Shown here piece by piece: positions 1-64,000 of a stretch of 64,000 nt of DNA (within the stretch, counting starts at the first letter, position 1; each line of letters begins with the position of its first letter). This DNA is from Candidatus Latescibacterota bacterium. GTDB taxonomy: Bacteria; Latescibacterota; UBA2968. The position numbers were made by a program, and so were the translations under genes. The notes under the pieces were generated by a model. The model was given only the letters and a program-made list of their open reading frames with translations, was not told the DNA's origin and made no database searches. The DNA lies in assembly GCA_022821275.1 (NCBI GenBank), contig JAJEDY010000094.1:1-64000 (forward strand). The letters are read 5' to 3'.

Positions 1-1084
1 CAGCATTGTGGTCTCTGTCAGTGGTATAGCCACACTTTTTGCAATGATGCACACGATCAGAGAGGGCTTTCTTCTGTCTATGTCCACAAGAAGAGCAATC
101 TTGTGAGGTGTATTCAGGATCAACAGGCTTGAATCCAATACCAGCTTCTTCCGCTTTGTATTCGAGACAACGCCTGAATAGGGACCACGCTGCATCTGAG
201 ATGCTTTTTGACAAGCGACGATTTTTTTGCATCTTTTTGGCTTCTAACTTTGCTGTTGCAACAAAGACATACTTATTGACGACTTTTCGAGCTTCTTGAT
301 GCACAAAATTATGTCGTCTATTACGGATACGCTCATGCACTCTGGCAACAGTCTTACGCGCCTTCTCTCGTTTCTTTAGCGACGCTTTTTTTACTTTGTC
401 CCACTTGCGCTGTGCTTTGGCAAGTGCCTTTTCCTCTTTACGAAAAAAGCGAGGATTTGCTATCTTTACCTTGTCAGAAAACATGGCAAATTTCTCAATG
501 CCAATGCCAACGGCGGGGCCAGCGTCTGTTTTTTTAGGGGCGTCGCCCATATCACAAGAGATAGACGCGAACCACTTGCCCGTGGCTGAGCGCCTGAGCG
601 TGCAAGACTTAGCCATACCCTCAAGGGGTCTGTGCTGGACAATCCGAATACAGCCTATTTTGCTCATTCGCAAGCCTTTGTCGTCCAGTCGGCATCCCTT
701 GGAAAACTGAGGATAGGTGATAGAATCATAGCGATTCTGACCCTTGTATCTTGGAAAGCCTGCTTTCTCGCCCGTCTTTGCCCTCTCTTTGAGACGGCGG
801 AAAAATCCTTTGAACGCCCAATCTACTCTCTGGCATACTTGCTGAAGAACTTGAGAATAGACAAGAGAAAAAGAGTTACGCTGTTGTTTCAGAATTGGCA
901 ATGTCGCTTGTTGCTCATAGCGCGACAAACTTTGTTTATTCTTTTCCCATGCTTGGACTCTTGCACAGACAAGCTGGTTATACAGCAAGCGACATTCTTC
1001 GATGTGCGCCAGTAGAATTTTCTCCTGTTTTTTGGTCGGGCGCAATCTGTATTTGAAGGACTTAAGTATAATAAAAATATATAT
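1..1084 (-). CDS. tnpB: IS200/IS605-type TnpB (OrfB) protein, running off the left edge; RuvC catalytic residues look degenerate; no in-frame ATG
   Basis: Reverse-strand frame is open from about 1084 to 1. It reads ...FKYRLRPTKKQEKILLAHIEECRLLYNQ...PAVGIGIEKFAMFSDKVKIANPRFF...YVFVATAKLEAKKM...PEYTSQDCSSCGHRQKKALSDRVHHCKKCGYTTDRDHNA, with a CxxC..CxxC zinc ribbon typical of TnpB. Confidence 0.85.
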   Translation of the reverse strand, partial: MYIFIILKSFKYRLRPTKKQEKILLAHIEECRLLYNQLVCARVQAWEKNKQSLSRYEQQATLPILKQQRNSFSLVYSQVLQQVCQRVDWAFKGFFRRLKERAKTGEKAGFPRYKGQNRYDSITYPQFSKGCRLDDKGLRMSKIGCIRIVQHRPLEGMAKSCTLRRSATGKWFASISCDMGDAPKKTDAGPAVGIGIEKFAMFSDKVKIANPRFFRKEEKALAKAQRKWDKVKKASLKKREKARKTVARVHERIRNRRHNFVHQEARKVVNKYVFVATAKLEAKKMQKNRRLSKSISDAAWSLFRRCLEYKAEEAGIGFKPVDPEYTSQDCSSCGHRQKKALSDRVHHCKKCGYTTDRDHNA

Positions 1085-1287
1085 TTATGATCGTATTTTG
1101 TCAATCCATTTTTCGTGGAATGAGCGGACGATTCTCAATGACTCACCGCCTACATCGCACAAGGCGATGTGCCCCATGCTAAAGCACCTTCCTATAAGCA
1201 TGTCCCTGCGAAAGCAGGGATTCGTAGAGCCACTTGTAAAACAACGCTCGCTAACTCGCGTCTTCCCAAAGCTAAAGCATTTGGGAC

Positions 1288-1578
1288 TTACGGGCTATTT
1301 GTTAACGGCTCAATTTGAAGATCGCCGATCTTTTGTTGCGCATGCCAGAGGTCGTATTGCAGTTGCAAATTCATCCAGAAAACAGGCGTTGTTCGAAATG
1401 CTTTGCTCAACCGAATCGCCATTTCCGGACTTACGCCAGCCTTGCCATTGACAAGCTCTGAAACAGTCTTTCGCGCCACGCCGAGCGTCTGTGCCACTTC
1501 TGTCACCGTCAGGTTCAGCGGTACTAAACAAAGCTCTTTTAAAATTTCACCTGGGTGAGCGGGGTTGTGCATTTCCAT
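1288..1578 (-). CDS. higA: HigA-family antitoxin (XRE HTH, VapI-like)
   Basis: [65 protein letters not shown] is the HigA signature; directly downstream of a RelE/HigB-like ORF. Confidence 0.9.
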
Positions 1579-1589
1579 AAAAATGCTCC

Positions 1590-1868
1590 TCAGTGATAGT
1601 CCACGAGATCTACATCGGACACAATACCATCTTCAATTCTGAAAATGACCCGCCAATTGCCACTCACTGAAACCGCCCAGAACCCCTTTCGATGACCTCG
1701 CAAGGGATGAAGGCGCAGTCCCGGAAGATTCATGTCTCGAACCATTAATGCCCGGTTCAGAGCCGTCAGAATCAATCGCAACCGTTTGGCCTGAGCAGGT
1801 TGAATGCCGGACGTGTTTCCCGTTCTAAAAAATAGTTCCAAACCTTTATGCCGAAATTTTTCGATCAT
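1590..1868 (-). CDS. higB: HigB-family toxin (RelE superfamily mRNA interferase)
   Basis: [22 protein letters not shown]...[30 protein letters not shown] matches the HigB pattern; the longer ORF reaches 1901 but the internal ATG at 1868 fits the family start. Confidence 0.88.
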
Positions 1869-2060
1869 AAGTAATGTAACCTGTAACGTGTCAGGGGTCA
1901 ACTCATGTATGCGCGATGAATGATTTACAATGCAATTTTCGTGCCACTTGCAAAAAGCTTAGAATTTCGGCATTTTTAACTCCTGTGCATAGATAGGTTG
2001 AACATGTCGTTCAACTTACCACTCTACATTTTGTAAATCCTGTTCTCGGATAGATTAAAT

Positions 2061-2744
2061 ATGAAAAAGAAAGCGGTTGTCTTGCTCAGCGGCGGTTTGG
2101 ATTCTACTACAACACTGGCTATTGCGACAAATCGAGGTTATGCCTGTTACGCGATCACCTTTCGCTATGGACAGCGGCACGAAACCGAACTCGAATGTGC
2201 AAAGAAAATTGCCGTTCATTTTGGCGTGCGGAATCACGTTATTGCCAATATTGATTCGCGTGCCTTTGGTGGTTCGGCATTAACCGATGATATTGATGTG
2301 CCCAAAAATCGGGATGAGAGTGAAATGTCCGACGGTATTCCAGTCACTTATGTCCCCGCTCGCAACACGATTTTTCTTTCTTATGCGCTTGCAATGGCCG
2401 AATCTCTCGATATCCGCGATATTTTTATTGGCGTCAACGCGATTGATTACAGCGGTTATCCCGATTGCCGTCCCGAATATATTGCTGCCTTTCAAAATAT
2501 GGCGAACCTGGCCACCAAAGCCGGTGTTGAAGGGGATGCGTTCACCATTCACACGCCGCTTATTGACCTGACTAAAGTTGAGATTATCAAGCGCGGGTTA
2601 GAACTCGGTGTTGATTACGCTATGACCTGTACCTGTTACGATCCCGATACAGAAGGCCGCGCGTGCGGGCAGTGCGATGCCTGCCTGTTGCGCTTGCAGG
2701 GGTTTGCACAGAATGGTATAGAAGATCCGGTGGCGTATCGGTAA
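2061..2744 (+). CDS. queC: 7-cyano-7-deazaguanine synthase QueC
   Basis: [14 protein letters not shown]-loop motif and C-terminal CTCYDP...[11 protein letters not shown] Cys cluster. Confidence 0.95.
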
Positions 2745-2851
2745 GAGGTGAACCCTTTTTGCTATAATGCCAAAGTCAGCTTGCTAAATACATGCGAATT
2801 TACGATCTTACGGGCAGCTATTGGTCCATTCATCTTTAAAGAATTGTGTTT

Positions 2852-4189
2852 ATGCCAACTCTCTCACTCGACCAACTCATCGCCGATTATTGCGATCAAA
2901 ACGCACAATCACAGCGCCTTTTCAAACGCGCACAAGAAGTTTTGCCCGGTGGCAATACGCGCACCGGTGTTTTTGTCAATCCGTTCCCGGTTTACGCCGA
3001 TCGGGGTGAGGGTGTTTATATCGATGATGTCGATGGCAACCGCCGCCTCGACTTTGTCAATAACGCCACCGCCCTCATCCTGGGTCACGCGCATCCCTCT
3101 GTGAGCAATGCCCTGCGCGAGCGCATCAGGAGTGGTACGGCCTTTTTTGGCCCTACCCAACTCGAAATCGAATGGGCAGAACTCCTGCGCGAGCGCATTC
3201 CTTCCCTCGAACATCTGCGTTTTTGCAGTTCGGGTACCGAGTCTGTGGGCAATGCTCTGCGCGTTGCCCGCGCTTTTACGGGCCGTCAAAAAATTGCCAA
3301 ATTTGAAGGTGCGTATCACGGTATTGACGATCCGGCTCTCGTAAGCTATGTGCCACCTGTTACGCCCGATCTCGGTCCCGAAGATGCGCCCCATTCGGTG
3401 CTTTCTTCAGCCGGTCTGGCACCCGCAACGGCTGAAAATGTCATCGTTTTGCCCTTTAATAACGCGCGCGCTTGTGAACATCTCATTCGCCAGCACGCCG
3501 AAGAACTCGCGTGTGTCATTATTGACCCGCTTTCTACGGCTGCGGGCATGGCTTTGCCAGATTCCGAGTTTCTCATGCTTTTGCGCGATGTGACGCGGGA
3601 ACTCGATGTTCTTCTCATCTTCGACGAAATCGTCAGTTTTCGAATGACGTCGGGCGGCACACAGGCGGCGTACAATATTACGCCCGATTTGACCTGTCTG
3701 GCAAAGGTCATTGCTGGCGGCACTCCGGCAGGTGCTTTTGGTGGGCGCAAAGACGTGATGGCTCTGTATGATCCCACTTCTGGATCGCCCGCCATTCCAC
3801 AATCTGGCACGTACAATGGCAATCCGCTCGTGGCCATCGCAGGTCTTATGACGCTTAAAACTATGGACTCAGATGCATATCGCCACATTGATTCCCTCAC
3901 AGAGTACATTGCCGCTGGCCTCAAGGACGCTTTCAAGTGTGCCGATATCCCGGCGACTATCGTTGCTGCTGGTTCGCTTTTTCGCATCTACTTTCTCGAC
4001 TTTACCCCTGTCAACTATCGCCAGGCTGCACGAGACAGCAGCGAAAAACACCGCTGGCTCTATTTTTATCTTTTGAACCACGGCATCGTCATCCGCCAGG
4101 GCGGCTGCGTTTCTCTTCCCATGACGACTAAACACGCCGACGATTTGATCAACTGCGTGCGTGAAGGCTTGCGCGTTTGGCCCTATTAA
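2852..4189 (+). CDS. Class III PLP aminotransferase, glutamate-1-semialdehyde aminomutase-like
   Basis: LDFVNNATALILGHAHP, CSSGTESVGNALRVARAFTGR, LIFDEIVSFR, LAKVIAGGTPAGAFGG (PLP Lys). Confidence 0.9.
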   Translation: MPTLSLDQLIADYCDQNAQSQRLFKRAQEVLPGGNTRTGVFVNPFPVYADRGEGVYIDDVDGNRRLDFVNNATALILGHAHPSVSNALRERIRSGTAFFGPTQLEIEWAELLRERIPSLEHLRFCSSGTESVGNALRVARAFTGRQKIAKFEGAYHGIDDPALVSYVPPVTPDLGPEDAPHSVLSSAGLAPATAENVIVLPFNNARACEHLIRQHAEELACVIIDPLSTAAGMALPDSEFLMLLRDVTRELDVLLIFDEIVSFRMTSGGTQAAYNITPDLTCLAKVIAGGTPAGAFGGRKDVMALYDPTSGSPAIPQSGTYNGNPLVAIAGLMTLKTMDSDAYRHIDSLTEYIAAGLKDAFKCADIPATIVAAGSLFRIYFLDFTPVNYRQAARDSSEKHRWLYFYLLNHGIVIRQGGCVSLPMTTKHADDLINCVREGLRVWPY

Positions 4190-4200
4190 CCCAAAAATAA

Positions 4201-4923
4201 ATGTCTGTATCCATACCAGATGGCCTTGTTATCCTCACCTTTGATGACGGTGTCAAATCACAACGTACCTTCGCTGCACCCATCTTGCGCGAATGTGGGT
4301 TCAATGCAACTTTTTATATTACTGAGGGTTTGAATTTTCTCACGGATAAAACGCGCTATCTCACATGGGAGGAAGTGCGCGAATTACACGACTTGGGTTT
4401 TGAAATTGGGAATCACACGCGGCAACACAAAAGCGTTGCCAATCAATCAAGAGAGGAACTTTTATCCGATATTCGCCACATCGATTGGCAATGTAACCAC
4501 TACGGCATCCCGATTCCCACCACATTTTGCTACCCCGGCTACACCAATACTCCCGAAGCTGTTGAGATGCTCAAAGAACGCGGTTTCAAATTTGCCCGAC
4601 GTGGCACTGCCCCCGAATATCCTTATGATAGAGAAGGTGGTCGCGGCCCGGCTTATAATCCCGGGGAACACGATCCGCTTTTCATTCCAACCACGGGCGC
4701 ATCGGGACCGCACTGGAACTTCGACGATTTCTTGTGGTCGCTCGACCAGGCTCAAAATGGTTGCGCCACAGTCCTCACCTTCCACGGGGTGCCCGACCTC
4801 GATCATCCCTGGGTGCATACCGAACCCGCATTTTTTGAACGCTGTATGCAATATCTCACAGATAATGGACACAGCGTAATCGCCCTGCGCGATCTCACAA
4901 ACTATATTGCTATGGAGTCCTGA
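4201..4923 (+). CDS. Polysaccharide deacetylase family protein
   Basis: LVILTFDDGVKSQ and FEIGNHTRQH motifs (NodB fold). Confidence 0.88.
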   Translation: MSVSIPDGLVILTFDDGVKSQRTFAAPILRECGFNATFYITEGLNFLTDKTRYLTWEEVRELHDLGFEIGNHTRQHKSVANQSREELLSDIRHIDWQCNHYGIPIPTTFCYPGYTNTPEAVEMLKERGFKFARRGTAPEYPYDREGGRGPAYNPGEHDPLFIPTTGASGPHWNFDDFLWSLDQAQNGCATVLTFHGVPDLDHPWVHTEPAFFERCMQYLTDNGHSVIALRDLTNYIAMES

Positions 4924-4924
4924 T

Positions 4925-5725
4925 ATGGTCGATCCTCTTCCCCTTATTGCCTACAATACGCTTGCAGAGCAAACCGAAGCTCTGTACCGCGATGGCTATG
5001 CCTATCTGCCAAATGTATTGGCGTGCGATCAAGTGGCAAAACTCCGCGATCACATGGATGCGCTTACACCGATTTCGGAAAGTTTTGACAAGAATGGCCG
5101 TCCTGAAGATATCGGTTTTATAAATAAACACATCAACAATGCCTTTAACCGACATTCTCATTTTTTGCAATTTCTCGACCGCCCCAGTGTGATCGAGATC
5201 GCTGAAGCCATACACGGTGACGATTGTCACTGTATCGGCATGACCGCATGGATGACTGGTCCCGGTCGCCCCGATCAGAATCTCCATACCGATTGGCTTC
5301 CCTTGAGTCTGCCCGCAGATATACTTGAGGATTCTCGGGTGCGTATTCCCATTTTTATCACTACGGCGCATTTCTATCTCGACGATATTACCGAAGAACT
5401 TGGTCCTACAAATTTTATTCCCGGTAGTCACCTTTCGGGCAGAAGTCCCAATGGCGATACAACATGGAAGGGGCAGACTGAGAAATCTATTATGTGCAAT
5501 GCCGGTGATGTGGTCATTTTCCGCAGTGAGGTCTGGCATCGCGGTACGGCCAATACCAGTGATAAAACGCGCTATTTGCTTCAAGTCCACTATGCGAAAC
5601 GCATGATTACGCAAAAATACCCCCCATATCTCAACCGGTTTCAGTTTGACCCCGAAATTATCGAGCAGGCAACGCCGCGTCAGCGCCGTCTTATGGGCGA
5701 TCACAAAAGCAGTAATTACGACTGA
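4925..5725 (+). CDS. Phytanoyl-CoA dioxygenase (PhyH) family protein
   Basis: HTDWLPL...GPTNFIPGSHLSGR...WHRGTANTSDKTRY: 2OG-Fe(II) HxD..H pattern. Confidence 0.88.
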   Translation: MVDPLPLIAYNTLAEQTEALYRDGYAYLPNVLACDQVAKLRDHMDALTPISESFDKNGRPEDIGFINKHINNAFNRHSHFLQFLDRPSVIEIAEAIHGDDCHCIGMTAWMTGPGRPDQNLHTDWLPLSLPADILEDSRVRIPIFITTAHFYLDDITEELGPTNFIPGSHLSGRSPNGDTTWKGQTEKSIMCNAGDVVIFRSEVWHRGTANTSDKTRYLLQVHYAKRMITQKYPPYLNRFQFDPEIIEQATPRQRRLMGDHKSSNYD

Positions 5726-5735
5726 GGAGTACACT

Positions 5736-6170
5736 GTGACTTTCTTAATAGGATATTATCTTTGGCTAAAAGTTGTACATCTCATCGCCATGATTGGCTG
5801 GATGGTCGGTATTTTGTATTTGCCGCGGCTGTTCGCCTATCACGCCGATGCCTCTGCGGATACGGATGAGACATTTCAACAGATGGAATACAATCTTATG
5901 CGGCTTCTGCTTATGCCCTGTATGATTGTCGTTTTTATTACGGGTATTCTTTTGATTGTTGCAACGGAGAGTCTGGCGAGCGGGTGGCTTCATACCAAAA
6001 TTCTACTCGTGCTCATGCTCGCCGGGTTGCACGGTATGATGTCGCGCCAGCGCAAGAATTTTCAACGCGGCGAAAATACCAGAAGCGCGGCGTACTTTCG
6101 CACTTTTAGCCACGTCACAACGCTTATTGTGATTCTCGTTGTCGCGCTGGCTATTCTGAAACCTTTTTAG
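5736..6170 (+). CDS. hemJ: Protoporphyrinogen oxidase HemJ-like membrane protein
   Basis: LWLKVVHLIAMIGWMVGILYLPRLFAYHADA...MRLLLMPCMIVVFITGI; GTG start after a GAGG site. Confidence 0.82.
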   Translation: MTFLIGYYLWLKVVHLIAMIGWMVGILYLPRLFAYHADASADTDETFQQMEYNLMRLLLMPCMIVVFITGILLIVATESLASGWLHTKILLVLMLAGLHGMMSRQRKNFQRGENTRSAAYFRTFSHVTTLIVILVVALAILKPF

Positions 6171-6193
6171 CATCCTTTTGAGTGGGAGTGAAC

Positions 6194-6943
6194 ATGACAA
6201 ACGACGAATTTGTGATTCCGAGACGATTGATCAATTCAGACCGGGAAGAAACACCGAGGTCCTTGCTGGACCTGATTGAACAGGGGCCATTTGATTTGGA
6301 CACGGCGGCGTGGTGGATGTCGCATGTGACGAATGGGGCATCGTGGATCGTGGGGTCGGGACCGGGCGGAATCGGAAAATCGACGACGATGCGTTCTTTT
6401 CTGAGCGTTGTACCCGGGGACCGGGCATTTGCGATCGCGATGCCGGGAGAGATCCCCCCGCTCGCGGATCAGAAACGCTGCACGATTGCGCTCGAGTTGA
6501 GCGATCATCGGCCGCCCGGCTACCTTTGGGACCAGGACCTGCGTGATTTCTTCGATCTGTCGAAGGCGGGACATCAGCTTGTGGGGAACGTCCACGCAGA
6601 TACGCTGGAAGAGACGCGTGAACAGATCGTCGGGGCGTGCAGCGTTCCCGAGGAACAGTTCCATCACATCAACATCATCGCATTCGTCTGGCTGGAAGGT
6701 CATGAACGTGGACAAAGCAGGCGGATCAGGGATCAGACGTCGCGGCGGTTTCTGACAAGCGTGCATTATACCGATGGTTCAGGTGCTCACGAGCAAGTCT
6801 ATTCGGAAGGATCAGGACTCTCGCCCAACGCACCGAGGGATGTGGAACACGAGGCAAAGTGCCGAGCTTTTTTGGAGGAGGCACTGGGAGAAACTTCGCG
6901 GGATATGGATGAATTGAGAGAGCGATATCTGGCCTGGTGTTAG
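6194..6943 (+). CDS. P-loop ATPase resembling a minimal type II/IV secretion ATPase
   Basis: Walker A-like VGSGPGGIGKSTTM and a GHQLVGNVHADTLEE segment reminiscent of PilT/VirB11 (VH-HA-D-T). Confidence 0.5.
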   Translation: MTNDEFVIPRRLINSDREETPRSLLDLIEQGPFDLDTAAWWMSHVTNGASWIVGSGPGGIGKSTTMRSFLSVVPGDRAFAIAMPGEIPPLADQKRCTIALELSDHRPPGYLWDQDLRDFFDLSKAGHQLVGNVHADTLEETREQIVGACSVPEEQFHHINIIAFVWLEGHERGQSRRIRDQTSRRFLTSVHYTDGSGAHEQVYSEGSGLSPNAPRDVEHEAKCRAFLEEALGETSRDMDELRERYLAWC

Positions 6944-6966
6944 GAGCGGTGGATTTCTTTTTTCGA

Positions 6967-8097
6967 TCAGGCCTGGATCTGCTCCAGCCAGCCTTCCAGG
7001 GTGTAGCGCAGGTCGCCGATTTCCTCCGGGTGGAGGCACGCGAGGTCGGTGCGGTGTATGGGGCGGATGCCGAGGTCGGGAAGGGTGGCACCGCGCTGGT
7101 GGAGGTCGGTGCCGTAGAGTTTTTCCAGGACGACGCCGTTGGCGTCGCACCAGTCGCCTGAGTTGAGGGTGGGAAGGCTCTCTTTGGGATCAAAATTGGG
7201 GGCACCGAGGTGGCGGTGGATCCATTTTAGGGCGACGGTGTAGCCGAAGTAGGGCCGATGCCCTCCCGCTGGTTCGAACCAGCAAGCGATGTGGCCGTCC
7301 GGGAAATTCGGAGCCGCGCAGGCCACGGCGTTCCGGGTGCCTTCCCACGCGGCGCCGTCTCCCTCTGTGTCGATGATGACGTCGGCGTCGCCGTTGAGGA
7401 TGAGGACGGCGCAGTGGGGCGCTGCCAGGGAGAGAAATTCCGGCCAGGTGCAGAGGGTGCGCAGGCGCTGATTTGGGACGCGGGTGCAGAATTTGCCGGT
7501 GACTGTCATGGTGTCACACAGCGCCCAACCGGAGACCAGCGCCAGCTTGAGGCGGGTGTCGAGAGCCAGCATCCAGGAGGCTTTGGCGCCGCCGAGGGAG
7601 TTCCCCGCTACACCGACGCGCTCCTGGTCGATGTCGCTCCGGGTGAAAAGGAAATCGATGCCCCGCATCGTGTCGAAGACGAGCTTGCCCATGATGAGCC
7701 GGCCAGCCCCATCGGCGCAGGTGTGGACCTCTTCGGGGTCGTGCGCCCGGGTACCTATGTCGCCGCAGATGTGCCGCTCTTCTTCTCCGACCGGGTCCAG
7801 AACCAGGCAGGCCAGCCCGAGTTTGGCATAGAGTTGGGGGATGTAGGTGTACTGCCACTGGCTTTTGCTGCCGCCGTGGCCGCAGGTTATCACGATGGAT
7901 GGCATGGGTGCGGTGGGGTGTGCCGGTCGATAGAGTACGGAGGGGACACGGGAACCGGGTTCGCTCGTCCAGATCCATTTTTCGACGATGATTTCATCCC
8001 GTTCGATCTGTCCGCGGAACTCCGGAGCCAGGTCGCAGCGGACCGTGGGGATGCCCAGGAGGTCGCGCAGGGCGCGGCGCAGGGATTCGGTTTGCAT
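6967..8097 (-). CDS. Alpha/beta hydrolase, acetylxylan esterase/dienelactone hydrolase-like
   Basis: MQTESLRRALRDLLGIP start; VGVAGNSLGGAKASWMLALD nucleophile elbow (GNSLGG); NGDADVIID. Confidence 0.8.
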   Translation of the reverse strand: MQTESLRRALRDLLGIPTVRCDLAPEFRGQIERDEIIVEKWIWTSEPGSRVPSVLYRPAHPTAPMPSIVITCGHGGSKSQWQYTYIPQLYAKLGLACLVLDPVGEEERHICGDIGTRAHDPEEVHTCADGAGRLIMGKLVFDTMRGIDFLFTRSDIDQERVGVAGNSLGGAKASWMLALDTRLKLALVSGWALCDTMTVTGKFCTRVPNQRLRTLCTWPEFLSLAAPHCAVLILNGDADVIIDTEGDGAAWEGTRNAVACAAPNFPDGHIACWFEPAGGHRPYFGYTVALKWIHRHLGAPNFDPKESLPTLNSGDWCDANGVVLEKLYGTDLHQRGATLPDLGIRPIHRTDLACLHPEEIGDLRYTLEGWLEQIQA

Positions 8098-8175
8098 GGG
8101 AAAGCTCTTTAGCTGGACAGCGGGATGTCGGCGTGCTGTGAGACGGTGAAGGTCCGTCCTGTAGATAGGAAAGAA

Positions 8176-8560
8176 TGGTGGAGGCGGCGGGAATCGAACC
8201 CGCGTCCGAAAGCAGTTTGATAACGGCATCTACGTGTGTAGTCTATTCACTTGGAATCTCGCATCCCGCGCCCCAACAGACAGGGTCGCTGAGATGCCAG
8301 CTCGATGGTTGGGGCTGTGGCCCACTCTCATCCGGAGGCCCTCGAGCGGAAACCCCCGCACCAGCCTGCTCTCGTCGGCGCTCTGCCCAGACCACGCAGG
8401 CAAGGTCTGAGAGAACGGACTGCGTAACGGTTAGTTAGGCAGCCATTGCGTACGTGTTATCGTCCGCAGTTGCGTTTTTTCCCAATTGTTTTACGAGGTG
8501 ATTGGGTACCTCGACACGCAGCTATTATCTCTCCACCCCCGTCGAAGCCGTGTCGCCCCC
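8176..8560 (-). ncRNA. ssrA: tmRNA (transfer-messenger RNA)
   Basis: Minus strand 5' GGGGGCGACACGGCTTCGACGGGGGTGG; tag ORF GCAACTGCGGACGATAACACGTACGCAATGGCTGCCTAA; 3' GGACGCGGGTTCGATTCCCGCCGCCTCCACCA. The acceptor arms pair. Confidence 0.95.
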
Positions 8561-8610
8561 AGCACGTTCAAAAATATATCTAAGTTAGTCCTTCCAGTCA
8601 AGCGGTCAGC

Positions 8611-9546
8611 CTAATTCTCCTTAAACCACTCAATTGTCTGTCGCAATCCCTGCTCTGGCGTCACCTGAGGTTTCCATCCCAGGAGTTTTTTGGCCAGGGT
8701 GATATCGGGTTGTCGCATTTGGGGATCGTCGCCGATTTGTGCATTGGGCATGAGTGCGATTTCGCTTTTGCTTTCGGTTAGTTCAATAATCTTTTTTGCC
8801 AGATCCAACATTGAGGTTTCACTCGATGGATTGCCTATATTTACGGGCGCGTGATAATCCGTGTGCATCAACCGATATATTCCCTCAATCAGGTCTGAAA
8901 CATAACAAATGCTGCGCGTTTGGCTGCCGTCGCCATATACTTTTAGCGGTTCACCTGCCAGTGCACGATTGACAAAATTGGGAATGGCGCGTCCATCGTT
9001 TTTGCGCATGCGGGGACCATAAGTATTAAAAATCCGCACAATCCGCGTATCGACGCCGCATTCGCGGTGATAGGCCATTGTCATGGCTTCTGCAAAACGC
9101 TTGGCTTCGTCATAGACACCACGCACACCCAGTGTATTGACATTGCCCAAATACGATTCTGGCTGCGGATGCACCAGCGGATCGCCGTAAATCTCGGATG
9201 TTGAGGCCAGAAAAAACTTCGCCTTTTTCGCACGCGCCACACCGAGTGCGTTGTGTGTGCCGTGTGCGCCCACTTTCAGAATGCGAATGGGATAGCGCGA
9301 AAAATCATCGGGGCTGGCCGGGCTGGCAAAGTGCAATACATAATCCAATGGTCCTTTCACATAGATGTATTGCGTCACATCGTGTTTGATAAATGTAAAT
9401 CCATCTCGGCCCAACAGGTGTGCGATATTTTTTGCACGTCCGGTCAGCAGGTTGTCCATGACGATTAGTTCGTGACCCTCATCCAGAAAACGGTCACACA
9501 AATGCGATCCCAAAAATCCCGCACCACCTGTTAGTAATATACGCAT
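8611..9546 (-). CDS. NAD-dependent epimerase, UDP-glucuronate decarboxylase-like
   Basis: [48 protein letters not shown]; extended SDR YDEAKR. Confidence 0.88.
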
Positions 9547-9556
9547 ATGGTTCCTG

Positions 9557-10909
9557 TTACAATTTAAAGACGTGATCTTTTTTTCCAGATACAGCCTGTG
9601 TGGCATTGCGCGTATCGACAATACAGCGCGCGCGTTTTACTATCCATTCGTAGTCCCAATCGCTGTGATGGGTCACTATCACCACACAATGGGACTCAGT
9701 TAAACTTTTTTCGTTTAAAGTAACGCCCTTCAGGTCCAAAGTTTCTGTTTGCAAGTGATCTACAAACGGATCGCAATACGAGACCTTCGCGCCTTTCTCC
9801 TGAAGCATTTCCAAAATATCCAATGCCGGAGACTCGCGAATATCGCGTACATCGGGTTTGTATGTCACGCCCAATATCAGGATGTTTGAGCCTTTCAAAC
9901 ACCGCTCGTGTTCGTTGAGTGCGTCGGTGATTTTTTCGACCACATAGCCCGGCATGCTGCGCGTCACTTCGCTGGCCAATTCGATAAAGCGCGCATTGTA
10001 ATTCAAGGTCTTGAGCTTCCAGGCCAAAAAGTGGGGATCAACCGGGATGCAATGCCCGCCCAACCCAGGGCCGGGATAAAACGGCATAAATCCAAACGGC
10101 TTGGTCGCTGCGGCATCGATTACTTCCCAGACATCTACTCCCAGGCGATCACACATCAGTGCCACTTCATTGACCAGGCCGATATTTACACTGCGAAATG
10201 TATTTTCCAGCAACTTGGTCATTTCAGCGGCCTGGGTCGATGAGACCGATACGACTTCACCGATCAATTGCCGGTAAAAATGCGTGCCTATTTCTGCGCA
10301 AGACGGGGTAATCCCACCCACGACTTTGGGCGTGTTGGTGATGGTGTAAACCCTGTTGCCTGGATCGACGCGCTCTGGAGAAAATACGAGGAAGAAATCT
10401 CGTCCAACCTTCAAGCCACTTTCTTCGAGCAGTGGCAATACTAATTCCTGAGTCGTCCCTGGATACGTCGTGCTCTCTAAAATCACCAGTTGTCCACAGC
10501 GCAGTCGATCTTTGATTGTCTCACAGGCTTGTAGTATAAACGAGACATCCGGATCGCGTGTTTTATTTAAGGGGGTGGGTACGCATACCACCACCACATC
10601 AGTCTCATCGAGTACATCGCATTCTCGCGTGGCTGTCAATTTGCCCACCGCTTTGAGACCCGCCACCTCAAATTCCGATACACCCTGCACATCGGACTTT
10701 CCCGATTCTACCAGATCTACTTTGCGCGCCGATGTATCAATTCCCGTGACGGAAAATCCCACCTTGCCCAATTCCACGGATAGGGTCAATCCCACATATC
10801 CCAATCCCATCACCGCTATCCGCGCTTCGTGCGATGCGATTTTTTTCTCCAGCATCTGTCTGGGATTGGGGATTTCCCGAGGTAATCTTTCCGGTATAGC
10901 CATTATGTT
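9557..10909 (-). CDS. Nucleotide sugar dehydrogenase (UDP-GlcNAc/ManNAc dehydrogenase family)
   Basis: [59 protein letters not shown]. Start site uncertain (ORF opens at 10990). Confidence 0.88.
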
Positions 10910-11826
10910 ATCCGCTCTGGTCCGATCATTTGAATCAATACGGCCTTTTGAATGTGCATGCGATTCTCTGCTTGATCCACAGCAATGCATCGTTCGCTTG
11001 CCATGACTTCGTCTGTTATTTCATATCCCTTGTGTGCAGGCAAGCAGTGCATGACATAGGCGTCGGTTTTTTTTAGCAAATCGCCATTGATCTGATATGG
11101 CGTGAATACTTTGGTGCGGCGCTTCTTTTCTTCTTCAAATTCTGGATTGTTAAAAAATTCCATATCAATCCACGTATCGGTATAAACAAAATCTGCATCG
11201 GCAACAGCGGCTTCCAGATCCAGCGTTTCTTCAAACAACCCGGTTGCACGCGCTGCTTTGACCAGTTCGGGATCTGCCGATGGCTTGTTGATCTCTGGCG
11301 TTACAGCCGTTATGCGTACGCCTGCTTTTGTACACGCGGTGACCAGCGAATTGCACACATTGTTCCAGATGCCCACATAAACGACATGTGTTCCCGTCAA
11401 TTTGCCTCGCACTTCCAGGATCGATAGCAGATCGCCCAGGGCTTGACAGGGGTGATAGCGGTCACAACATCCGTTGATAACAGGGACTTCGGAGCCGAGA
11501 GTCAACCGCAGCAGATCTTCGTGTTTGAGCATGCGCGCCATAATTACATCGGCATATCGCGACAGGACCTGTGCCTCATCGCGCACATCGGCCAGTCCAA
11601 AATTGGTGGTCATCCAGTCCAAAAATACGGCCTGACCTCCCAGTTGATGCATGCCCACTTCAAAAGATACGCGGGTGCGCGTCGATGTTTTCTGAAATAA
11701 CATCGCCAAAGTTTGTCCCTTTAGCAAACCCTCATAGCGCTCGGGATTCTTTTTGATCACCAGACCCATTTCTACTGCTCGCAAAATATCATCTGGCGAC
11801 CATGTCTTCAGCGTCAATAGATCCAT
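10903..11826 (-). CDS. argF: Ornithine carbamoyltransferase
   Basis: FQKTSTRTRVSFEVGMHQLGG; NGCCDRYHPCQALGDLLSI; MHCLPAHKGYEIT. Confidence 0.95.
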   Translation of the reverse strand: MDLLTLKTWSPDDILRAVEMGLVIKKNPERYEGLLKGQTLAMLFQKTSTRTRVSFEVGMHQLGGQAVFLDWMTTNFGLADVRDEAQVLSRYADVIMARMLKHEDLLRLTLGSEVPVINGCCDRYHPCQALGDLLSILEVRGKLTGTHVVYVGIWNNVCNSLVTACTKAGVRITAVTPEINKPSADPELVKAARATGLFEETLDLEAAVADADFVYTDTWIDMEFFNNPEFEEEKKRRTKVFTPYQINGDLLKKTDAYVMHCLPAHKGYEITDEVMASERCIAVDQAENRMHIQKAVLIQMIGPERIT

Positions 11827-11916
11827 ATCTATTTCCTTTCTGTTGAACCGCTGCTATAGCCTGCCCCTGCTGGCGTCAAGTGGGGGAGTTGTCAGGCCTG
11901 GGGGAGTCTCACAGAT

Positions 11917-12894
11917 TCACAATTGTTCGCGCACAACAGATAGCAAACGCGTTTGCACTTCGTCAACCGAGCCTGTAATCTCGCAACCCGATGCGCGGAT
12001 ATGACCGCCACCATCAAATTGACGGGCAACGCGATTGACATCTACTTTTTCCCGCGATCGCAAACTCACGCGCTGTTGCCCAGGCTCTTGTTCTTTAAAA
12101 AATAGTGCGACTTCAACTCCGTCAATCGACATCGCGTGATCGACCACGCCATCCAGATCGCCATTCATCGCATGGGTTTTGTGATCAACGTACAATGTGC
12201 AGATCTGTCCATTTTCGTGTAGCGTTAGATTCGACAGCGCGAATCCCAGAGTTTTTACCGTTTGGTACGTCTGGTTCGAAAACATGTTCTCCGCAATCTG
12301 CTGCGGATCAGCACCGTGTGTAACGAGTTCCGCAGCAGCACGGAGCGCGCGTTCTGGATGCGAATGTTTAAATAGCTTTGTGTCAAAAACAATTCCGGCA
12401 TATAAACAGGTCGCGATCTCAGGTGTAAACTCCGAATTACTACGACGGGCGTGCCTGTTTATGAGCAAATAGATCAATTCACTGACAGAACTGGCGTCTG
12501 GATCAATCACCCGCACATCGCTCTTTTCATCTGCATCTACATGGTGATCGATTACCAGTGTCCTGGTTGCAGGCCCAATCAGGTCTGCGACATCACCTAT
12601 GCGTTTTTTCGATATCGCGGTATCTACGACCACGAGGCGCGGCACGGGGGTTGTCAGTTCTGAGTTGTACACCGATTCTATGCGTTCATAGCCCGGCAAG
12701 AACCGATATTTGCGATCTGGCGTCTCATCCGCCACCAGAATGCGGTGCTTTTGATCATGATGCGCCAGCCAGTGGCTCAACCCCAATAACGCACCGAGGC
12801 CATCGCCATCGGCATTCACATGCGTTGTCAGCACGAGTTCATCGCCTGCCAACAAAAAATTCAGAGCCGCTTGAAAGTCCATTGTTATATCCAA
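11917..12894 (-). CDS. nrnA: DHH/DHHA1 phosphoesterase, NrnA-type oligoribonuclease
   Basis: TTHVNADGDGLGALLGL; VIDHHVDAD; FDGGGHIRASG. Confidence 0.9.
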   Translation of the reverse strand: MDITMDFQAALNFLLAGDELVLTTHVNADGDGLGALLGLSHWLAHHDQKHRILVADETPDRKYRFLPGYERIESVYNSELTTPVPRLVVVDTAISKKRIGDVADLIGPATRTLVIDHHVDADEKSDVRVIDPDASSVSELIYLLINRHARRSNSEFTPEIATCLYAGIVFDTKLFKHSHPERALRAAAELVTHGADPQQIAENMFSNQTYQTVKTLGFALSNLTLHENGQICTLYVDHKTHAMNGDLDGVVDHAMSIDGVEVALFFKEQEPGQQRVSLRSREKVDVNRVARQFDGGGHIRASGCEITGSVDEVQTRLLSVVREQL

Positions 12895-12921
12895 ATGTCC
12901 ATTATTGCAAAGGATGACAGA

Positions 12922-13512
12922 TCATCGGCGTTTTAACATTTGCTCGTGCTGGCGTTTGCGTTGCCCCAAAATTTGCTGCCGTCGCTTCTGCGAACTGTGT
13001 ATGTTGTAAAGAATACTCACTCGTTTGCGTGCCGTTTGTAATACCTGGACATCGCGCTGGTCCTGATCTTTTATTCGGGAAAAATACAGCAGGCGTTGGG
13101 CAGCGTCTCGTAGTGATTTTGCCGAAAACAATACGGATAGTATTCCCTGTCGCCCGATTTTGTATATTTCACGCGCACGTTGTGCTATATCTTGCTCGCG
13201 ATTTTTGAGTTGTGACTGAGCCTGTCGAAGCTGTTGCTCAGTACGCTTGATTTCATCTCCCAGACTATTGATTTCTTCAGCCAAATTCAGAGATGTGTTT
13301 TCATCCTCGCTTTCAGGTTGATTTGGCACCGATGCTTCAGACGAAGGCTGGGAGGGTAAGTCACGCGCTTTTAAGCTGTCCATCGCTGCTTGTTCAGCTT
13401 TCAGGCGTGTTTCCAGAACTGTTATTGTCTGTGCTCTGCCAGTAGATGATAATGCAATTAGAAGAGCTATCATATACAATATGTACGCTGGTTTTTGCAC
13501 GCCATACCTCAT
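12922..13512 (-). CDS. Secreted coiled-coil protein, EnvC-like N-terminal region without a LytM domain
   Basis: Signal-like ILYMIALLIALSSTGRAQ; long heptad region; AREIYKIGRQGILSVLFSAKSLRDAAQRLLYFSRIKDQDQ; located directly after ftsX. Confidence 0.7.
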   Translation of the reverse strand: MRYGVQKPAYILYMIALLIALSSTGRAQTITVLETRLKAEQAAMDSLKARDLPSQPSSEASVPNQPESEDENTSLNLAEEINSLGDEIKRTEQQLRQAQSQLKNREQDIAQRAREIYKIGRQGILSVLFSAKSLRDAAQRLLYFSRIKDQDQRDVQVLQTARKRVSILYNIHSSQKRRQQILGQRKRQHEQMLKRR

Positions 13513-14372
13513 GTAATTTCTCTCAATAGGCGGTTTAATGATGACCAACTGCCCACTGCGCCCAGCACTGTGCCCAATGCCACCAGACAGAGTGCCAGTT
13601 CAATCGTTGGTGTAACTGTCAAATCCGGTACGCGAACAGCCCACCACGGTGCTATATAAGCCAGCATTAAGGGTGCCAAAAATCCACCGATAGAGCCTTG
13701 TATTATCCCTCCAGTCCCAAAGATCATCCACACAGTCATATTCGTTGCGCCGACCAGCCTCATAATCCCAATGGTATCGCGCTGGGCGAGTACCATCAAC
13801 TTGGTCGCATGGCTTATTGCAAATGCACACGCAAAACACAGCACACATCCAAGCGCGAGTCCAATGCCGGTGATTACTACAATAAAATGCTCTAAAGAAT
13901 CCGCCCAAACTTCACCTACATTTACACCTTCTACAGCGTTATGGCCGGTTACATGTCTTGCAACAGACCGAGCGCGGCGCGGCATATTCTCACCGGGCGA
14001 GATACGTACTCTGAGTGAAGCGGGCAATGGATTGCGCGACAGCGCATCGACCGCACCCAGGCCGAAACGTGACTGAAATTCTCTGGCAGCCTCGTCCTGA
14101 TCTACATACACAATTCCGGCTACCTCGGGCCTCGCTTCTAACGTGCGCCGCAATGCGAATACGCGCTGAGATGAAACGCCGTCTTTTAAGTAAATGTCTA
14201 TCTCTACCCGCGCGCGCAATCGGTCAACCAGCGCGTTTCCACTTTCGATGACCTGCCACAGGAATCCCAATACCAGCAGCGATGCCCCAATGGTTACCAC
14301 TGAAATCACACCTGAGATTCTCGTGCGCACAACGCCTTGCCAGGCCTCGCGCAATACCAGCGACAAATTCAT
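13509..14372 (-). CDS. ftsX: Cell division protein FtsX (permease-like)
   Basis: EIDIYLKDGVSSQRVFALRRTLEARPEVAGIVYVDQDEAAREF; C-terminal four-TM FtsX region with MRLVGATNMTVWM. Confidence 0.9.
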   Translation of the reverse strand: MNLSLVLREAWQGVVRTRISGVISVVTIGASLLVLGFLWQVIESGNALVDRLRARVEIDIYLKDGVSSQRVFALRRTLEARPEVAGIVYVDQDEAAREFQSRFGLGAVDALSRNPLPASLRVRISPGENMPRRARSVARHVTGHNAVEGVNVGEVWADSLEHFIVVITGIGLALGCVLCFACAFAISHATKLMVLAQRDTIGIMRLVGATNMTVWMIFGTGGIIQGSIGGFLAPLMLAYIAPWWAVRVPDLTVTPTIELALCLVALGTVLGAVGSWSSLNRLLREIT

Positions 14373-14388
14373 TTCACTTTTCCGTTAC

Positions 14389-15054
14389 TCAATTTGTAAC
14401 TTGTTCAATGACGCCATTTTCCAACTGCAATATCCGCCAGGAATATTTGTTTTTCTGTACTGAATTGCGCGTCGCTATGATCACAGCTATTCCGCGCGCA
14501 TTCATCTTTTTTAAAATAGCCATCACGCGTTCGGTTGCTTCAGAATCCAAATTGGCTGTTGGCTCATCTGCCAACACGACAAGGGGATCATTCACCAGTG
14601 CCCGCGCAATGGCCACCCGCAGTCGCTCCTCACCCGATAACTCATCTGGATACGCATTGCGTTTGTGCAACAAATTCACATCCGACAATATCGCTCGTGT
14701 TTTTCGCTTGATCCAGCGCCGCGAAACACCTGTTACTTCAAGTGCAAAGGCTATATTTTCATATACTGTGCGATGGTGCAATAATTTGAAGTCCTGAAAA
14801 ACCATCCCCACTTGCCGTCGCAATCTCGGGATATCCGATTTTCGGATTTGTCGCGAGTCGTATTCTCCTACAGAAACTACGCCAGAACTGGGCAATTCCG
14901 CAAATATAACCAGCTCGAGTATCGCGCGTTTTTCCGCGTCGGTCTGTCCAACCAGATAGACAAATTCACCCCGATTGATCTCTGTGTTGACATCGACCAA
15001 TATCGGTTGTCCCTGCTGCTCGACACACACGTTTTGTAATTTGATTACAGGCAT
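14389..15054 (-). CDS. ftsE: FtsE-like ABC ATPase with degenerate Walker A and H-loop
   Basis: GEFVYLVGQTDAEKRAILELVIFAELPSSG; LSGEERLRVAIARALV; VVLADEPTANLDSE; GIAVIIATRNSVQ; next to ftsX. Confidence 0.88.
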   Translation of the reverse strand: MPVIKLQNVCVEQQGQPILVDVNTEINRGEFVYLVGQTDAEKRAILELVIFAELPSSGVVSVGEYDSRQIRKSDIPRLRRQVGMVFQDFKLLHHRTVYENIAFALEVTGVSRRWIKRKTRAILSDVNLLHKRNAYPDELSGEERLRVAIARALVNDPLVVLADEPTANLDSEATERVMAILKKMNARGIAVIIATRNSVQKNKYSWRILQLENGVIEQVTN

Positions 15055-15086
15055 GATGTACAACTGTTTCAGTAGCTCCAATTGAG

Positions 15087-15836
15087 CTATTTTTTAAGAA
15101 CAAAATGCACCCGATCCGAAAATTCTGTCGGTGGTGCATACCCAAATCCGCCGTAAGCTCCGACCATTTCAAAAGGCGATTTATCTATAATTTCTACAAT
15201 TGCCGACAAAGAGTAGATGCGCTGTTGATGCACTTCTTTGACCACTTCATCCGTATCTTCAAAGTGAATATCAAATTTGTTGTATTGTACACCCTTCTCG
15301 TAATAGCTGTGCCGCCGATATGAAAATCCATCTCCCGAATCTTCTGATTCCATATTGCTAAAGTATTGCCTCGAATTGTTCTCTGTACAGATATCGACCA
15401 CAAAAACACCGTTGAGATTTACAATGAGATGCACTTCTTCCAGAGCACGCGCGATCATTTCGGGTGCCGTCAAATAGTTGATGCTATCGTACAAACACAA
15501 TACTGCATCACACGGAGGTAAATCACCCAAATTGAGCAGATTGCGATGATAAAATGGAATGGGATAGCGCAATTTACGCGCCTTTTCTATAGCCATATCC
15601 AGCATTTCTCGGCAACCATCTGCACCCATTACATCGAACTTCTGACGGTATAACTCAATTGCCAGACTGCCCGTGCCGCAGGCCAGATCCAATACGCGGT
15701 TGGGTTTGATTTTGTGTCGGGCGAGCAATGACGACACATAATGTGCCCAATGTACGTAATCCACATGTCGCATCACATAGTCGTAAATGGTCGCCAGGCG
15801 GCTATACGGGGTTGCCTCAGTTTTGAAGTTTTGCAT
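15087..15836 (-). CDS. Class I SAM-dependent methyltransferase
   Basis: VLDLACGTGSLAIELYRQKFDVMGADGCREML. Confidence 0.85.
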   Translation of the reverse strand: MQNFKTEATPYSRLATIYDYVMRHVDYVHWAHYVSSLLARHKIKPNRVLDLACGTGSLAIELYRQKFDVMGADGCREMLDMAIEKARKLRYPIPFYHRNLLNLGDLPPCDAVLCLYDSINYLTAPEMIARALEEVHLIVNLNGVFVVDICTENNSRQYFSNMESEDSGDGFSYRRHSYYEKGVQYNKFDIHFEDTDEVVKEVHQQRIYSLSAIVEIIDKSPFEMVGAYGGFGYAPPTEFSDRVHFVLKK

Positions 15837-15905
15837 AAAATGAAAAACGGCCAGCCCGTGCCAGCCTTTGCCTTTCTGCTTTTTTGGTTCTGACGGGATC
15901 GCGTT

Positions 15906-16178
15906 TTAAAAAAACTCTGGTGCCTGTGCTTCATCTCGAATAACGCGATAATATTCAGGTGCCCGCTTCCGCGATACATTGCCTCGTGGAAGCGCCAATA
16001 CCTCAAACTCCAACAGGCGATCGGAAAATGCAATGCACACCCTCTGTCCGGCGCGCAGAGTGCGACTCGCCTTGGCTTCCTGCCCATCTACTGTCACAAT
16101 CCCATTGTCACACGCCCGCTTGGCCTCTGATCGTCGCCGCACCAGACAACACGTATTTAGATAGATATCTAATCTCAT
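15906..16178 (-). CDS. S4-domain RNA-binding protein (HslR/Hsp15-like)
   Basis: MRLDIYLNTCCLVRRRSEAKRACDNGIVTVDGQEAKASRTLRAGQRVCI. Confidence 0.85.
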   Translation of the reverse strand: MRLDIYLNTCCLVRRRSEAKRACDNGIVTVDGQEAKASRTLRAGQRVCIAFSDRLLEFEVLALPRGNVSRKRAPEYYRVIRDEAQAPEFF

Positions 16179-16211
16179 GTCGGTTGTCAGCCTCAACCAG
16201 TCTCTACATTT

Positions 16212-17456
16212 TTACTCTTCCAGCCGCACATCCACATATAATTTCGCCCGCGTTTCCGCCAGTTTCTCGCGGAATAATGCCTGCAAGCGTTCATCTTTGG
16301 CAATTTGCTCTAATGCAGTGGCCTCATCATTGATGCGGAATAGGTTCCAGCCGCCTTCCACTTTTACGGGCAAACTCACATCACCCGGCTTAAGTGCTCG
16401 AACGACATCTGCAAATTCGGATGGAAGATCGGACCTGGGAAGGTTTGCCCAAAATCCGCCACGCGATGCTGTTTCTTCATAGTCGGAATGCTCGCGCGCA
16501 AGTTCGGCAAAATCCGCCCCGTCTTGAATCTGTTGATACAACGCCATTGCCTTTTGCTGCGAGGCTTTTTCGTCTTTTTGCAACAAGAACAAAATGTGCC
16601 GCGCCCGCACCTGATCGCCCGAAATTGCCTCAACGCGAATAATGTGAAAGCCAAATTGCGATTGCACGAGACCGCTCACTTCGCCGACTTTGAGACTAAA
16701 GGCAACGTCTTCAAATGCAGGTACCATGGTCCCGCGTCCAAAAAAGCCCAAATCTCCGCCCCGAGACGCGCTGCCCGGATCTTGTGAGTATTCTTTTGCC
16801 AGTGCTGCAAAATCTTCACCTGCTCGAATGCGTTCCAAAACCGCTTCTGCCTGGGGGCGAATTTTGTCCTGCTGTTCTGTCGATGCAACAGGTTCAATAA
16901 AAATATGGCTCAAAGACACAATATTTGATTCGCCGCGGCGGTATTTTTCTTGAAAGTCTTTTATATCTCGGGGCGATACACTGACCTGCTGCGCCAGCAT
17001 TTCATACATACTGCGTTCCAAGTACTGGTTGCGAAATTGCTCCCTGAATTTGTCTCGCATCTGTCGCTCGGTCAACCCCGCTTTTTTTAATTCTTCGGCA
17101 AAATCCGCTGCGCCGAATTGTTCCTTAAACTGGCGAACCTGCGCTCGCACCATTTCTTCTACGCGCTCGTCATCTACCTCTATGCTGTCTTCGCGCGCTC
17201 TGACGAGTAATAAGTTGCGCTGAATTTCATTTTCCAGCACCTTATTAAACATATTCTCAAGCTCGGTCTGCGGCACGGTTCGCACATCAATTCTTCGACC
17301 TATCAATTCCATCCGCAGCTTGTTCTCCACATCAGACCGCAGCACAATTTTGTCATCTATCACTGCTATAATTTTATCCAATAAGATAGGCTCTGCACGC
17401 GCTGTGCCCGCGAGCAGGAATACCCCAATCAGCAAGTTGATGAGCAGCGTTTTCAT
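16212..17456 (-). CDS. surA: Peptidylprolyl isomerase SurA-like
   Basis: N-terminal SurA region plus two parvulin domains ([48 protein letters not shown]). Confidence 0.85.
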
Positions 17457-17495
17457 GTCGATAAATTCCCTGTAATTGGTGAGACATTCCAGTCC

Positions 17496-18353
17496 TCACC
17501 TCGTACTATTCAATTGTCTCCAATCGACTGACCATTCCATTCGTTCTTTGAGCTCGGCAAGCAGTTTGGCGCGTTGCACACGTCGGCGCTCGGTCAGGAT
17601 GCGTTGCTGAATCTCGCCGCGCACATTGACCAAATCGCGTATTGAACCCGCGTCGTTTCGATCCATTACTTCGATGATATGGTAGCCCAACCTGGTACGT
17701 ATGCGTATCCGATGTCCCAATTTGGCTTCCCAACATGCCGCCCAGAAAGAAGGGTTGACCATGTCTTCGGTAAAATACCCCAGATCGCCACCATTTGTAG
17801 CCGACTGATCGATTGAGACTTCGCGTGCTACCTGTTCAAAAAATTCGCCCTTTTGCAGCCGGGTCCACGCCCGGTTCTGTGCACTTCGATCTGCCACAAT
17901 GAGATGCCGCACCCTGAGTTCGAGTTGATCGCGCTCGAACTCCGCACGATGTTCTTCGTAGTAGGCGAGAATTTCGTCCTCTGAGACTTCGGCATCGCGT
18001 GCGTGCGTGCGTGCCATCAGTTCGCTTGCCAACAGTTGCCGAACAGCGCGATCAATGCGATCTGATAGTTCGGGATCCTGGTCGAGTTCTTGTCTTATGG
18101 CTTCTCGATAGAGGAGTTCTTCCTCGATCCAATTTTCGACCAATCTTTGTTTTTCTTTCGGCGTGATTGTATCTGCAAATGGAGGAGGAATACGCCTCTC
18201 CAATGCTTCTTTGGTCAGATAGCGATTCTCCACTTGCGCCACGATGGAAACTTTTTGTGGCCTCTCGCATCCCCACATGCCAATCAGGCAGCTTATCAGG
18301 CCGATTTTTAAATACCGCGCTCGTTTCAAAACGCGATCTCCCATTGAGATCAT
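17496..18353 (-). CDS. Parvulin-type peptidylprolyl isomerase lipoprotein (PpiC/PrsA-like)
   Basis: Lipobox-like LISCLIGMWGCERP; VRHLIVADRSAQ; SIDQSATNGGDLGYFTEDMVNPSF. Confidence 0.85.
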   Translation of the reverse strand: MISMGDRVLKRARYLKIGLISCLIGMWGCERPQKVSIVAQVENRYLTKEALERRIPPPFADTITPKEKQRLVENWIEEELLYREAIRQELDQDPELSDRIDRAVRQLLASELMARTHARDAEVSEDEILAYYEEHRAEFERDQLELRVRHLIVADRSAQNRAWTRLQKGEFFEQVAREVSIDQSATNGGDLGYFTEDMVNPSFWAACWEAKLGHRIRIRTRLGYHIIEVMDRNDAGSIRDLVNVRGEIQQRILTERRRVQRAKLLAELKERMEWSVDWRQLNSTR

Positions 18354-18417
18354 ATTCCCGCATATGGCTCTAAACTATTGGCAATAAAAAAGGTTCCGAG
18401 TAATCGAATATACGCCT

Positions 18418-21400
18418 TCAAATTAGGCTCTGCAACACATTTTTAGCCGATTCTAACCGCGATTGCGGCCCGTTTCCAATTAGTGCGACTTCGATTTTTG
18501 GCAGTTCTCCCAGGGCAAATTCCAGGGGGAGGGGTGATTGTGTCACCATGCGTTCAATATCTGTTCGCATCAGCGGTTTGTCAGGTGACAGGGTCATTGT
18601 CATGGTCTGTCCGATTTGCAATTGAGACAACCTGAGTTGGCGGGCCAGAATTTTGACCTGTAAGATGTCTAATAACGCGGATGTGGGATCGGGCAACGGC
18701 CCAAAGCGATCTGCGAGTTCTTCTTCAATCGCCAGGACTTCCACTGTTTGGCGTATCTGACCCAATCGCTGATAAAACTGCATTTTTTGATCTGTATCCG
18801 GAATATAGTCGTCCGGAATATACGACGAGACGGACACCTGTATATCTGGCTCACTTGCGGGTTCGATCTCATCGCCCTTGATTTGCCGCACGGCTTCGTC
18901 TAAAAGGCGCGTGTACAAATCAAATCCCACGGCTGCTATATGTCCGTGTTGCTGCGCGCCGAGCAAGTTGCCCGTGCCCCTGATTTCCATGTCCCGCATG
19001 GAAATGTGAAAACCCGATCCCAAATCCGAAAATTCTTCGATAGCGCGCAATCGCCTCACAGCCGGTTTTTTGAGTGCTTGCCACGACGGTACAAATAAAT
19101 ACGCATATGCCCGCTTATTCGACCGCCCTACCCGACCGCGTAACTGATATAATTGCGCCAATCCCAGGCGATCTGCCCGATTTACGATTAGCGTGTTCGC
19201 GTTGGGAATGTCCAGCCCGGATTCCACGATCATGGTCGAGACCAGAACATCGTATTTGTGCTCAAAAAAGTCCATCATCACTTTTTCGAGTTGTCGCTCG
19301 GGCATTTGTCCATGTCCCATGCCAAAACGCACCTGCGGTAGCAGGCGAGTGAGAAAGCCCATCATCGCGTGCATGGATTGAACCCGATTGTGGACAAAAT
19401 AAACCTGTCCACCGCGATCCACTTCCCGTAAGATCGCTTCGGCAATGCGGTCTTCTTCAAAAGCCAGCACTTCAGTCTGAATGGGCAAGCGGTCTTTGGG
19501 CGGGGTTTGTATGACAGACATATCGCGCGCGCCCATCAGCGACATGTGCAGGGTGCGCGGAATTGGTGTGGCGGTAAGTGTCAACACATCTACCAGGCGC
19601 CGCATTTCTTTTAACCGCTCTTTGTGCCGCACCCCAAAGCGGTGTTCTTCGTCTATGACCAGAAGGCCGAGTGATTTGAAGGCGACGTCTTTTGACAACA
19701 ACCGATGCGTGCCCACTACGATATCTACGGTGCCTTTTTTTAACCCTTCGAGGGTCCGCGTTTGTTCGGTCCGTGTGCGGAAACGGCTCAAGACCGCTAT
19801 ATGGACGGGAAATTCGGAAAACCGCTCGCAAAATGTGCGATAATGCTGTTGCGCCAAAATGGTCGTGGGGGCGAGTACTGCTACTTGTTTGCCATCTAAA
19901 ATTGCTTTAAATGCCCCGCGAATTGCCACTTCTGTTTTGCCGTATCCCACATCGCCACAAATCAAGCGGTCCATGGCCGATTGCGCTTCCATATCTTTTT
20001 GTACGGCGTCAATCGCTTCTTGTTGATCCCGGGTTTCGCGATAGGGAAACGAAGCTTCCAGCGCTTTCATTTCTGACCCGTCAGGCGAAAATGACGTGCC
20101 CGGTTGCGCCTTGCGTTCGGCGTATAATGACACGAGTTCTGCTGCCATTTTGAATATGGCTTTGCGCGTCTTTTCCTTTAGCCGTTCCCATGCCACTGTG
20201 CCCAATTTGCTCAATACGGGTACTATGCCATCTTGTCCCGAATATTTTTGCACCTGATTCATCTGATCCACTGGCACAAAAACGCGATCCCCATCCCGAT
20301 ATCCAATGGTCAGACAATCGCTGGCCATGCGGCCTATTTCAATTCGCTTCACGCCTTCAAATCGGCCGATTCCGTGATCTACATGCACGACAAAGTCGCC
20401 GCGCTGAAGTGCGGACACAGTCTTGATGGGTTGCGCATCTTGAAAACGTCGATACCGCCGTCTGCGATGTACGCGGCTGTAAATTTCGTGGTCATTGATC
20501 AAAAAGACTTTGCCGGGGCGGTATGTAAATCCGGATTGTAGTGTGCCCACATATAGGGAGACGATATCGGCACTTTCTTCCAGGATTTCTTCCAACCGCG
20601 CTTTTTGCCCTTCACTTTCACACAAAATGACCACTTCATAGGCGTCCAACCAGTGCTTTCGCAAATCCTCTTTTAATAGCTGCACATGGCCTTCGTAATG
20701 TCGCCCACTCTGTCCGCCCAAATCCACCACTTCCTCAGATGTCCCGCCCAATGCGCGATTTAAGACTCTGGGCATGTGTTCTAATTGCCGAAGCACGGTC
20801 TCAGGTTGGCGGAGTACACATTGCGCTGGTAAGGGTTCTGTTTCTGCCCGCCGTCTTTTCTGTCGCTGTGCGATTTGCTCACACGCGTGCCAGGCGTTAT
20901 CCGCGGCAGTAGCGATGCCATCCGGGTCATCGAGGACGAGCCAGCATCCTTCGGGCACGTAATCCAACAATCCCGTGCGTTCGCCATATAACACACTCAG
21001 ATAATGTTCCTGCCCTTCAAAAATGCCTTCGCGTTCCAGTGTGTTTCGCACCTCGGGCAATTCGATTTCCAGGTTTCGTTCTGCTATTTCCAGATTTTCC
21101 AGATAAATATCTGCCATTGTCAGCGGAAGCACGCTTTCTCGACAGGGCAAAATGCGCGTTTCCTCTATTTGTGCGATAGACCGCTGAGTGCTCAAATCAA
21201 ATGATCGGATGGATGAGATTTCATCGCCCCAAAACTCCAGTCTGATCGGATGCGCGTTGCCAAACGAACAAATATCCAGGATGCCGCCGCGCATCCCAAA
21301 TTGTCCCACGCCCTCCACAGTTGTTACCCGTTCGTATCCGATTTCCACCAGATGATCCGCCAGTTCTAAAGGCGGTGTTTCCTGTTCCAGGCGAAGCGAT

Positions 21401-21825
21401 TTTACACTCAAGTCAAAGAGGTCTGGGGGCAAGGTGTGTCCCATGAGAGCTTCGATGGGTGTGACCACAATGCCGCTGGCCTCCCGGCGTAGCTGGTCCA
21501 ACGCTTCCATCCGCAATCCCACGACATCGAGGTGCGGTGAGCGTCCGTCAAAATGAGCGACATCCCAACTGGGAAAGTAGCCCACATGTTCATCGTCTAA
21601 TAGCCGTTCCAAATCATTGCGCAATGCCTCGGCGCGGTCCTCATCTGGACATACGACCACGACCGGGCCAGGTACGGTTTCTTCAATCCACGCGATGGCA
21701 AATGCCGAGAGCGATCCGGATCCTCCGCGCATGGTTACGATCCGCTCTCCCGATTCCAGTTTTTGCGATAGGTCCTTAAATGGCGGCGAGTTTTTAATTC
21801 TGCTGTACAATCTGTCAATGGACAT
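18418..21825 (-). CDS. mfd: Transcription-repair coupling factor Mfd
   Basis: 1135 aa; [72 protein letters not shown]; C-terminal TRCF domain. Confidence 0.97.
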   Translation of the reverse strand: [1135 protein letters not shown]

Positions 21826-21903
21826 ATATTTTTAGCTTTTCCTCCTATAATAGTACACGCCAAAAAGCTCGACACATTATATGCGTCGAGCTTTTCAGCA
21901 AGA

Positions 21904-21981
21904 TGGCGGGGTAGACGGGGCTCGAACCCGCGACCACCGGCGTGACAGGCCGGTACTCTAACCAGACTGAGCTACTACCCC
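21904..21981 (-). tRNA. tRNA-Asp (GTC), CCA encoded
   Basis: RC GGGGTAGTAGCTCAGTCTGGTTAGAGTACCGGCCTGTCACGCCGGTGGTCGCGGGTTCGAGCCCCGTCTACCCCGCCA; anticodon GTC. Confidence 0.96.
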
Positions 21982-22132
21982 AATGTGTTAAAACAATCTT
22001 CAGAATTCCATGAAGGTACGAAAATTTAACAAGGTGTCTTTTTAGTGTCAAGCAAATTTAATAAATCATACCCCTTGTTTTTAGAATATCATCTCATTAT
22101 GTTAAAGCGAAAACTTTCACAAGGAGAATTTT

Positions 22133-25100
22133 ATGACTCGACGCGATGCTTTATGGATCGTTTGCTTCCTGATCGCAGGTGCGCTCGGTCTCACCTGTTA
22201 TATCCAGTTTTTCGATCGCGCGCTTCCAGTTGCTTCGCTCAATTTTCGCGTGGATCGCGAACAAGCACATCAGGCTGCCGAAGCGTATCTCGACCGTCTG
22301 GGTTACGATCTCACAGATTACGAGAGTGCTCAGGTCTTCTCGTATTCAAGCCTGCCCCAGATTTTTCTCGAACGCACTCTGGGTCTTGAGGAAACCAACC
22401 AGCTCGTGCGCGAATGGGTCTCTGTGTGGTACTGGAATATCCGCTGGTTTAAGCCGCTTCAAAAAGAAGAACTCCGCGTGCGTATTGATCCCGGCGGGCG
22501 CATCGTAGGGTTTACGCATAGTATCCTCGAGTCTGACGAAGGCGCGAGTCTTTCAGAAGAAGATGCCCGCGTTATTGCGGAAACCTTTCTGACCGATGTG
22601 CAGGGCTTTCAACTGGATGATTACAACCCCATCGAAGCGTCGAGTATTGAGCGCCCCAATCGGATGGATCACACCTTTACGTATCGCAAAAAAGATTTTG
22701 TCGTGGGTGATGATGGGCACTACCGTTTGCGCGTTACAGTTAAGGGCGACAAAGCGGGTTATTTTGCCGAAGGCCTCAAAGTGCCCGAAACTTTTTCGCG
22801 CAATTATCGAGAAATTCGCTCGCGTGCAGGGCTGCTCACCAATATTGCTTCGGTTTTCTTTTTCGCGCTGGGCATTGCAATGGTTGTCGTGCTCGTGCGT
22901 AAATATCGCCAGCGCACATTGATATGGCGCGCTGCTCTCGGCGTGGGCATTCTCGTGGCTGCTACCAGTTTTCTCGGTGTCGTCAATGGCTATCCGCTCA
23001 CGCGCTTTGGTTACGATACCACACAGTCGTTTGTTTCTTTTATCCTCACCTTTATCTTTGGCGGTCTGTTGAGTGCTGTGCTGAGTGGGGTTATTATCGC
23101 GTTGTCCGGTACAGCCGGGGGGGCTGCTGCTCAGGATGTGGAAGGCTGGAAAAATCCACTCGCGCGATTATCTTTGCGCGGCTGGCGATCCGCGAATTTT
23201 GCGCGTGTCACCCTTGTCGGTTATGGGCTTGCGTTTGCCCATCTGGGATATGTCACCATCTTTTATATTTTGGGTAATGATTATCTGGGGGTCTGGTCGC
23301 CCGCGGCGATGACACAGTACAGCAATACGTATAGTACGTACTTGCCGTGGATTTATCCCTTGCTTATTGGTCTTCTCGCTGCGACGATGGAAGAATTTTT
23401 CTTCCGTCTGCTCGCCATTTCCCTACTCATCCGGTATTTAAAAAGTACCTGGTTAGCCGTGCTCATTCCCGCGATTGTGTGGGCTTTTTTGCACGCGAAT
23501 TATCCGCAGGAGCCTATTTATATTCGCGGTCTCGAACTCACCGTGGTCGGCGTTATTTTTGGTATTGTGTTTTTGCGCTACGGCGTTTGGGCAACGATTA
23601 TTTCGCATTATGTGTATAATTGCTTTCTCGGTATTTACCCGATGGTGCAGTCCGATAGTCTCTACTTCAAAGTCTCGGGTATTCTGGCGGTTGCGATTAT
23701 TTTTATTCCGGCCATTCCCGCTATTTTTGGTGTGATTACGGGGCGCTATAAGGAGGTAGAGGAGCCTGAAGAGATGGCTCCCCCTGAGTTGCCAGAGGAT
23801 ACAGCGCCTGAAACAGCAATGCCCGAACCCGAACCACCCCCTGAACCCGAGGTCGAACGCAAAACCCCTTCGGATTATCTCATTCCCAAAAGTGGGCTCG
23901 TCGTTTTTGGGATTCTCGGTCTAATTGGTTGGGCCGCGTATTTCATATCCGATCTCCCGGGATTTGCCAAATACGCCCGCGAGTCTATTATCACGCGGGC
24001 TGAGGCTATTGAGAGGGCAGAGGATATCCGCCGACAACTCGGGCTTGAGCTCGAAGGCTATCAACGCACCACGTCGTTTTCCAGCGGTTTTGGATCCAGC
24101 CATTTTACACATCTCATCCGAAATGTCGATCTGGCGCGTGCGGATACGCTCGCTGCTGAACATACTTCATCTTGGCGCTGGCGGGTGCGCTGGTTTAAGC
24201 CGCTTGAAAAAGAAGAACTCACCATCAGTATTGATGGCAATGGCGATTTTTGCCGCATATCGCATTATGTTCCCGAAAATCGAGAGGGTGCAGAACTCAG
24301 TACGGAAGAAGCGCAAAATATCGCCGAGGCTTTTCTGTCCGAATATTTACAGCGCGATATGACAGATGCCGCCCTTTACAAACGCCTTGAAGCTCGTTCG
24401 CAAAAACGCGAAAACCGAATGGATCACAGTTTTGTGTGGGAGCGTACGGATATCAAAGTTGGGGAAGGAGAGTTTCGCATTACCGCCTCAGTTCAGGGCG
24501 ATCAAATCGGTCAGACAAACGCATACTACAAAGCACCCGAAGAGTTTTTGCGCAAATTGCGAGAACGCACGGCAAAAAGCACTATTGTCTCTACTGTCTC
24601 GACAATCGCAGTCATCGCAACGGCAGTGCTCGCCATTATTTTCTTTTTGCGCGCTTATCGCGATGGACATGTCAATTGGCGATTGCCCATTTATGTTGGC
24701 ATTCTGGCTGGTGCGTGCTTCGTGCTCGCAACACTTAATAATCTACCTGCGTTCTACAGAGGATATAATACCAGTGAGGCGATGAGTACCTTTCTCGGCG
24801 GTGAACTCATTGGCTTTGTTATAGGGCTTGTTAGTATTGCGATTATGGTTTTTCTTTTTTGTGCATTTGGCGATACCACGTATCGTCGCGAACGCCCCCA
24901 GGAGATGCAATTCTCCGATTGGATTGATGTGCTCCGCCTGAAGATAAATAGCGTGGGACTCTGGTGGCAGGTTGTCTTTCTCGCTGTCTGTTATTTTGGT
25001 ATTACCAGAGGCGCGGGCATTTTTTCGTCTTATATCAATCTCACCTATCTCGGCGATTATCTCGTCGCAGGCGGTGGCTCACCAGCCAGTATCAATAGCT

Positions 25101-25531
25101 ATCTGCCCGCATTTGGTGAATTCCTCGACGAAGTCAATTTTATGCTCATAGCTCCCTTTGCTGTACTCGGTGTTATGTTTGTCTGGTGGCGTGTGATAGG
25201 CAAGATAAATCTGGTGATTCTCGTCGTATTGCTCGTGCTCATCTTTCAATCAGTGGTCTCGCCAGCAAAAGACTTTTACCACGCTGGCATTCTTCTCGCC
25301 AAAAGTATTCCATATTGGATACTTATGGCTTTCCTCATTCTGAAGTATATTCGCTTCAATCTGCTCTTTTATGCCGTGACGTTCTGGTGTTCAATTCTTT
25401 TTGTTGGCATTCGCTATCTCAAATACGATCCCGATATTTACCAGGTCAATGGGATTCTCATGATTCTCTTTGGCCTCGTTCCTCTTATTCTCGCCATTCT
25501 GGCCTGGTACAAAGCGCGATCCTCGGTGTAG
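22133..25531 (+). CDS. Large membrane protein with CPBP (CAAX-like) intramembrane protease domain and an internal duplication
   Basis: EEFFFRLLAISLLIRY...WAFLHANYP...SHYVYNC CPBP motifs; two homologous soluble+TM halves (RWFKPLQKEELRVRIDPGG / RWFKPLEKEELTISIDGNG). Confidence 0.82.
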   Translation: MTRRDALWIVCFLIAGALGLTCYIQFFDRALPVASLNFRVDREQAHQAAEAYLDRLGYDLTDYESAQVFSYSSLPQIFLERTLGLEETNQLVREWVSVWYWNIRWFKPLQKEELRVRIDPGGRIVGFTHSILESDEGASLSEEDARVIAETFLTDVQGFQLDDYNPIEASSIERPNRMDHTFTYRKKDFVVGDDGHYRLRVTVKGDKAGYFAEGLKVPETFSRNYREIRSRAGLLTNIASVFFFALGIAMVVVLVRKYRQRTLIWRAALGVGILVAATSFLGVVNGYPLTRFGYDTTQSFVSFILTFIFGGLLSAVLSGVIIALSGTAGGAAAQDVEGWKNPLARLSLRGWRSANFARVTLVGYGLAFAHLGYVTIFYILGNDYLGVWSPAAMTQYSNTYSTYLPWIYPLLIGLLAATMEEFFFRLLAISLLIRYLKSTWLAVLIPAIVWAFLHANYPQEPIYIRGLELTVVGVIFGIVFLRYGVWATIISHYVYNCFLGIYPMVQSDSLYFKVSGILAVAIIFIPAIPAIFGVITGRYKEVEEPEEMAPPELPEDTAPETAMPEPEPPPEPEVERKTPSDYLIPKSGLVVFGILGLIGWAAYFISDLPGFAKYARESIITRAEAIERAEDIRRQLGLELEGYQRTTSFSSGFGSSHFTHLIRNVDLARADTLAAEHTSSWRWRVRWFKPLEKEELTISIDGNGDFCRISHYVPENREGAELSTEEAQNIAEAFLSEYLQRDMTDAALYKRLEARSQKRENRMDHSFVWERTDIKVGEGEFRITASVQGDQIGQTNAYYKAPEEFLRKLRERTAKSTIVSTVSTIAVIATAVLAIIFFLRAYRDGHVNWRLPIYVGILAGACFVLATLNNLPAFYRGYNTSEAMSTFLGGELIGFVIGLVSIAIMVFLFCAFGDTTYRRERPQEMQFSDWIDVLRLKINSVGLWWQVVFLAVCYFGITRGAGIFSSYINLTYLGDYLVAGGGSPASINSYLPAFGEFLDEVNFMLIAPFAVLGVMFVWWRVIGKINLVILVVLLVLIFQSVVSPAKDFYHAGILLAKSIPYWILMAFLILKYIRFNLLFYAVTFWCSILFVGIRYLKYDPDIYQVNGILMILFGLVPLILAILAWYKARSSV

Positions 25532-25540
25532 GAGGTATAT

Positions 25541-26755
25541 GTGCCCCATATCTGCACGGCCTGGCCGACTTCGGTGGCGGAGGAGGCTTACTGGCAGTCG
25601 ATTCGCGAGCAGTATATGATCGCGCCGGATGAAGTTTATCTCAATACTGGCTCTTTTGGCTCACAGCCCAGGCCCGTGTTCGAGAAGATGCTGGAAATAT
25701 TGGAGGATGTTGAACGCAATCCTACGCGACATCGAGCGGAATACAATCGCGTTGTAGATGACTCGCGTGCTCGTCTGGCTGCGTTTATCAATGCGCCTGC
25801 AGAAGATATTGCTTTTGCTACCAATGTCACTATGGCTATTAACATGGTGGTGCATGGACTGGATTGGCGTCCGGGCGATGAAATCCTAACTTCAAATCAG
25901 GAGTACGGCGCGATTGACAACTGTTTGCATCTGGCTGAGTGCCGCTATGGCGTGGTGGTCAAACGCGCCGAAATTCCCATTCCTCCCGAAGGTCCCGAAG
26001 ATGTTCTGAACGCGTTTGAACGCGAATTTACAGACCGTACAAAGCTGGTTTTTTGTAGCCACATTACCACGCGTACAGGTCTGATTACGCCGATTAAAGC
26101 ACTGGCCCAACTGGCGCATGACCGCGGAGCACTAATTGCAGTAGATGGTGCGCACGCTCCGGGGATGATTCCGCTGGATCTGCGGGATCTCAACTGCGAT
26201 TTTTATGGCGGCAATTGTCACAAATGGCTCTGTGCGCCCAAAGGTACGGGATTTCTTTACGCATCATCTTCAATGCAAGAGCGACTCAATCACGTTGTTG
26301 TGAGTTGGGGATACAGCCGGGAAGGCGCGAGGAGGGGGACAGACGACATTTTGCGGATCAATGACCGTCCGTTTATGTGGGGTATTGAGAATTGGGGTAC
26401 CCGGGATCAGGCGTGTTTTGCAGCGGTGAGCGCAGCGGTTGAATTTCAAGAGGCGGTTGGCAAAAAGCGGATTCGGGAACGGGGGCGGCAACTGGCGGCG
26501 TACTTGCGGGATCGTTTGGCTACAACTGGTTGGGCAAAACTGCTTACGCCTTCCGTGCCCGATCTATCCGGATCGATCTCGGCTTTCCATTTTTCCGGGT
26601 TTGACGACCTGGATCTTTATGAGCGATACCGGATTACTGTGCCGACTGCAAAGAGCGATGATGTTTACTGGATTCGCGTTTCTACGCATATCTGCAATGG
26701 TTTTGACCAGGTAGATCGTCTGGTAGATGCTTTACACGAAGAGAGAAATGCCTGA
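25541..26755 (+). CDS. Class V aminotransferase-fold PLP enzyme (isopenicillin-N epimerase-like)
   Basis: VYLNTGSFGSQPRPV; DGAHAPGMIPLDLRDLNCDFYGGNCHKWLCAPKGTGFLY (PLP Lys in CHKW). Confidence 0.88.
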   Translation: MPHICTAWPTSVAEEAYWQSIREQYMIAPDEVYLNTGSFGSQPRPVFEKMLEILEDVERNPTRHRAEYNRVVDDSRARLAAFINAPAEDIAFATNVTMAINMVVHGLDWRPGDEILTSNQEYGAIDNCLHLAECRYGVVVKRAEIPIPPEGPEDVLNAFEREFTDRTKLVFCSHITTRTGLITPIKALAQLAHDRGALIAVDGAHAPGMIPLDLRDLNCDFYGGNCHKWLCAPKGTGFLYASSSMQERLNHVVVSWGYSREGARRGTDDILRINDRPFMWGIENWGTRDQACFAAVSAAVEFQEAVGKKRIRERGRQLAAYLRDRLATTGWAKLLTPSVPDLSGSISAFHFSGFDDLDLYERYRITVPTAKSDDVYWIRVSTHICNGFDQVDRLVDALHEERNA

Positions 26756-26770
26756 CTTGTTTTGTAACTT

Positions 26771-28564
26771 TTAAGAATCTACCTCGCTGAATCCTTTGGG
26801 CAAATTTTCTCCTTTCACAAGTGCAGCCTTCAATGCGCGTGAGTGCTGACAATTTCCTCTGTATTGAAATCCCCGGCATGCACAGGACACGTCGTTTCCA
26901 TCTACTTCCAATTCGTAAAAAGCTCCCGGTCGTGACGAACTCTCCACGCGATATTTTGCAATTTTGGGACCGCTCAATACCCGCGCCAAAATCTCAATAG
27001 CTTCTTGCGATGGTTGTTGGCGTTCGATCCGTTCTCCAGTGCCAAATGTCTCTGCATGCGCTTCTCGAAAGGCCGCGCTTGCCTCGCGCAACACTTCGCC
27101 CACTTGTGCGCTGTCTATATCTTCGGACAGGGCATCTACTCTGGGTTGCAATACATCCATAATGCGCCGCATTTCACCCATTACATCGCGATGGAAATCT
27201 TCGGGTAGTGCGCTGCCTTCTACCATTTGGTCGATCAAATCTGCCTTTGTTTCCAGTACTGTGCGTACAAATGTATCTACTGTATCGCGTCCAACCATGT
27301 ATGTCACGTTTACCGTGCCCGTCTGCCCAATGCGATAAGCCCGGTCCTCGGCTTGCCAGTGATTGACGGGTACCCAGTCCAGGTCGTTAAATATGACCTG
27401 GCGGGCTGCTGTCAGGTTTAGTCCCACGCCGCCTGCTGTGATATTTGCCAGCAACAATCGCACGTCATCGTCTTCCTGAAACCGATCTGCCCGTTCTTGT
27501 CTTTGTGCTACCGGTACTTCACCTGTAATGACCACAGCCTGATCGCCAAATTTTGTTTTTAAAATTTCCAGTGGGCGCAAGAAGCACGAAAATACGATCG
27601 CTTTTTCTCCTTGATCCACCACATTTTCTACAAAGGGCAATGTCGTTCGTATTTTGGAAGTTGCCAATCGAAGTCTTGCCCTTGTCAACTGCCCCAGAGC
27701 GCGCCCTCGTTCTTCAGAGGATGGGGATTCTTCTAAAGCCTCTCGCACATTTCGCCGAGAATATTTTTGTAACAGATCCAGGACAGCTATGCTCATTCGA
27801 TGCGCGACCCGACTCGATACATCTACATCCAACCAGGTCCGTATTTTGGGTGGCAAATCCAGGACCTGATTCTTGGTCCGCCGCAACATAATCCCATGCA
27901 AATGCACGGTTAATTCTTCGATATTACTCGCGCCATCTGTTACCCAGCCATATTCTCCCTTATACGCATCGCAATACCGTTTTGCAAATCCCATAAAACT
28001 GCGTCCCAGCGCGTGTCGAGCGAGTTGTAGCAATGGGAAGAGATCTCTTGGCCGACTCGTCAGGGGCGTGCCCGTCAAGATATGCACCACTGTTTCTTCG
28101 GGCAATTGCCTCACGAGTTGTATAGAAAATTTGTGCCGCTGACTGCGGTGGTTTTTCAAATAATGCGCCTCGTCAAAAACAACGCCTTTCCATCCCCGTG
28201 TACATAATGCATTGATGTGCTTGCCCAGGATATCGTAATTGATAATCGCCCAGCCTTCAAACCCCACCTCAGGGGGATCGTCCGGTCCAATAATCCACGT
28301 CTGTACACGGGGTAGAACAACCGCAATTTCTCTCGCCCAATTGCGCTTTACTGTTGCCGGACAAATCACCAGATACGGTCCTTTGGGTTCGGTTTGCGAC
28401 ATCGCGATTACGGACTGGCGGGTTTTGCCCAGCCCCATGTCATCGGCTAAGATCGACCGCCGACGCCCCATCAAAAACGCGATTCCCTCTACCTGGTGTG
28501 GATACAGCCCTTTGGCAATATCTGTTGCGCGGTTGCGTATTGCTGTGTCGAATGTTTCTGCCAT
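26771..28564 (-). CDS. SNF2-family helicase with C-terminal SWIM-type zinc finger
   Basis: LADDMGLGKTRQSV; FDEAHYLKNH; DRAYRIGQTGTVNVTYMVGRDTVD; C-terminal VSCACRGFQYRGNCQHSRAL (CxCxnCxH). Confidence 0.88.
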   Translation of the reverse strand: MAETFDTAIRNRATDIAKGLYPHQVEGIAFLMGRRRSILADDMGLGKTRQSVIAMSQTEPKGPYLVICPATVKRNWAREIAVVLPRVQTWIIGPDDPPEVGFEGWAIINYDILGKHINALCTRGWKGVVFDEAHYLKNHRSQRHKFSIQLVRQLPEETVVHILTGTPLTSRPRDLFPLLQLARHALGRSFMGFAKRYCDAYKGEYGWVTDGASNIEELTVHLHGIMLRRTKNQVLDLPPKIRTWLDVDVSSRVAHRMSIAVLDLLQKYSRRNVREALEESPSSEERGRALGQLTRARLRLATSKIRTTLPFVENVVDQGEKAIVFSCFLRPLEILKTKFGDQAVVITGEVPVAQRQERADRFQEDDDVRLLLANITAGGVGLNLTAARQVIFNDLDWVPVNHWQAEDRAYRIGQTGTVNVTYMVGRDTVDTFVRTVLETKADLIDQMVEGSALPEDFHRDVMGEMRRIMDVLQPRVDALSEDIDSAQVGEVLREASAAFREAHAETFGTGERIERQQPSQEAIEILARVLSGPKIAKYRVESSSRPGAFYELEVDGNDVSCACRGFQYRGNCQHSRALKAALVKGENLPKGFSEVDS

Positions 28565-28590
28565 AGAGACGACCGGTTTGGTGAATTTAG

Positions 28591-30162
<1,572 letters not shown>

Positions 30163-30192
30163 GACGAAGGCTATCTTTTTTTGGTACATGAC

Positions 30193-30226
30193 AAAGCGCT
30201 GTGCAGAATATTCTGCACAGCGCTTT
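30193..30226. terminator. Perfect 34-bp palindromic bidirectional terminator between convergent genes
   Basis: AAAGCGCTGTGCAGAATATTCTGCACAGCGCTTT followed by TTTT. Confidence 0.85.
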
Positions 30227-30246
30227 TTTTCAGGTGTTGATGTGGT

Positions 30247-33200
30247 TCAGGCTCTTTTCGCAACGGCTACAATCCGCTTTGTATATCCCGATAGATCATC
30301 CATGAGCGAATATATGGTAGGCAGGATGACGAGGGTGAGGATGGTAGAGATCGAGAGACCAGAAATAATGACCAGACCAATGGGACCCCAACGCCTGGCA
30401 TTGCCTTCGGCATTGCCATAAATCATCGGAATAACCAGCGGCGTAAGCCCCAGGATCGTCGTGGTTGCGGTCATCAAAATGGGACGCAAGCGATCCTGTC
30501 CGCCGCGCAAGATCGCATCTCTTCGATATAGCCCCTGCTTGCGATAGCGATTGATGTGGTCGATTAATACAATGCCGTTGTTGACCACAATGCCAAACAA
30601 AATGAGCAACCCATAGGTCGCATTGCTGTCCAGCGCAATGCCGAATGTGTAAAGTCCCAATGCGACGCCTATAAAGGCAAAACTGATGGAAAACATGATG
30701 GTAAATGGATGGACATAAGATTCAAATAGCGATGCCATGATCAGATAAATGAGCAGGGCAGCGAAGATCATGGTGAAATTTGTTTCGCCCTCTTCTGAAG
30801 CCATATAGCGGAAGCGCCGATCCATTTGCCAGCTATACCCCTGGGGCAATGGGATGGCATCCATGCGGTCGCGCATTTCATAACCGACCTGTTGAACTTC
30901 CGATGCTTCCGTATTTGCAAATACGGTGACGGTTGACATCCGGTCCTGACGCTCGATGGATTGGGGCCCCTTGGTCAATTCAAAATCGGCCAGGCTGGCA
31001 AATGAAATCATCGTGCCGCGGTTGTTTTCAAAGGAGAGGGTTTTGAGCTGGTCCAGTGTGGCGCGGTCTTCTTCTCGCAGTTGCAGCGCAATATCGATTT
31101 CCCCATCCGGCGTTTTGAATTTGCTATTTCCGCGTGCTCCCAATGCCGTGGCAACTGTCATGGCAATTTCCTGCGGTGAAAGGCCGTATTGTTGCGCGCG
31201 GTCTCTCCTCACCGATACCCTGATTTCTTCTGTGCCACTTTCCAGGCTGGTTTCCACGTCGTGAATGCCCTCAATATCGTCCATTCGCAGCCGAATATCT
31301 TCGGCCAAAATTGCCAGAACTTCGGGATTTCGTCCTTTGATTTCTACCCCGACGCCCGTGGCACTGCTGCCACCCCGCCTGGAGCCAGCCTTAAAACGCA
31401 CCCCCGGGATGTCTTTGGGCAGCAACTCACTTACCTGTTTTTTTACATCGTCTGTGCTAAGCGGGCTTTCTTCGACGGGTTTTAAGTATAAATAAATCGT
31501 ATTGCCGCGTCGGGTGCTAAATCGCGTTTTTATCGCTTCGATATCCAGTTTTTCCTTATATGGGATGATAATGGCTTCAACCTGTTTGAAAAGCTCGAGT
31601 GCGTCGTCGATATCGTAGGTCCGCGGCATTTCCACCATATAGTCCACCCTGCGGTCGGGTTGATAGCGATAGCGCTGTACTTCAATTTTGGTAAAAATGT
31701 ATATACCGCCAAAGAGGATAAATGTGGCGACGACAACGGTGGTCCAGCGGTAGTGCAGGGTCGTGCTAATTATGCGCGTATAAACACCTTTGAGGCCAAG
31801 ATGCCGAAACCGAAAATAGAGATAACCGGCTGTAGCGATAAACGCACCCAGCGCGGCCCAGGCCAATGTTGGTATGGCCGAAAGTCCGCCCAAAATCCAC
31901 AGCGTATTGTCTTTGAGCCAGGTGGCCGATTCGGCAATGCCTGCCTGGTAAATGAGATACGTCGCACCTGCGGCAAACAAAGTGCCCAATCCGATTTTCA
32001 AAAAGAGATCGACGCGGGTACCCGCATTTGAAAATGCCCGAGAGCAAGCCAGGGGGATGAGTGTTAAAGCCACGCATAGTGCCGCTACGACTGCAATGCA
32101 TACGGTGATGGCAAAATCGCGCATCCACATTGTGTTGTACGAGCCAGAAATGAAGATGAGGGGTACAAATACACATATTGTCGTCAGTGCCGCCGCCAGT
32201 ACGGGTATGCCGATTTCGCGGCTGCCCTCAATTGCTGCGGTTCGCGTGCCATCGCCTTCGTCAAAACGTCTGCGATAAATATTTTCCAGAGCCACGACCG
32301 CTGGATCGACCAGCATTCCAATGGCGACCATCAGCCCCATCATCGAGATCATGTTCAGTGTGATAGTCGAGCCAAAGACTTGCCGCATCAGATACATGAT
32401 CATGAAAACGCACAGTACCGAAATGGGAATGGCCGATCCCACAATGAGCGTGCTGCGGAAGTTTCGCAAAAACACAAAAATGATGCCAATAGCCAGCATG
32501 CCTCCCAAAATGGCGGATTGTCCCAGGCTGGTGATGCCCCTTACCACTGCTTCTGATTGGTCTCGGCGCAAGTGCAATCGCAATTTGTCGCGCCCAATTT
32601 CATCTTGAAGGGCGTCTAACTCTGCCCGAACCAGGCGGCAGGTTTCTACCAGATTGGCTGTCGAGGTTTTGCGAATTTCCATAGAGACCACATCGCGCCC
32701 GTCCATGCGTTCAAAATACCGCTTTTCCGGATAGTCGTAACTCACCTTCGCCACATCATCTATATCCAGGCCATTGGGAAGTGTGAGACCCCGAATTTGA
32801 TCTACATTTTCAAATTCGCCCACTGCCCGCACCGCGAGGCGTTTGTTGCCCTCTGTGACATAACCGCCAGAAATATTGATGTTGTTGGAGCGAATTGTTC
32901 TGTTGAGGGTGCGAATGTCCAGGCCATGGGCGTGCAGGCGGTTTTTATCGACATCGACTCGGAGTATTCTTTCATCGGCGCCTTCCATTTCGACATTGCC
33001 CACTCCGGGGATGCGTTGCAGGCGCGGCAAGATTGTGTTTTTATACACTGTGGCGAGTTCAGATTGATCATCGCCCAGCCAGATCATATTGTAATCCAGA
33101 ATTTCCCAATCTGAGGAGTCCCATCTGCGCATCTCAATGCGTTCGAGGTCTTCGGGAAGCTGGTTCCGAACTTGATCAACGCGATCCCGAACCTGAATAG

Positions 33201-33513
33201 ATTTGAGATCCATATCGGTACCGTAGTCAAATTCCATGAACACATAACCCCGACTGTCATAAGATCGCGCGCGGAGTGATTCAACGCCGGGAATCGTGCC
33301 CAGCATCTCTTCGATTGGCTTGGTGATTTTCTTTTCGATCTCTTCGGGCGATGACGAGGGATATGAAAAGCTCACATACATTCTGGGATACTGCAAGTCG
33401 GGTGCGTATTCGAGGGGCAATCTGAATAGGGAAATGAACCCCATGACTATGAGACTGAGTGCTACCATTACAGCAGTAATGGGTTTGTTGATCGCGTATT
33501 CCGAGAGTTTCAT
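30247..33513 (-). CDS. RND-family efflux transporter (AcrB/HAE1-like)
   Basis: 1088 aa; FSYPSSSPEEIEKKITKPIEEML; MVAIGMLVDPAVVALENIYRR; VVNNGIVLIDHINRYR. Confidence 0.93.
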   Translation of the reverse strand: MKLSEYAINKPITAVMVALSLIVMGFISLFRLPLEYAPDLQYPRMYVSFSYPSSSPEEIEKKITKPIEEMLGTIPGVESLRARSYDSRGYVFMEFDYGTDMDLKSIQVRDRVDQVRNQLPEDLERIEMRRWDSSDWEILDYNMIWLGDDQSELATVYKNTILPRLQRIPGVGNVEMEGADERILRVDVDKNRLHAHGLDIRTLNRTIRSNNINISGGYVTEGNKRLAVRAVGEFENVDQIRGLTLPNGLDIDDVAKVSYDYPEKRYFERMDGRDVVSMEIRKTSTANLVETCRLVRAELDALQDEIGRDKLRLHLRRDQSEAVVRGITSLGQSAILGGMLAIGIIFVFLRNFRSTLIVGSAIPISVLCVFMIMYLMRQVFGSTITLNMISMMGLMVAIGMLVDPAVVALENIYRRRFDEGDGTRTAAIEGSREIGIPVLAAALTTICVFVPLIFISGSYNTMWMRDFAITVCIAVVAALCVALTLIPLACSRAFSNAGTRVDLFLKIGLGTLFAAGATYLIYQAGIAESATWLKDNTLWILGGLSAIPTLAWAALGAFIATAGYLYFRFRHLGLKGVYTRIISTTLHYRWTTVVVATFILFGGIYIFTKIEVQRYRYQPDRRVDYMVEMPRTYDIDDALELFKQVEAIIIPYKEKLDIEAIKTRFSTRRGNTIYLYLKPVEESPLSTDDVKKQVSELLPKDIPGVRFKAGSRRGGSSATGVGVEIKGRNPEVLAILAEDIRLRMDDIEGIHDVETSLESGTEEIRVSVRRDRAQQYGLSPQEIAMTVATALGARGNSKFKTPDGEIDIALQLREEDRATLDQLKTLSFENNRGTMISFASLADFELTKGPQSIERQDRMSTVTVFANTEASEVQQVGYEMRDRMDAIPLPQGYSWQMDRRFRYMASEEGETNFTMIFAALLIYLIMASLFESYVHPFTIMFSISFAFIGVALGLYTFGIALDSNATYGLLILFGIVVNNGIVLIDHINRYRKQGLYRRDAILRGGQDRLRPILMTATTTILGLTPLVIPMIYGNAEGNARRWGPIGLVIISGLSISTILTLVILPTIYSLMDDLSGYTKRIVAVAKRA

Positions 33514-33778
33514 AAACAGACCTCAAAAGGGCGAAAAATGAAGGTTGAAGTGTGAAGTGAGATGCGAATCTCAGGGTGCGTTCATCTGCGGCTGAGACGG
33601 ATTTTGCTAAGTAACCATTTACTTACTTACGCATAATATACCACATTTCATCACAAAAGCAACCACAGTTTTTAAAAAATTTCACCGTTACAGAAAAGAC
33701 TTGCGATTTTGTTTTAATAGATATTTTATACTGAAGTCTGGAGCATAATCACACATTTACTTTCTAAAGGAGACTCCA

Positions 33779-34660
33779 ATGGGCAATCGCGTCAATCGCG
33801 CAGTTGAGTTGCTTTCAGAAGATCAACCGATCTATTATATGGGGGCACATACAGGGCATGTGCTTACGTTTGAACAGGGGCAGAATGACGCCAGTACCTG
33901 GGCGGATTATATCAATGTGGGTATGGAACACGGGGCTTTTAATCTGGGGGGTCTCGACGATTATATGCGCGGCCTGGTCAGCGGGGGACCTACCAATAGT
34001 GGGCACAGGACGCCCGCTGTTATTGTTGAAGTGCCAGTGGAGGGTGCTTCGGAAAATATTGTGCGCTACAATGCCTGGCAATTTCGACAGCTTCTCGCGC
34101 GCGGTGTACACGGCATTTTGCTCTGTCAGGCGGAATCACCCGATGCGATACGCGCTTTTGTCGAGTCGTGTCGCTATCCCATTAACCAAATCGGCGTGGG
34201 GCACGGTCTCGGTACAGGTACTCGGGGCGTGGGGTCCGAATCGTCTGCAACAGCGATATGGGGGATTAGCCGCGATGAGTATATTCAGAAGGCCGATCCC
34301 TATCCGCTGAATCCCGATGGCGAGTTGTTGCTGGGCATCAAGATTGAGAATGTGCGCGGCGCATCCAATATCGAACAGATTCTCAAGGTGCCCGGTATTG
34401 GGTTTGCCGAAATGGGTCCAGGCGACTTGAGTATGTCGATGGGATATTTGCACCGTCCGACGCCTTTTCCACCCGAAATGCAAGAGGTGAGGGATCGCGT
34501 GAAGGCAGCATGTGCAGAGAATGGCGTTGCTTTTCTCGAGGGTTGTAGTCCCGAGACGGTTGCCTCAAAGATCGACGAGGGCGTGCGCGTGGTTTCTGGG
34601 GGCAGGGAAGAGATTGCGCGTATTGGACGCGAATATTCGGGCCGTCGCATGCCGGTTTAA
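33779..34660 (+). CDS. HpcH/HpaI aldolase family protein
   Basis: IKIENVRGASNIEQILKVPGIGFAEMGPGDLSMSMGY. Confidence 0.88.
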   Translation: MGNRVNRAVELLSEDQPIYYMGAHTGHVLTFEQGQNDASTWADYINVGMEHGAFNLGGLDDYMRGLVSGGPTNSGHRTPAVIVEVPVEGASENIVRYNAWQFRQLLARGVHGILLCQAESPDAIRAFVESCRYPINQIGVGHGLGTGTRGVGSESSATAIWGISRDEYIQKADPYPLNPDGELLLGIKIENVRGASNIEQILKVPGIGFAEMGPGDLSMSMGYLHRPTPFPPEMQEVRDRVKAACAENGVAFLEGCSPETVASKIDEGVRVVSGGREEIARIGREYSGRRMPV

Positions 34661-34667
34661 TAAAAAA

Positions 34668-34698
34668 ATAGGGCTGTGCGAACATCGCACAGCCCTAT
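34668..34698. terminator. Hairpin terminator between convergent genes
   Basis: ATAGGGCTGTGCGA-ACA-TCGCACAGCCCTAT: 14-bp perfect stem flanked by an A-run on the + strand. Confidence 0.8.
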
Positions 34699-34718
34699 GT
34701 ATTCGATTTAATAAGCGC

Positions 34719-35192
34719 TTAAAATGGATTGCCCTGTCGCGCCAGTTCAAATTTTCGCCAGCCGACTTGTTTGTCATTTTCAAATACTTTTTGTATGGCG
34801 TAAAAGGAGGACGGATCGTATTCTCGCCAGACGCCCGTTTTCTTCCCTTCCAGATATCGGCCTTCTTCTTTTTTTACCCCGTTTCTAAAATAAGATATCC
34901 AGGGTCCGTCTTTTACACCATTTGTCCAACTGCCTTCTGTTTTTTTCTGTCCGTTGTTGTAAAATGTGATTTCAAGTCCATCTTGCATGACGCCATTTTT
35001 GTACGTGCCCTGTCCGCGCACGTTGCCCGCGATATCGTAATATGTCCACACCCCAGTGCGCGCACCACTGTCGTATTGCCCTTCTGCCAGTACGCGGCCG
35101 TATTGTTTTATTTGTGTCTGTCCTTCAAATAGCGAGGGCATCTGACATCCGGCTGTGAGTATTCCCGCGAGAAGGATTATAATTTTGTTCAT
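34719..35192 (-). CDS. MORN/YwqK-like repeat lipoprotein
   Basis: Lipobox LLAGILTAGC; repeats GQYDSGARTGVWTYYD, GTYKNGVMQDGLEITFYNNGQ, GSWTNGVKDGPWISYFRNGV. Confidence 0.8.
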   Translation of the reverse strand: MNKIIILLAGILTAGCQMPSLFEGQTQIKQYGRVLAEGQYDSGARTGVWTYYDIAGNVRGQGTYKNGVMQDGLEITFYNNGQKKTEGSWTNGVKDGPWISYFRNGVKKEEGRYLEGKKTGVWREYDPSSFYAIQKVFENDKQVGWRKFELARQGNPF

Positions 35193-35270
35193 TTTTTACT
35201 CCTGTGTTGTTCTTTGATATTTTATGTGATAAACTAATATACAAAACTGTTTTCATAAGGCAAAGGCGAA

Positions 35271-35387
35271 ATGACAAATGATTTGTTCAATGCCTGGGCT
35301 TACGCAATAATACCTGGACTGGACTTCAACCGCAAAGCGATTGCACTCAACGATCTCTTTATTGCCACAATCGTCTTCTCATTGTAA
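35271..35387 (+). CDS. Candidate small ORF, 38 aa, upstream of the XRE-cyclase gene
   Basis: MTNDLFNAWAYAIIPGLDFNRKAIALNDLFIATIVFSL preceded by a purine-rich stretch (aaggcaaaggcga). No homology known to me. Confidence 0.25.
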   Translation: MTNDLFNAWAYAIIPGLDFNRKAIALNDLFIATIVFSL

Positions 35388-35411
35388 TTTTTACAAAATA
35401 AAGAATCCTAT

Positions 35412-36137
35412 ATGATGCTCATCGAACTCGGTCAACGTCTTCGCGCTCAGCGGGAACGCCTTGGCCTCAAGCAAAACGACATTGCCAATGCCCTGCAGGT
35501 AAGCCCACAGGCCGTTTCCAAGTGGGAAAGGGGTGAAAACGGTCCCGATATTGCTACCCTGGGACCGCTTGCCAGATTGCTCGGCGTTTCTACGGACTGG
35601 CTTTTGGATGCACATGGCGAAAATCAAGATGTTTTTGATGCTACTATCTTTACCTCTACAGTCGTCGGTGCATACCAAAAATCATTACAAATGGAGGCGC
35701 GGGAGTTTGCAGCATGGGCAAATGGCATTTTGTTTCAACTGACCGAAGCTGTTTTGCGTCACGATGGCGTTCCGCTCAGATATATGGGAGACGCATTTTT
35801 GTGTTTTTTTTCTGGCGTACACCATCAGCATCGCGCTGCCCAGGCAGCGGCATTTTCCCAGCGACTTATCAGCGAAGATCTGGTCATTGGTTTGAGCAGC
35901 GGTGAGATTTATTTAGGCGCAATGGGGCATCCCGATTACGCTCATCCCGATGTGACGGGAGAAGTGGTCAACATCGCATTTATCGTTCGAGAATGGGCAG
36001 AAACAAATGTCCGCAAAGGAATTGCAGCAACGACATCTGTGTCGAACAAGCTCGATGAAGTTTTTGATATTTCCCACCCCACAGAAATCACTTTTCGCGG
36101 CATTGAGACGCCCATCTCAATTTGTGAGATTAGATAG
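35412..36137 (+). CDS. XRE HTH domain fused to a class III nucleotidyl cyclase-like domain
   Basis: LGQRLRAQRERLGLKQNDIANALQVSPQAVSKWERGENGPD then ...LRYMGDAFLCFFSG...VIGLSSGEIYLGAMGHPDYAHPDVTGEVVNIAFIVREWAE... resembling GDallavF / GiHtGevvvG.vG / yt.iGdaVN.AaRl. Confidence 0.75.
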   Translation: MMLIELGQRLRAQRERLGLKQNDIANALQVSPQAVSKWERGENGPDIATLGPLARLLGVSTDWLLDAHGENQDVFDATIFTSTVVGAYQKSLQMEAREFAAWANGILFQLTEAVLRHDGVPLRYMGDAFLCFFSGVHHQHRAAQAAAFSQRLISEDLVIGLSSGEIYLGAMGHPDYAHPDVTGEVVNIAFIVREWAETNVRKGIAATTSVSNKLDEVFDISHPTEITFRGIETPISICEIR

Positions 36138-36188
36138 GGGCGTTCCCTACCCACGTGTGCCCAACGGTTAACTGAGAAAGGATGAAAT

Positions 36189-37640
36189 ATGGCCGATATA
36201 GTGTTGCCCGATAGCGCGACTGATATTCAAATTCCCGATTATTCGCATCTGCCCTATAAAGTCGCCGATATGTCTCAGGCAGATTTTGGACGAAAAGAGA
36301 TCACAATTGCCGAGCAAGAGATGCCCGGTTTGATGGCTGTGCGCGAAAAATACGCGGATGAGAAACCTCTGAAAGGTGCCCGCATAATGGGATCTTTGCA
36401 TATGACGATTCAGACGGCTGTGTTGATCGAGTCGCTCAAAGTGCTGGGGGCCGATGTGCGCTGGGCATCGTGTAATATTTTTTCAACACAGGACCACGCC
36501 GCTGCCGCAATTGCAGAAACGGGTACGCCGGTTTATGCGTGGAAGGGCGAGTCGCTGGAAGAATACTGGGAATGTACTTTACAGGCACTCAATTTTGTGG
36601 CGGGCGGACCGACACTGATTGTCGATGATGGCGGGGATGCGACGTTGCTGGTTCACCGGGGGTACCAGGCAGAAGACGATCCTTCGATTCTCGATGAGCC
36701 TACTGATAATCGCGAGTTGGAGATTGTCAATGCCGTGCTCAAGCGGCAACTCGATCGCAATCCGCGTTTTTGGCACAATATGGCCGCCGATATTCAGGGC
36801 GTGTCCGAGGAGACCACAACAGGTGTCCATCGCCTGTATCAGATGCGGGATGAAGGAACACTTCTCTTTCCCGCGATTAATGTGAATGATTCGGTGACCA
36901 AATCGAAATTCGTTAATCTCTATGGTTGCCGCGAGTCGCTCGCCGATGGCATCAAGCGCGCGACAGATGTTATGGTCGCCGGAAAGGTCGTTTGTGTGTG
37001 TGGTTATGGCGATGTGGGCAAGGGGTGTGCCCAATCTATGCGCGGATTTGGCGCGCGCGTGTTGGTGACGGAAGTCGATCCGATATGTGCATTACAGGCG
37101 GCAATGGAGGGTTTTGAAGTGACGACTGTGGAAGAAGCCCTTTCCGAAGCCAATATTTTTGTGACGACGACGGGCAATACGGATATCATCCGCATCGAGC
37201 ACCTGGAAAATATGCTCGACCAATCCATTGTGTGCAATATCGGGCATTTTGACAATGAAATTCAGGTCGATAAGCTGGGCGATTATCCGGGTATTATGCA
37301 CGAAAATATCAAGCCGCAGGTCGATAAATACACGTTTCCAGGTGGACATGCCATCTATTTGCTCGCGGAAGGCCGCCTGGTCAATCTCGGCTGCGCAACC
37401 GGGCATCCTTCTTTTGTGATGTCCAATTCGTTTACCAATCAGGTGTTGGCGCAGATGGATTTATGGGCACAGCAGCGAGATGTCGGCGTTTATACGTTGC
37501 CCAAACACCTCGATGAAGAGGTTGCGCGACTTCACCTCGAAAAACTCGGTGTAAAGTTGACCGAACTCACACAGAAGCAGGCCGATTATATTGGCGTGTC
37601 CGTCGAAGGTCCGTACAAACCCGATCATTATCGGTATTGA
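36189..37640 (+). CDS. ahcY: Adenosylhomocysteinase
   Basis: [70 protein letters not shown]-terminal PYKPDHYRY. Confidence 0.97.
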
Positions 37641-37664
37641 TGATAGGGGATTTGCTACTTTTTT

Positions 37665-38543
37665 ATGCGATTTTTAGACTATTTTAATGGCGATCAGCCG
37701 GTCATTTCTTTTGAGATTTATCCGCCGCAGACGCAGGGGGGGATGCGCGCGCTCAAAGCGCGGGTTGTTCCCAATTTGCTCAAGCTGAATCCCAGTTATA
37801 TGACGGTTACGTATGGCGCAGGTGGCTCGACGCGCGCGAAAACGCTGGAGATTGCCTCGCTTATTCAGAATGAATTTGGGCTGACTGCGGCGTGTCATCT
37901 CACATGTGTGGGGTCATCTCGAACGGATATCGATGATATTTTGCAGGCGATTCGCGCAGAGGGTATCCGCAATATTGTCGCGCTTCGCGGCGATCCTCCT
38001 CGCGGAGAAGATACTTTTGTGCCCGCGAAGGATGGATTTGCTTACGGCAATGAACTCGTGGCGCATATTCGCAGCACTGAACCGAAAGGCGATGGGTTTG
38101 GGTTGGCTGTTGCGGGATATCCCGAGAAACACCTCGAAGCGCCCGATTTTGATACGGATATTGCAAATCTCAAGCGCAAGGTCGATTCCGGTGGGGATAT
38201 TGTTATTACACAGCTTTTTTACAATAACGATTACTTTTTTCGTTTTGTCGATCGCGTGCGTGCAGCCCATATCACAGCACCTGTTGTTCCGGGGTTGATG
38301 CCGATTCTCGCGGCAGGGCAGATACAGCGCATTGCGTCTTTGTGCGGCTCTGAGATCCCGGAGGATTTGCAGGATCATCTCAAGGGTGCTGTGGATGATG
38401 AAGACAAGGCGATGAATATCGGTATTGATCAGTGCATCGAGCAGGCGACCGAATTGCTCGAACAGGGCGTGCCGGGTATTCACTTTTACGTGCTGAACAA
38501 ATCCACTCACATGCGCCAGATTATCAAAGCGCTTCCGCTCTAA
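37665..38543 (+). CDS. metF: Methylenetetrahydrofolate reductase
   Basis: ISFEIYPPQTQGG; NIVALRGDPPRGE; FNNDYFFRFVDRVRAAHITAPVVPGLMPI region. Confidence 0.93.
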   Translation: MRFLDYFNGDQPVISFEIYPPQTQGGMRALKARVVPNLLKLNPSYMTVTYGAGGSTRAKTLEIASLIQNEFGLTAACHLTCVGSSRTDIDDILQAIRAEGIRNIVALRGDPPRGEDTFVPAKDGFAYGNELVAHIRSTEPKGDGFGLAVAGYPEKHLEAPDFDTDIANLKRKVDSGGDIVITQLFYNNDYFFRFVDRVRAAHITAPVVPGLMPILAAGQIQRIASLCGSEIPEDLQDHLKGAVDDEDKAMNIGIDQCIEQATELLEQGVPGIHFYVLNKSTHMRQIIKALPL

Positions 38544-39141
38544 GTGGAAATTTCTCAGTGATTAGCATGATTGGCTTTGTATTGGCGAATACCCTGTAGG
38601 TGCGGCTGAGAAGTGGTTCCCCTTCAAGATGCGCGATGGCTTCTGGCAAATCTCGTGCGGTTTCACAGTAGCACCACAACAATTCACGGCGGGTTTCCAG
38701 TCCGCTGTTTTGCAGAATTCCCCCCAATCCCGCAGGATCTGATTCCAATCCATCTAAAATGCCTTTTGGCAAGTGTTGTGGTACAATGAGAGATGTGGCA
38801 TACGCCTGAGTTTTCGGCATGTAGTTGCCTGTTGCGGGTGTTTGTAGTATCACTTGTCGCGCGATGACAGGTGCCCCTGATGACAGCTCGAGCCAGATAT
38901 GCTCGGAGCAGAGTGTCTGTTTCGCCTGGTGGAGGAGCACGACTTCCACTGGTGCGAGTGTATAGGCTTCGATGAGCCTTGTGACGGTGCCGTCGGTGAC
39001 GATCAATGCCCGTTGGAATGGCGTTAACTGCGCGATATTGATTTCTCTCGACATCGCTGGTCTTTCTGCCTGTGCGACAAATATATTTTTTACGTGCGTG
39101 TCAATAAAAGTTGTCGAATTGAAAATTGTATCTGTCTTCAT
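38524..39141 (-). CDS. Chorismate lyase-like family protein (UbiC/DUF98 type)
   Basis: LTPFQRALIVTDGTVTRLIEAYTLAPVEVVLLHQ...VIARQVILQ...; ATG at 39141 after a GAGGA site; 3' end overlaps metF by 20 bp. Confidence 0.65.
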   Translation of the reverse strand: MKTDTIFNSTTFIDTHVKNIFVAQAERPAMSREINIAQLTPFQRALIVTDGTVTRLIEAYTLAPVEVVLLHQAKQTLCSEHIWLELSSGAPVIARQVILQTPATGNYMPKTQAYATSLIVPQHLPKGILDGLESDPAGLGGILQNSGLETRRELLWCYCETARDLPEAIAHLEGEPLLSRTYRVFANTKPIMLITEKFPLRAEAL

Positions 39142-39271
39142 TGAGCTATTGTCCTCCTGTATATACAGTCGTTGTGTAACGCAGGTGAACTTTATACACA
39201 TAAAGACAAAAAAAGTTCTTTGAAACATTGCATGTGTGATTCTAATCCGTTATTTTGACAGAAAGGACAGC

Positions 39272-40036
39272 ATGCGAATTATCAGTTGGAATGTAAACGG
39301 GTTGCGGGCGGCGCTTCGCAAGGGGTTTATCGATCATGTTGAAATGCTAAATCCCGATGTGATCCTTTTGCAAGAAATTCGGGTTTTGCCCGAGCAACTA
39401 TCTGCGATCGAACGCAATCCCGAGGGATGGCATGTTATCTGGCATCCAGCCGAGCGCAAGGGCTATGCGGGTACAGCGGTATGGTCTCGCACGCCTGTAA
39501 GTGAGGAAGAGCGCGGTGTGGGAGAGGGCGATTCTGAAGGTCGGATTTTGCGGGTGAGCACCCGGGGACTTCAATTCGTTAGCGTGTACCTGCCTTCGGG
39601 ATCATCGGGCGATGAGCGCCAGGCGATCAAGGAGTGCTGGCTGGATCGCTTTCGCCCCTGGGCCGATGGTCTGGTCAAAAAACGGGTTCCCACAATTATG
39701 GGTGGTGATTTTAATATCGCGCATACCGAACGGGATATTTTTTATGCTAAGAGCAACGAAAAGAATTCGGGTTTTTTGCCGCATGAACGCGCGTGGATGG
39801 GCGATCTCATCTCATCGGGCTGGCGCGATTTTACGCGGGAGCAATACGGCGATGTTCAGGGGCCATATTCGTGGTGGTCCAATCGGGGCAGAGCCAGAGA
39901 GTTGGATCGCGGCTGGCGCATTGATTATTTGTTGGGCAATGCGGCAGCAGCAAAGCGCGTGCAATCAGCCCATGTTGACCGCGAAGGCGGCATGATCATA
40001 TCTGATCACGCACCGGTTGTCGTGGATTTGAAATAG
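39272..40036 (+). CDS. xth: Exodeoxyribonuclease III
   Basis: MRIISWNVNGLRAALRKGF; LLQEIRVLPEQL; GDFNIAHTERD; WRIDYLLGN; ISDHAPVVVDL. Confidence 0.95.
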   Translation: MRIISWNVNGLRAALRKGFIDHVEMLNPDVILLQEIRVLPEQLSAIERNPEGWHVIWHPAERKGYAGTAVWSRTPVSEEERGVGEGDSEGRILRVSTRGLQFVSVYLPSGSSGDERQAIKECWLDRFRPWADGLVKKRVPTIMGGDFNIAHTERDIFYAKSNEKNSGFLPHERAWMGDLISSGWRDFTREQYGDVQGPYSWWSNRGRARELDRGWRIDYLLGNAAAAKRVQSAHVDREGGMIISDHAPVVVDLK

Positions 40037-40056
40037 CTAATACACAGGAGATTTTC

Positions 40057-41487
40057 ATGCACACTCTTGAAACACATCCTTTTGCAGCCTTATTCGGCGT
40101 TGATGAAAGCGTGGCTACGCAGGCATTGTCCGAAGCGATGTCTCGAGGTGCCGAATTTGCCGATCTCTATTTTCAATATGTGCGTACGACCTCTCTGAGT
40201 TTGGAAGATGGGATTGTTTCCCAGGCGAGTACAGGTATTGATCAGGGCGTGGGGATTCGCGCGGTAATTGGGGATCAGGTTGGCTATGCTTTTTCCGAGA
40301 GTTTAGAGGCGGATGCGATTTATGTAGCTGCTCGGACAGCGGCTGCGATAGCAGAGGGCACAAAAAATGTGCCACCGCAACACTTGCAGGGTAGAGAGAC
40401 CGATAATTACTACGCGATTGACCGCGACTGGGATGAGATCAATATTACCGAACGCCTGCCATTGGTGCAAAGTGCAGAGGCTATGACTCGCGCAATGGAT
40501 TCTTCAATAGAAAAGGTGTCTGTGGGGTGGATGGATAGGGATGAGCGCGTGCTCATTGTGACCAGCGATGGTGTTTTCAGTACAGACCGACGGCCTATGG
40601 CGACGCTGTATTGCTCGGTGACAGCCAATAAGAATGGCGTGCGACAAAGCAATGGGGCTTCGGTTTCCCGGCGCGAAGGTATTGGCTATTTTACCGAAGA
40701 GAATATCAAAGCGGTCTGCCAAAAGGCGGTTGATCGCACGATGATTCTCTTTGAGGCGCAGCGTCCTCCTGCTGGCGAGATGCCGGTGGTGCTTGCAGCA
40801 GGTGCTTCGGGTATTTTGCTCCACGAGGCGATTGGGCACGGTCTGGAGGCGGATTTTAATCGCAAAGGTACTTCTATTTACGCGACGATGATGAACGAGA
40901 AGGTTGCCCCGGATTTTGTAACGATTGTCGATGACGGCTTGCAGGAAAATGATCGCGGGGCGCTCAATGTAGATGACGAGGGCCAGGATACTGCGTGTAC
41001 GACGCTTATTGAAAACGGTGTCTTAAGAAGCTATTTGCACGACCGCATTTCGGCCAAACACTACGGGGTTTCACCCACGGGATCGGGCCGCCGAGAGAGT
41101 TTTCGGCATGTTCCTATGCCGCGTATGCGATCTACGTATATGCTCGATGGCCCACACACCCGCGACGAGATTATTCGCGCTGTCGATTACGGCATTATTG
41201 CCGATACGTTTACGAATGGACAGGTGCAAATAGGGGCGGGTGATTTTACTTTTTATATCAAGAATGGATGGCTTATCGAAGGGGGCAAAATCACTGCGCC
41301 GATCAAGGATGTGAATATTATCGGCAATGGTCCAGAGGCATTAAAAAATGTGGTTATGGCAGCCGGCGATGCCGTGTTGGACGATGGTAGCTGGACGTGT
41401 GGAAAAAATGGACAAGGCGTGCCCGTTTCGATGGGTGTGCCGACGCTGCTGGTGGAAAAAAGTATGACTGTGGGTGGGGTGAATTAA
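40057..41487 (+). CDS. tldD: Metalloprotease TldD
   Basis: VVLAAGASGILLHEAIGHGLEADFNRKGTSIY HExxxH motif; DDGLQENDRGALNVDDEG. Confidence 0.93.
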   Translation: MHTLETHPFAALFGVDESVATQALSEAMSRGAEFADLYFQYVRTTSLSLEDGIVSQASTGIDQGVGIRAVIGDQVGYAFSESLEADAIYVAARTAAAIAEGTKNVPPQHLQGRETDNYYAIDRDWDEINITERLPLVQSAEAMTRAMDSSIEKVSVGWMDRDERVLIVTSDGVFSTDRRPMATLYCSVTANKNGVRQSNGASVSRREGIGYFTEENIKAVCQKAVDRTMILFEAQRPPAGEMPVVLAAGASGILLHEAIGHGLEADFNRKGTSIYATMMNEKVAPDFVTIVDDGLQENDRGALNVDDEGQDTACTTLIENGVLRSYLHDRISAKHYGVSPTGSGRRESFRHVPMPRMRSTYMLDGPHTRDEIIRAVDYGIIADTFTNGQVQIGAGDFTFYIKNGWLIEGGKITAPIKDVNIIGNGPEALKNVVMAAGDAVLDDGSWTCGKNGQGVPVSMGVPTLLVEKSMTVGGVN

Positions 41488-42804
41488 ATGGAACGAGAAC
41501 TTCTCCAACAGGCCGAGCAGGCGGTTGAACTGGCGCTAAAAACTGGGGCAAATGATGCGATAGCGCGGGTGCGGGATGAAAACAGTGCGGAATACACGTA
41601 TCGCGATGGAAATATTGAGCAGGTTCAACAAAGTGCTACCCGCGGCTTGAGCATTCAATTGTATGTCAATGGGCGGTATTCCACACACCAGACCTCGGAT
41701 TTGCGCGCGGCGTCTGTTGCCCGGTTTATCGAAGATGCCGTTGCGCTGACGCAGCATCTGGCCGAAGATCCGCATCGCGTTATTCCCGATGCTGCATTGT
41801 ATGAAGGTCGTCCGGATACCGATCTCCAATCCGACGATGCTGCGGTGCGCGATTTGCCCCGCGAAGCGTGTATTGACTGGCTCAAAAAGATGGATGCTGT
41901 CACCCATACAGATGATCGCGTGGTGAGTGCTACTGCTGATGTTTATTATGGCTGGAATACGTCGGCTCGGGTGAGTTCAAATGGATTTTCGGGGATACAG
42001 AGCGGGACTTCGATAGGCTATGGCGCGAGTGTGACGCTCAAAGAGGGTGCGCACGGGCGTCCCGAAGATCATCGCTATGTGCGGGCGCATCATTTGTCGG
42101 ATTTGCCCGATCCGGAGGCAGTTGCTCGCGAGGGACTCGACCGCGCACTTTCCCGATTGGGTAGTGAAAAAGCATCGAGCGGGCGGGCGACTATGGTGGT
42201 TGATCCCGAAGCGGGCGGGCGTTTGATGGGCACAATATGGGGTGCGTTGCAGGCGCGCAGTATCCAGCAGAACCGGTCTTTTCTCGCTGATAAAAAAGAC
42301 GCGCAAATTGCCAATTCGCTTCTGACGGTGACAGATGATCCCCTGATGGTGCGCGGTCTCGCATCCCGGCATTACGATGGCGAGGGTATTTCTGCAAGGC
42401 ACAGGTGTGTCGTAGATCAGGGCGTTTTGCAAATGTATTACGTCGATACGTATTACGGGCGCAAACTCGGCTGGGAGCCGACGACTGGCATGTCGTCCAA
42501 TCTCGTTTTTGCGCCGGGCGAGAAAGATATCAATGGTCTGATTGCAGAGATTGGAGACGGCTTTCACGTCACGTCCTGGCTCGGTGGCAATGCCGATACG
42601 ACGACTGGAGATTTTTCTTATGGTTTTCGCGGCTTCCGCATTGCCAATGGACAGAAAACAGGTGCGGTATCGGAAATGAATATCGCTGGCAATTTTCTCG
42701 ATTTGTTGGAAAACCTCGTCGCTGTGGGCAATGATCCCAATGTCTATTCCAGCATGCAAACGCCTACTCTGGTTTTTGACAATGTGGCGTTTAGCGGGAA
42801 GTAG
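41488..42804 (+). CDS. pmbA: TldE/PmbA partner protein
   Basis: VVDPEAGGRLMGTIWGALQARSIQQNRSFLADK; follows tldD by 0 nt. Confidence 0.9.
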   Translation: MERELLQQAEQAVELALKTGANDAIARVRDENSAEYTYRDGNIEQVQQSATRGLSIQLYVNGRYSTHQTSDLRAASVARFIEDAVALTQHLAEDPHRVIPDAALYEGRPDTDLQSDDAAVRDLPREACIDWLKKMDAVTHTDDRVVSATADVYYGWNTSARVSSNGFSGIQSGTSIGYGASVTLKEGAHGRPEDHRYVRAHHLSDLPDPEAVAREGLDRALSRLGSEKASSGRATMVVDPEAGGRLMGTIWGALQARSIQQNRSFLADKKDAQIANSLLTVTDDPLMVRGLASRHYDGEGISARHRCVVDQGVLQMYYVDTYYGRKLGWEPTTGMSSNLVFAPGEKDINGLIAEIGDGFHVTSWLGGNADTTTGDFSYGFRGFRIANGQKTGAVSEMNIAGNFLDLLENLVAVGNDPNVYSSMQTPTLVFDNVAFSGK

Positions 42805-42830
42805 GTAACTGGCCTATCAGAGGTGACATA

Positions 42831-44114
42831 ATGTCTGTCGCGTCCAAAACGCCGCGCCATATTGCGCTGGATATTCTCTGTCGCGTTGAACGGGGCGCAT
42901 ATCTCGACCGCTTACTCGACGCGCAGCGCGAGCATATCCGCGATCCCGATGGCGACTTGCTTCAACATCTCGTGCGGGGGACGCTGACCTATCGGGCGCG
43001 TCTCGACCATATTTTGACGCCCTATCTCAGAAAACCCCTGTCCAGACAGCACGCCAAACTCCGCAATCTCCTGCGTCTCGGTGTTTACCAACTCCAGTAT
43101 CTCGACCGCGTGCCGCCTTATGCGGTTGTTTCTGAATCCGTTATTCTCGCCCGTCACATTCTCGGAAATCCGGTTGCCAAACTGGTCAATGCTGTATTGC
43201 GCGGTGTGGCCGAAGACCGCAAGCCCGTTGTTTTTCCCGATTTTGATGATGATCCCGTCGCGTATCTCGCCCTTAAGACATCACATCCCCAATGGCTTGT
43301 CGCGCGATGGATCAAACGCTACGGCATAGATGAGACACGCGCTTTGTGTGAATTTGACAATGCCCAACCCACTCTGACCATTCGTCCCAATGCGTTGCGA
43401 ACGACGCCCGATGCTCTGCGCGAGCAACTCGCTCTTGAAGGGATTGGCACCGAGTTTGTAGGGTCCGATCTCCTCTCCGTATCCTCTGTGGGCCACCTTT
43501 TTCAGAGCAGGGCTTATTGCGATGGTCTCTTTAGCGTTCAGGGCACGGGGGCTGCAATGGTTGTTCCCCTGCTCGATCCCCAACCCGGTGAGGCTGTTCT
43601 CGATTTGTGTAGTGCGCCCGGTGGCAAAGCGATTGCTATGGCGGAGCGTATGAAAAATCGTGGTTTCATTCTCGCTACAGATCTCTATCCTCGCCGTCTC
43701 AAAATGCTAAAAAAAAACACGCACCGGCTCGGGTTTGCATGTGTTTACCCTCTCGCTGCCGATGCGCGTTATTTGGCTGTCAATCGCTTATTTGATCGGG
43801 TTCTGGTCGATGCGCCCTGTTCCTCGCTGGGTATTCTGAGTCACCATCCCGACCTGCGCTGGCGGAAATTCGATATTCGCGGTCTTTCGCGTTTGCAGCG
43901 TGCGCTTATCGAACGCGCTGCCGATTATGTGTGTCCGGGCGGCGTTCTCGTTTACAGCACCTGTACTCTCGAACCCGAAGAAAATGAGCGCGTTGTCGAA
44001 GACTTTTTAAGCGACCATTCGGATTTTCGGATTACCCATCCCCATTTACAATTGTTGCCCCATCAAACTGGTAATGACGGTGTTTTTGCCGTGCGGTTGA
44101 AGCGCTCCGTTTAA
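42831..44114 (+). CDS. rsmB: 16S rRNA m5C967 methyltransferase RsmB
   Basis: NusB-like N-terminus; VLDLCSAPGGKAIAMAERM; VDAPCSSLGIL; YSTCTLEPEENERVV. Confidence 0.93.
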   Translation: MSVASKTPRHIALDILCRVERGAYLDRLLDAQREHIRDPDGDLLQHLVRGTLTYRARLDHILTPYLRKPLSRQHAKLRNLLRLGVYQLQYLDRVPPYAVVSESVILARHILGNPVAKLVNAVLRGVAEDRKPVVFPDFDDDPVAYLALKTSHPQWLVARWIKRYGIDETRALCEFDNAQPTLTIRPNALRTTPDALREQLALEGIGTEFVGSDLLSVSSVGHLFQSRAYCDGLFSVQGTGAAMVVPLLDPQPGEAVLDLCSAPGGKAIAMAERMKNRGFILATDLYPRRLKMLKKNTHRLGFACVYPLAADARYLAVNRLFDRVLVDAPCSSLGILSHHPDLRWRKFDIRGLSRLQRALIERAADYVCPGGVLVYSTCTLEPEENERVVEDFLSDHSDFRITHPHLQLLPHQTGNDGVFAVRLKRSV

Positions 44115-45595
44115 GCCAGTTCGTAGTGTCTGCGGTCAGGCTGAGGCACTGGCCGGGCATCTTCGGTGCTGATGCTCCAGTCGGCTAACCGCAGGCGCAT
44201 GGCGGCGAGGGCGTCGCGATGTCGATCTTCGTCGATCACATTGATCAACTCGCCTGGGTCGGCGACGAGGTCGTAGAGTTCGTCGCGGTCTCCCATGGGG
44301 TCGTGGACGTATTTCCATTCGCGGGTGCGGACCATCTTGCACCGACCGGCTGCCTCGCGCCACTGCAGGGTGTCAAGCAGGGTTTTGCGGCCCCATGGTT
44401 CGGGCAGTTTTTGCAGGTCGGCCATGGTGAAGAGCGGCCCTCCACTTCCGTATTCGGAGAAGGTCGCGTCCCGGGGTGTGGCTTCGGTTACGGTGGGTAG
44501 CGGTATTCCGTGCATGGAATGCGGTTGCGCCAGCCCTTGCAATTGCAATAGCGTGGGTACGACATCAATCAGATTGGCCATGCTCGAATCGCGCACTCCG
44601 GCGGTGACCTGCCCGGGCCAGGAGACGATCAGCGGCACCCGCGTCAGGCTGTCGTAGAAGACGCCGCCTTTGCATTGCATGGCGTGTTCTCCCATAAAGT
44701 CGCCGTGGTCCGAGCAAAAGACCACGATCGTCCGCTCTCGCAGCCCCAGTGCGTCGAGTTTGTCGAGTATTTGACCGAGCGCGTCGTCGATAAAGCGCAC
44801 CATGCCAAAATACGAGGCCGTAACGCCGTAAACGTCTTCAATTGGATCGCGGTGCATCCCCAGCATCTGGTAGAGCACGCGGTTGCGCTCGGGGGCGCGT
44901 TCGTCGTCAAATTCCCCATCGCGCCAGGGGGGAAGGTCAATGTTTTCCGGCGGGAATAAGGCCGCGTATTCAGCCGGGCACAGCCACGGTTCGTGCGGGT
45001 CGGGAAAGGATACCCACAGGGCGAAGGGCTGGTCCCGGTGTTTTTCGATAAAGCGCGTCGTCTGTCCGGCGATCAGCCCTGTGGAGTGGTCTTCCAATGG
45101 CAACTCGGAGGTGCCGTAGCTGAAGCGGGGGTTCTGATGGGCGAGCTGGCGATGTTCGGCGGCGACCTTGCGGCGACCTTCTGCCGGGCGGAACCAGTCC
45201 ATGCCATGCGTATCCTCGCCGCGACCGCCGTGGGTAAAGGGGTTCCACACGTCGAAGAGGGCCAAATCCTCCTCCCGTTGAAAGCAGTGGTTTTTGCCGA
45301 TCAGGCCCGTGGCGTAGCCTTCCGCTTTCCAGAGTTGCCATGCGTGTTCGGCACTGGCTGGCATCAGGGTCTGGTTGCGCCGCCCCCCGTGTGAATGGGG
45401 GAACTGCGAGGTCCAAAATGAGATGCGTGCTGGCACACAGAGCGGGTGTGGGGTGATTGCGTTTTCAAAGAGCACGCCGTCGGCGGCCAGGCGTTCCATC
45501 GACGGGGTTTGGCAAAAGGTGTTGCCGTAGAGATGGCTGGCCGTGGCGCGCTGTTGGTCGGTCATGATTACGAGGATGTTGGGGCGGTCGGTCAT
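44111..45595 (-). CDS. Sulfatase (formylglycine type)
   Basis: RPNILVIMTDQQRATA; LCVPARISFWTSQFPHSHG (CxPxR FGly motif); FCSDHGDFMGEH. Confidence 0.93.
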   Translation of the reverse strand: MTDRPNILVIMTDQQRATASHLYGNTFCQTPSMERLAADGVLFENAITPHPLCVPARISFWTSQFPHSHGGRRNQTLMPASAEHAWQLWKAEGYATGLIGKNHCFQREEDLALFDVWNPFTHGGRGEDTHGMDWFRPAEGRRKVAAEHRQLAHQNPRFSYGTSELPLEDHSTGLIAGQTTRFIEKHRDQPFALWVSFPDPHEPWLCPAEYAALFPPENIDLPPWRDGEFDDERAPERNRVLYQMLGMHRDPIEDVYGVTASYFGMVRFIDDALGQILDKLDALGLRERTIVVFCSDHGDFMGEHAMQCKGGVFYDSLTRVPLIVSWPGQVTAGVRDSSMANLIDVVPTLLQLQGLAQPHSMHGIPLPTVTEATPRDATFSEYGSGGPLFTMADLQKLPEPWGRKTLLDTLQWREAAGRCKMVRTREWKYVHDPMGDRDELYDLVADPGELINVIDEDRHRDALAAMRLRLADWSISTEDARPVPQPDRRHYELA

Positions 45596-45614
45596 GGTGT
45601 TCTGTCTCGTTTTT

Positions 45615-46880
45615 TTATGTTGTTGCCGATGACATGGCTTTGCTCAATATTTCCGATGTGCTCGGGCGCATGATTCGGGGATCGACTTGTTCGCCATTGC
45701 TGAGCGTGTCGCGCACTTGAGAGCCGGAAATAAAGACCGGTTGTTCATCGGGGTGATTTTCCATCAAAACCACGCGGCCAATAGATTCGTAATACGCCGC
45801 AAATCCCACGTTCACGGGCTGAATTTGAAGTTCGCCATTCAGGTTTTCAAAAATTTCCTGTGCATCGAAGTCTCCCCAGATCGCACTGCCGTCGTGATAG
45901 GGCGCATCGGCGTGTTTGCGGCCAATAATGATGTCGGTAAATCCAAAGTTCTGGCGATAAATGGCGTGCATGACGGCTTCTTTGGGCCCGGCGTAGAACA
46001 TTTTGATATCCAGTCCGAGCAAAGTGACCCTGTCCGGTACGGATTCCCCGCGTTTTTTCCAGAGTTCCACATCGCTATCTCCTTCGCCCAGTCCTCGAGA
46101 TGCGATGAGTGCTTCGTAAGTTTGCATGCGAATTTCTGCGCGTACGTCGTCTGATTTGGTTTCGCCAACGAGGGGATTTAAGCACGCGCCTGCGTTGTGT
46201 CCCTGGCGAAGAAGTGTTTCTAAGCCATATACCAGTGCGTATTCGTGTGCCCGGTGCAGGGCATTGCGCGTTTGAAATGCCACAACGCGGTTCCAACCTT
46301 TTTGTGTCAGGAGAGGTCTGACTTCTCGCGGGCTGAGGACGTATTGTCCGAAATGTGGATTTTTGGGTTGGGGTAGTACTTGTATTTCACCGCCTATGAG
46401 ATGGGTTTTGTCGCCATCGCCATTCAGGACCATGTCGGCACCGGGATGGTCTGTGCGATCCGTTAAATATACGCGCTGGAGATATTTGGTTTTGTCCCAT
46501 TCAAAGATGTCGCTGATGTCCAGCATTGCCACGATTTCGCCAGATGTATTTTCCAGTGCGACGCTTTGTCCAACCGAAAGGGTTTTGGCGATATCTGAAC
46601 TCACGGGTAGTGATATTGGAATTGTCCAGGCATAGCGCTTCCCGCCTGCTTCGATGACGGATTCGTCGAGTACCCGGTGATAGGTTTGCGCATCCATCGG
46701 TCCTGTGAGCGGACTCAGGCCGCCGTCGCCAAAACGATAGACCGAGGATAGATCTGCATCGCTGACCGGGACGCGCGTCAGTTCGTTTGCTTTGGACAAA
46801 AATGTTTCGGCATCTGCTACCATGCGATTGACCGGTTCGGATAGACCTCCGTGGGGTGCAATCAGGGGTGTATCGGACAT
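45615..46880 (-). CDS. sat: Sulfate adenylyltransferase (ATP sulfurylase)
   Basis: [53 protein letters not shown]. Confidence 0.93.
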
Positions 46881-46989
46881 TTGGGTAAACCTCCCGTGTT
46901 GTTTTTGATATTCTTGATTTACTAAGTCATCAATATATCGGTGGCCTACTTTCTGTCAAGAAATAAAGCGGTTTTGAGCCTCTGCTGCT

Positions 46990-48045
46990 TCAACGCAGTT
47001 CATCCCATTTGAATTCCAGGCGGATGAGATCCGGGGGTGATTCTCGGCGGTGGAGGGATTTATAGGTTATGACGTTGAAAGATACTTTTCCGGCGCGTGT
47101 TATAAAATAAGGCGTCGCATAGTACCCGTCGGGTACAACCGCGCCTTCGTAGTTGTCCAGTATGGCATAGGAGAGGATTTCGAGTGATTCGGGATCGAAT
47201 TTGAATAGACACAGTTTCATGCCGCGTATCGATTCTATGGCATTTCGACCAATAAAGTAGTAACCACCATCTCGCTCGAAAAGTCGCGGTCTGCCTATCT
47301 GAGCGCGTATGAAGTTGTAGGTCTGTGTCAGGTTCACTTCTCTGATTGTGCGGAACGATCTATCGGTAACATGCATTCGCTGGATGCCGTCCAGACCTCG
47401 TGTGTTGAAGATGTATCCGTCTTCATATCGCAGGAAGGATGTTTCGTTGATGGGTGCGTTGCCAAAGGCTTTTGTGAGGTTAGCTACAAACTGCCAACTT
47501 TTCCCATTGTCATCGGATCGAATCACATCCACATTGGGACTGTTCTTTCGATAATGTCGGTAGGGCGTCAAGAGCATATAGGTCGTTTCGCCTTCTGTTA
47601 GAGATTCAAACGCATAGACATATTCCGTGCCGTTGATGGGGCCGAGTTTTTCGCCGCCTTCAAAGTGCACGCCATTATCCGAAGACCGATATGCGAGTAG
47701 CCCGAATTTGTCTTTTGAATTTGGGAAATGAGGATCTACGTACAGACCAATATCGCCATTGGCAAAGCGGACAAATTCTCCGTTCTGGATCGTAAATCCA
47801 TCCAGGTGTGCGACAATTTTCCGATCTGAAATTGTCCCCGTGGTGGGGTTGTAGCGAAACATCTCCCAGTCGGCGGCTGGTTCTGTGTTGTGCCGGGTGC
47901 CGCGTTTGTAGGCGATCAGGACATTGTGTTCGTCCAGAAACAAGAGGTGTGGGGCTTTCACATAGGGCAGTGTTTTTTGTTCTGCTGCCCGTATCAGGAT
48001 TTCCTGGGTTTTGTAATGAGGTAGAATGGGAGTATGAGGGCTCAT
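46990..48045 (-). CDS. BNR-repeat/sialidase-fold-like protein
   Basis: VIRSDDNGKSWQFVANL and AYRSSDNGVHFEGGEKL Asp-box-like motifs. Confidence 0.65.
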   Translation of the reverse strand: MSPHTPILPHYKTQEILIRAAEQKTLPYVKAPHLLFLDEHNVLIAYKRGTRHNTEPAADWEMFRYNPTTGTISDRKIVAHLDGFTIQNGEFVRFANGDIGLYVDPHFPNSKDKFGLLAYRSSDNGVHFEGGEKLGPINGTEYVYAFESLTEGETTYMLLTPYRHYRKNSPNVDVIRSDDNGKSWQFVANLTKAFGNAPINETSFLRYEDGYIFNTRGLDGIQRMHVTDRSFRTIREVNLTQTYNFIRAQIGRPRLFERDGGYYFIGRNAIESIRGMKLCLFKFDPESLEILSYAILDNYEGAVVPDGYYATPYFITRAGKVSFNVITYKSLHRRESPPDLIRLEFKWDELR

Positions 48046-48073
48046 AATATTCTATTGACAGTCGTCGCCCACC

Positions 48074-48112
48074 AAAAAGGCCACCGGGGACGCGAAATCG
48101 GTGACCTTTTTT
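48074..48112. terminator. Hairpin terminator
   Basis: AAAAAGGCCACCG ggga cgcgaaat CGGTGACCTTTTTT: 8-bp stem with one mismatch, A-run/T-run flanks. Confidence 0.6.
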
Positions 48113-48276
48113 GTTTTATCATCGCATTTTTTGCGCTTCCGTATATATGCTTGCAGAACCGCATTCATTCCTTTTTTCAAACGACGAGACGCTTTGTCAA
48201 TCATTTTTGGCAGAAAGTGAGCGACAAATACCTTTGTTGCTAATAAAATCGTCACAACAGATGTTGTCTTTAATAA

Positions 48277-49059
48277 TTAGCAGGTTGTCTCACGTTCAGC
48301 GGTAGCCCGCTCTGATGCGGCGATGGGTTGGTACTGCTTTAGGTCTTGCATTGGACTGAACCCCTTTGGTAGCTGACCGCTAAGGTGGACTAATAGGCGG
48401 TGGCTCAACGGCGCATCGAGATTCACCTGAGCTACAGCGATGTTGATGTCGGTTACCATCCAGGTATTTTCTTGGTATATGCAATCAACGAGGTATTGGG
48501 GCAGCCAGCCAAGCGGGTTATAGTTCTGTGTATAGACCAGGAGGCTGTGCGTAGTAGAAGGATTGTTAAGCTCAAATGCCAGCCGAAGATTGTCCCCAAC
48601 TTCTAATTTTTCGGAAGCTTCAATGCCATGCTGATTGGTGTGCCGAAGTCCGTGCAAAATACACTGCGTCTGAAACCTACCATCGGAGTCAGGTTCAATT
48701 GCTGGAAAAATCTCGAAATTGTCGATCTGGCTATGGCCGCCAGACACGGAAAGTTCGGCAATCTCATCCCAGTTGGCTACATCGATACCAAGTTGACGTA
48801 GATATTCAGGGCGGTCCGTGCGGCTCCGATTCATGACTCGATATCGGAATGTCGAGAATAGCTCGTCAGATAGATAGTGCTTGTACAGTTGCGGAAATCC
48901 GGGGATCTCTCGGAATTTAGCCAATTTCTTAGCTTGCTCGGCTCCCCGAACATAAGCAAACTCGTAGCCACCATGTTCGGTTTCATGCTGAACGAGCCGA
49001 CCAATAGGGAACCACAGGCGGCTTTGTAGGTTTTGCCAGGCGAGATAGAGAGTTGTCAT
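48277..49059 (-). CDS. HIRAN-domain protein with HipA_N-like N-terminal region
   Basis: RLWFPIGRLVQHETEHGGYEFAYVRGAEQAKK...REIPGFPQLYKHYLSDELF (HipA_N-like) and LEVGDNLRLAFELNNPSTTHSLLVYTQNYNPLGWLPQYLV (HIRAN-like). Start overlaps upstream stop (ATGA). Confidence 0.65.
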   Translation of the reverse strand: MTTLYLAWQNLQSRLWFPIGRLVQHETEHGGYEFAYVRGAEQAKKLAKFREIPGFPQLYKHYLSDELFSTFRYRVMNRSRTDRPEYLRQLGIDVANWDEIAELSVSGGHSQIDNFEIFPAIEPDSDGRFQTQCILHGLRHTNQHGIEASEKLEVGDNLRLAFELNNPSTTHSLLVYTQNYNPLGWLPQYLVDCIYQENTWMVTDINIAVAQVNLDAPLSHRLLVHLSGQLPKGFSPMQDLKQYQPIAASERATAERETTC

Positions 49060-52000
49060 CGAATACTCCTCAACAATTCGGTTTTGCTGGTCACGACCAC
49101 TTCGGTAGCAAAATCTTTGGCCGTGTCAGACATAAACTCGGGCGGTACCTTGTCCATAACTGTTCTTATATCATCATCGGATACATTGCTGATTTTGTTC
49201 AATGTCCTTTGAGTGAAATCAGATTTCCACCGACACAATAATTTTGCGAGACGAAGGGGTGAGATGTAATTAAGTTTACTTCTAACAAATACACGCCCTC
49301 TTCCCCTTTGCAAATAGTTGAGCACCCTTCCCGAATCCAAGATATAACGGCGTCTTTCATCGGTCAGTTCTCGACCCAATGAGGAGGCGTGGTCGTATGA
49401 CGGTGCTATTTCCCATTGGTCATAACCAGGACCATAAACCCGCGCAAGCATCCAGTTCTCGTGGTGTCTATCCGTGTTGCCGATGAGACCGTCTAACGCT
49501 GCTAAGGCGTTCATGTAAGCCAGGATCAGATCGCGTGTGCGGTATTTTCCGAATGTTGCCTTGTCTTCCCGTTGGACTATGGGAAATGTGCTCAGGATGT
49601 ACTCGGCGTCTTCCCGCGACAGACCGTAGAGGTGGAAGTAGAGTGCGTCGAGGCGAGCGCGCAGGTGGCGGCGTTCTTCTTCATCCCAGATAAAGGGTGA
49701 GCCGTCGTAGCCGAGGTCGCGGGCGAAGGGTGCCATGTCGTGCGCGGTGTACGTGAGACGGAGCACATGGTCACGGATGATGTCGCGAGCGGTTTTGCTC
49801 CCGAACTGGCGATCGTAGTCGGCAGGTGTGATGACAGGAAGTTGCTCGACGATATACCAAGTGAGGTGGGTTGCTTGGACCTTCTGACGAGCAACGTAAT
49901 CAAAACAGAAACTGTTAAGATTGGATAGCAGACAAGCCGCGTTCTTGCCATTGAAGTCGCCTTCGACCGGAACAAGGACTGGTAATGTGTGTCCACATCC
50001 AACTTGTGGAATGATAGCGGCGATCATGGTGCGAACATTGGTTGGCGCCGTAATGTCTTTAAACGCCAAAAGCCAGTGTAAACTCTGGACAATATTGCTC
50101 TCCTGCTGACTGATCCAATACCGAGGACAAGGAGAGAAAGTCTGATCGCGGTATTCTTCGTCGAGTGTCTTGTCCGGCTGTCCCGATCGGTTCAGATTTT
50201 CAGGGTTGACGACCACGCTTGCCGCACGATGGTCAAATGCCTGTACCATCTTCCCCTCATACAACGGCAAATACAATTCTTCTCCCCGTTTCCAGCGGTT
50301 GCCCTTAACGGGGTAGAAACCTTCGGCTTCGAGTTGATCGGAGGTGCGGAAAAGGTGGGAGTCAGATGTCATATTAAACAATCCCTGCATAAATCGCACC
50401 GGCCAGGCCTTGCATTCTTCACCGCCTGAGCGATCCACCAGCACTGAATGTTGTTCATAGATGCGACGGGTGATCTCAGCGTCGCGGCGACTGCGGAACA
50501 CGGGGGCCGTGCCGGTATTCGGATTTACACGAGCGAAGTCATCTGGTGTCAATGGAAAGCAGCGATCCTCGTCATCTATGGTTTTGGTGTCGTGCAAGAA
50601 GAAGGCACATTCGGTCTGGTCGAACAGTCGCTCCTCGCCACCAAATATAAGGGCGCAGAATTTGAACGAAGCGTGGATATCCTTGAAGAAAATTTTCTTG
50701 TTTTCAAAGTCGAACAGGCTATCTACCCGTCCGCTTGTGGAAACAGATTTGAAGAAGCGGGCCGCGGTTTTGTCGGCGTAGATGCCCGATGGCGTGAGCA
50801 GGCCGACAAAACCATCCGGCTTAATCAGGTTCATTGCATGCTCGACGAACAGCGAGTAAAGATTTATTCGACCTCCGCTCAGAAGAGGATATTTGTTAAA
50901 TGAACGTACGAACATGCGAATCTCAGCAGAGCGTTCCTTCGCCATTTCATACTCTAAGGCGAGTTTGTCGCCTGCCTCTTTTTTTTCTTTAATCAATGCC
51001 TTTCGCTTTGCTCCAGTCGCCGCATGGGATATCTTTTCATCACGGTTTGCGAACCATTCTACCTCTGGCTGTTCAATTTGGTCCCACGGTGGATTGCCAA
51101 TGATCGCGTCAAAACCGCCTTGCGGGCGGATATTTGTCCACTGATGCCAGACCCCTGGGAAAGCTACCTCCCAGTGCAGGAAGCTTTCTTGGTCGGCAAT
51201 AGCTCGTGCCTCGTACCACAGATTGGCGAATTGCGACCAGGTGGTAGTATCGGAATCGGGCGGAGCGTCGCCCAGGTGATTCGGGCCTCGAGACAGCAGC
51301 TTGTACGCGTCCTCTATATACCGCCCGAGCGTCGTGACCAGTGGCCCTTCAAATATGGCGAGTTCTCTCTTCTTCATCCCTGCCGTCAGATAGCGATAGC
51401 CGCAGAGGAAGTCGAGAAGATCGCGGAGGTCTGCGGTTGTGTCCTCTACCCCATGGAATAGCAGAGCTGATTCTTGCACTTCGGCTATGTCAGCATCGGA
51501 TTTCTCTTCAATGAGTTGCATGCTGTCCGTGGCCTTCTCGGCACCTGCAACGGCAGAACCGGCAAAAAGTCCTCCACCTAACTCTCGCAAGTCCCGAAGT
51601 GCATCTGACACGCTGAGTCCGATCAGCGAATCCCCACAGCGCAGGTGGTGGTCAAGGAAAGACAGCGGTGCGCCCACGGTGAAGCTGTGAAGCCACAGCG
51701 ACACCTTGGCGAGTTCTACGGTTAGAGGATTTTTATCGACTCCATATATGCAGCGTTTAAGCACCATACGGCGAATGATGGCCTGATCGGTAAGCTGAGT
51801 CTCATCCAGAACCCAGTCCGATTCTTTAGCTCGTCGAATGATCTCGCTGCGAATCGTCTCTACACGTTTTACGAGCGGTGAAACGTAGTCACCATTGAGC
51901 CAGTCCGGGACTGTGGGGACGTACTCGATTAACTCGGCGATGTAGTCAGATAAGAAATCTACAGCGGTGACCAGGAAGTGTCCACTTCCCATCGCCGGGT

Positions 52001-53501
52001 CCAGTACCTTCAGATTTAGAACTGCTTCGGCCGGATCGAGTTTTTGCAATTCTGCTTTTCGTTCGTCCTTAGGGCGGCGGATGCTCTTGAGTGCGGCGGC
52101 TTTGTCTTCGAAGGCTTTGAGACGCTCTTCTGCCAGTGGCTTCAAGGTGCGATCAACGATCAGATCGACAAGTTCTTGCAAGGTATAGAAACTGCCGCTG
52201 TCCTTGCGGGCATAGGGATTGAGGCGGATGATGATCTCACCATCTTCGCGCACAGGCTCGTGCTCCAGCAGGCGTTCGTAGATGGAGCCGAGTTGCTGCG
52301 CGGACATATCGCGGTAATTGACAAATCGATGTGTTCCATGCGGGTCTTGGACATGGCTCAGGCTATAAATGATGGGTGCGATTTTCGAGTCGGGCAGGCG
52401 CACCTCCTCCAACATTGGAGCGGCTTGAGATGCGAATAGTCCACCGTTGTAGGGCGGTAGGCCAATGGACGGATCACCTTCGTCAATAATTCTGCAAAGA
52501 TTGACGAGGCGGTCGTAGTAGTTGGAAGCTCTGGCGGAGAAAGTGTCTTTTTGCTCTGTCCTGTTTGCGATATCGTCCCGCACTTTTCGCAAGCCGTAGT
52601 CGTCGTAACGCGAGTCGTTGACAGGCAATAGGCCCCTGTCTTCGGCGTAAAGCACAAAGAGCAGCCTGTAGAGGAAGATTAAAGCAGCTTCCCGGATTTG
52701 TGAGAGATTTTCCGTTGTGGCATCCGCAAGTGCTGAGACGAGGTCGGGGAACACAAGTTTGAAGACTATGCTCGAAAGATCCTTCGCAACTTTTTCTTCG
52801 TATTGCTGACCTTCCGTAAGTGCAGTTTCGAGGAAGGTAGTTGTTGCACCCTGCTGAAGCGTGAAGGCATCACGGCGAAACAGCAGGTAAAAAATGCGCA
52901 GTTCGTCTTCGTTGCCGGATTCGATCAGTGCAGCCAGGTCAGCCTCGTAGTAGCCGCTGGCACGGGGACGAGCACGGTAGTCGTAGAGTCGCCAGATTTC
53001 GCCGTTGGTGAGGATACCCCATCTAATTTGGCTCTCCGACTCGATATCGGCCGTTGAGAGGTATCTGAGAATTTGGCCGTGTGGCGAATTAGCCTGGACT
53101 TTGTCGGTTTTGTCACGGGAGTCGAGAGAAAGACCGAACCGCTTGCTTTCTTCAACTACTGTAGCGTACCGGAAACGATCACTGGCGTTGTGTTCCGCCG
53201 CAGCGTGTGCTTTGGATTCGGCATTGGTGAAAAGCAGGTGGTCGGGGATGTCCTCATTGCGGGCTGTCCCTTGCTGTGGCAGATAGTCCGCCCATCCGAG
53301 CAATTCCAGAACAGGGCGGATCATATCCTGCTCGGTGACGGATTCGTTGGGATTTTTGAAGCGGACAAATTTCTCGAATAGGTCAGAAATAGCGGTACTG
53401 AATGTGGTGAATGCCTCTGGCTGGTCAATTGAGGTTTTCCACTCGTCTGTGGCTTTTATGCCGTCAGTTAGAAAGTAATGGGTGAATAATTGTCCAGGCA
53501 T
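49056..53501 (-). CDS. Type IIG-like restriction-methylase (Eco57I-type) with C-terminal HipA-like kinase C-lobe segment
   Basis: 1481 aa; N-terminal PD-(D/E)xK-like IPDHLLF...YATVVEESKRF; motif I VLDPAMGSGHFLVTAV; motif IV IIGNPPWD; after RTRDLILAYMNALAA it continues LDGLIGNTDRHHENWML...WEIAPSYDHASSLGREL (HipA/CtkA-like catalytic loop and metal-binding Asp). Confidence 0.85.
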   Translation of the reverse strand: MPGQLFTHYFLTDGIKATDEWKTSIDQPEAFTTFSTAISDLFEKFVRFKNPNESVTEQDMIRPVLELLGWADYLPQQGTARNEDIPDHLLFTNAESKAHAAAEHNASDRFRYATVVEESKRFGLSLDSRDKTDKVQANSPHGQILRYLSTADIESESQIRWGILTNGEIWRLYDYRARPRASGYYEADLAALIESGNEDELRIFYLLFRRDAFTLQQGATTTFLETALTEGQQYEEKVAKDLSSIVFKLVFPDLVSALADATTENLSQIREAALIFLYRLLFVLYAEDRGLLPVNDSRYDDYGLRKVRDDIANRTEQKDTFSARASNYYDRLVNLCRIIDEGDPSIGLPPYNGGLFASQAAPMLEEVRLPDSKIAPIIYSLSHVQDPHGTHRFVNYRDMSAQQLGSIYERLLEHEPVREDGEIIIRLNPYARKDSGSFYTLQELVDLIVDRTLKPLAEERLKAFEDKAAALKSIRRPKDERKAELQKLDPAEAVLNLKVLDPAMGSGHFLVTAVDFLSDYIAELIEYVPTVPDWLNGDYVSPLVKRVETIRSEIIRRAKESDWVLDETQLTDQAIIRRMVLKRCIYGVDKNPLTVELAKVSLWLHSFTVGAPLSFLDHHLRCGDSLIGLSVSDALRDLRELGGGLFAGSAVAGAEKATDSMQLIEEKSDADIAEVQESALLFHGVEDTTADLRDLLDFLCGYRYLTAGMKKRELAIFEGPLVTTLGRYIEDAYKLLSRGPNHLGDAPPDSDTTTWSQFANLWYEARAIADQESFLHWEVAFPGVWHQWTNIRPQGGFDAIIGNPPWDQIEQPEVEWFANRDEKISHAATGAKRKALIKEKKEAGDKLALEYEMAKERSAEIRMFVRSFNKYPLLSGGRINLYSLFVEHAMNLIKPDGFVGLLTPSGIYADKTAARFFKSVSTSGRVDSLFDFENKKIFFKDIHASFKFCALIFGGEERLFDQTECAFFLHDTKTIDDEDRCFPLTPDDFARVNPNTGTAPVFRSRRDAEITRRIYEQHSVLVDRSGGEECKAWPVRFMQGLFNMTSDSHLFRTSDQLEAEGFYPVKGNRWKRGEELYLPLYEGKMVQAFDHRAASVVVNPENLNRSGQPDKTLDEEYRDQTFSPCPRYWISQQESNIVQSLHWLLAFKDITAPTNVRTMIAAIIPQVGCGHTLPVLVPVEGDFNGKNAACLLSNLNSFCFDYVARQKVQATHLTWYIVEQLPVITPADYDRQFGSKTARDIIRDHVLRLTYTAHDMAPFARDLGYDGSPFIWDEEERRHLRARLDALYFHLYGLSREDAEYILSTFPIVQREDKATFGKYRTRDLILAYMNALAALDGLIGNTDRHHENWMLARVYGPGYDQWEIAPSYDHASSLGRELTDERRRYILDSGRVLNYLQRGRGRVFVRSKLNYISPLRLAKLLCRWKSDFTQRTLNKISNVSDDDIRTVMDKVPPEFMSDTAKDFATEVVVTSKTELLRSIR

Positions 53502-53585
53502 GTCAATTTCTCAATAGATTGAGGGGTGACCCTATTGGGCAAATACGATACAGGTAGGATATCTATAGGATATCTATGCGAAAGC

Positions 53586-53618
53586 AAACAGGCACTTAAT
53601 GTACATAAGTGCCTGTTT
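53586..53618 (-). terminator. Hairpin terminator downstream of tRNA-Lys
   Basis: AAACAGGCACTTA ATGTACA TAAGTGCCTGTTT, 13-bp perfect stem. Confidence 0.7.
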
Positions 53619-53624
53619 AGATTA

Positions 53625-53700
<76 letters not shown>

Positions 53701-53744
53701 GTTTTTTTGCGTGTTTGGGAATGTAAAGAAGCCTTTGCGCGATG

Positions 53745-54218
53745 TCAAGTCTCGCGTACATAAGTCTCGCTGCGTCCGCCGCTTTTTTTCAGGAGATAGA
53801 TTTCACTGATGACCATGTCGCGATCTACTGCTTTGCACATGTCGTAGATGGTCAATAGAGCGATGCTTACCGCGGTGAGGGCTTCCATTTCAACACCTGT
53901 GCGGTCGGGGACGCGCACTGTTGCACGCGCTGTAATGCTCGTGTTTTCGGTCTCAAAGTTGAGTTCAACGCCTGTAATGCCCAGCGGGTGGCACATTGGG
54001 ATGAGGTCAGAGGTGCGCTTGGCGGCCATGATGCCCGCAATGCGCGCTGTTTCCAGTACATTGCCTTTGGGTATATTTCCCCCGGTGATGAGTTGCAGGG
54101 TTTCGGGTTGCATTTCAATTTTGCCCGATGCGATCGCCTCGCGGTCTGTCACGTCTTTATCTGTGACATCCACCATTTTTACGGATCCCTGTTCGTCAAT
54201 ATGTGTCAATTTTGCCAT
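53745..54218 (-). CDS. moaC: Cyclic pyranopterin monophosphate synthase MoaC
   Basis: LIPMCHPLGITGVELNFE; GVEMEALTAVSIALLTIYDMCKAVDRDMVI. Confidence 0.96.
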   Translation of the reverse strand: MAKLTHIDEQGSVKMVDVTDKDVTDREAIASGKIEMQPETLQLITGGNIPKGNVLETARIAGIMAAKRTSDLIPMCHPLGITGVELNFETENTSITARATVRVPDRTGVEMEALTAVSIALLTIYDMCKAVDRDMVISEIYLLKKSGGRSETYVRET

Positions 54219-54224
54219 TATTTT

Positions 54225-55448
54225 TTACCAGTTGTTCAGTAAAATGAGGTCTAATTCAGCGCCTGCAGGCACATGGGCATCTTCGGCGTTGACCACGAAT
54301 AAGCTGTTTGCGCGGGCCATTGAGAATAGATCCGCCGAGCCGTGATGCCCGACCCAGGTGCTTTCCCAAACGCCGTTTTTGCCCGGAATACTGTGCGCGG
54401 GTACAAATTGTTTTCGCCCGGGCGTTTGTCGGAAGTCTGCACTGAGTACTGTGCGGACGGTGGGGAGGTGCAGATCCGTCATGCATTGCATTTTTCTGAT
54501 TGCAGGGCGCATGAGCAATTCCAGGCCGACTACAGAAGATACCGGATTGCCGGGCAATCCGAAGACCTGGCGCGCGCCTTTTACGCCAAATGTCAGGGGT
54601 TTGCCGGGTTTCATACGGATGCGGTCAAATAGTACTTCGACGCCCAGGTCCCGCATGCCGTCTTGCACCAGATCGTATTCGCCTGCGGAGACGCCGCCTG
54701 ATAGGGCGACGATATCACAGGTCTCCAGACCTTCGCCGATGGTTTGTATCAACGCCTGGATATCGTCTTCTACGATGCCGAGATAACGCGCCTGTGCCCC
54801 TGATCGCAAGACTTGCGCGACCATCGAGTACCCATTGCTGTTTCGAATTTGCCCGGGTTTGGGTTTGTGGTGTGGTTCCACCACTTCGCTGCCGGTTGCC
54901 ACAATGCCGACCACTGGCTGCCGATAGATCTCGATATGGACATGTCCCACAGCGGCGAGGATGCCAACTTCGAGAGGGCGTATGACTGTGTTGGCTTGCA
55001 ATACGATTTGATTGACGCGCACATCTTCGCCGAGGCGGGCGATATTTCTGCCCGTTTCCGTTGTGTCGAGGACCCGCACTTTTTTGGGATCTGCGTGCGG
55101 TTCTGTATCTTCGACCATAATGACTGTGTCTGCGCCATCGGGCAAGGGCGCGCCTGTCATAATTTGAGAGGCTTGTCCACATGCCACGCGTTTTTGGGGT
55201 ACTGTGCCCGCCGGGATCTCTTCGATTACATCGAGTATGGCTGGCGTGTCTCTGGATGCGGATGCGATATCTGCTCCCTGAAGGGCATAACCATCCATGA
55301 GGGCTTTGTCAAAGGGGGGCATGTCGATATCTGAGCGCACGTCTTCGGATAAAACGCGCCCGAGCACATCGTCCAATCCAACGCGGGTTTTGTCAATTGG
55401 CCGGGTATTTTCCAGTACTATGCGTATGGCATCGTCCATTTCAATCAT
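54225..55448 (-). CDS. moeA: Molybdopterin molybdenumtransferase MoeA
   Basis: MPPFDKALMDGYAL; IMTGAPLPDGADTVIMVED; SGGVSAGEYD; VFGLPGNPVSSVV. Confidence 0.95.
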   Translation of the reverse strand: MIEMDDAIRIVLENTRPIDKTRVGLDDVLGRVLSEDVRSDIDMPPFDKALMDGYALQGADIASASRDTPAILDVIEEIPAGTVPQKRVACGQASQIMTGAPLPDGADTVIMVEDTEPHADPKKVRVLDTTETGRNIARLGEDVRVNQIVLQANTVIRPLEVGILAAVGHVHIEIYRQPVVGIVATGSEVVEPHHKPKPGQIRNSNGYSMVAQVLRSGAQARYLGIVEDDIQALIQTIGEGLETCDIVALSGGVSAGEYDLVQDGMRDLGVEVLFDRIRMKPGKPLTFGVKGARQVFGLPGNPVSSVVGLELLMRPAIRKMQCMTDLHLPTVRTVLSADFRQTPGRKQFVPAHSIPGKNGVWESTWVGHHGSADLFSMARANSLFVVNAEDAHVPAGAELDLILLNNW

Positions 55449-55578
55449 AACTTTACTCCTTGTTTTATTTTCATTAATCGCGCATAATATACGTAAACTT
55501 GCCCGAAGTATCTGAGATTTTTTTGTATTTTTTTATGGGAAAATCGCAATAGCGTGTATCTTAAATATGAGGAGCAAT

Positions 55579-56298
55579 ATGTCCAAAACAGCAATTATTA
55601 CTGGCGCAGGTACTGGTATAGGTGCGGGTATTGCCATTGCATTTGCCGAAGTGGGCTATAATCTCGCGCTCGCTGGGCGGCGCGTAGAACCGCTTGAAGA
55701 GATCGCGCGGCAATGCGGTACTGACAATATCGAGATTTGTGCTGCCGATGTTGCCGATCGGCAGGCGGTTCAAGTGCTTGCCAAACAAACGCTCGCGGCA
55801 TTTGGTCGCATCGATATTTTGGTGAATAACGCGGGTATCAATAGTAAAAAACGCCACTTGATCGATATTGCAGATGAGGATTGGGACCGCGTTATGGATA
55901 TCAATCTCACGGGTGCTTTTAATGCGTTTCGCGCTGTTTTACCGCAAATGAAAGTGCAAAATGACGGTCTGGTTATCAATATCTCATCTATGGCTGGCAA
56001 AAGAGCGGGTATGATCAGTGGTGTGGCTTATAGTGCGTCCAAATTTGGCATGGCCGCGCTGAATCAATCGATTAATGCCGAGTTTCGAGAGGCGGGCATC
56101 CGCGCTTGCTGTATTTATCCCGGCGAAGTCGATACACCGATCTTAGACCACCGCCCCAATCCCGTTTCAGATGCAAAACGCGCAGCAGCTCTTTTGCCAG
56201 AAGATATTGCCGCCGCTGCACTTATGGTCGCTCAGATGCCAGACCGCGTCATTGTCGAAGAAATTACCATTTTTCCACGCCGCGTGGTTAGTAAGTAG
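55579..56298 (+). CDS. Short-chain dehydrogenase/reductase
   Basis: AIITGAGTGIGAGIAIAFAE; VNNAGI; YSASKFGMAALNQSI. Confidence 0.9.
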   Translation: MSKTAIITGAGTGIGAGIAIAFAEVGYNLALAGRRVEPLEEIARQCGTDNIEICAADVADRQAVQVLAKQTLAAFGRIDILVNNAGINSKKRHLIDIADEDWDRVMDINLTGAFNAFRAVLPQMKVQNDGLVINISSMAGKRAGMISGVAYSASKFGMAALNQSINAEFREAGIRACCIYPGEVDTPILDHRPNPVSDAKRAAALLPEDIAAAALMVAQMPDRVIVEEITIFPRRVVSK

Positions 56299-56349
56299 TC
56301 TATCTGTCCGCGTTTGTGCGTGTGTTAGAATCAGTAAGGATAAAATAAA

Positions 56350-57891
56350 ATGAAAACCGAAATCATCATTAATGTCGCTTCACACGAGTCGAGAATTGCC
56401 ATTCTCGAAGATGGTCGGCTTGCGGAAATTCTCGTTGAACGCGCTGAAAAAGAACGCATGGTTGGCGATATTTATCAGGGTGTTGTCACCGCTGTTTTGC
56501 CCGGCTTACAGGCCGGTTTTGTCGATATTGGACAAGAAAAATCAGCCTTTTTGCATGTCTCTGATATGCCTGGTTCGCCCGGCTCAATGGTCGAACTCGA
56601 TTCGGAAATTCTCGAGGATATCCAGGATCAGACCAATGGGCAAGGCAAATTCTCTATTGATGAGCTTTTGCGCAAAGGCCAGGAAGTTATTGTACAGATT
56701 AAAAAAGAGTCCATCAATACAAAAGGACCTCGCATTACTGCTGTGCCATCGCTTGCCGGGCGGTTTATGGTGCTTGTGCCCGATGGGGATAAAGTGGGCG
56801 TGTCGCGCAAGATTACCAATTGGCGTGAAAAGCGGCGCCTTCGGGATATCGGGGGCAATATCAAGCCCGATGGCTTTGGGCTTATTGTGCGTACCGAAGC
56901 CCGTGGCAAAGGCGAGCGAGAACTCAGGCGGGACCTCAAGCAACTTTTGACGACCTGGAAACGACTTCAAAAACAGGGCAAGAAGAGCAGCGGTCCCCAA
57001 TTGCTCTATAAAGAAATAGGCATGACGTCTGGCCTTATTCGCGATTTGTTCACTGAGGATGTTCACCGTCTGGTCATCGATTCGAAACGCGAATACAAGC
57101 AAATTCAGGCATATCTCAAAGGCGTTTCGCCCGAGTTGCGTCGGACCGTCGAATACTATGGCGATACGCGACCGATTTTCGATGCCTTTGGCATTGAGGC
57201 AGAAATTGAAAAGCTCACTGAGCGCAAAGTCTGGTTCAAGGGCGGTGGTTATCTCGTTATTGATCCGACAGAAGCGCTGGTTGCCATCGATGTCAATAGT
57301 GGGCGCAGCGTGGGTAAAGGGCGCGCCAGGCAGGATGAGACTGTGTTGAAGACCAATTTGGAGGCTGCCCGAGAAGTTGCTCGCCAACTCCGTTTGCGCG
57401 ATATGGGCGGTCTTGTGGTTGTCGATTTTATCGATATGGACCATGCGCGAGATCGCAAGCGCGTGGAAGATGAAATGCGTCAGGCCATTCGCCGCGACCG
57501 GTCTAAGATCCGGTATTCGCGGATTACGGCGTTTGGTCTGATGGAGATGACTCGCCAGCGGGTGCGGCCCAGTTTGATGTCCACTTATTCTACGCCTTGT
57601 CCGCAATGCCATGGTACGGGATATATTCCGAGTCAGGAGACCGTGCTGTCGCGCATCGAACGCTGGCTCAAACGCTCCCGCGCTGCCGCGCTCGAACGAC
57701 GGCTTACCGTTCGGGTTCATCCCACACTCGGATTTTATTTGCTCGAGAATAGCAGAGAACGCCTCAAAGCTATTCGCAAATCTACCCGGGTTTGGCTCGA
57801 TGTTGAATCGGCGCCGGATTTGCGCGAAGAAGATTATCGCATTTTTTCCAGAAAGCGGAAGATCGATGTGACAGACGAAGTTCAAACTTGA
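56350..57891 (+). CDS. rng: Ribonuclease E/G family protein
   Basis: S1-like VGDIYQGVVTAVLPGLQAGFVDIGQEKSAFLH; VAIDVNSGRSVGKG; VVDFIDMDHARDRKRVE; CPQCHGTGYI. Confidence 0.93.
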   Translation: MKTEIIINVASHESRIAILEDGRLAEILVERAEKERMVGDIYQGVVTAVLPGLQAGFVDIGQEKSAFLHVSDMPGSPGSMVELDSEILEDIQDQTNGQGKFSIDELLRKGQEVIVQIKKESINTKGPRITAVPSLAGRFMVLVPDGDKVGVSRKITNWREKRRLRDIGGNIKPDGFGLIVRTEARGKGERELRRDLKQLLTTWKRLQKQGKKSSGPQLLYKEIGMTSGLIRDLFTEDVHRLVIDSKREYKQIQAYLKGVSPELRRTVEYYGDTRPIFDAFGIEAEIEKLTERKVWFKGGGYLVIDPTEALVAIDVNSGRSVGKGRARQDETVLKTNLEAAREVARQLRLRDMGGLVVVDFIDMDHARDRKRVEDEMRQAIRRDRSKIRYSRITAFGLMEMTRQRVRPSLMSTYSTPCPQCHGTGYIPSQETVLSRIERWLKRSRAAALERRLTVRVHPTLGFYLLENSRERLKAIRKSTRVWLDVESAPDLREEDYRIFSRKRKIDVTDEVQT

Positions 57892-58021
57892 CATAAAGTA
57901 CGACTTCGGATAGATTTAGCCCTCTTTGGATTTCCCGATCGGGTCGGGAAGTCTGTTTGTAACAAAAGTGGGGGCTGGGACTGGAGGCTGGGGATTGGAA
58001 CAGTTTCTGGAGGTTTTGAGT

Positions 58022-58339
58022 ATGTATGCAGTGGTCGATATCGCTGGTAGCCAATACAAGGTGCAAGAGGGCGATCATATCCGCGTGGCCCGGCTCGATG
58101 CCGAGGAGGGAGATTCACTCTCTTTTCCCGATGTGTTGTTCGTAGGTGACGGCGATGAAATCAAAGTGGGTACGCCTCAAGTTGAGGGTGCTGCCGTCGA
58201 AGTGAGCGTTCAAGGACATGGTCTTGCTGACAAAATTACGGTTTTTAAGATGAAGCGCCGCAAGAATTACCGGCGCAAGAGAGGGCATCGGCAATCTTAT
58301 ACCGATCTTCAAGTTGAAAAAATTGTAGCGGAAAGCTAA
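58022..58339 (+). CDS. rplU: 50S ribosomal protein L21
   Basis: [31 protein letters not shown]...[19 protein letters not shown]. Confidence 0.96.
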
Positions 58340-58356
58340 TATTAAGGAGGCTTTTC

Positions 58357-59552
<1,196 letters not shown>

Positions 59553-59647
59553 GAAATAGTAGGAGAGAATAGAATTGTCATTGCGGCATGGTTAAAGCCG
59601 CCACGCCGTAGGCACAACGAAGTAATCCACGAAGCGGTTCTTTAGTC

Positions 59648-59689
59648 AGCCCGTTCAATCTCCCCAATAGAAGGGTAGTTGGACGGGCT
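59648..59689 (+). terminator. Rho-independent-like terminator
   Basis: AGCCCGTTCAA tctccccaatagaagggtag TTGGACGGGCT TTTA. Confidence 0.65.
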
Positions 59690-59725
59690 TTTATCTTATG
59701 GACTAAAAACTGAGAGGGCAATCAA

Positions 59726-61858
59726 ATGCAAGATAGCCAGGTTAATCGCATCCCCAATTTTATCTGGGGCATTGCCGACGATGTGTTGCGCGATCTGTAC
59801 GTGCGGGGTAAGTACCGGGATATTATTCTGCCGATGACGGTGATTCGGCGGCTGGATGCGGCTCTTGAACCGACCAAGCAGACGGTTCTCGCTATGCGAG
59901 ATAGGCTCGATGCTGATGGCGTTGTCGAACAGGAAGCCGCGCTGAAGCAGGCTTCCGGGCACGCTTTTTACAATGCTTCGCCATTCACGTTGCGCGATCT
60001 TCGCGCCCGCGCCACCCGGCAGCAACTTCGGGCTGATTTTGAGGCGTACCTGGATGGGTTTTCGGCCAATGTGCAGGATATTTTGAAGAATTTCGAGTTT
60101 CGCAATCAGATTCCGCGTTTGTCCGATGCCGACGCGCTCGGTGCGTTGATTGAAAAATTTCTGTCGCCGGATATCAATTTAAGTCCTTATCCGGTGGAGA
60201 ACAGCGATGGTTCTGTGCGGTTTTCCGGTCTGGACAATCACGCTATGGGTACGATTTTCGAGGAATTGGTGCGGCGGTTTAACGAGGAGAATAACGAGGA
60301 GGCTGGCGAACACTGGACACCGCGCGATGCTGTCAAGCTGATGGCGAATCTCATTTTTCTCCCGGTGGCTGACGAGATTGAGTCGAGTACTTATTTGCTC
60401 TACGACGGTGCTTGCGGTACGGGTGGTATGCTGACTGTCGCAGAGGAGACGCTTCGGGAACTCGCCTATGAGCGTGGGAAGCAGGTTTCCACGCATCTTT
60501 ATGGACAGGAGATCAATGCCGAGACCTATGCTATTTGCAAGGCGGACTTGCTGCTGAAGGGTGAGGGGAGTGCGGCGGATAATATTGTCGGAGGTCCGGA
60601 GTATTCGACGCTTTCCAATGATGCTTTCCCATCCCACAGATTTGATTTTATGCTCAGCAATCCGCCTTACGGCAAGAGTTGGAAGAACGATCTGGCCCGG
60701 ATGGGAGGCAAGAGCGGCTTATCTGATCCGCGATTTCTTATCGCTCATGACGGCGACGCAGAGTATTCCCTGCTTACACGCTCCAGCGATGGGCAGATGC
60801 TGTTCCTCGCCAATATGCTTTCGAAGATGAAGCGCGATACCAGTCTGGGCAGTCGTATTGCCGAGGTCCATAATGGGAGTTCTCTGTTCACGGGTGATGC
60901 CGGGCAGGGAGAGAGCAATATCCGTCGCTGGATTATTGAGAACGACTATCTGGAGGCGATTGTCGCGCTGCCGCTCAATATGTTCTACAATACAGGTATT
61001 GCCACGTACATCTGGGTGCTGACCAATCGCAAGCCAGCGCACCGACGCGGCAAGGTGCAGCTTATTGACGCGAGTGAATGGTACAGTCCGTTGCGTAAGA
61101 ATTTGGGCGCAAAGAACTGCGAGTTGTCCAATGACGACATCCGCCGCATTTGCGACGCTTTTTTGGCGTTTGAGGAGACCGAGCAGTCGAAGATTTTTCC
61201 CAATAAGGCATTCGGCTACTATAAGGTGACGGTTGAAAGACCGCTGAGGCTTGCTGTCGATTTGTCGCCTGAGCAACGTGTGCGATTCCGGGACGCTTGC
61301 TGTGAAGTGGAGGAAGAGCCGCTCGCCGAGGTGGTTGATGGAGTGGCGGAGACTATCGGCAACGGTCCTCATCTCGATTTCAACTGTTTTATGGATGCGG
61401 TCGCCGCAGAGGCTTCTGAGCAGGGCGTCAAGCTGATCGCCAAACGGAAAAAGCTGTTGCAAACGTCGCTGGCATTTCGGGACGAAGCCGCCGAACCGGT
61501 GATTAAGAGGATCTACAAATTGGGCAATAGGGAGCCAGACCCGATTCGCGGTCTGGTAGAGGCGACTGTGAATGATCAGTGTGTTGTTGAATATGAGCCA
61601 GACAGTGAGTTGCGCGATACCGAACAGGTGCCCCTGCTTGAGGAGGGCGGTGTTGAGGGCTTCTTGCGCCGTGAGGTGCTGCCTTATGCCGCGGATGCAT
61701 GGTACGTTTCGACAAGTGTCAAAATCGGCTACGAGATCAGTTTTACCCGTCATTTCTACAAGCCACAACCCATGCGGTCACGAGAAGACATCCGCGCTGA
61801 TATAATGGCATTGGAGCGAGAGAGTGAGGGGGTGTTGGCGGAGATTATTGGGGAGTAA
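59726..61858 (+). CDS. hsdM: Type I restriction-modification DNA methyltransferase subunit HsdM
   Basis: ALIEKFLSPDINLSP; EHWTPRDAVKLMANLIF; YDGACGTGGML; FMLSNPPYGKSW. Confidence 0.95.
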   Translation: MQDSQVNRIPNFIWGIADDVLRDLYVRGKYRDIILPMTVIRRLDAALEPTKQTVLAMRDRLDADGVVEQEAALKQASGHAFYNASPFTLRDLRARATRQQLRADFEAYLDGFSANVQDILKNFEFRNQIPRLSDADALGALIEKFLSPDINLSPYPVENSDGSVRFSGLDNHAMGTIFEELVRRFNEENNEEAGEHWTPRDAVKLMANLIFLPVADEIESSTYLLYDGACGTGGMLTVAEETLRELAYERGKQVSTHLYGQEINAETYAICKADLLLKGEGSAADNIVGGPEYSTLSNDAFPSHRFDFMLSNPPYGKSWKNDLARMGGKSGLSDPRFLIAHDGDAEYSLLTRSSDGQMLFLANMLSKMKRDTSLGSRIAEVHNGSSLFTGDAGQGESNIRRWIIENDYLEAIVALPLNMFYNTGIATYIWVLTNRKPAHRRGKVQLIDASEWYSPLRKNLGAKNCELSNDDIRRICDAFLAFEETEQSKIFPNKAFGYYKVTVERPLRLAVDLSPEQRVRFRDACCEVEEEPLAEVVDGVAETIGNGPHLDFNCFMDAVAAEASEQGVKLIAKRKKLLQTSLAFRDEAAEPVIKRIYKLGNREPDPIRGLVEATVNDQCVVEYEPDSELRDTEQVPLLEEGGVEGFLRREVLPYAADAWYVSTSVKIGYEISFTRHFYKPQPMRSREDIRADIMALERESEGVLAEIIGE

Positions 61859-61950
61859 ATACCATACCAACCTTGAAGATATGAATAAAGTTGGCTATAC
61901 TAAAATGCAGCGTTGAATTGGACCTTTGCAAGCAATGTAATCCTGAGGCC

Positions 61951-62499
61951 ATGACAAAGAGAAATTTACACCGCGACGGCACCATCCGCCTGCCCGGTTA
62001 CGATTATTCGTGGGCGGGTGCGTATTTCGTAACCACCTGCACGTCTGGAAGGGCGAACCTGTTTGGCGAAATTGTGAAGAATGAAATGCGATTGAACGTA
62101 TATGGCCGAATGGTACAGGAGGTATGGAACGGGTTGCCCGGGCATTATCCACACGTTGTGTTGGATGCCTTTGTCATTATGCCCAATCATATACATGGCA
62201 TTGTGGTTTTGGCCGACGACGCGGGTTTGAATGATATATCCGTAGGCGCGGGTTTCAAACCCGCGCCTACTACAACGCCACCGCGGCATGGCCTTCCGGA
62301 AATCGTTCGGGCATTCAAAACGTTTTCCGCCCGACAAATCAATGAATCGCGCCACACCCCTGGTACCCCTGTGTGGCAACGCAATTATTATGAACATATC
62401 ATCCGCAATAAGGCCGCCTTAAACCGAATCCGTCAATACATCATGACCAACCCTGCCCACAGGAAAAAAGATCGTGAGAATCTGATACGGTATCGGTAA
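61951..62499 (+). mobile_element. REP-associated tyrosine transposase (RAYT, Y1 family)
   Basis: YSWAGAYFVTTCTSGRANLFGEI; VIMPNHIHGIVVL (HxH); TPVWQRNYYEHIIRN (catalytic Tyr region). Confidence 0.92.
62242..62270. repeat. REP-like perfect palindrome inside the RAYT ORF
   Basis: GTAGGCGCGGGTTT C AAACCCGCGCCTAC, translated in frame as VGAGFKPAPT. Confidence 0.9.
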
Positions 62500-62573
62500 G
62501 CGTAGGTTTCGAGTGGGGTACAACTGGCCGCCTCTCAGGCCAGTTCAACCCGCTACCATACCTTCGAAATGCT

Positions 62574-63829
62574 GTGGCGTTGCTTTTTGCCCGTTACGGA
62601 CCGGACCATCCCAATGCCGGTGTCCGTCTGTTTCGCGTCATTGGCACTGAGCGCTATACCGGTATCGAGCACAATGTTGAAGAACGCCCGCGTTGCGAAG
62701 GTAACTTGCCTGCGGTTATATCGGAAATTCGCACGGTTATCAGTAGTCTGCTGCGGCGCCCGATGCGGCTCGTGGGGAGTCGCTTTCAGGAATCTGCCGA
62801 ATATCCGGATTTCGCATGGCTGGAGGCGTTGCTTAATGCCATCGCGCACCGCGATTACAGGATTGAAGGCACCTGCATAGAGGTCTGGCTATTCGATGAC
62901 CGCATGGAAGTTGTCAGTCCAGGCGGTCTGGTCGGCAATTTGACCACAGAAGCGTTGCTCACGCTCAAGCGCGTTCATCACAGCCGCAATCCTCGGATTA
63001 TTCGGGTGCTTGTAGATCTCGGTCTCGCACGCGATCAGGGCGAGGGTATTCCGCGTATGTTCGCAGAGATGGAAGATGCTTTTTTGCCGAGGCCAGACAT
63101 AGATGCGACCAGCCGCAGCGTTACCGTCACGCTTCGGAATACGCTTACCTTAAATGCGATGGATCGAGAATTTATCTCGGCTCTCGGCGATCTTGAGCTT
63201 TCCCGCAATGAGTTTCGGACCTTGCTTTATACGTATCGCCACGGTCAGATAGACAATGCCAGGCTACGTGCTTTATCCGGCCTGGATACCTTAAATGCCA
63301 GTTATCTTTTGCGCGGCCTCCGCGACCGAGATTTGCTGGTGCTTCATTCTCATGGCCCCAACAGCTACTATACGCTGACTTCTGTTCTGACATCGAAAGT
63401 TGGGGTATATAGAGCAAAAGGTGAAAAACTCAGTGTGGATGGGGGGATATTCGCGAAGGACAAGAAGGGACACGAAGAAGGGGTAAGCTCGATGCGGATG
63501 AGGGGGAGTTCAGCGCGGATGGGAGGGAGCTTGGCACGGATGGGGGGGAGTTCGACACCGATGGGGGGGAGCTTCCCGATTATATCAGAGCACGTATTGC
63601 AAAACTTGGAAAGCGGCCGCGTCGTGTGCGTGTGCGCCCCATCATCCATTTAATATGCGATCAAGGGAAATGGGTAACTTCTGCGGAACTTGCCCGGTTT
63701 CTCAATATAGGGCAAAGCAAACTAACGGCGGGTTATATTACTCCGATGGTGCATAGCAGAGAACTTGAACCGCGCTTTCCAGACAAGCCGAATCATCCTC
63801 ACCAGGCCTACCGCGCCAGAGTGCCCTAA
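62574..63829 (+). pseudogene. AlbA_2/RecG-like ATP-binding protein, N-terminally truncated and apparently frameshifted near its C-terminus
   Basis: LEALLNAIAHRDYRIEGTCIEVWLFDDRMEVVSPGGLVGNLT...GLARDQGEGIPRMFAEM (HATPase_c_4-like). Expected C-terminus (LPDYIRARIAKLGKRPRRVRVRPIIHLICDQGKWVTSAELARFLNI...PDKPNHPHQAYRARVP) lies in another frame ending at 63829. Confidence 0.7.
63488..63571 (+). repeat. Four tandem 21-bp coding repeats
   Basis: Units encode LDADEGE-FSADGRE-LGTDGGE-FDTDGGE followed by LPD. Confidence 0.85.
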
Positions 63830-63902
63830 CGCCTGCATACTTGATTGAATATGCGGATAAAGAACGCTATACTAAACACAGTCTCGAATTGGAATTTAGC
63901 AA

Positions 63903-64000
63903 ATGGAAAAATTTATGGCACGAAAAGTTTTTTTTAGCTTCCATTACAAGCACGATAACTGGCGTGTCGCCCAAGTTCGGAATATAGGCGTTATTGAGGG
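63903..64000 (+). CDS. N-terminal part of TIR-like (MTH538/DUF1863, Thoeris ThsB-like) protein, truncated by right edge
   Basis: MEKFMARKVFFSFHYKHDNWRVAQVRNIGVIEG, characteristic FFSFHYK.DNWR..QVRN..V start of this TIR-like family. Confidence 0.8.
   Translation, partial: MEKFMARKVFFSFHYKHDNWRVAQVRNIGVIE

Follow-up and report, generated by a model that had tools for sequence, protein, structure and literature searches.

Genus-wide loss of the FtsE P-loop in an FtsE-FtsX-coil core that lacks a division amidase arm

Introduction

FtsEX is commonly portrayed as a mechanotransmitter driven by ATP, and the debate over which of its functions need ATP still relies on engineered mutants. The locus described here raises the question of what an FtsE that has lost its nucleotide site in nature is doing in an ftsE-ftsX operon. 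It lies in a 64,000-nucleotide stretch of DNA from a Candidatus Latescibacterota bacterium (GenBank assembly GCA_022821275.1, contig JAJEDY010000094.1, positions 1 to 64,000; hereafter, the window). An earlier note on this stretch reported an FtsE with a destroyed Walker A motif and an altered H-loop, and proposed a structural, ATPase-independent FtsEX. The literature searched yielded no account of an FtsE that lacks Walker A in nature.

Results

The ftsE gene, which encodes a degenerate ATPase subunit, is an open reading frame on the minus strand of the window, at 14389..15081 if translation begins at a TTG codon (230 aa) or at 14389..15054 if it begins at an ATG (221 aa). Its identity as ftsE, claimed in the earlier note, holds: the top family is NCBIfam TIGR02673 (221.8 bits, below the 264.85-bit equivalog cut-off), and the best PDB sequence matches are solved FtsE structures (E 1e-50). 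An AlphaFold2 model based on a 33-sequence alignment is a confident ABC nucleotide-binding domain (pLDDT 89), for which Foldseek finds S. pneumoniae FtsE (6z63/6z4w, TM 0.90) as the nearest solved fold. The gene shares its strand with ftsX across a 16-nt gap, an arrangement conserved through the order. We also considered whether a second canonical FtsE might supply the ATPase, and rejected this candidate, since none was found in the genome; the best other matches are ABC ATPases of different, non-FtsE kinds that are 32-38% identical, the next best standing at 32%. Judged from its sequence, the protein is an FtsE homologue by descent and not an FtsE ATPase.

Alignment with 10 congeners and 10 outgroups located the lesions, all given here on the minus strand. 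The Walker A motif, or P-loop, is lost: GQTDAEKRA (residues 45-53; 14923..14949) stands where outgroups have GPTGSGKST, with Asp/Glu replacing Gly48 and Gly50, and Arg replacing the Mg-ligand Ser52. The ABC signature is degenerate, reading LSGEE instead of LSGGE (14626..14640), and the H-loop reads ATRN, with Arg for His (14464..14475). Walker B (VVLADEP, 14560..14580) is kept, and the D-loop (ANLD) is normal. Thus, the reported P-loop, H-loop and Walker B were all confirmed in the window's only FtsE, but the signature, which the earlier note took to be retained, is not: its second Gly is kept in 10 of 10 outgroups and in none of the 11 species of the genus, which elsewhere carry LSGYE, LSGDE, LSGDG, LSAYE or LSGRE. 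This Gly should contact the gamma-phosphate in the ABC dimer.

The P-loop is missing from all 11 sampled species of the genus (G000-G010, including two single-contig genomes), taking the forms GQTDAEKRA, GQTEAEKRA, GHTEAEKRA, GHTEAKKRA and, in the deepest branch (G008), GQTSAETSA. Every family, order, class and phylum relative that has ftsE keeps GxxGxGK[ST], and loss of the P-loop was seen in none of 80 FtsE-like loci from other phyla, of which 78 match the pattern, one is truncated before the P-loop and one carries the GKT variant APSGGGKTT. Alignment across relatives, proposed earlier as a check on whether the changes are lineage-wide, therefore gave a split answer: loss of the P-loop extends to the whole genus, but the H-loop change does not, the residue being Arg in 4 species, His in 5 and Gly in 1. 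A normal Walker A, which had been taken as the sign of a sequencing error, was absent from all 11 congeners. Although most of the genomes are draft assemblies, a sequencing or binning artefact, or a single odd genome, was rejected and has next to no probability given the consistency of P-loop loss and of synteny over eleven species, two of them single-contig.

Outgroup-invariant columns abolished in every congener comprise the two P-loop Gly residues, the second signature Gly and Thr198; Gln154, adjoining the signature, is lost in all congeners except G008. Columns that congeners keep include the Walker B Asp, the D-loop Asp, Arg88-Arg89 and Val116-Thr117-Gly118. From the substitutions at Gly48, Gly50 and Ser52, together with the missing signature Gly, it would follow strongly that FtsE has lost both ATP binding and ATP hydrolysis. 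Some residual nucleotide binding could nevertheless persist, as the P-loop Lys51 is present in 10 of 11 congeners, and E. coli FtsE K41A retains part of its activity (PMC7791547). A non-canonical nucleotide cycle, in which the altered loop binds weakly or FtsE pairs with another, canonical ABC ATPase, would draw on this Lys, the Walker B Asp-Glu and the mostly kept D-loop. However, it would have to operate with two acidic residues in place of the Gly residues that wrap the phosphate and with Arg for the Mg-ligand Ser, G008 has neither Lys51 nor the catalytic Glu (replaced by Asp), and the genome provides no second FtsE; we consider such a cycle quite improbable.

The partner gene, ftsX (13509..14372, minus strand; TIGR00439, PF18075 and PF02687), encodes a permease-like protein with an extracellular domain, and is single copy in those genomes of the genus whose ftsX contig is complete. 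Its coupling helix, AQRDTIGIMRLVGA (13746..13787, minus strand), is predicted to dock FtsE and is conserved, with IMRLVGA intact across the alignment; the corresponding docking peptide of pneumococcal FtsX is ISREIQIMRLVGA (PMC7468199). Decay of FtsX was rejected, as both the extracellular domain and the coupling helix are kept. In G008, roughly 460 nt separate ftsE from ftsX (L045:6554-7013); this spacer holds a long open frame in phase with ftsX, whose homologous start lies near L045:7013, and no tandem repeat was found in it.

Downstream of ftsX is an envC-like gene (12922..13548, minus strand, with a probable ATG near 13512) that encodes a signal sequence and an FtsX-binding coiled-coil hairpin (PF24568 CC_PcsB) and has lost the restraining arm and the LytM domain (no PF01551). 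Open frames of this gene are 194-233 aa long in the genus, compared with 406-523 aa for outgroups, and in the genus the protein ends after the hairpin, without LytM, in 10 of the 10 congeners with sequence there. The conserved downstream neighbour, an nrnA-like phosphoesterase gene (11917..12894, minus strand; family match and synteny), begins about 28 nt past envC, too close for a LytM domain to fit between them. Relocation of LytM to an adjacent site was rejected, since only about 30 nt separate envC from nrnA, and the 520-nt interval at the former site of the amidase gene is smpB. The AlphaFold2 model of the envC-like protein is an antiparallel hairpin (helices 67-122 and 135-196) that among PDB entries best matches 6tpi, EnvC in complex with FtsX (probability 0.98, but E 0.13). 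Full-length EnvC-like proteins with M23/LytM occur in eight relatives at family, order or class level (G011-G014, G017, G018, G020, G021), and their LytM domains belong to the EnvC type: the catalytic motifs are replaced by FNRGINI and LHFEI. In EnvC itself the coil binds FtsX, residues 222-278 form the restraining arm and residues 278-419 form LytM (PMC7668044). On this map, the genus lacks the half that regulates and activates the amidase. The claim of an intact operon thus survives for ftsE and ftsX, which have stayed together, but not for the downstream envC-like gene.

Members of the family and order share the gene order around the trio (ppi-surA-S4 domain-methyltransferase-ftsE-ftsX-envC-nrnA), the upstream methyltransferase gene lying at 15087..15836 (minus strand; family match and synteny). 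Both arms of the coil are shortened in the core clade, by deletion in the N-terminal arm and C-terminal truncation (window 12922-13548), and the coil of the deep-branching G008 (L045:7859-8560) keeps a longer first arm; compared with one another, these sequences suggest that the hairpin was trimmed stepwise. Elsewhere in the window, the 3' end of a tmRNA gene (8176-8560, minus strand) is overlapped by the listed start of a hydrolase-like open reading frame (6967-8229, minus strand), the true start of which is probably further downstream.

Loss of the activator domain is accompanied by loss of the amidase. A division-type Amidase_3 (E 1e-46 to 1e-53) is present in exactly the eight sampled class relatives with canonical FtsE, and carries a helical insert ahead of the last zinc ligand, which we take to resemble the regulatory insert of division amidases. 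Neither the 11 congeners nor the class relatives sampled that lack ftsEX yielded a strong match of this type; G024 gives an Amidase_3 match, but a weaker and different one. Where the amidase is present the order is sirB1-smpB-amidase-dnaC-like, and in the genus smpB and the dnaC-like gene are adjacent, with ~30 nt between them (~135 nt in G008). The division amidase gene has therefore been cleanly excised from between these two genes. The one Amidase_3 that the genus still has is fused to LysM and is a paralogue of distinct type, found also in relatives without ftsEX. At G000:C77:123242-123904 (L195) it has three LysM domains; it is the only Amidase_3-family amidase left in the genus, and may be the remaining cell-separation amidase. 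Several other M23 proteins also persist.

Across the class, relatives with canonical FtsE retain both LytM and the amidase. In six others (G015, G016, G019, G026, G037 and G046; L210-L215) ftsE-ftsX-envC has been wholly excised, the methyltransferase gene adjoining nrnA in G015, G016, G019 and the checked f4 genomes, and those trio-less relatives sampled for the division amidase lack it too. The whole module has thus been lost repeatedly. The genus retains the ftsE-ftsX-coil core without the ATP site, LytM or the division amidase, so that the class holds three states (full module, none, and an intermediate), the intermediate occurring only in this genus. As the 31 genomes are related, this pattern represents few events, perhaps four losses, and not 31 independent observations. 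Presence of the trio also differs inside one genus, G015 and G016 being without it and G017 and G018 with it. Every congener of the window genome has FtsZ and FtsA.

We next turn to selection on the trio. Pooled dN/dS within the genus was 0.230 for ftsE (95% CI 0.178-0.294), 0.273 for ftsX and 0.278 for envC, about twice that of three neighbouring genes (0.13-0.17), indicating that constraint on the trio has weakened. Branch lengths were compared on a fixed tree built from neighbouring genes. The path leading to the core genus from its divergence from G014, the canonical sister, measured 6.3 times the G014 branch for ftsE, 3.0 times for ftsX and 3.3 times for envC, and 0.7-1.5 times for four neighbours. 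None of 10 complete copies has an internal stop or frameshift, those of G003 and G005 ending a few codons early, and in neutral simulations under a simple substitution model 0 of 1000 runs kept all nine core copies free of stops. Faster branches combined with dN/dS well under 1 indicate that the trio passed through a shared shift yet stayed under selection.

These measurements bear on whether the trio is a relic, made functionless by loss of the amidase and LytM and now decaying. Its full excision in the six relatives named above, the faster evolution and elevated dN/dS seen in each of the three genes and the scatter of H-loop and signature residues are what such decay would leave behind. Nevertheless, an ftsE dN/dS confined to 0.18-0.29, ten complete copies free of lesions that neutral simulations never keep open together, and conservation of the docking helix, the coil hairpin and the new P-loop itself all argue for continued function, and we regard a relic as unlikely. 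The conserved element of that loop is AEKRA, found in 9 of 10 core-clade congeners within the pattern G[QH]T[DE]AEKRA. It is conceivable, though we give the idea little weight, that the replaced loop is a new selected element whose acidic side chains occupy the place of the phosphate and fix the conformation of FtsE; FtsEX would then be nucleotide-free, permanently set and engaged in a new division job.

Discussion

We consider it likely that the genus has a naturally occurring pseudo-ATPase as its FtsE, and that the FtsE-FtsX-coil complex is a nucleotide-free, passive division scaffold that outlived its amidase-activating output. The ATPase-independent FtsEX proposed in the earlier note is accordingly the best-supported reading, because ftsE is under purifying selection; what does not stand is the implication of an otherwise intact system. 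With the LytM half of EnvC and the amidase gone, the remnant is an FtsE-FtsX-coil core without hydrolytic output, not a full FtsEX minus ATP. Retention of Walker B, the D-loop and, mostly, the Q-loop, none of them obviously needed by a pure scaffold, counts against this interpretation.

The scaffold could have arisen as follows. Removal of the EnvC restraining arm, LytM and the division amidase gene eliminated the periplasmic output of FtsEX, and a lineage without an amidase arm would have little use for an ATP stroke, while a role as divisome scaffold could persist. FtsE would have stopped cycling with ATP and become permanently nucleotide-free, clamped on FtsX, so that the complex with the coil would act at the division site as a passive scaffold running from the FtsZ/FtsA side to the periplasm. 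An ATPase-independent role like that known for E. coli FtsE and FtsEX would have been kept and mechanotransmission discarded. In E. coli, both localisation and the septal-synthesis phenotype persist in FtsE K41A and D162A (PMC10269673), and recruitment of EnvC by FtsEX aids cell separation without hydrolysis if NlpD is present (PMC7343993). Losing ATP binding, and not just hydrolysis, may be the tolerable route, as it would avoid a blocking ATP-bound state: in E. coli, a hydrolysis-dead FtsEX (D162N) that should still bind ATP puts a block on septal wall synthesis via FtsA (PMC7343993).

A passive complex might instead have been repurposed, with FtsE-FtsX-coil statically recruiting a different envelope protein, such as one of the remaining M23 proteins, via the shortened coil. 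Persistence of several M23 proteins and remodelling of both coil arms in the core clade fit this proposal; the operon, however, holds no recognisable candidate for the partner gene, and the M23 proteins do not look genus-specific, which makes repurposing doubtful. If the passive division scaffold is correct, then ATP hydrolysis serves the arm that activates hydrolases, and the scaffold role can stand alone. Evolution would here have separated the functions of FtsEX, with the amidase, the activator domain and the ATP site gone and FtsE, FtsX and the coil left in place. Since canonical, intermediate and trio-less species occur in one class, the requirement for ATP can be tested with natural proteins.

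The closest known system is the type VII ABC module FtsEX-EnvC-AmiA/B/C of E. coli, P. aeruginosa and V. cholerae. The genus resembles it in the FtsE fold, in the operon order ftsE-ftsX-envC, which is that of its class, in the extracellular domain and IMRLVGA coupling helix of FtsX, and in an EnvC-type coil hairpin predicted to bind FtsX. It differs in that the P-loop and signature of FtsE are destroyed, EnvC is without its restraining arm and LytM, and the cognate amidase gene is gone. A second parallel is with the ATPase-dead FtsE proteins engineered in E. coli (K41A, D162N/D162A), which likewise lack the productive ATPase cycle that the motifs suggest is missing here, and in which some functions survive (PMC10269673, PMC7343993). 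In contrast to those laboratory alleles, the loss in this genus is natural, fixed, spread over multiple sites and coupled to loss of the hydrolytic arm. Evolutionarily kept non-consensus ATP-site motifs are also seen in TAP1, CFTR and Pdr5, each of which has one degenerate nucleotide site. Those transporters are asymmetric, with one working site, whereas FtsE should form a homodimer, in which case both of its sites would be dead here.

Follow-up and report, generated by a model that had tools for sequence, protein, structure and literature searches.

The locus described here raises the question of what the fold of an enzyme does when it is attached to a DNA-binding head. What is known of class III cyclases is their work as enzymes. 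In the window, the whole 64,000-nucleotide stretch of a Candidatus Latescibacterota contig that was analysed, a domain resembling them follows an XRE-type helix–turn–helix (HTH) in a protein encoded just ahead of a gene of the methyl cycle. The genes concerned are:

35412–36137, + strand: regulator gene, XRE HTH and degenerate class III cyclase domain (assigned from the ORF, Pfam, profiles and a structural model)
36189–37640, + strand: ahcY, S-adenosylhomocysteine (SAH) hydrolase, 51 bp downstream of the regulator gene (NCBIfam TIGR00936, 621 bits, cut-off 498)
37665–38543, + strand: metF, methylenetetrahydrofolate reductase, 24 bp past ahcY (NCBIfam TIGR00676, 318 bits, cut-off 294)

The regulator ORF encodes 241 aa; the reverse complement of the same interval contains several stops in frame 1. 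An N-terminal XRE HTH joined to a class III cyclase-like domain had been proposed in an earlier note on this DNA, and both parts of the proposal are borne out. The HTH_3 domain occupies residues 10–64 (E-value 6.1e-16, 58.6 bits against a cut-off of 23); being a Cro/C1-type HTH above the Pfam cut-off, it belongs to the XRE type. Its relatives in the PDB are the P22 C2 and 434 repressors. The Pfam scan of the protein returned XRE-type HTH families only, with neither an ArsR-type nor a LuxR/GerE HTH.

The degenerate cyclase domain comprises approximately residues 73–241. Taken singly, the protein matches Pfam Guanylate_cyc with an E-value of 0.006 and 16.7 bits, which is under the cut-off of 21.9; a relative encoded on an IMG/VR contig (L086) scores 21.9, barely at the cut-off. 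A family profile built from the C-terminal parts of seven relatives matches solved class III cyclases, including Cya2 (2w01, E-value 7e-14), CyaB (3r5g, 1e-11) and CyaC (1wc0, 3e-9), and hhalign against canonical cyclases of the same phylum gives 99.7%. The AlphaFold model has a mean pLDDT of 90.1 with an alignment of 21 sequences to which IMG/VR cyclases had been added, versus only 51 with close homologues alone. It resembles CyaB (3r5g; VIA-align Z 24.3, RMSD 1.5 Å over 168 residues) and Cya2 (Foldseek E-value 4.5e-13), a likeness that supports the assignment and is not an independent test of the fold, since true cyclases were needed in the alignment. The sequence profiles are independent of the model. 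Judged by homology to solved cyclases, the C-terminal region is a class III cyclase-type domain.

The regulator family is conserved over at least five bacterial phyla. Seven further genomes from the genus contain orthologues with 95–98% identity, and other families of Latescibacterota contain ones with 48–74%. When 386 genomes were searched with a profile, full-length members turned up in four further phyla (G340, G267, G320 and G206); denser sampling of these phyla located the regulator in 12 of 68, 8 of 24, 3 of 7 and 1 of 3 genomes. One more member, with 45% identity, is carried by the IMG/VR contig. The occurrence is uneven: roughly one genome in four of the phylum possesses the gene, and G034, G037 and G038, which belong to the same genus as the window, lack it. 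Among the matches listed, the pairing of HTH and cyclase is confined to this family, the others containing HTH alone or cyclase alone; plasmid and phage searches also gave HTH-only or cyclase-only matches, save for the one IMG/VR contig. Some paralogous XRE proteins (L027, L029, L035, L036 and L037), about 265 aa long, have a very similar recognition helix (S.QAVSKWE) and a different C-terminal domain.

The gene neighbourhood points to the methyl cycle. The order of regulator and ahcY, whose conservation the earlier note had missed, is found throughout the genus where the regulator is present, in G025 and G026, and also in G019 from another family; the placement of metF after ahcY is kept within the genus. 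Of the 24 loci in the other phyla, 23 have ahcY as the next gene and one has metE; the IMG/VR member also adjoins metE. Thus, ahcY or, in two cases, metE follows in every lineage seen outside family f4 of Latescibacterota. No methionine-cycle gene lies beside any of 22 unrelated XRE loci. In f4, the neighbour is thrC with a 10-bp overlap (G042 and G048) or a Trm112-like ORF (G062), which means that some members have a target outside the methyl cycle proper. The overlap of the regulator and threonine synthase genes in two f4 loci (L049, 8617–10763, and L050) hints at control of the homoserine branch.

The genomes without the regulator provide some further observations. In G034 and G037, the MORN-repeat gene and ahcY are present and the regulator is missing between them; G038 is also without it. 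The corresponding loci (L057, L062 and L066) share another sequence ahead of ahcY, GATTGAC...CCCGATAGTTGGTAACTTCA, which is perhaps an alternative ahcY promoter. The regulator gene has apparently been swapped in or out at the ahcY position within the genus. Some other lineages lacking the regulator have metK ahead of ahcY (L069, L070 and L071). In L086 (1389–8090), ribonucleotide reductase genes lie directly upstream of the metE-linked regulator; this contig may come from a virus with a methionine operon or be bacterial DNA wrongly classed as viral.

The earlier note had suggested mapping the DNA site of the regulator near 35.2–35.4 kb and did not recognise an operator; a predicted tandem operator (35326–35361) does lie within this interval. 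The predicted elements of the region are:

35326–35340, + strand: predicted operator unit 1 (TCAACCGCAAAGCGA), a 15-bp imperfect dyad, from the tandem motif across the family
35347–35361, + strand: predicted operator unit 2 (TCAACGATCTCTTTA), from the same tandem motif, 21 bp past unit 1 and abutting the −35 hexamer
35362–35367, + strand: −35 hexamer TTGCCA, with conserved TTG
35368–35384, + strand: possible third operator-like copy (CAATCGTCTTCTCATTG) in the promoter spacer, by pattern only
35385–35390, + strand: −10 hexamer TAATTT, 17 bp from the −35 hexamer, from the spacing pattern over members

The common site was found by a motif search in the upstream regions of 26 non-redundant members. 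Its predicted consensus is TCAAC-N5-CG(T/C)(C/T)A, repeated once at a spacing of 21 bp, with TTG after the second copy. Of the 26 members, 22 have this tandem pattern, versus a mean of 0.003 in dinucleotide shuffles; shared ancestry makes the comparison look more significant than it is within a phylum, and recurrence across phyla is the stronger point. TANNNT is located 16–18 bp past TTG in 19 of the 22 members (14 at exactly 17 bp; shuffle mean 1.6, maximum 5), so TTG behaves as a −35 element. The operator core is absent from all seven ahcY upstream regions that lack the regulator gene, including those of G034, G037 and G038. The recognition helix of the regulator, QAVSKWE, is near-invariant across phyla, which fits one shared DNA site. 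The two metE-linked members do not have the standard tandem operator; other dyads, TCAAY-N5-GTTGA, are present there.

A search of the window genome with the tandem pattern gave six matches versus three in the control. Only the pair at the regulator locus (35327–35364) lies outside ORFs and a short way ahead of a gene read in the same direction; the remaining matches are inside ORFs or unplaced, and a genome-wide regulon was rejected. The small number and the positions of the matches favour local control, and the protein is very probably a local regulator of its own operon.

Several other candidates in this region were also rejected. A 38-aa ORF (35272–35388), considered as a leader peptide, spans the operators, and its surroundings are broken by indels in relatives. 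A riboswitch ahead of ahcY was discarded, with no Rfam match at the gathering score in the ahcY regions searched; the comparison of the window with Rfam at E-values up to 5 gave chance matches only, located elsewhere. A block near 35235, CTAATATACAAAAC...CATAAGGC, was rejected as an operator, being kept also in genomes of the same genus that lack the gene. The block at 35235–35285 (CTAATATACAAAACTG..TTCATAAGGCAAAG), between the MORN-repeat gene and ahcY, is conserved across the genus with or without the regulator gene.

The position of the operator bears on the direction of control. Transcription is inferred to start at about 35397, which would place the centres of the two units near −43 and −64, and the operator is found just upstream of the −35 hexamer of the regulated promoter, as with lambda CI. 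For lambda CI, also an XRE protein, operators in a similar position serve to activate PRM. By this analogy, activation appears likelier than repression, and the regulator is rather more probably an activator than not. The alternative, that the protein represses its own ahcY operon until a ligand lifts the block, is less probable, though plausible: XRE proteins often repress, the operators adjoin the −35 hexamer and, in the window, the third copy overlaps the spacer. This third copy is also present in G029 and was not seen at the same place in other phyla; the pair that is conserved lies upstream of the −35 hexamer, where only TTG is conserved, and both features argue against repression, the latter being the usual appearance of an activated promoter.

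The nature of the ligand can be approached through the former active site. A canonical class III site contains two metal-binding Asp residues, a ribose-binding Asn and a transition-state Arg; a Lys/Asp pair is the determinant of adenine specificity in adenylyl cyclases, and the sites are assembled from two subunits (PMC2576301). The motifs that the earlier note read as cyclase landmarks do correspond to such positions: GDAFLCFF carries the second metal Asp (Asp2, D127) and DVTGEVVNIAF carries the adenine-type Asp (D180) and the ribose Asn (N187). The replacement of the first metal Asp (Asp1), suggested in the same note, is confirmed as Thr83 in FTSTVV and extends to the family. The adenine-type Lys position, ahead of the GD motif, is occupied by Arg123, the partner of D180, and the transition-state Arg position, four residues past the Asn, by Ile191, a loss that had escaped the note.

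Residues were counted over 32 family members, 31 of them full-length. Asp1 is retained in one of the 31 members having that position and the transition-state Arg in 4 of 32, with Asp2 present in all 32. The adenine-type Lys is found in 29 of 32 members, with Arg instead in the window genus; Asp180 and Asn187 are each kept in 31 of 32. The His and Tyr of the family signature GHP(D/E)Y occur in every one of the 32. The complete catalytic set (Asp1, Asp2, Asn and Arg together) is found in none of the 31 full-length members. The family pattern, read from these alignments, is one of eroded catalysis with a conserved base- and ribose-side pocket, and cyclase activity is very probably lacking. The invariance of Asp2 despite the apparent loss of metal catalysis makes metal or phosphate binding by this residue possible.

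The pocket residues suggest what may be bound instead of a substrate. The retention of residues contacting adenine and ribose makes an adenosyl metabolite a probable kind of ligand, and the ahcY, metE and metF context makes SAH, SAM or adenosine a better candidate than a cyclic or triphosphate nucleotide; taken overall, an adenosyl-type ligand for the pseudo-cyclase has roughly an even chance. SAH is an inhibitor of methyltransferases and is removed by AhcY. Two points favour it: it is the substrate of AhcY and the source of the homocysteine used by MetE, and the pattern of retained and missing residues suits adenine plus ribose with no triphosphate. Other possible ligands are SAM, adenosine and an ordinary adenine nucleotide. 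Of the earlier suggestion that the protein may sense rather than make a nucleotide, the absence of synthesis is well supported, and a nucleotide as ligand is less likely.

A sensor of energy state responding to ATP, ADP, AMP or cAMP, with ahcY as one output, is unlikely. It would agree with a fold built around a nucleoside-triphosphate site, with the adenine-type Lys/Asp and ribose Asn kept and with the invariant Asp2, but Asp1 and Arg are gone in nearly all members and the partner genes are ahcY and metE. In addition, no canonical class III cyclase was seen in the window genome: PF00211, the class III cyclase family, has no match at an E-value of 0.01 in its 5.66 Mb (G000), the degenerate domain itself being below threshold.

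XRE proteins usually act as dimers. The pseudo-cyclase might, then, be a dimerisation module only, binding no ligand and leaving expression to be set by autoregulation, a reading that the two-subunit construction of class III cyclase sites also suits (PMC2576301); the near-invariance across phyla of the Lys, Asp and Asn of the pocket and of GHP(D/E)Y, in a domain that has otherwise diverged, speaks against this reading, which is unlikely. An active cyclase of unusual chemistry joined to the HTH is very improbable: the fold, Asp2, Lys, Asp and Asn are kept and the G062 protein retains Asp1 and Arg, but the full set occurs in no member, G062 having lost Asn and the adenine Asp and all others being without Asp1.

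The preferred reading is that of a one-component regulator of the SAH/methionine cycle, acting locally as a dimer with an adenosyl-binding pseudo-cyclase and likely as an activator; as a whole, this reading is quite probable. Domain make-up, the loss of the catalytic set throughout the family, the linkage of genes, the operator and promoter layout, and the absence of the operator without the gene were computed directly. In the proposed mechanism, two pseudo-cyclase domains would pair in the manner of cyclases and hold two XRE heads in a homodimer. Two such dimers would occupy the tandem operator directly ahead of the −35 hexamer of the regulator's own promoter and would control the regulator–ahcY(–metF) operon. 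The former active site, performing no chemistry and keeping its adenine and ribose contacts, would bind an adenosyl metabolite, most likely SAH, then SAM or adenosine. Ligand binding would alter the geometry of the dimer and set DNA binding or contact with RNA polymerase, and ahcY might be activated, for example, on SAH build-up. More tentatively, a cyclase fold may have been turned into a SAH/SAM (adenosyl) receptor within a widespread family of methyl-cycle activators, its base- and ribose-binding half kept and its catalytic half lost.

If this is true, the cyclase fold would have become, in several phyla, the sensing part of a transcription factor that travels with ahcY. The family would constitute a new type of methyl-cycle regulator from phyla that have received little study, with a DNA site predicted to the base, and would offer a defined example of an enzyme fold turned receptor. 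The operator motif can be used by others for annotating the regulator family.

No description of an XRE–cyclase regulator was found in the open-access papers searched and, as far as found, the sensor domain has not been described in a one-component regulator. The known methionine-cycle regulators include MetJ, MetR, SahR/SamR, McbR and several riboswitches, none of them described there as an XRE–cyclase protein (PMC4239095). MetJ, MetR, McbR and the SAM/SAH riboswitches also control methionine and SAM-cycle genes, but are proteins or RNAs unrelated to the window regulator. SahR of delta-proteobacteria is a SAH-responsive regulator of SAM-cycle genes (PMC4239095); it is likewise a transcription factor devoted to these genes and has SAH as its ligand, but belongs to the ArsR family, whereas the window regulator combines an XRE HTH with a cyclase-fold domain.

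The CHD+LuxR proteins of Mycobacterium, restricted to this genus within Actinobacteria, contain a class III cyclase homology domain and an HTH (PMC3466318). The fusion of such a domain to a DNA-binding HTH is common to both groups; the HTH of the mycobacterial proteins is of the LuxR type, whereas the family described here has an N-terminal XRE head, a degenerate cyclase and a linkage to the methyl cycle. Cya2 (2w01), CyaC (1wc1) and CyaB (3r5g) share the fold and several pocket residues with the C-terminal domain of the regulator, which differs from them in the loss of Asp1 and the transition-state Arg and in a shorter helix 3–strand 4 segment. Lambda CI and P22 C2 resemble the regulator in the XRE HTH and in tandem operators upstream of the −35 hexamer of their own promoter; the window regulator has a cyclase fold in place of the C-terminal domain of phage repressors, and its target is a metabolic operon.

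What the first reader, a model, noticed from the sequence alone, without database searches (positions are those of the whole stretch)
49056..53501. Restriction-methylase fused to a HipA-like kinase catalytic C-lobe
The type IIG-like protein reaches what looks like its natural C-terminus (LYGLSREDAEYILSTFPIVQREDKATFGKYRTRDLILAYMNALAA) and continues in frame into LDGLIGNTDRHHENWMLARVYGPGYDQWEIAPSYDHASSLGREL. That resembles the catalytic loop (D..H..N) and metal-binding Asp of HipA/CtkA-like kinases. The N-lobe/ATP-binding part is absent. This is either a new RM-kinase chimera or a deletion that joined two adjacent defence genes.
Basis: partly seen in the sequence, partly recalled or inferred. 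Interest (0 to 1): 0.85.

Follow-up and report, generated by a model that had tools for sequence, protein, structure and literature searches.

The report
Restriction enzyme fused to broken kinase
A DNA-cutting defence enzyme has, most likely through a single accidental deletion, swallowed the back half of a neighbouring toxin-like kinase gene; the kinase half lacks its ATP-binding front half and is probably dead, so this looks like gene decay in a fast-changing defence locus rather than a new kind of machine.

Summary
ORF 49056-53501(-), 1481 aa, is a complete type IIG-like restriction-methylase (residues 1-1335) continuing in frame into the C-terminal ~146 residues of a HipA/CtkA-like kinase of PADLOC family PDC-M03A. 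The next gene, 48277-49059(-), is its full-length partner PDC-M03B (HIRAN domain). Together they match the hipIN toxin-antitoxin organisation of Gerdes et al. 2021. The junction is sharp: 'AYMNALAA|LDGLIGNTDRHHENW', between bases 49497 and 49496. All 11 full-length homologous methylases recovered in the phylum end 9 residues after this point. All 20 M03A kinases aligned carry the missing N-terminal half. The methylase and M03 genes are never neighbours elsewhere (11 RM loci, 23 M03 loci). A sister species keeps a decayed methylase with the native tail at the same locus. The best explanation is a ~0.6 kb (or larger) deletion in a defence/toxin-antitoxin hotspot beside moaC. It removed the methylase stop codon and the kinase's ATP-binding half, leaving a probably active restriction enzyme with a dead kinase tail and an orphan HIRAN protein. 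A selected chimera with a new function is possible but unsupported. An assembly join is unlikely but cannot be excluded without reads.

The parts
49497..53501 (-). Type IIG-like restriction-methylase part (residues 1-1335): PD-(D/E)xK nuclease motif (PDHLL 86.., EESKR 117..), N6-adenine methylase motif I DPAMGSG (501) and motif IV NPPW (803)
   Evidence: Pfam Eco57I 3e-22, N6_Mtase, weak MmeI_N; PADLOC DrmMI 7e-89 and REase_MTase_IIG 2e-86; alignment with 11 full-length homologues; motif positions
49059..49496 (-). C-terminal 146 residues (1336-1481) of a PDC-M03A / HipI-like kinase: end of the helix before the catalytic loop, catalytic loop NTDRHHEN, metal-binding Asp, C-terminal helices
   Evidence: PADLOC PDC-M03A 1.3e-33; alignment with 20 intact kinases; CtkA aligned across the same segment; AlphaFold model of the intact relative matches CtkA, HipA and HipT
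49496..49497 (-). Fusion junction: codon GCG (A1335, RM) | TTA (L1336, kinase)
   Evidence: RM relatives read ...NALAA|GDTETVVAV*, kinase relatives ...SYAI|LDGLIGNTDRHHENW
48277..49059 (-). PDC-M03B / HipN-like partner protein (260 aa, HIRAN domain), start codon overlapping the fusion's stop (ATGA), GAGGAG ribosome-binding-like site just upstream
   Evidence: PADLOC PDC-M03B 4e-69; Pfam HIRAN in 8 of 9 homologues, best 9e-6; AlphaFold model matches HLTF HIRAN structures; start context
48080..53586 (.). Approximate extent of the variable locus between a conserved 351-aa gene of unknown family (46990-48045) and moaC (53745-54218)
   Evidence: Flanks 90-95% identical in most same-genus genomes; G011 and G013 have <1 kb there

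Best explanation
A single deletion of roughly 0.6 kb or more removed the last 9 codons and stop of a type IIG-like restriction-methylase gene, any spacer, and the first ~187 codons of an adjacent HipI-like (PDC-M03A) kinase gene, and joined the two in frame. The product is most likely a working type IIG-like restriction-methylase with a non-catalytic kinase remnant as a tail. The remnant should not bind ATP because the Gly-rich loop, the Lys and the whole N-lobe are gone. The HIRAN-domain partner (PDC-M03B/HipN-like, the presumed antitoxin or DNA-end sensor) is now an orphan translated from the same message. Shown: the anatomy, the junction, the full-length RM part, the lost kinase half, the absence of fused relatives or of RM-M03 neighbours in what was searched, and the native RM tail at the same locus in a sister species. 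Inferred: deletion as the event, kinase inactivity, continued RM activity.
For: (1) RM homologues match only through residue 1337 and kinases only from about 1334; native RM tails are NALAAGDTETVVAV*. (2) RM part full length with all motifs, 97.6% of otherwise invariant columns kept. (3) Kinase part starts at residue 188-189 of 335 of the closest intact relative L040, and 24 columns invariant in all 20 intact kinases are lost with the N-terminal half. In the AlphaFold model of L040 the junction lies within helix 175-191, just before the catalytic loop, so all N-lobe strands are gone. (4) No M03 gene near any of 11 RM loci and no RM gene near any of 15 same-phylum or 8 other M03 loci. (5) Sister species G010 has, at the orthologous moaC locus, an RM remnant (84-91% DNA identity in the two main stretches) with the native tail and stop. 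(6) The locus is prone to such events: the G010 remnant is itself an in-frame chimera with an LRR-lipoprotein start, and this genome has two more internally deleted RM paralogues. (7) GC3 changes at the join, 0.60 (last 300 RM codons) to 0.48.
Against: The C-lobe and partner gene show no stop, frameshift or accelerated change (relative identity to kinase relatives equals that of intact pairs; 31 of 32 invariant residues kept). That fits a recent event but would also fit selection on the fused form. The deletion itself is not seen: no genome with the two genes intact side by side was found.
Confidence: 0.83

Rival explanations
1. A selected functional chimera: the kinase C-lobe serves as a docking or target-binding tail that links the HIRAN partner (DNA-end sensing) to the restriction enzyme.
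For: Open frame, retained C-lobe residues and an intact partner gene with coupled ATGA start. The RM's last helix could replace the kinase helix that precedes the catalytic loop (inference).
Against: Only one copy found in 64 phylum genomes, a genome contigs pattern scan, 295 genomes of the class of L040, plasmids, phages and a viral contig scan. In HipBST the antitoxin HipS contacts the kinase around the Gly-rich loop and active site (PMC10627512), and that loop is deleted here.
Confidence: 0.06
2. Assembly artefact: the methylase and an M03 locus lie apart in the real genome and were joined by the assembler.
For: Reads are not available; the genome is a draft in 101 contigs.
Against: The junction lies inside a 107-kb contig. 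The 451-base junction region has only 72-78% identical partial matches elsewhere in the genome, and a 12-mer centred on the join occurs once in the window and, among the loci held, only in copies of this same place, so there is no evident shared k-mer to cause a join. The frame is kept.
Confidence: 0.08
3. The last ~150 residues are a normal type IIG target-recognition or helical tail.
For: None found.
Against: None of 11 full-length homologues has it; the segment matches a separate kinase family at 1e-33.
Confidence: 0.01

Closest known systems
Type IIG restriction-methylases (Eco57I/MmeI-like; PADLOC REase_MTase_IIG)
   Same: N-terminal PD-(D/E)xK-like motif, central N6-adenine methylase, full length, conserved with 11 phylum relatives
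   Different: Native 9-residue end replaced by 146 residues of a kinase
PADLOC PDC-M03 (M03A kinase + M03B HIRAN protein) = probably hipIN of Gerdes et al. 2021 (PMC8262856)
   Same: Gene order kinase then HIRAN-domain partner; partner full length; catalytic-loop half of the kinase present
   Different: Kinase lacks its first ~187 residues (of 335 in L040), hence the ATP-binding half, and its own start
CtkA of Helicobacter pylori / HipA / HipT
   Same: Fold of the intact relative (Foldseek E 2e-10 to CtkA, 1.4e-5 to HipA, 3e-5 to HipT) and catalytic motifs
   Different: The fusion retains only the part after the helix preceding the catalytic loop
PglX/DrmMI methylases of BREX and DISARM
   Same: Profile similarity of the methylase domain
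   Different: All NCBIfam PglX scores far below cut-off; no DISARM or BREX genes at the locus

Membership tests
Type IIG restriction-modification enzyme | Nuclease motif, N6-adenine methylase motifs I and IV in one full-length chain | tested here: met
   The nuclease motif is by motif plus weak MmeI_N match only
Type IIG restriction-modification enzyme | Cleaves and methylates DNA at one recognition site | not testable with these tools
   Needs an enzyme assay or methylation calls
HipA/CtkA-family Ser/Thr kinase | Catalytic loop and metal-binding Asp | tested here: met
   NTDRHHEN and DHASS aligned with 20 kinases
HipA/CtkA-family Ser/Thr kinase | N-lobe with Gly-rich loop and ATP-binding Lys | tested here: not met
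   First ~187 residues absent; 24 invariant columns lost; N-lobe strands all upstream of the junction
PDC-M03 / hipIN module | Kinase followed by HIRAN-domain partner | tested here: met
   Gene order and PDC-M03B 4e-69; HIRAN by Pfam in 8 of 9 homologues and by fold
PDC-M03 / hipIN module | Complete small kinase (279-321 aa for HipG, HipI, HipJ and HipM in PMC8262856) | tested here: not met
   Only 146 residues remain
PDC-M03 / hipIN module | HipS-like N-terminal domain in the partner | tested here: inconclusive
   N-terminal WFPVGRL motif, but no Pfam or fold match for that half
DISARM / BREX | Partner genes beside the methylase | tested here: not met
   Neighbours are moaC, moeA, ATP-sulfurylase, a sulfatase and a 351-aa gene without a Pfam match

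The most novel reading that the evidence does not exclude
The kinase C-lobe tail is a functional docking module that couples a type IIG restriction enzyme to a HIRAN DNA-end-binding protein, making a new composite defence enzyme born from a deletion.
Probability: 0.05. Interest if true: 0.6.

Novelty: new member of a known kind. Interest (0 to 1): 0.2.

Why it matters
If the ordinary reading is right, it is a clean example of how turnover at a defence hotspot makes in-frame chimeras that annotation pipelines may label as new domain architectures. It also adds a decayed hipIN/PDC-M03 module with an orphan HIRAN partner. If the unlikely functional reading were right, it would link restriction and HipA-like kinase modules in one chain, which I did not find described.

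Tried and rejected
Normal type IIG tail: rejected. Widespread fusion family: searched 64 phylum genomes, a genome contigs pattern scan, 295 genomes of the class of L040, plasmids, phages and viral contigs; none found. DISARM/BREX membership from the DrmMI and PglX hits: rejected for lack of partner genes and sub-cut-off scores. Fast decay of the C-lobe after fusion: relative-identity test shows no acceleration, which does not separate a recent event from selection. A spanning-substring routine gave no usable value (it stopped at length 1); the fixed-length k-mer counts in the same call were used. PDC-M03 has no dedicated paper in the library, and a search for RM-HipA fusions gave nothing on point.

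Full report
What is there. The minus-strand ORF at 49056-53501 encodes 1481 residues without interruption. Residues 1-1335 are a type IIG-like restriction-methylase. Pfam finds Eco57I (3e-22), N6_Mtase and weak MmeI domains. PADLOC finds DrmMI and REase_MTase_IIG models at 1e-86 or about that. Motifs are a PD-(D/E)xK pair (PDHLL at 86, EESKR at 117), DPAMGSG at 501 and NPPW at 803. Eleven full-length homologues from the same phylum align over the whole length at 49-77% identity. The fusion keeps 445 of 456 columns invariant in the others, within the range of the intact proteins (0.935-0.998).

The tail. Residues 1334-1478 match the second half (positions 150-300 of about 300) of PADLOC family PDC-M03A (1.3e-33) and weakly Pfam HipA_C. 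The best solved relative by sequence is CtkA. A model of the closest intact kinase (L040, SAR202 bin, 64% identical over this part; mean pLDDT 63, pTM 0.71, so moderate) matches CtkA at 2e-10, HipA at 1.4e-5 and HipT at 3e-5. The catalytic loop NTDRHHENW and the metal-binding DHASS are intact, and 31 of 32 columns invariant in 20 other M03A kinases are kept. What is missing is everything before about residue 188 of 335: all N-lobe strands, the Lys, the glycine-rich region, and most of the helix that precedes the catalytic loop. By established knowledge of HipA-family kinases, where the Gly-rich loop is required for ATP binding (PMC10627512), this piece should not be catalytic.

The partner. 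The next gene (48277-49059) overlaps the stop by ATGA, has GAGGAG upstream, and is a full-length PDC-M03B (4e-69). Its C-terminal half is a HIRAN domain by Pfam in 8 of 9 homologues and by fold (HLTF HIRAN, Foldseek probability 1.00 but E only 7e-3). A kinase followed by a HIRAN-domain putative antitoxin is the hipIN organisation proposed by Gerdes et al. 2021 (PMC8262856), who suggested that the HIRAN domain may sense phage DNA ends and lead to activation of the kinase. The HipS-like half could not be confirmed here.

The junction. Native RM tails read ...AYMNALAAGDTETVVAV*; native kinases read ...ELASYAILDGLIGNTDRHHENW. The fusion reads AYMNALAA|LDGLIGNTDRHHENW, with the join between bases 49497 and 49496. 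The RM codon expected next is Gly and the kinase codon expected before is Leu, Ile or Met, so there is little room for homology at the break (inference). GC3 drops from 0.60 in the last 300 RM codons to 0.48 in the tail.

Is it a conserved architecture? No. Hits to the junction piece in 64 phylum genomes fall into two classes, RM ends (query 1-34) and stand-alone kinases (query about 30-168). The two that run past residue 34 from the RM side do so through stop codons, and L034 is an RM with its own stop. The RM and M03 genes never lie near each other in 11 RM loci and 23 M03 loci. Plasmids, phages, viral contigs, a genome contigs pattern scan and 295 genomes of the class of L040 show no fused copy.

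History of the locus. The genes either side (moaC; a 351-aa gene) are 90-95% identical in most same-genus genomes. G011 and G013 have under 1 kb between them; G005 has a BrnT/BrnA pair and a PIN-domain gene; G010 has DUF5131, PIN and other genes plus an RM remnant with 84-91% DNA identity and the native tail and stop. That remnant is itself joined in frame to the start of an LRR lipoprotein gene that is intact in G005. This genome carries two further internally deleted RM paralogues. The site therefore looks like a defence/toxin-antitoxin hotspot where deletions make chimeras. The M03 module here is closer to copies in SAR202/Chloroflexi, Vicinamibacteria and a gammaproteobacterial bin (49-64%) than to same-phylum copies (36-44%), which suggests horizontal arrival (inference).

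Mechanism. Most likely the methylase gene lay upstream of the hipIN-like pair, and a deletion of about 0.6 kb or more (9 RM codons and stop plus ~187 kinase codons, plus any spacer) fused them in frame (a one-in-three chance). The RM probably still works, the kinase is dead, and the HIRAN partner is an orphan. The C-lobe shows no excess change, so the event is recent or the tail is constrained; selection cannot be excluded.

Artefact. The join lies inside a 107-kb contig. The region has no near-identical copy in the genome, and a 12-mer centred on the join was found nowhere else in the window or in loci from other places. A mis-join is therefore unlikely, but reads were not available.

Noticed in passing
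L071:2308-2958 (-) (G010, same locus): A second, independent in-frame chimera: the start of an LRR-lipoprotein gene joined to RM residue ~1110, followed by a stop.
   Followed up: partly
G000:C84:78168-79582 and G000:C41:137-667: Two further RM paralogues in the same genome with large internal deletions (residues ~73-537 and ~1099-1248 missing).
   Followed up: partly
Downstream of moaC in the genus (L071, L073, L074, L075): Hotspot of defence and toxin-antitoxin gene turnover: BrnT/BrnA, PIN-domain gene, DUF5131, RM remnants, or nearly empty.
   Followed up: partly
window 48277-49496 versus L040-L047: The M03 module is closest to copies in SAR202/Chloroflexi, Vicinamibacteria and a gammaproteobacterial bin, suggesting horizontal transfer.
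   Followed up: partly
window 59726-63653: A type I HsdM methylase gene followed by an IS200-like transposase match and a RecG-like HATPase_c_4 protein.
   Followed up: no
L041 (M03A) and L045 (M03A): Two of the eight closest M03A relatives also look interrupted: one by an in-frame TAG, the other without a recognisable N-terminal part in frame. Loss of this kinase may be common.
   Followed up: partly

Follow-up and report, generated by a model that had tools for sequence, protein, structure and literature searches.

The window (the whole stretch of DNA that was analysed, positions 1 to 64,000 of contig JAJEDY010000094.1 from the Candidatus Latescibacterota bacterium assembly GCA_022821275.1) contains a two-gene cassette on its minus strand, flanked by a BNR-repeat gene (46990-48045) on one side and by moaC (53745-54218) on the other. 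The downstream gene of the cassette (48277..49059) is an open reading frame encoding a 260-aa HipN-like protein, which is matched over residues 1-246 by the PADLOC profile PDC-M03B (PDLC04347; E 4.1e-69) and thus belongs to this family over its full length. The upstream gene is a 1481-codon open reading frame (49056-53501) in which a type IIG restriction-modification (RM) enzyme is joined to the C-terminal part of a HipI kinase. The start of hipN (ATG, 49059-49057) and the TGA that ends the upstream frame share bases as ATGA (49056..49059), and a GAGGAG ribosome-binding site (49066..49071), contained within the end of the chimera, is located 6 nt ahead of this ATG. The preliminary description correctly reported a start codon overlapping the upstream stop, but it extended the gene to 49062, 3 nt beyond its actual end at 49059. 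The same ATGA overlap is present in most of the intact hipI-hipN pairs checked; since this coupling is normal in hipIN, it indicates nothing special about the fusion to the RM enzyme.

The 260-aa protein was modelled with AF2 from 16 sequences (mean pLDDT 71), and comparison of the model with solved structures using VIA-align revealed two domains, in agreement with the earlier proposal of a HipA N-subdomain at the N-terminus and a HIRAN domain at the C-terminus. The first (residues 1-121; 48697..49059) is a HipS-like domain equivalent to HipA N-subdomain 1, with residues 2-121 matching HipA (2wiu, Z 10.9) and residues 1-120 matching Legionella HipS (8ezr, Z 10.7). The second (residues 124-243; 48331..48690) matches the HIRAN structures 3k2y, 4xzg, 5bnh and 4s0n with Z-scores of 10-12 (e.g., 11.9 for 3k2y and 10.3 for HLTF, 5bnh/4xzg), and Foldseek likewise ranked the HLTF HIRAN domain and lp_0118 at the top. 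The connection to these solved structures depends on the structure model: a profile built from 16 HipN relatives recovered no HipS or HIRAN chains from the PDB at the sequence level, and the Pfam HIRAN model gave a sub-threshold match to the window protein (E 0.011). Judged by modelled domain order and family, the protein is a HipN. It is a divergent one, sharing about 36-41% identity with the copies found, and no relative above 41% was detected in two genome_contigs scans, in 64 genomes of its own phylum or in 396 genomes of another phylum (the last search, empty at a strict cut-off, carries little weight).

The upstream gene bears out the claim that a kinase fragment is fused to a restriction enzyme. 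Residues 1-1335 (49497..53501) form a type IIG RM enzyme, matched by DrmMI and REase_MTase_IIG models and by the Eco57I Pfam model (E 3e-22), that is missing only its last nine residues. A PD-ExK nuclease motif (PD at residue 86 and EESK at 117; 53142..53246) and the N6-adenine methyltransferase motifs I (LDPAMGSG at residue 500; 51981..52004) and IV (NPPW at residue 803; 51084..51095) occur on the same chain, as expected of type IIG enzymes, and 556 of the 580 residues that are invariant in seven homologues are retained. With all of its motifs in place, the enzyme probably works with the 146-residue tail attached. That tail (residues 1336-1481; 49056..49496) corresponds to positions of about 155-300 of the 305 in the PADLOC model PDC-M03A (E 6e-32) and, as alignment with 10 full kinases demonstrates, lacks the N-lobe, a segment of about 150 residues in full kinases that carries the P-loop and the ATP lysines. 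No complete HipI core kinase therefore lies directly upstream of hipN in the window. In the half that remains, 25 of the 26 conserved columns are preserved, including the catalytic Asp and Asn, with an intact catalytic loop (GNTDRHHEN; 49455..49481) and an intact Mg-binding Asp segment (PSYDHASSLG; 49374..49403), and no stop interrupts the frame over its 1481 codons. In the related kinase HipT, alanine substitution of N-lobe residues K64 and K86 abolishes toxicity, as do changes of the C-lobe residues H212, N215 and D233 (PMC9325769). Since the P-loop and the lysines needed for HipT toxicity lie in the lost half, the kinase remnant is, by analogy with HipT, almost certainly inactive. When the fused kinase part was modelled with AF2, the prediction was poor (pLDDT 65, falling to about 43 around the catalytic region) and matched no PDB fold, a result that weighs little in either direction.

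The arrangement most similar to this locus is hipIN, described by Gerdes et al. (2021), in which a HipI kinase gene is followed by hipN, encoding a HipS-like domain and then a HIRAN domain (PMC8262856). hipIN is a predicted toxin-antitoxin pair and defence candidate with HipN as the putative antitoxin; pairs of HIRAN and HipA genes are also found beside diDNase genes in Gram-positive bacteria, for which a predicted role in phage defence has been cited (PMC11706625). The literature searched yielded no experimental test of HipN. The window shares with hipIN and the PADLOC candidate PDC-M03 the domain order of HipN, its place directly downstream of the kinase, the ATGA overlap and membership in family PDC-M03B, and both models of the PDC-M03A/B pair match here (A to the kinase half and B to HipN); it differs in that the kinase is devoid of its N-terminal half and joined in one chain to a type IIG RM enzyme, and in the divergence of hipN noted above. 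As in HipBST, the antitoxin-like part is a HipA N-subdomain 1 split off from the kinase, which upholds the split-HipA logic of the preliminary description. Unlike in HipBST, HipN carries a HIRAN domain, the kinase gene comes first, and the lobe blocked by HipS is missing; furthermore, no HipB (HTH) gene is present beside the window's hipN, which has the BNR-repeat gene on one side and the RM chimera on the other. HipL unites the same three domains (kinase, HipS and HIRAN) in one chain, whereas in the window they are divided between two proteins, with only part of the kinase left. The RM part resembles the stand-alone, MmeI/Eco57I-like type IIG enzymes of Latescibacterota in having all motifs, but its last nine residues have been replaced by 146 residues of HipI.

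In related genomes the two halves of the chimera occur separately. Homologues of the RM enzyme in other genomes of the phylum are full length and 69-77% identical to the window's; they align to window residues 1-1337 and then stop within about seven residues (..NALAAGDTETVVAV and a stop codon, with the general pattern ..NALAAGD(T/A)E... before the stop), so that they end nine residues beyond the join in the chimera. Similarity to the kinase begins near residue 1334-1336, and no kinase or HIRAN gene was detected near the stand-alone RM homologues of the phylum. An apparent extension of RM similarity to residue 1399 in one homologue (genome G046) was rejected, as re-alignment ends at 1337 and that gene has its own stop codon. 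Conversely, hipIN pairs in sister genomes mostly comprise a kinase of ~295 aa, often with the ATGA overlap, and no RM gene. A second, intact hipIN pair (295 aa and 249 aa; L002:600-1487 and 1489-2238) is present on another contig of the source genome itself (G000:C81) and is only about 36% identical to the pair in the window. The RM-HipI chimera was found in the window alone among 64 genomes of the phylum searched. No in-frame RM fusion was seen among HipN loci in GTDB genomes, and in none of 80 GTDB loci was hipIN coupled or fused to a close RM gene; the only RM-like stretches in these 80 were a weak similarity on the opposite strand (L119) and a partial match (L130). The idea that the chimera represents a conserved fusion system was accordingly rejected. 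HipN does co-occur with HipA-like kinases (54 of the 76 loci described below), as the preliminary description expected, and the outcome that it named as its own refutation did not arise. The suggestion of a toxin-antitoxin layer guarding the RM system is not supported, given a single genome, stand-alone RM homologues, and a kinase deprived of its P-loop, lysines and Gly-rich loop.

These observations are well explained if the locus derives from a hipIN toxin-antitoxin pair that has been broken, in which the RM enzyme and HipI were probably fused by a lineage-specific deletion that killed the kinase. The ancestor would have carried a type IIG RM gene, then hipI, then hipN on one strand, a tandem that was not found in the genomes searched. 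The deletion would have taken the final nine RM codons, anything in between and roughly the first 150 codons of hipI, joining RM codon 1335 in frame to hipI codon ~150 and leaving hipN with its ribosome-binding site and ATGA overlap. With the hipI frame uninterrupted up to its own stop, such an in-frame join requires only about a one-in-three chance. HipN, which would formerly have neutralized the kinase, is most likely now an antitoxin with no kinase beside it. The retention of 25 of 26 kinase columns together with an open frame implies that either the fusion is young or the tail is still constrained, and these features count against reading the join as a deletion scar. Support for a deletion comes from a sister species (G038:C1; L027:8626-9390 and 9387-10133), where a Fic-family gene is spliced onto the last codons of hipI and overlaps an intact hipN by ATGA. 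The Fic protein ends in QLQEIFR, resembling the HipI end QLQELFQ, while Fic relatives have other C-termini and in several genomes share a contig with an intact hipIN; this splice would be a parallel deletion and thus favours the same origin for the RM-HipI join. The RM-kinase chimera itself is of interest mainly as a warning: however striking a fusion looks, and even where its translational coupling is perfect, it can be no more than the scar of a deletion.

The fate of hipN after loss of its kinase was surveyed in 76 loci from GTDB genomes with usable upstream sequence. An intact HipI is encoded directly upstream in 54 of these loci; in the other 22 the kinase is broken, truncated or absent and hipN is usually open; in several cases hipI is reduced to its final 20-50 codons ahead of hipN. 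Such numbers raise the tentative alternative that HipN has a job of its own after kinase loss (e.g., cross-neutralization of incoming HipI as an anti-addiction function, or binding of DNA ends), which would account for its being intact in the window and at other loci that lack the kinase. The clearest evidence comes from two loci (L102:5906-6735 and L136:4282-5180) that descend from one ancestral loss of hipI, with an identical junction running from the stop of a TPR-like gene to a short hipI stub, flanks that align on both sides, and an intact hipN. Between these two hipN genes there are 52 synonymous and 34 nonsynonymous changes (dS 0.39, dN 0.063, dN/dS 0.16, P 1.6e-15), and dN/dS is 0.20 for the HipS-like domain and 0.13 for the HIRAN domain, demonstrating that hipN can be under selection with no hipI beside it. 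The presence of a second, intact hipIN in the source genome and the failure to find a full HipI elsewhere in 15 kinase-less genomes also fit a separate role, although these are metagenome-assembled genomes rather than complete ones, in which a kinase elsewhere could be missed. Moreover, there is a single clean pair with a shared loss, and constraint on hipN is weaker at a further locus, L148 (dN/dS 0.40). In the broader form of this alternative, which is likewise conceivable without being the expected outcome, HipN has its own selected role in anti-addiction against HipI kinases or in HIRAN sensing of DNA ends, persists time and again after loss of its kinase, and within this genus may have been recoupled, in frame or by ATGA, to the RM-HipI chimera, the Fic enzyme and a PDC-M68 ATPase. 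While the arrangement of HipN and hipIN was already known, the persistence of hipN and selection upon it after kinase loss are new. About three in ten of the sampled hipN genes have no working kinase, and in at least one lineage purifying selection maintains hipN in its absence. Should this be confirmed, the role of HipN would go beyond that of a passive antitoxin, and surveys that started from the kinase, the 2021 one among them, would have overlooked the kinase-less loci.

Several additional features were observed among the hipN loci. The cyanobacterial (Kamptonema) locus L148:5900-6750, compared with its near relative L161, has the appearance of a clean hipI deletion of about 950 bp. In another genome (G032:C2; L031:7683-8435, 8432-10192 and 10413-11186), hipN overlaps a complete PDC-M68B (DUF2326) ATPase gene by ATGA, with HipI absent upstream and the PDC-M68B gene preceded by a PDC-M68A gene with an HNH-like domain. 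About 30-50 nt before hipN, at the 3' end of hipI, conserved Tyr-Asn codons take the form TATAAT in 19 of 39 cases, compared with about 9.5 expected from codon use; this may possibly constitute an internal hipN promoter, a reading of sequences that are related to one another and one that does not extend to the window, which lacks the hexamer.

A different interpretation of the chimera itself is that it operates as a working device, with the C-terminal half of HipI acting as a docking tail through which HipN, using its HIRAN domain as a sensor of DNA ends, holds or releases the RM enzyme and so regulates restriction. The open fused frame, the conserved kinase positions and a hipN that is intact and coupled are all compatible with this scenario, as is the fact that HIRAN domains have been described as binders of DNA ends (PMC8262856), which an RM enzyme makes. 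Nevertheless, the scenario appears unlikely. HipS inhibits its kinase through contacts next to the Gly-rich loop, where Trp65 is wedged (PMC10627512), and since this loop lies in the lost half of HipI, the surface blocked by a HipS-type domain is absent from the proposed tail. In addition, the tail has a poor fold prediction, and the fusion is restricted to one genome while relatives of the RM enzyme do without it.

The site occupied by the cassette was also compared among relatives. In most comparable sister species the flanking genes (or the neighbouring sat gene) lie near each other and the cassette is absent, and in one sister species (G034) the same site contains a decayed RM gene with 84-92% DNA identity to that of the window and a natural end, GDTESVVAV followed by a stop. 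This comparison favours the deletion account, in its simplest form with hipIN once located downstream of this RM gene. Misassembly of two loci within a metagenome-assembled genome, which would fit a fusion seen in one assembled genome only, is highly improbable: the chimera sits well away from the ends of a contig of 64 kb or more, between flanks that are both conserved, the sister species carries an RM remnant at the same site, no repeat at the join could account for a false link, and hipI and hipN of the window share about 36-41% identity with any other copy, which means that no known copy was mis-joined. Remnants of the 3' end of the RM gene are scattered elsewhere in the phylum (L190:1152-2814 in G034:C12, L038, L083 and L084), two of them within one island of G034.
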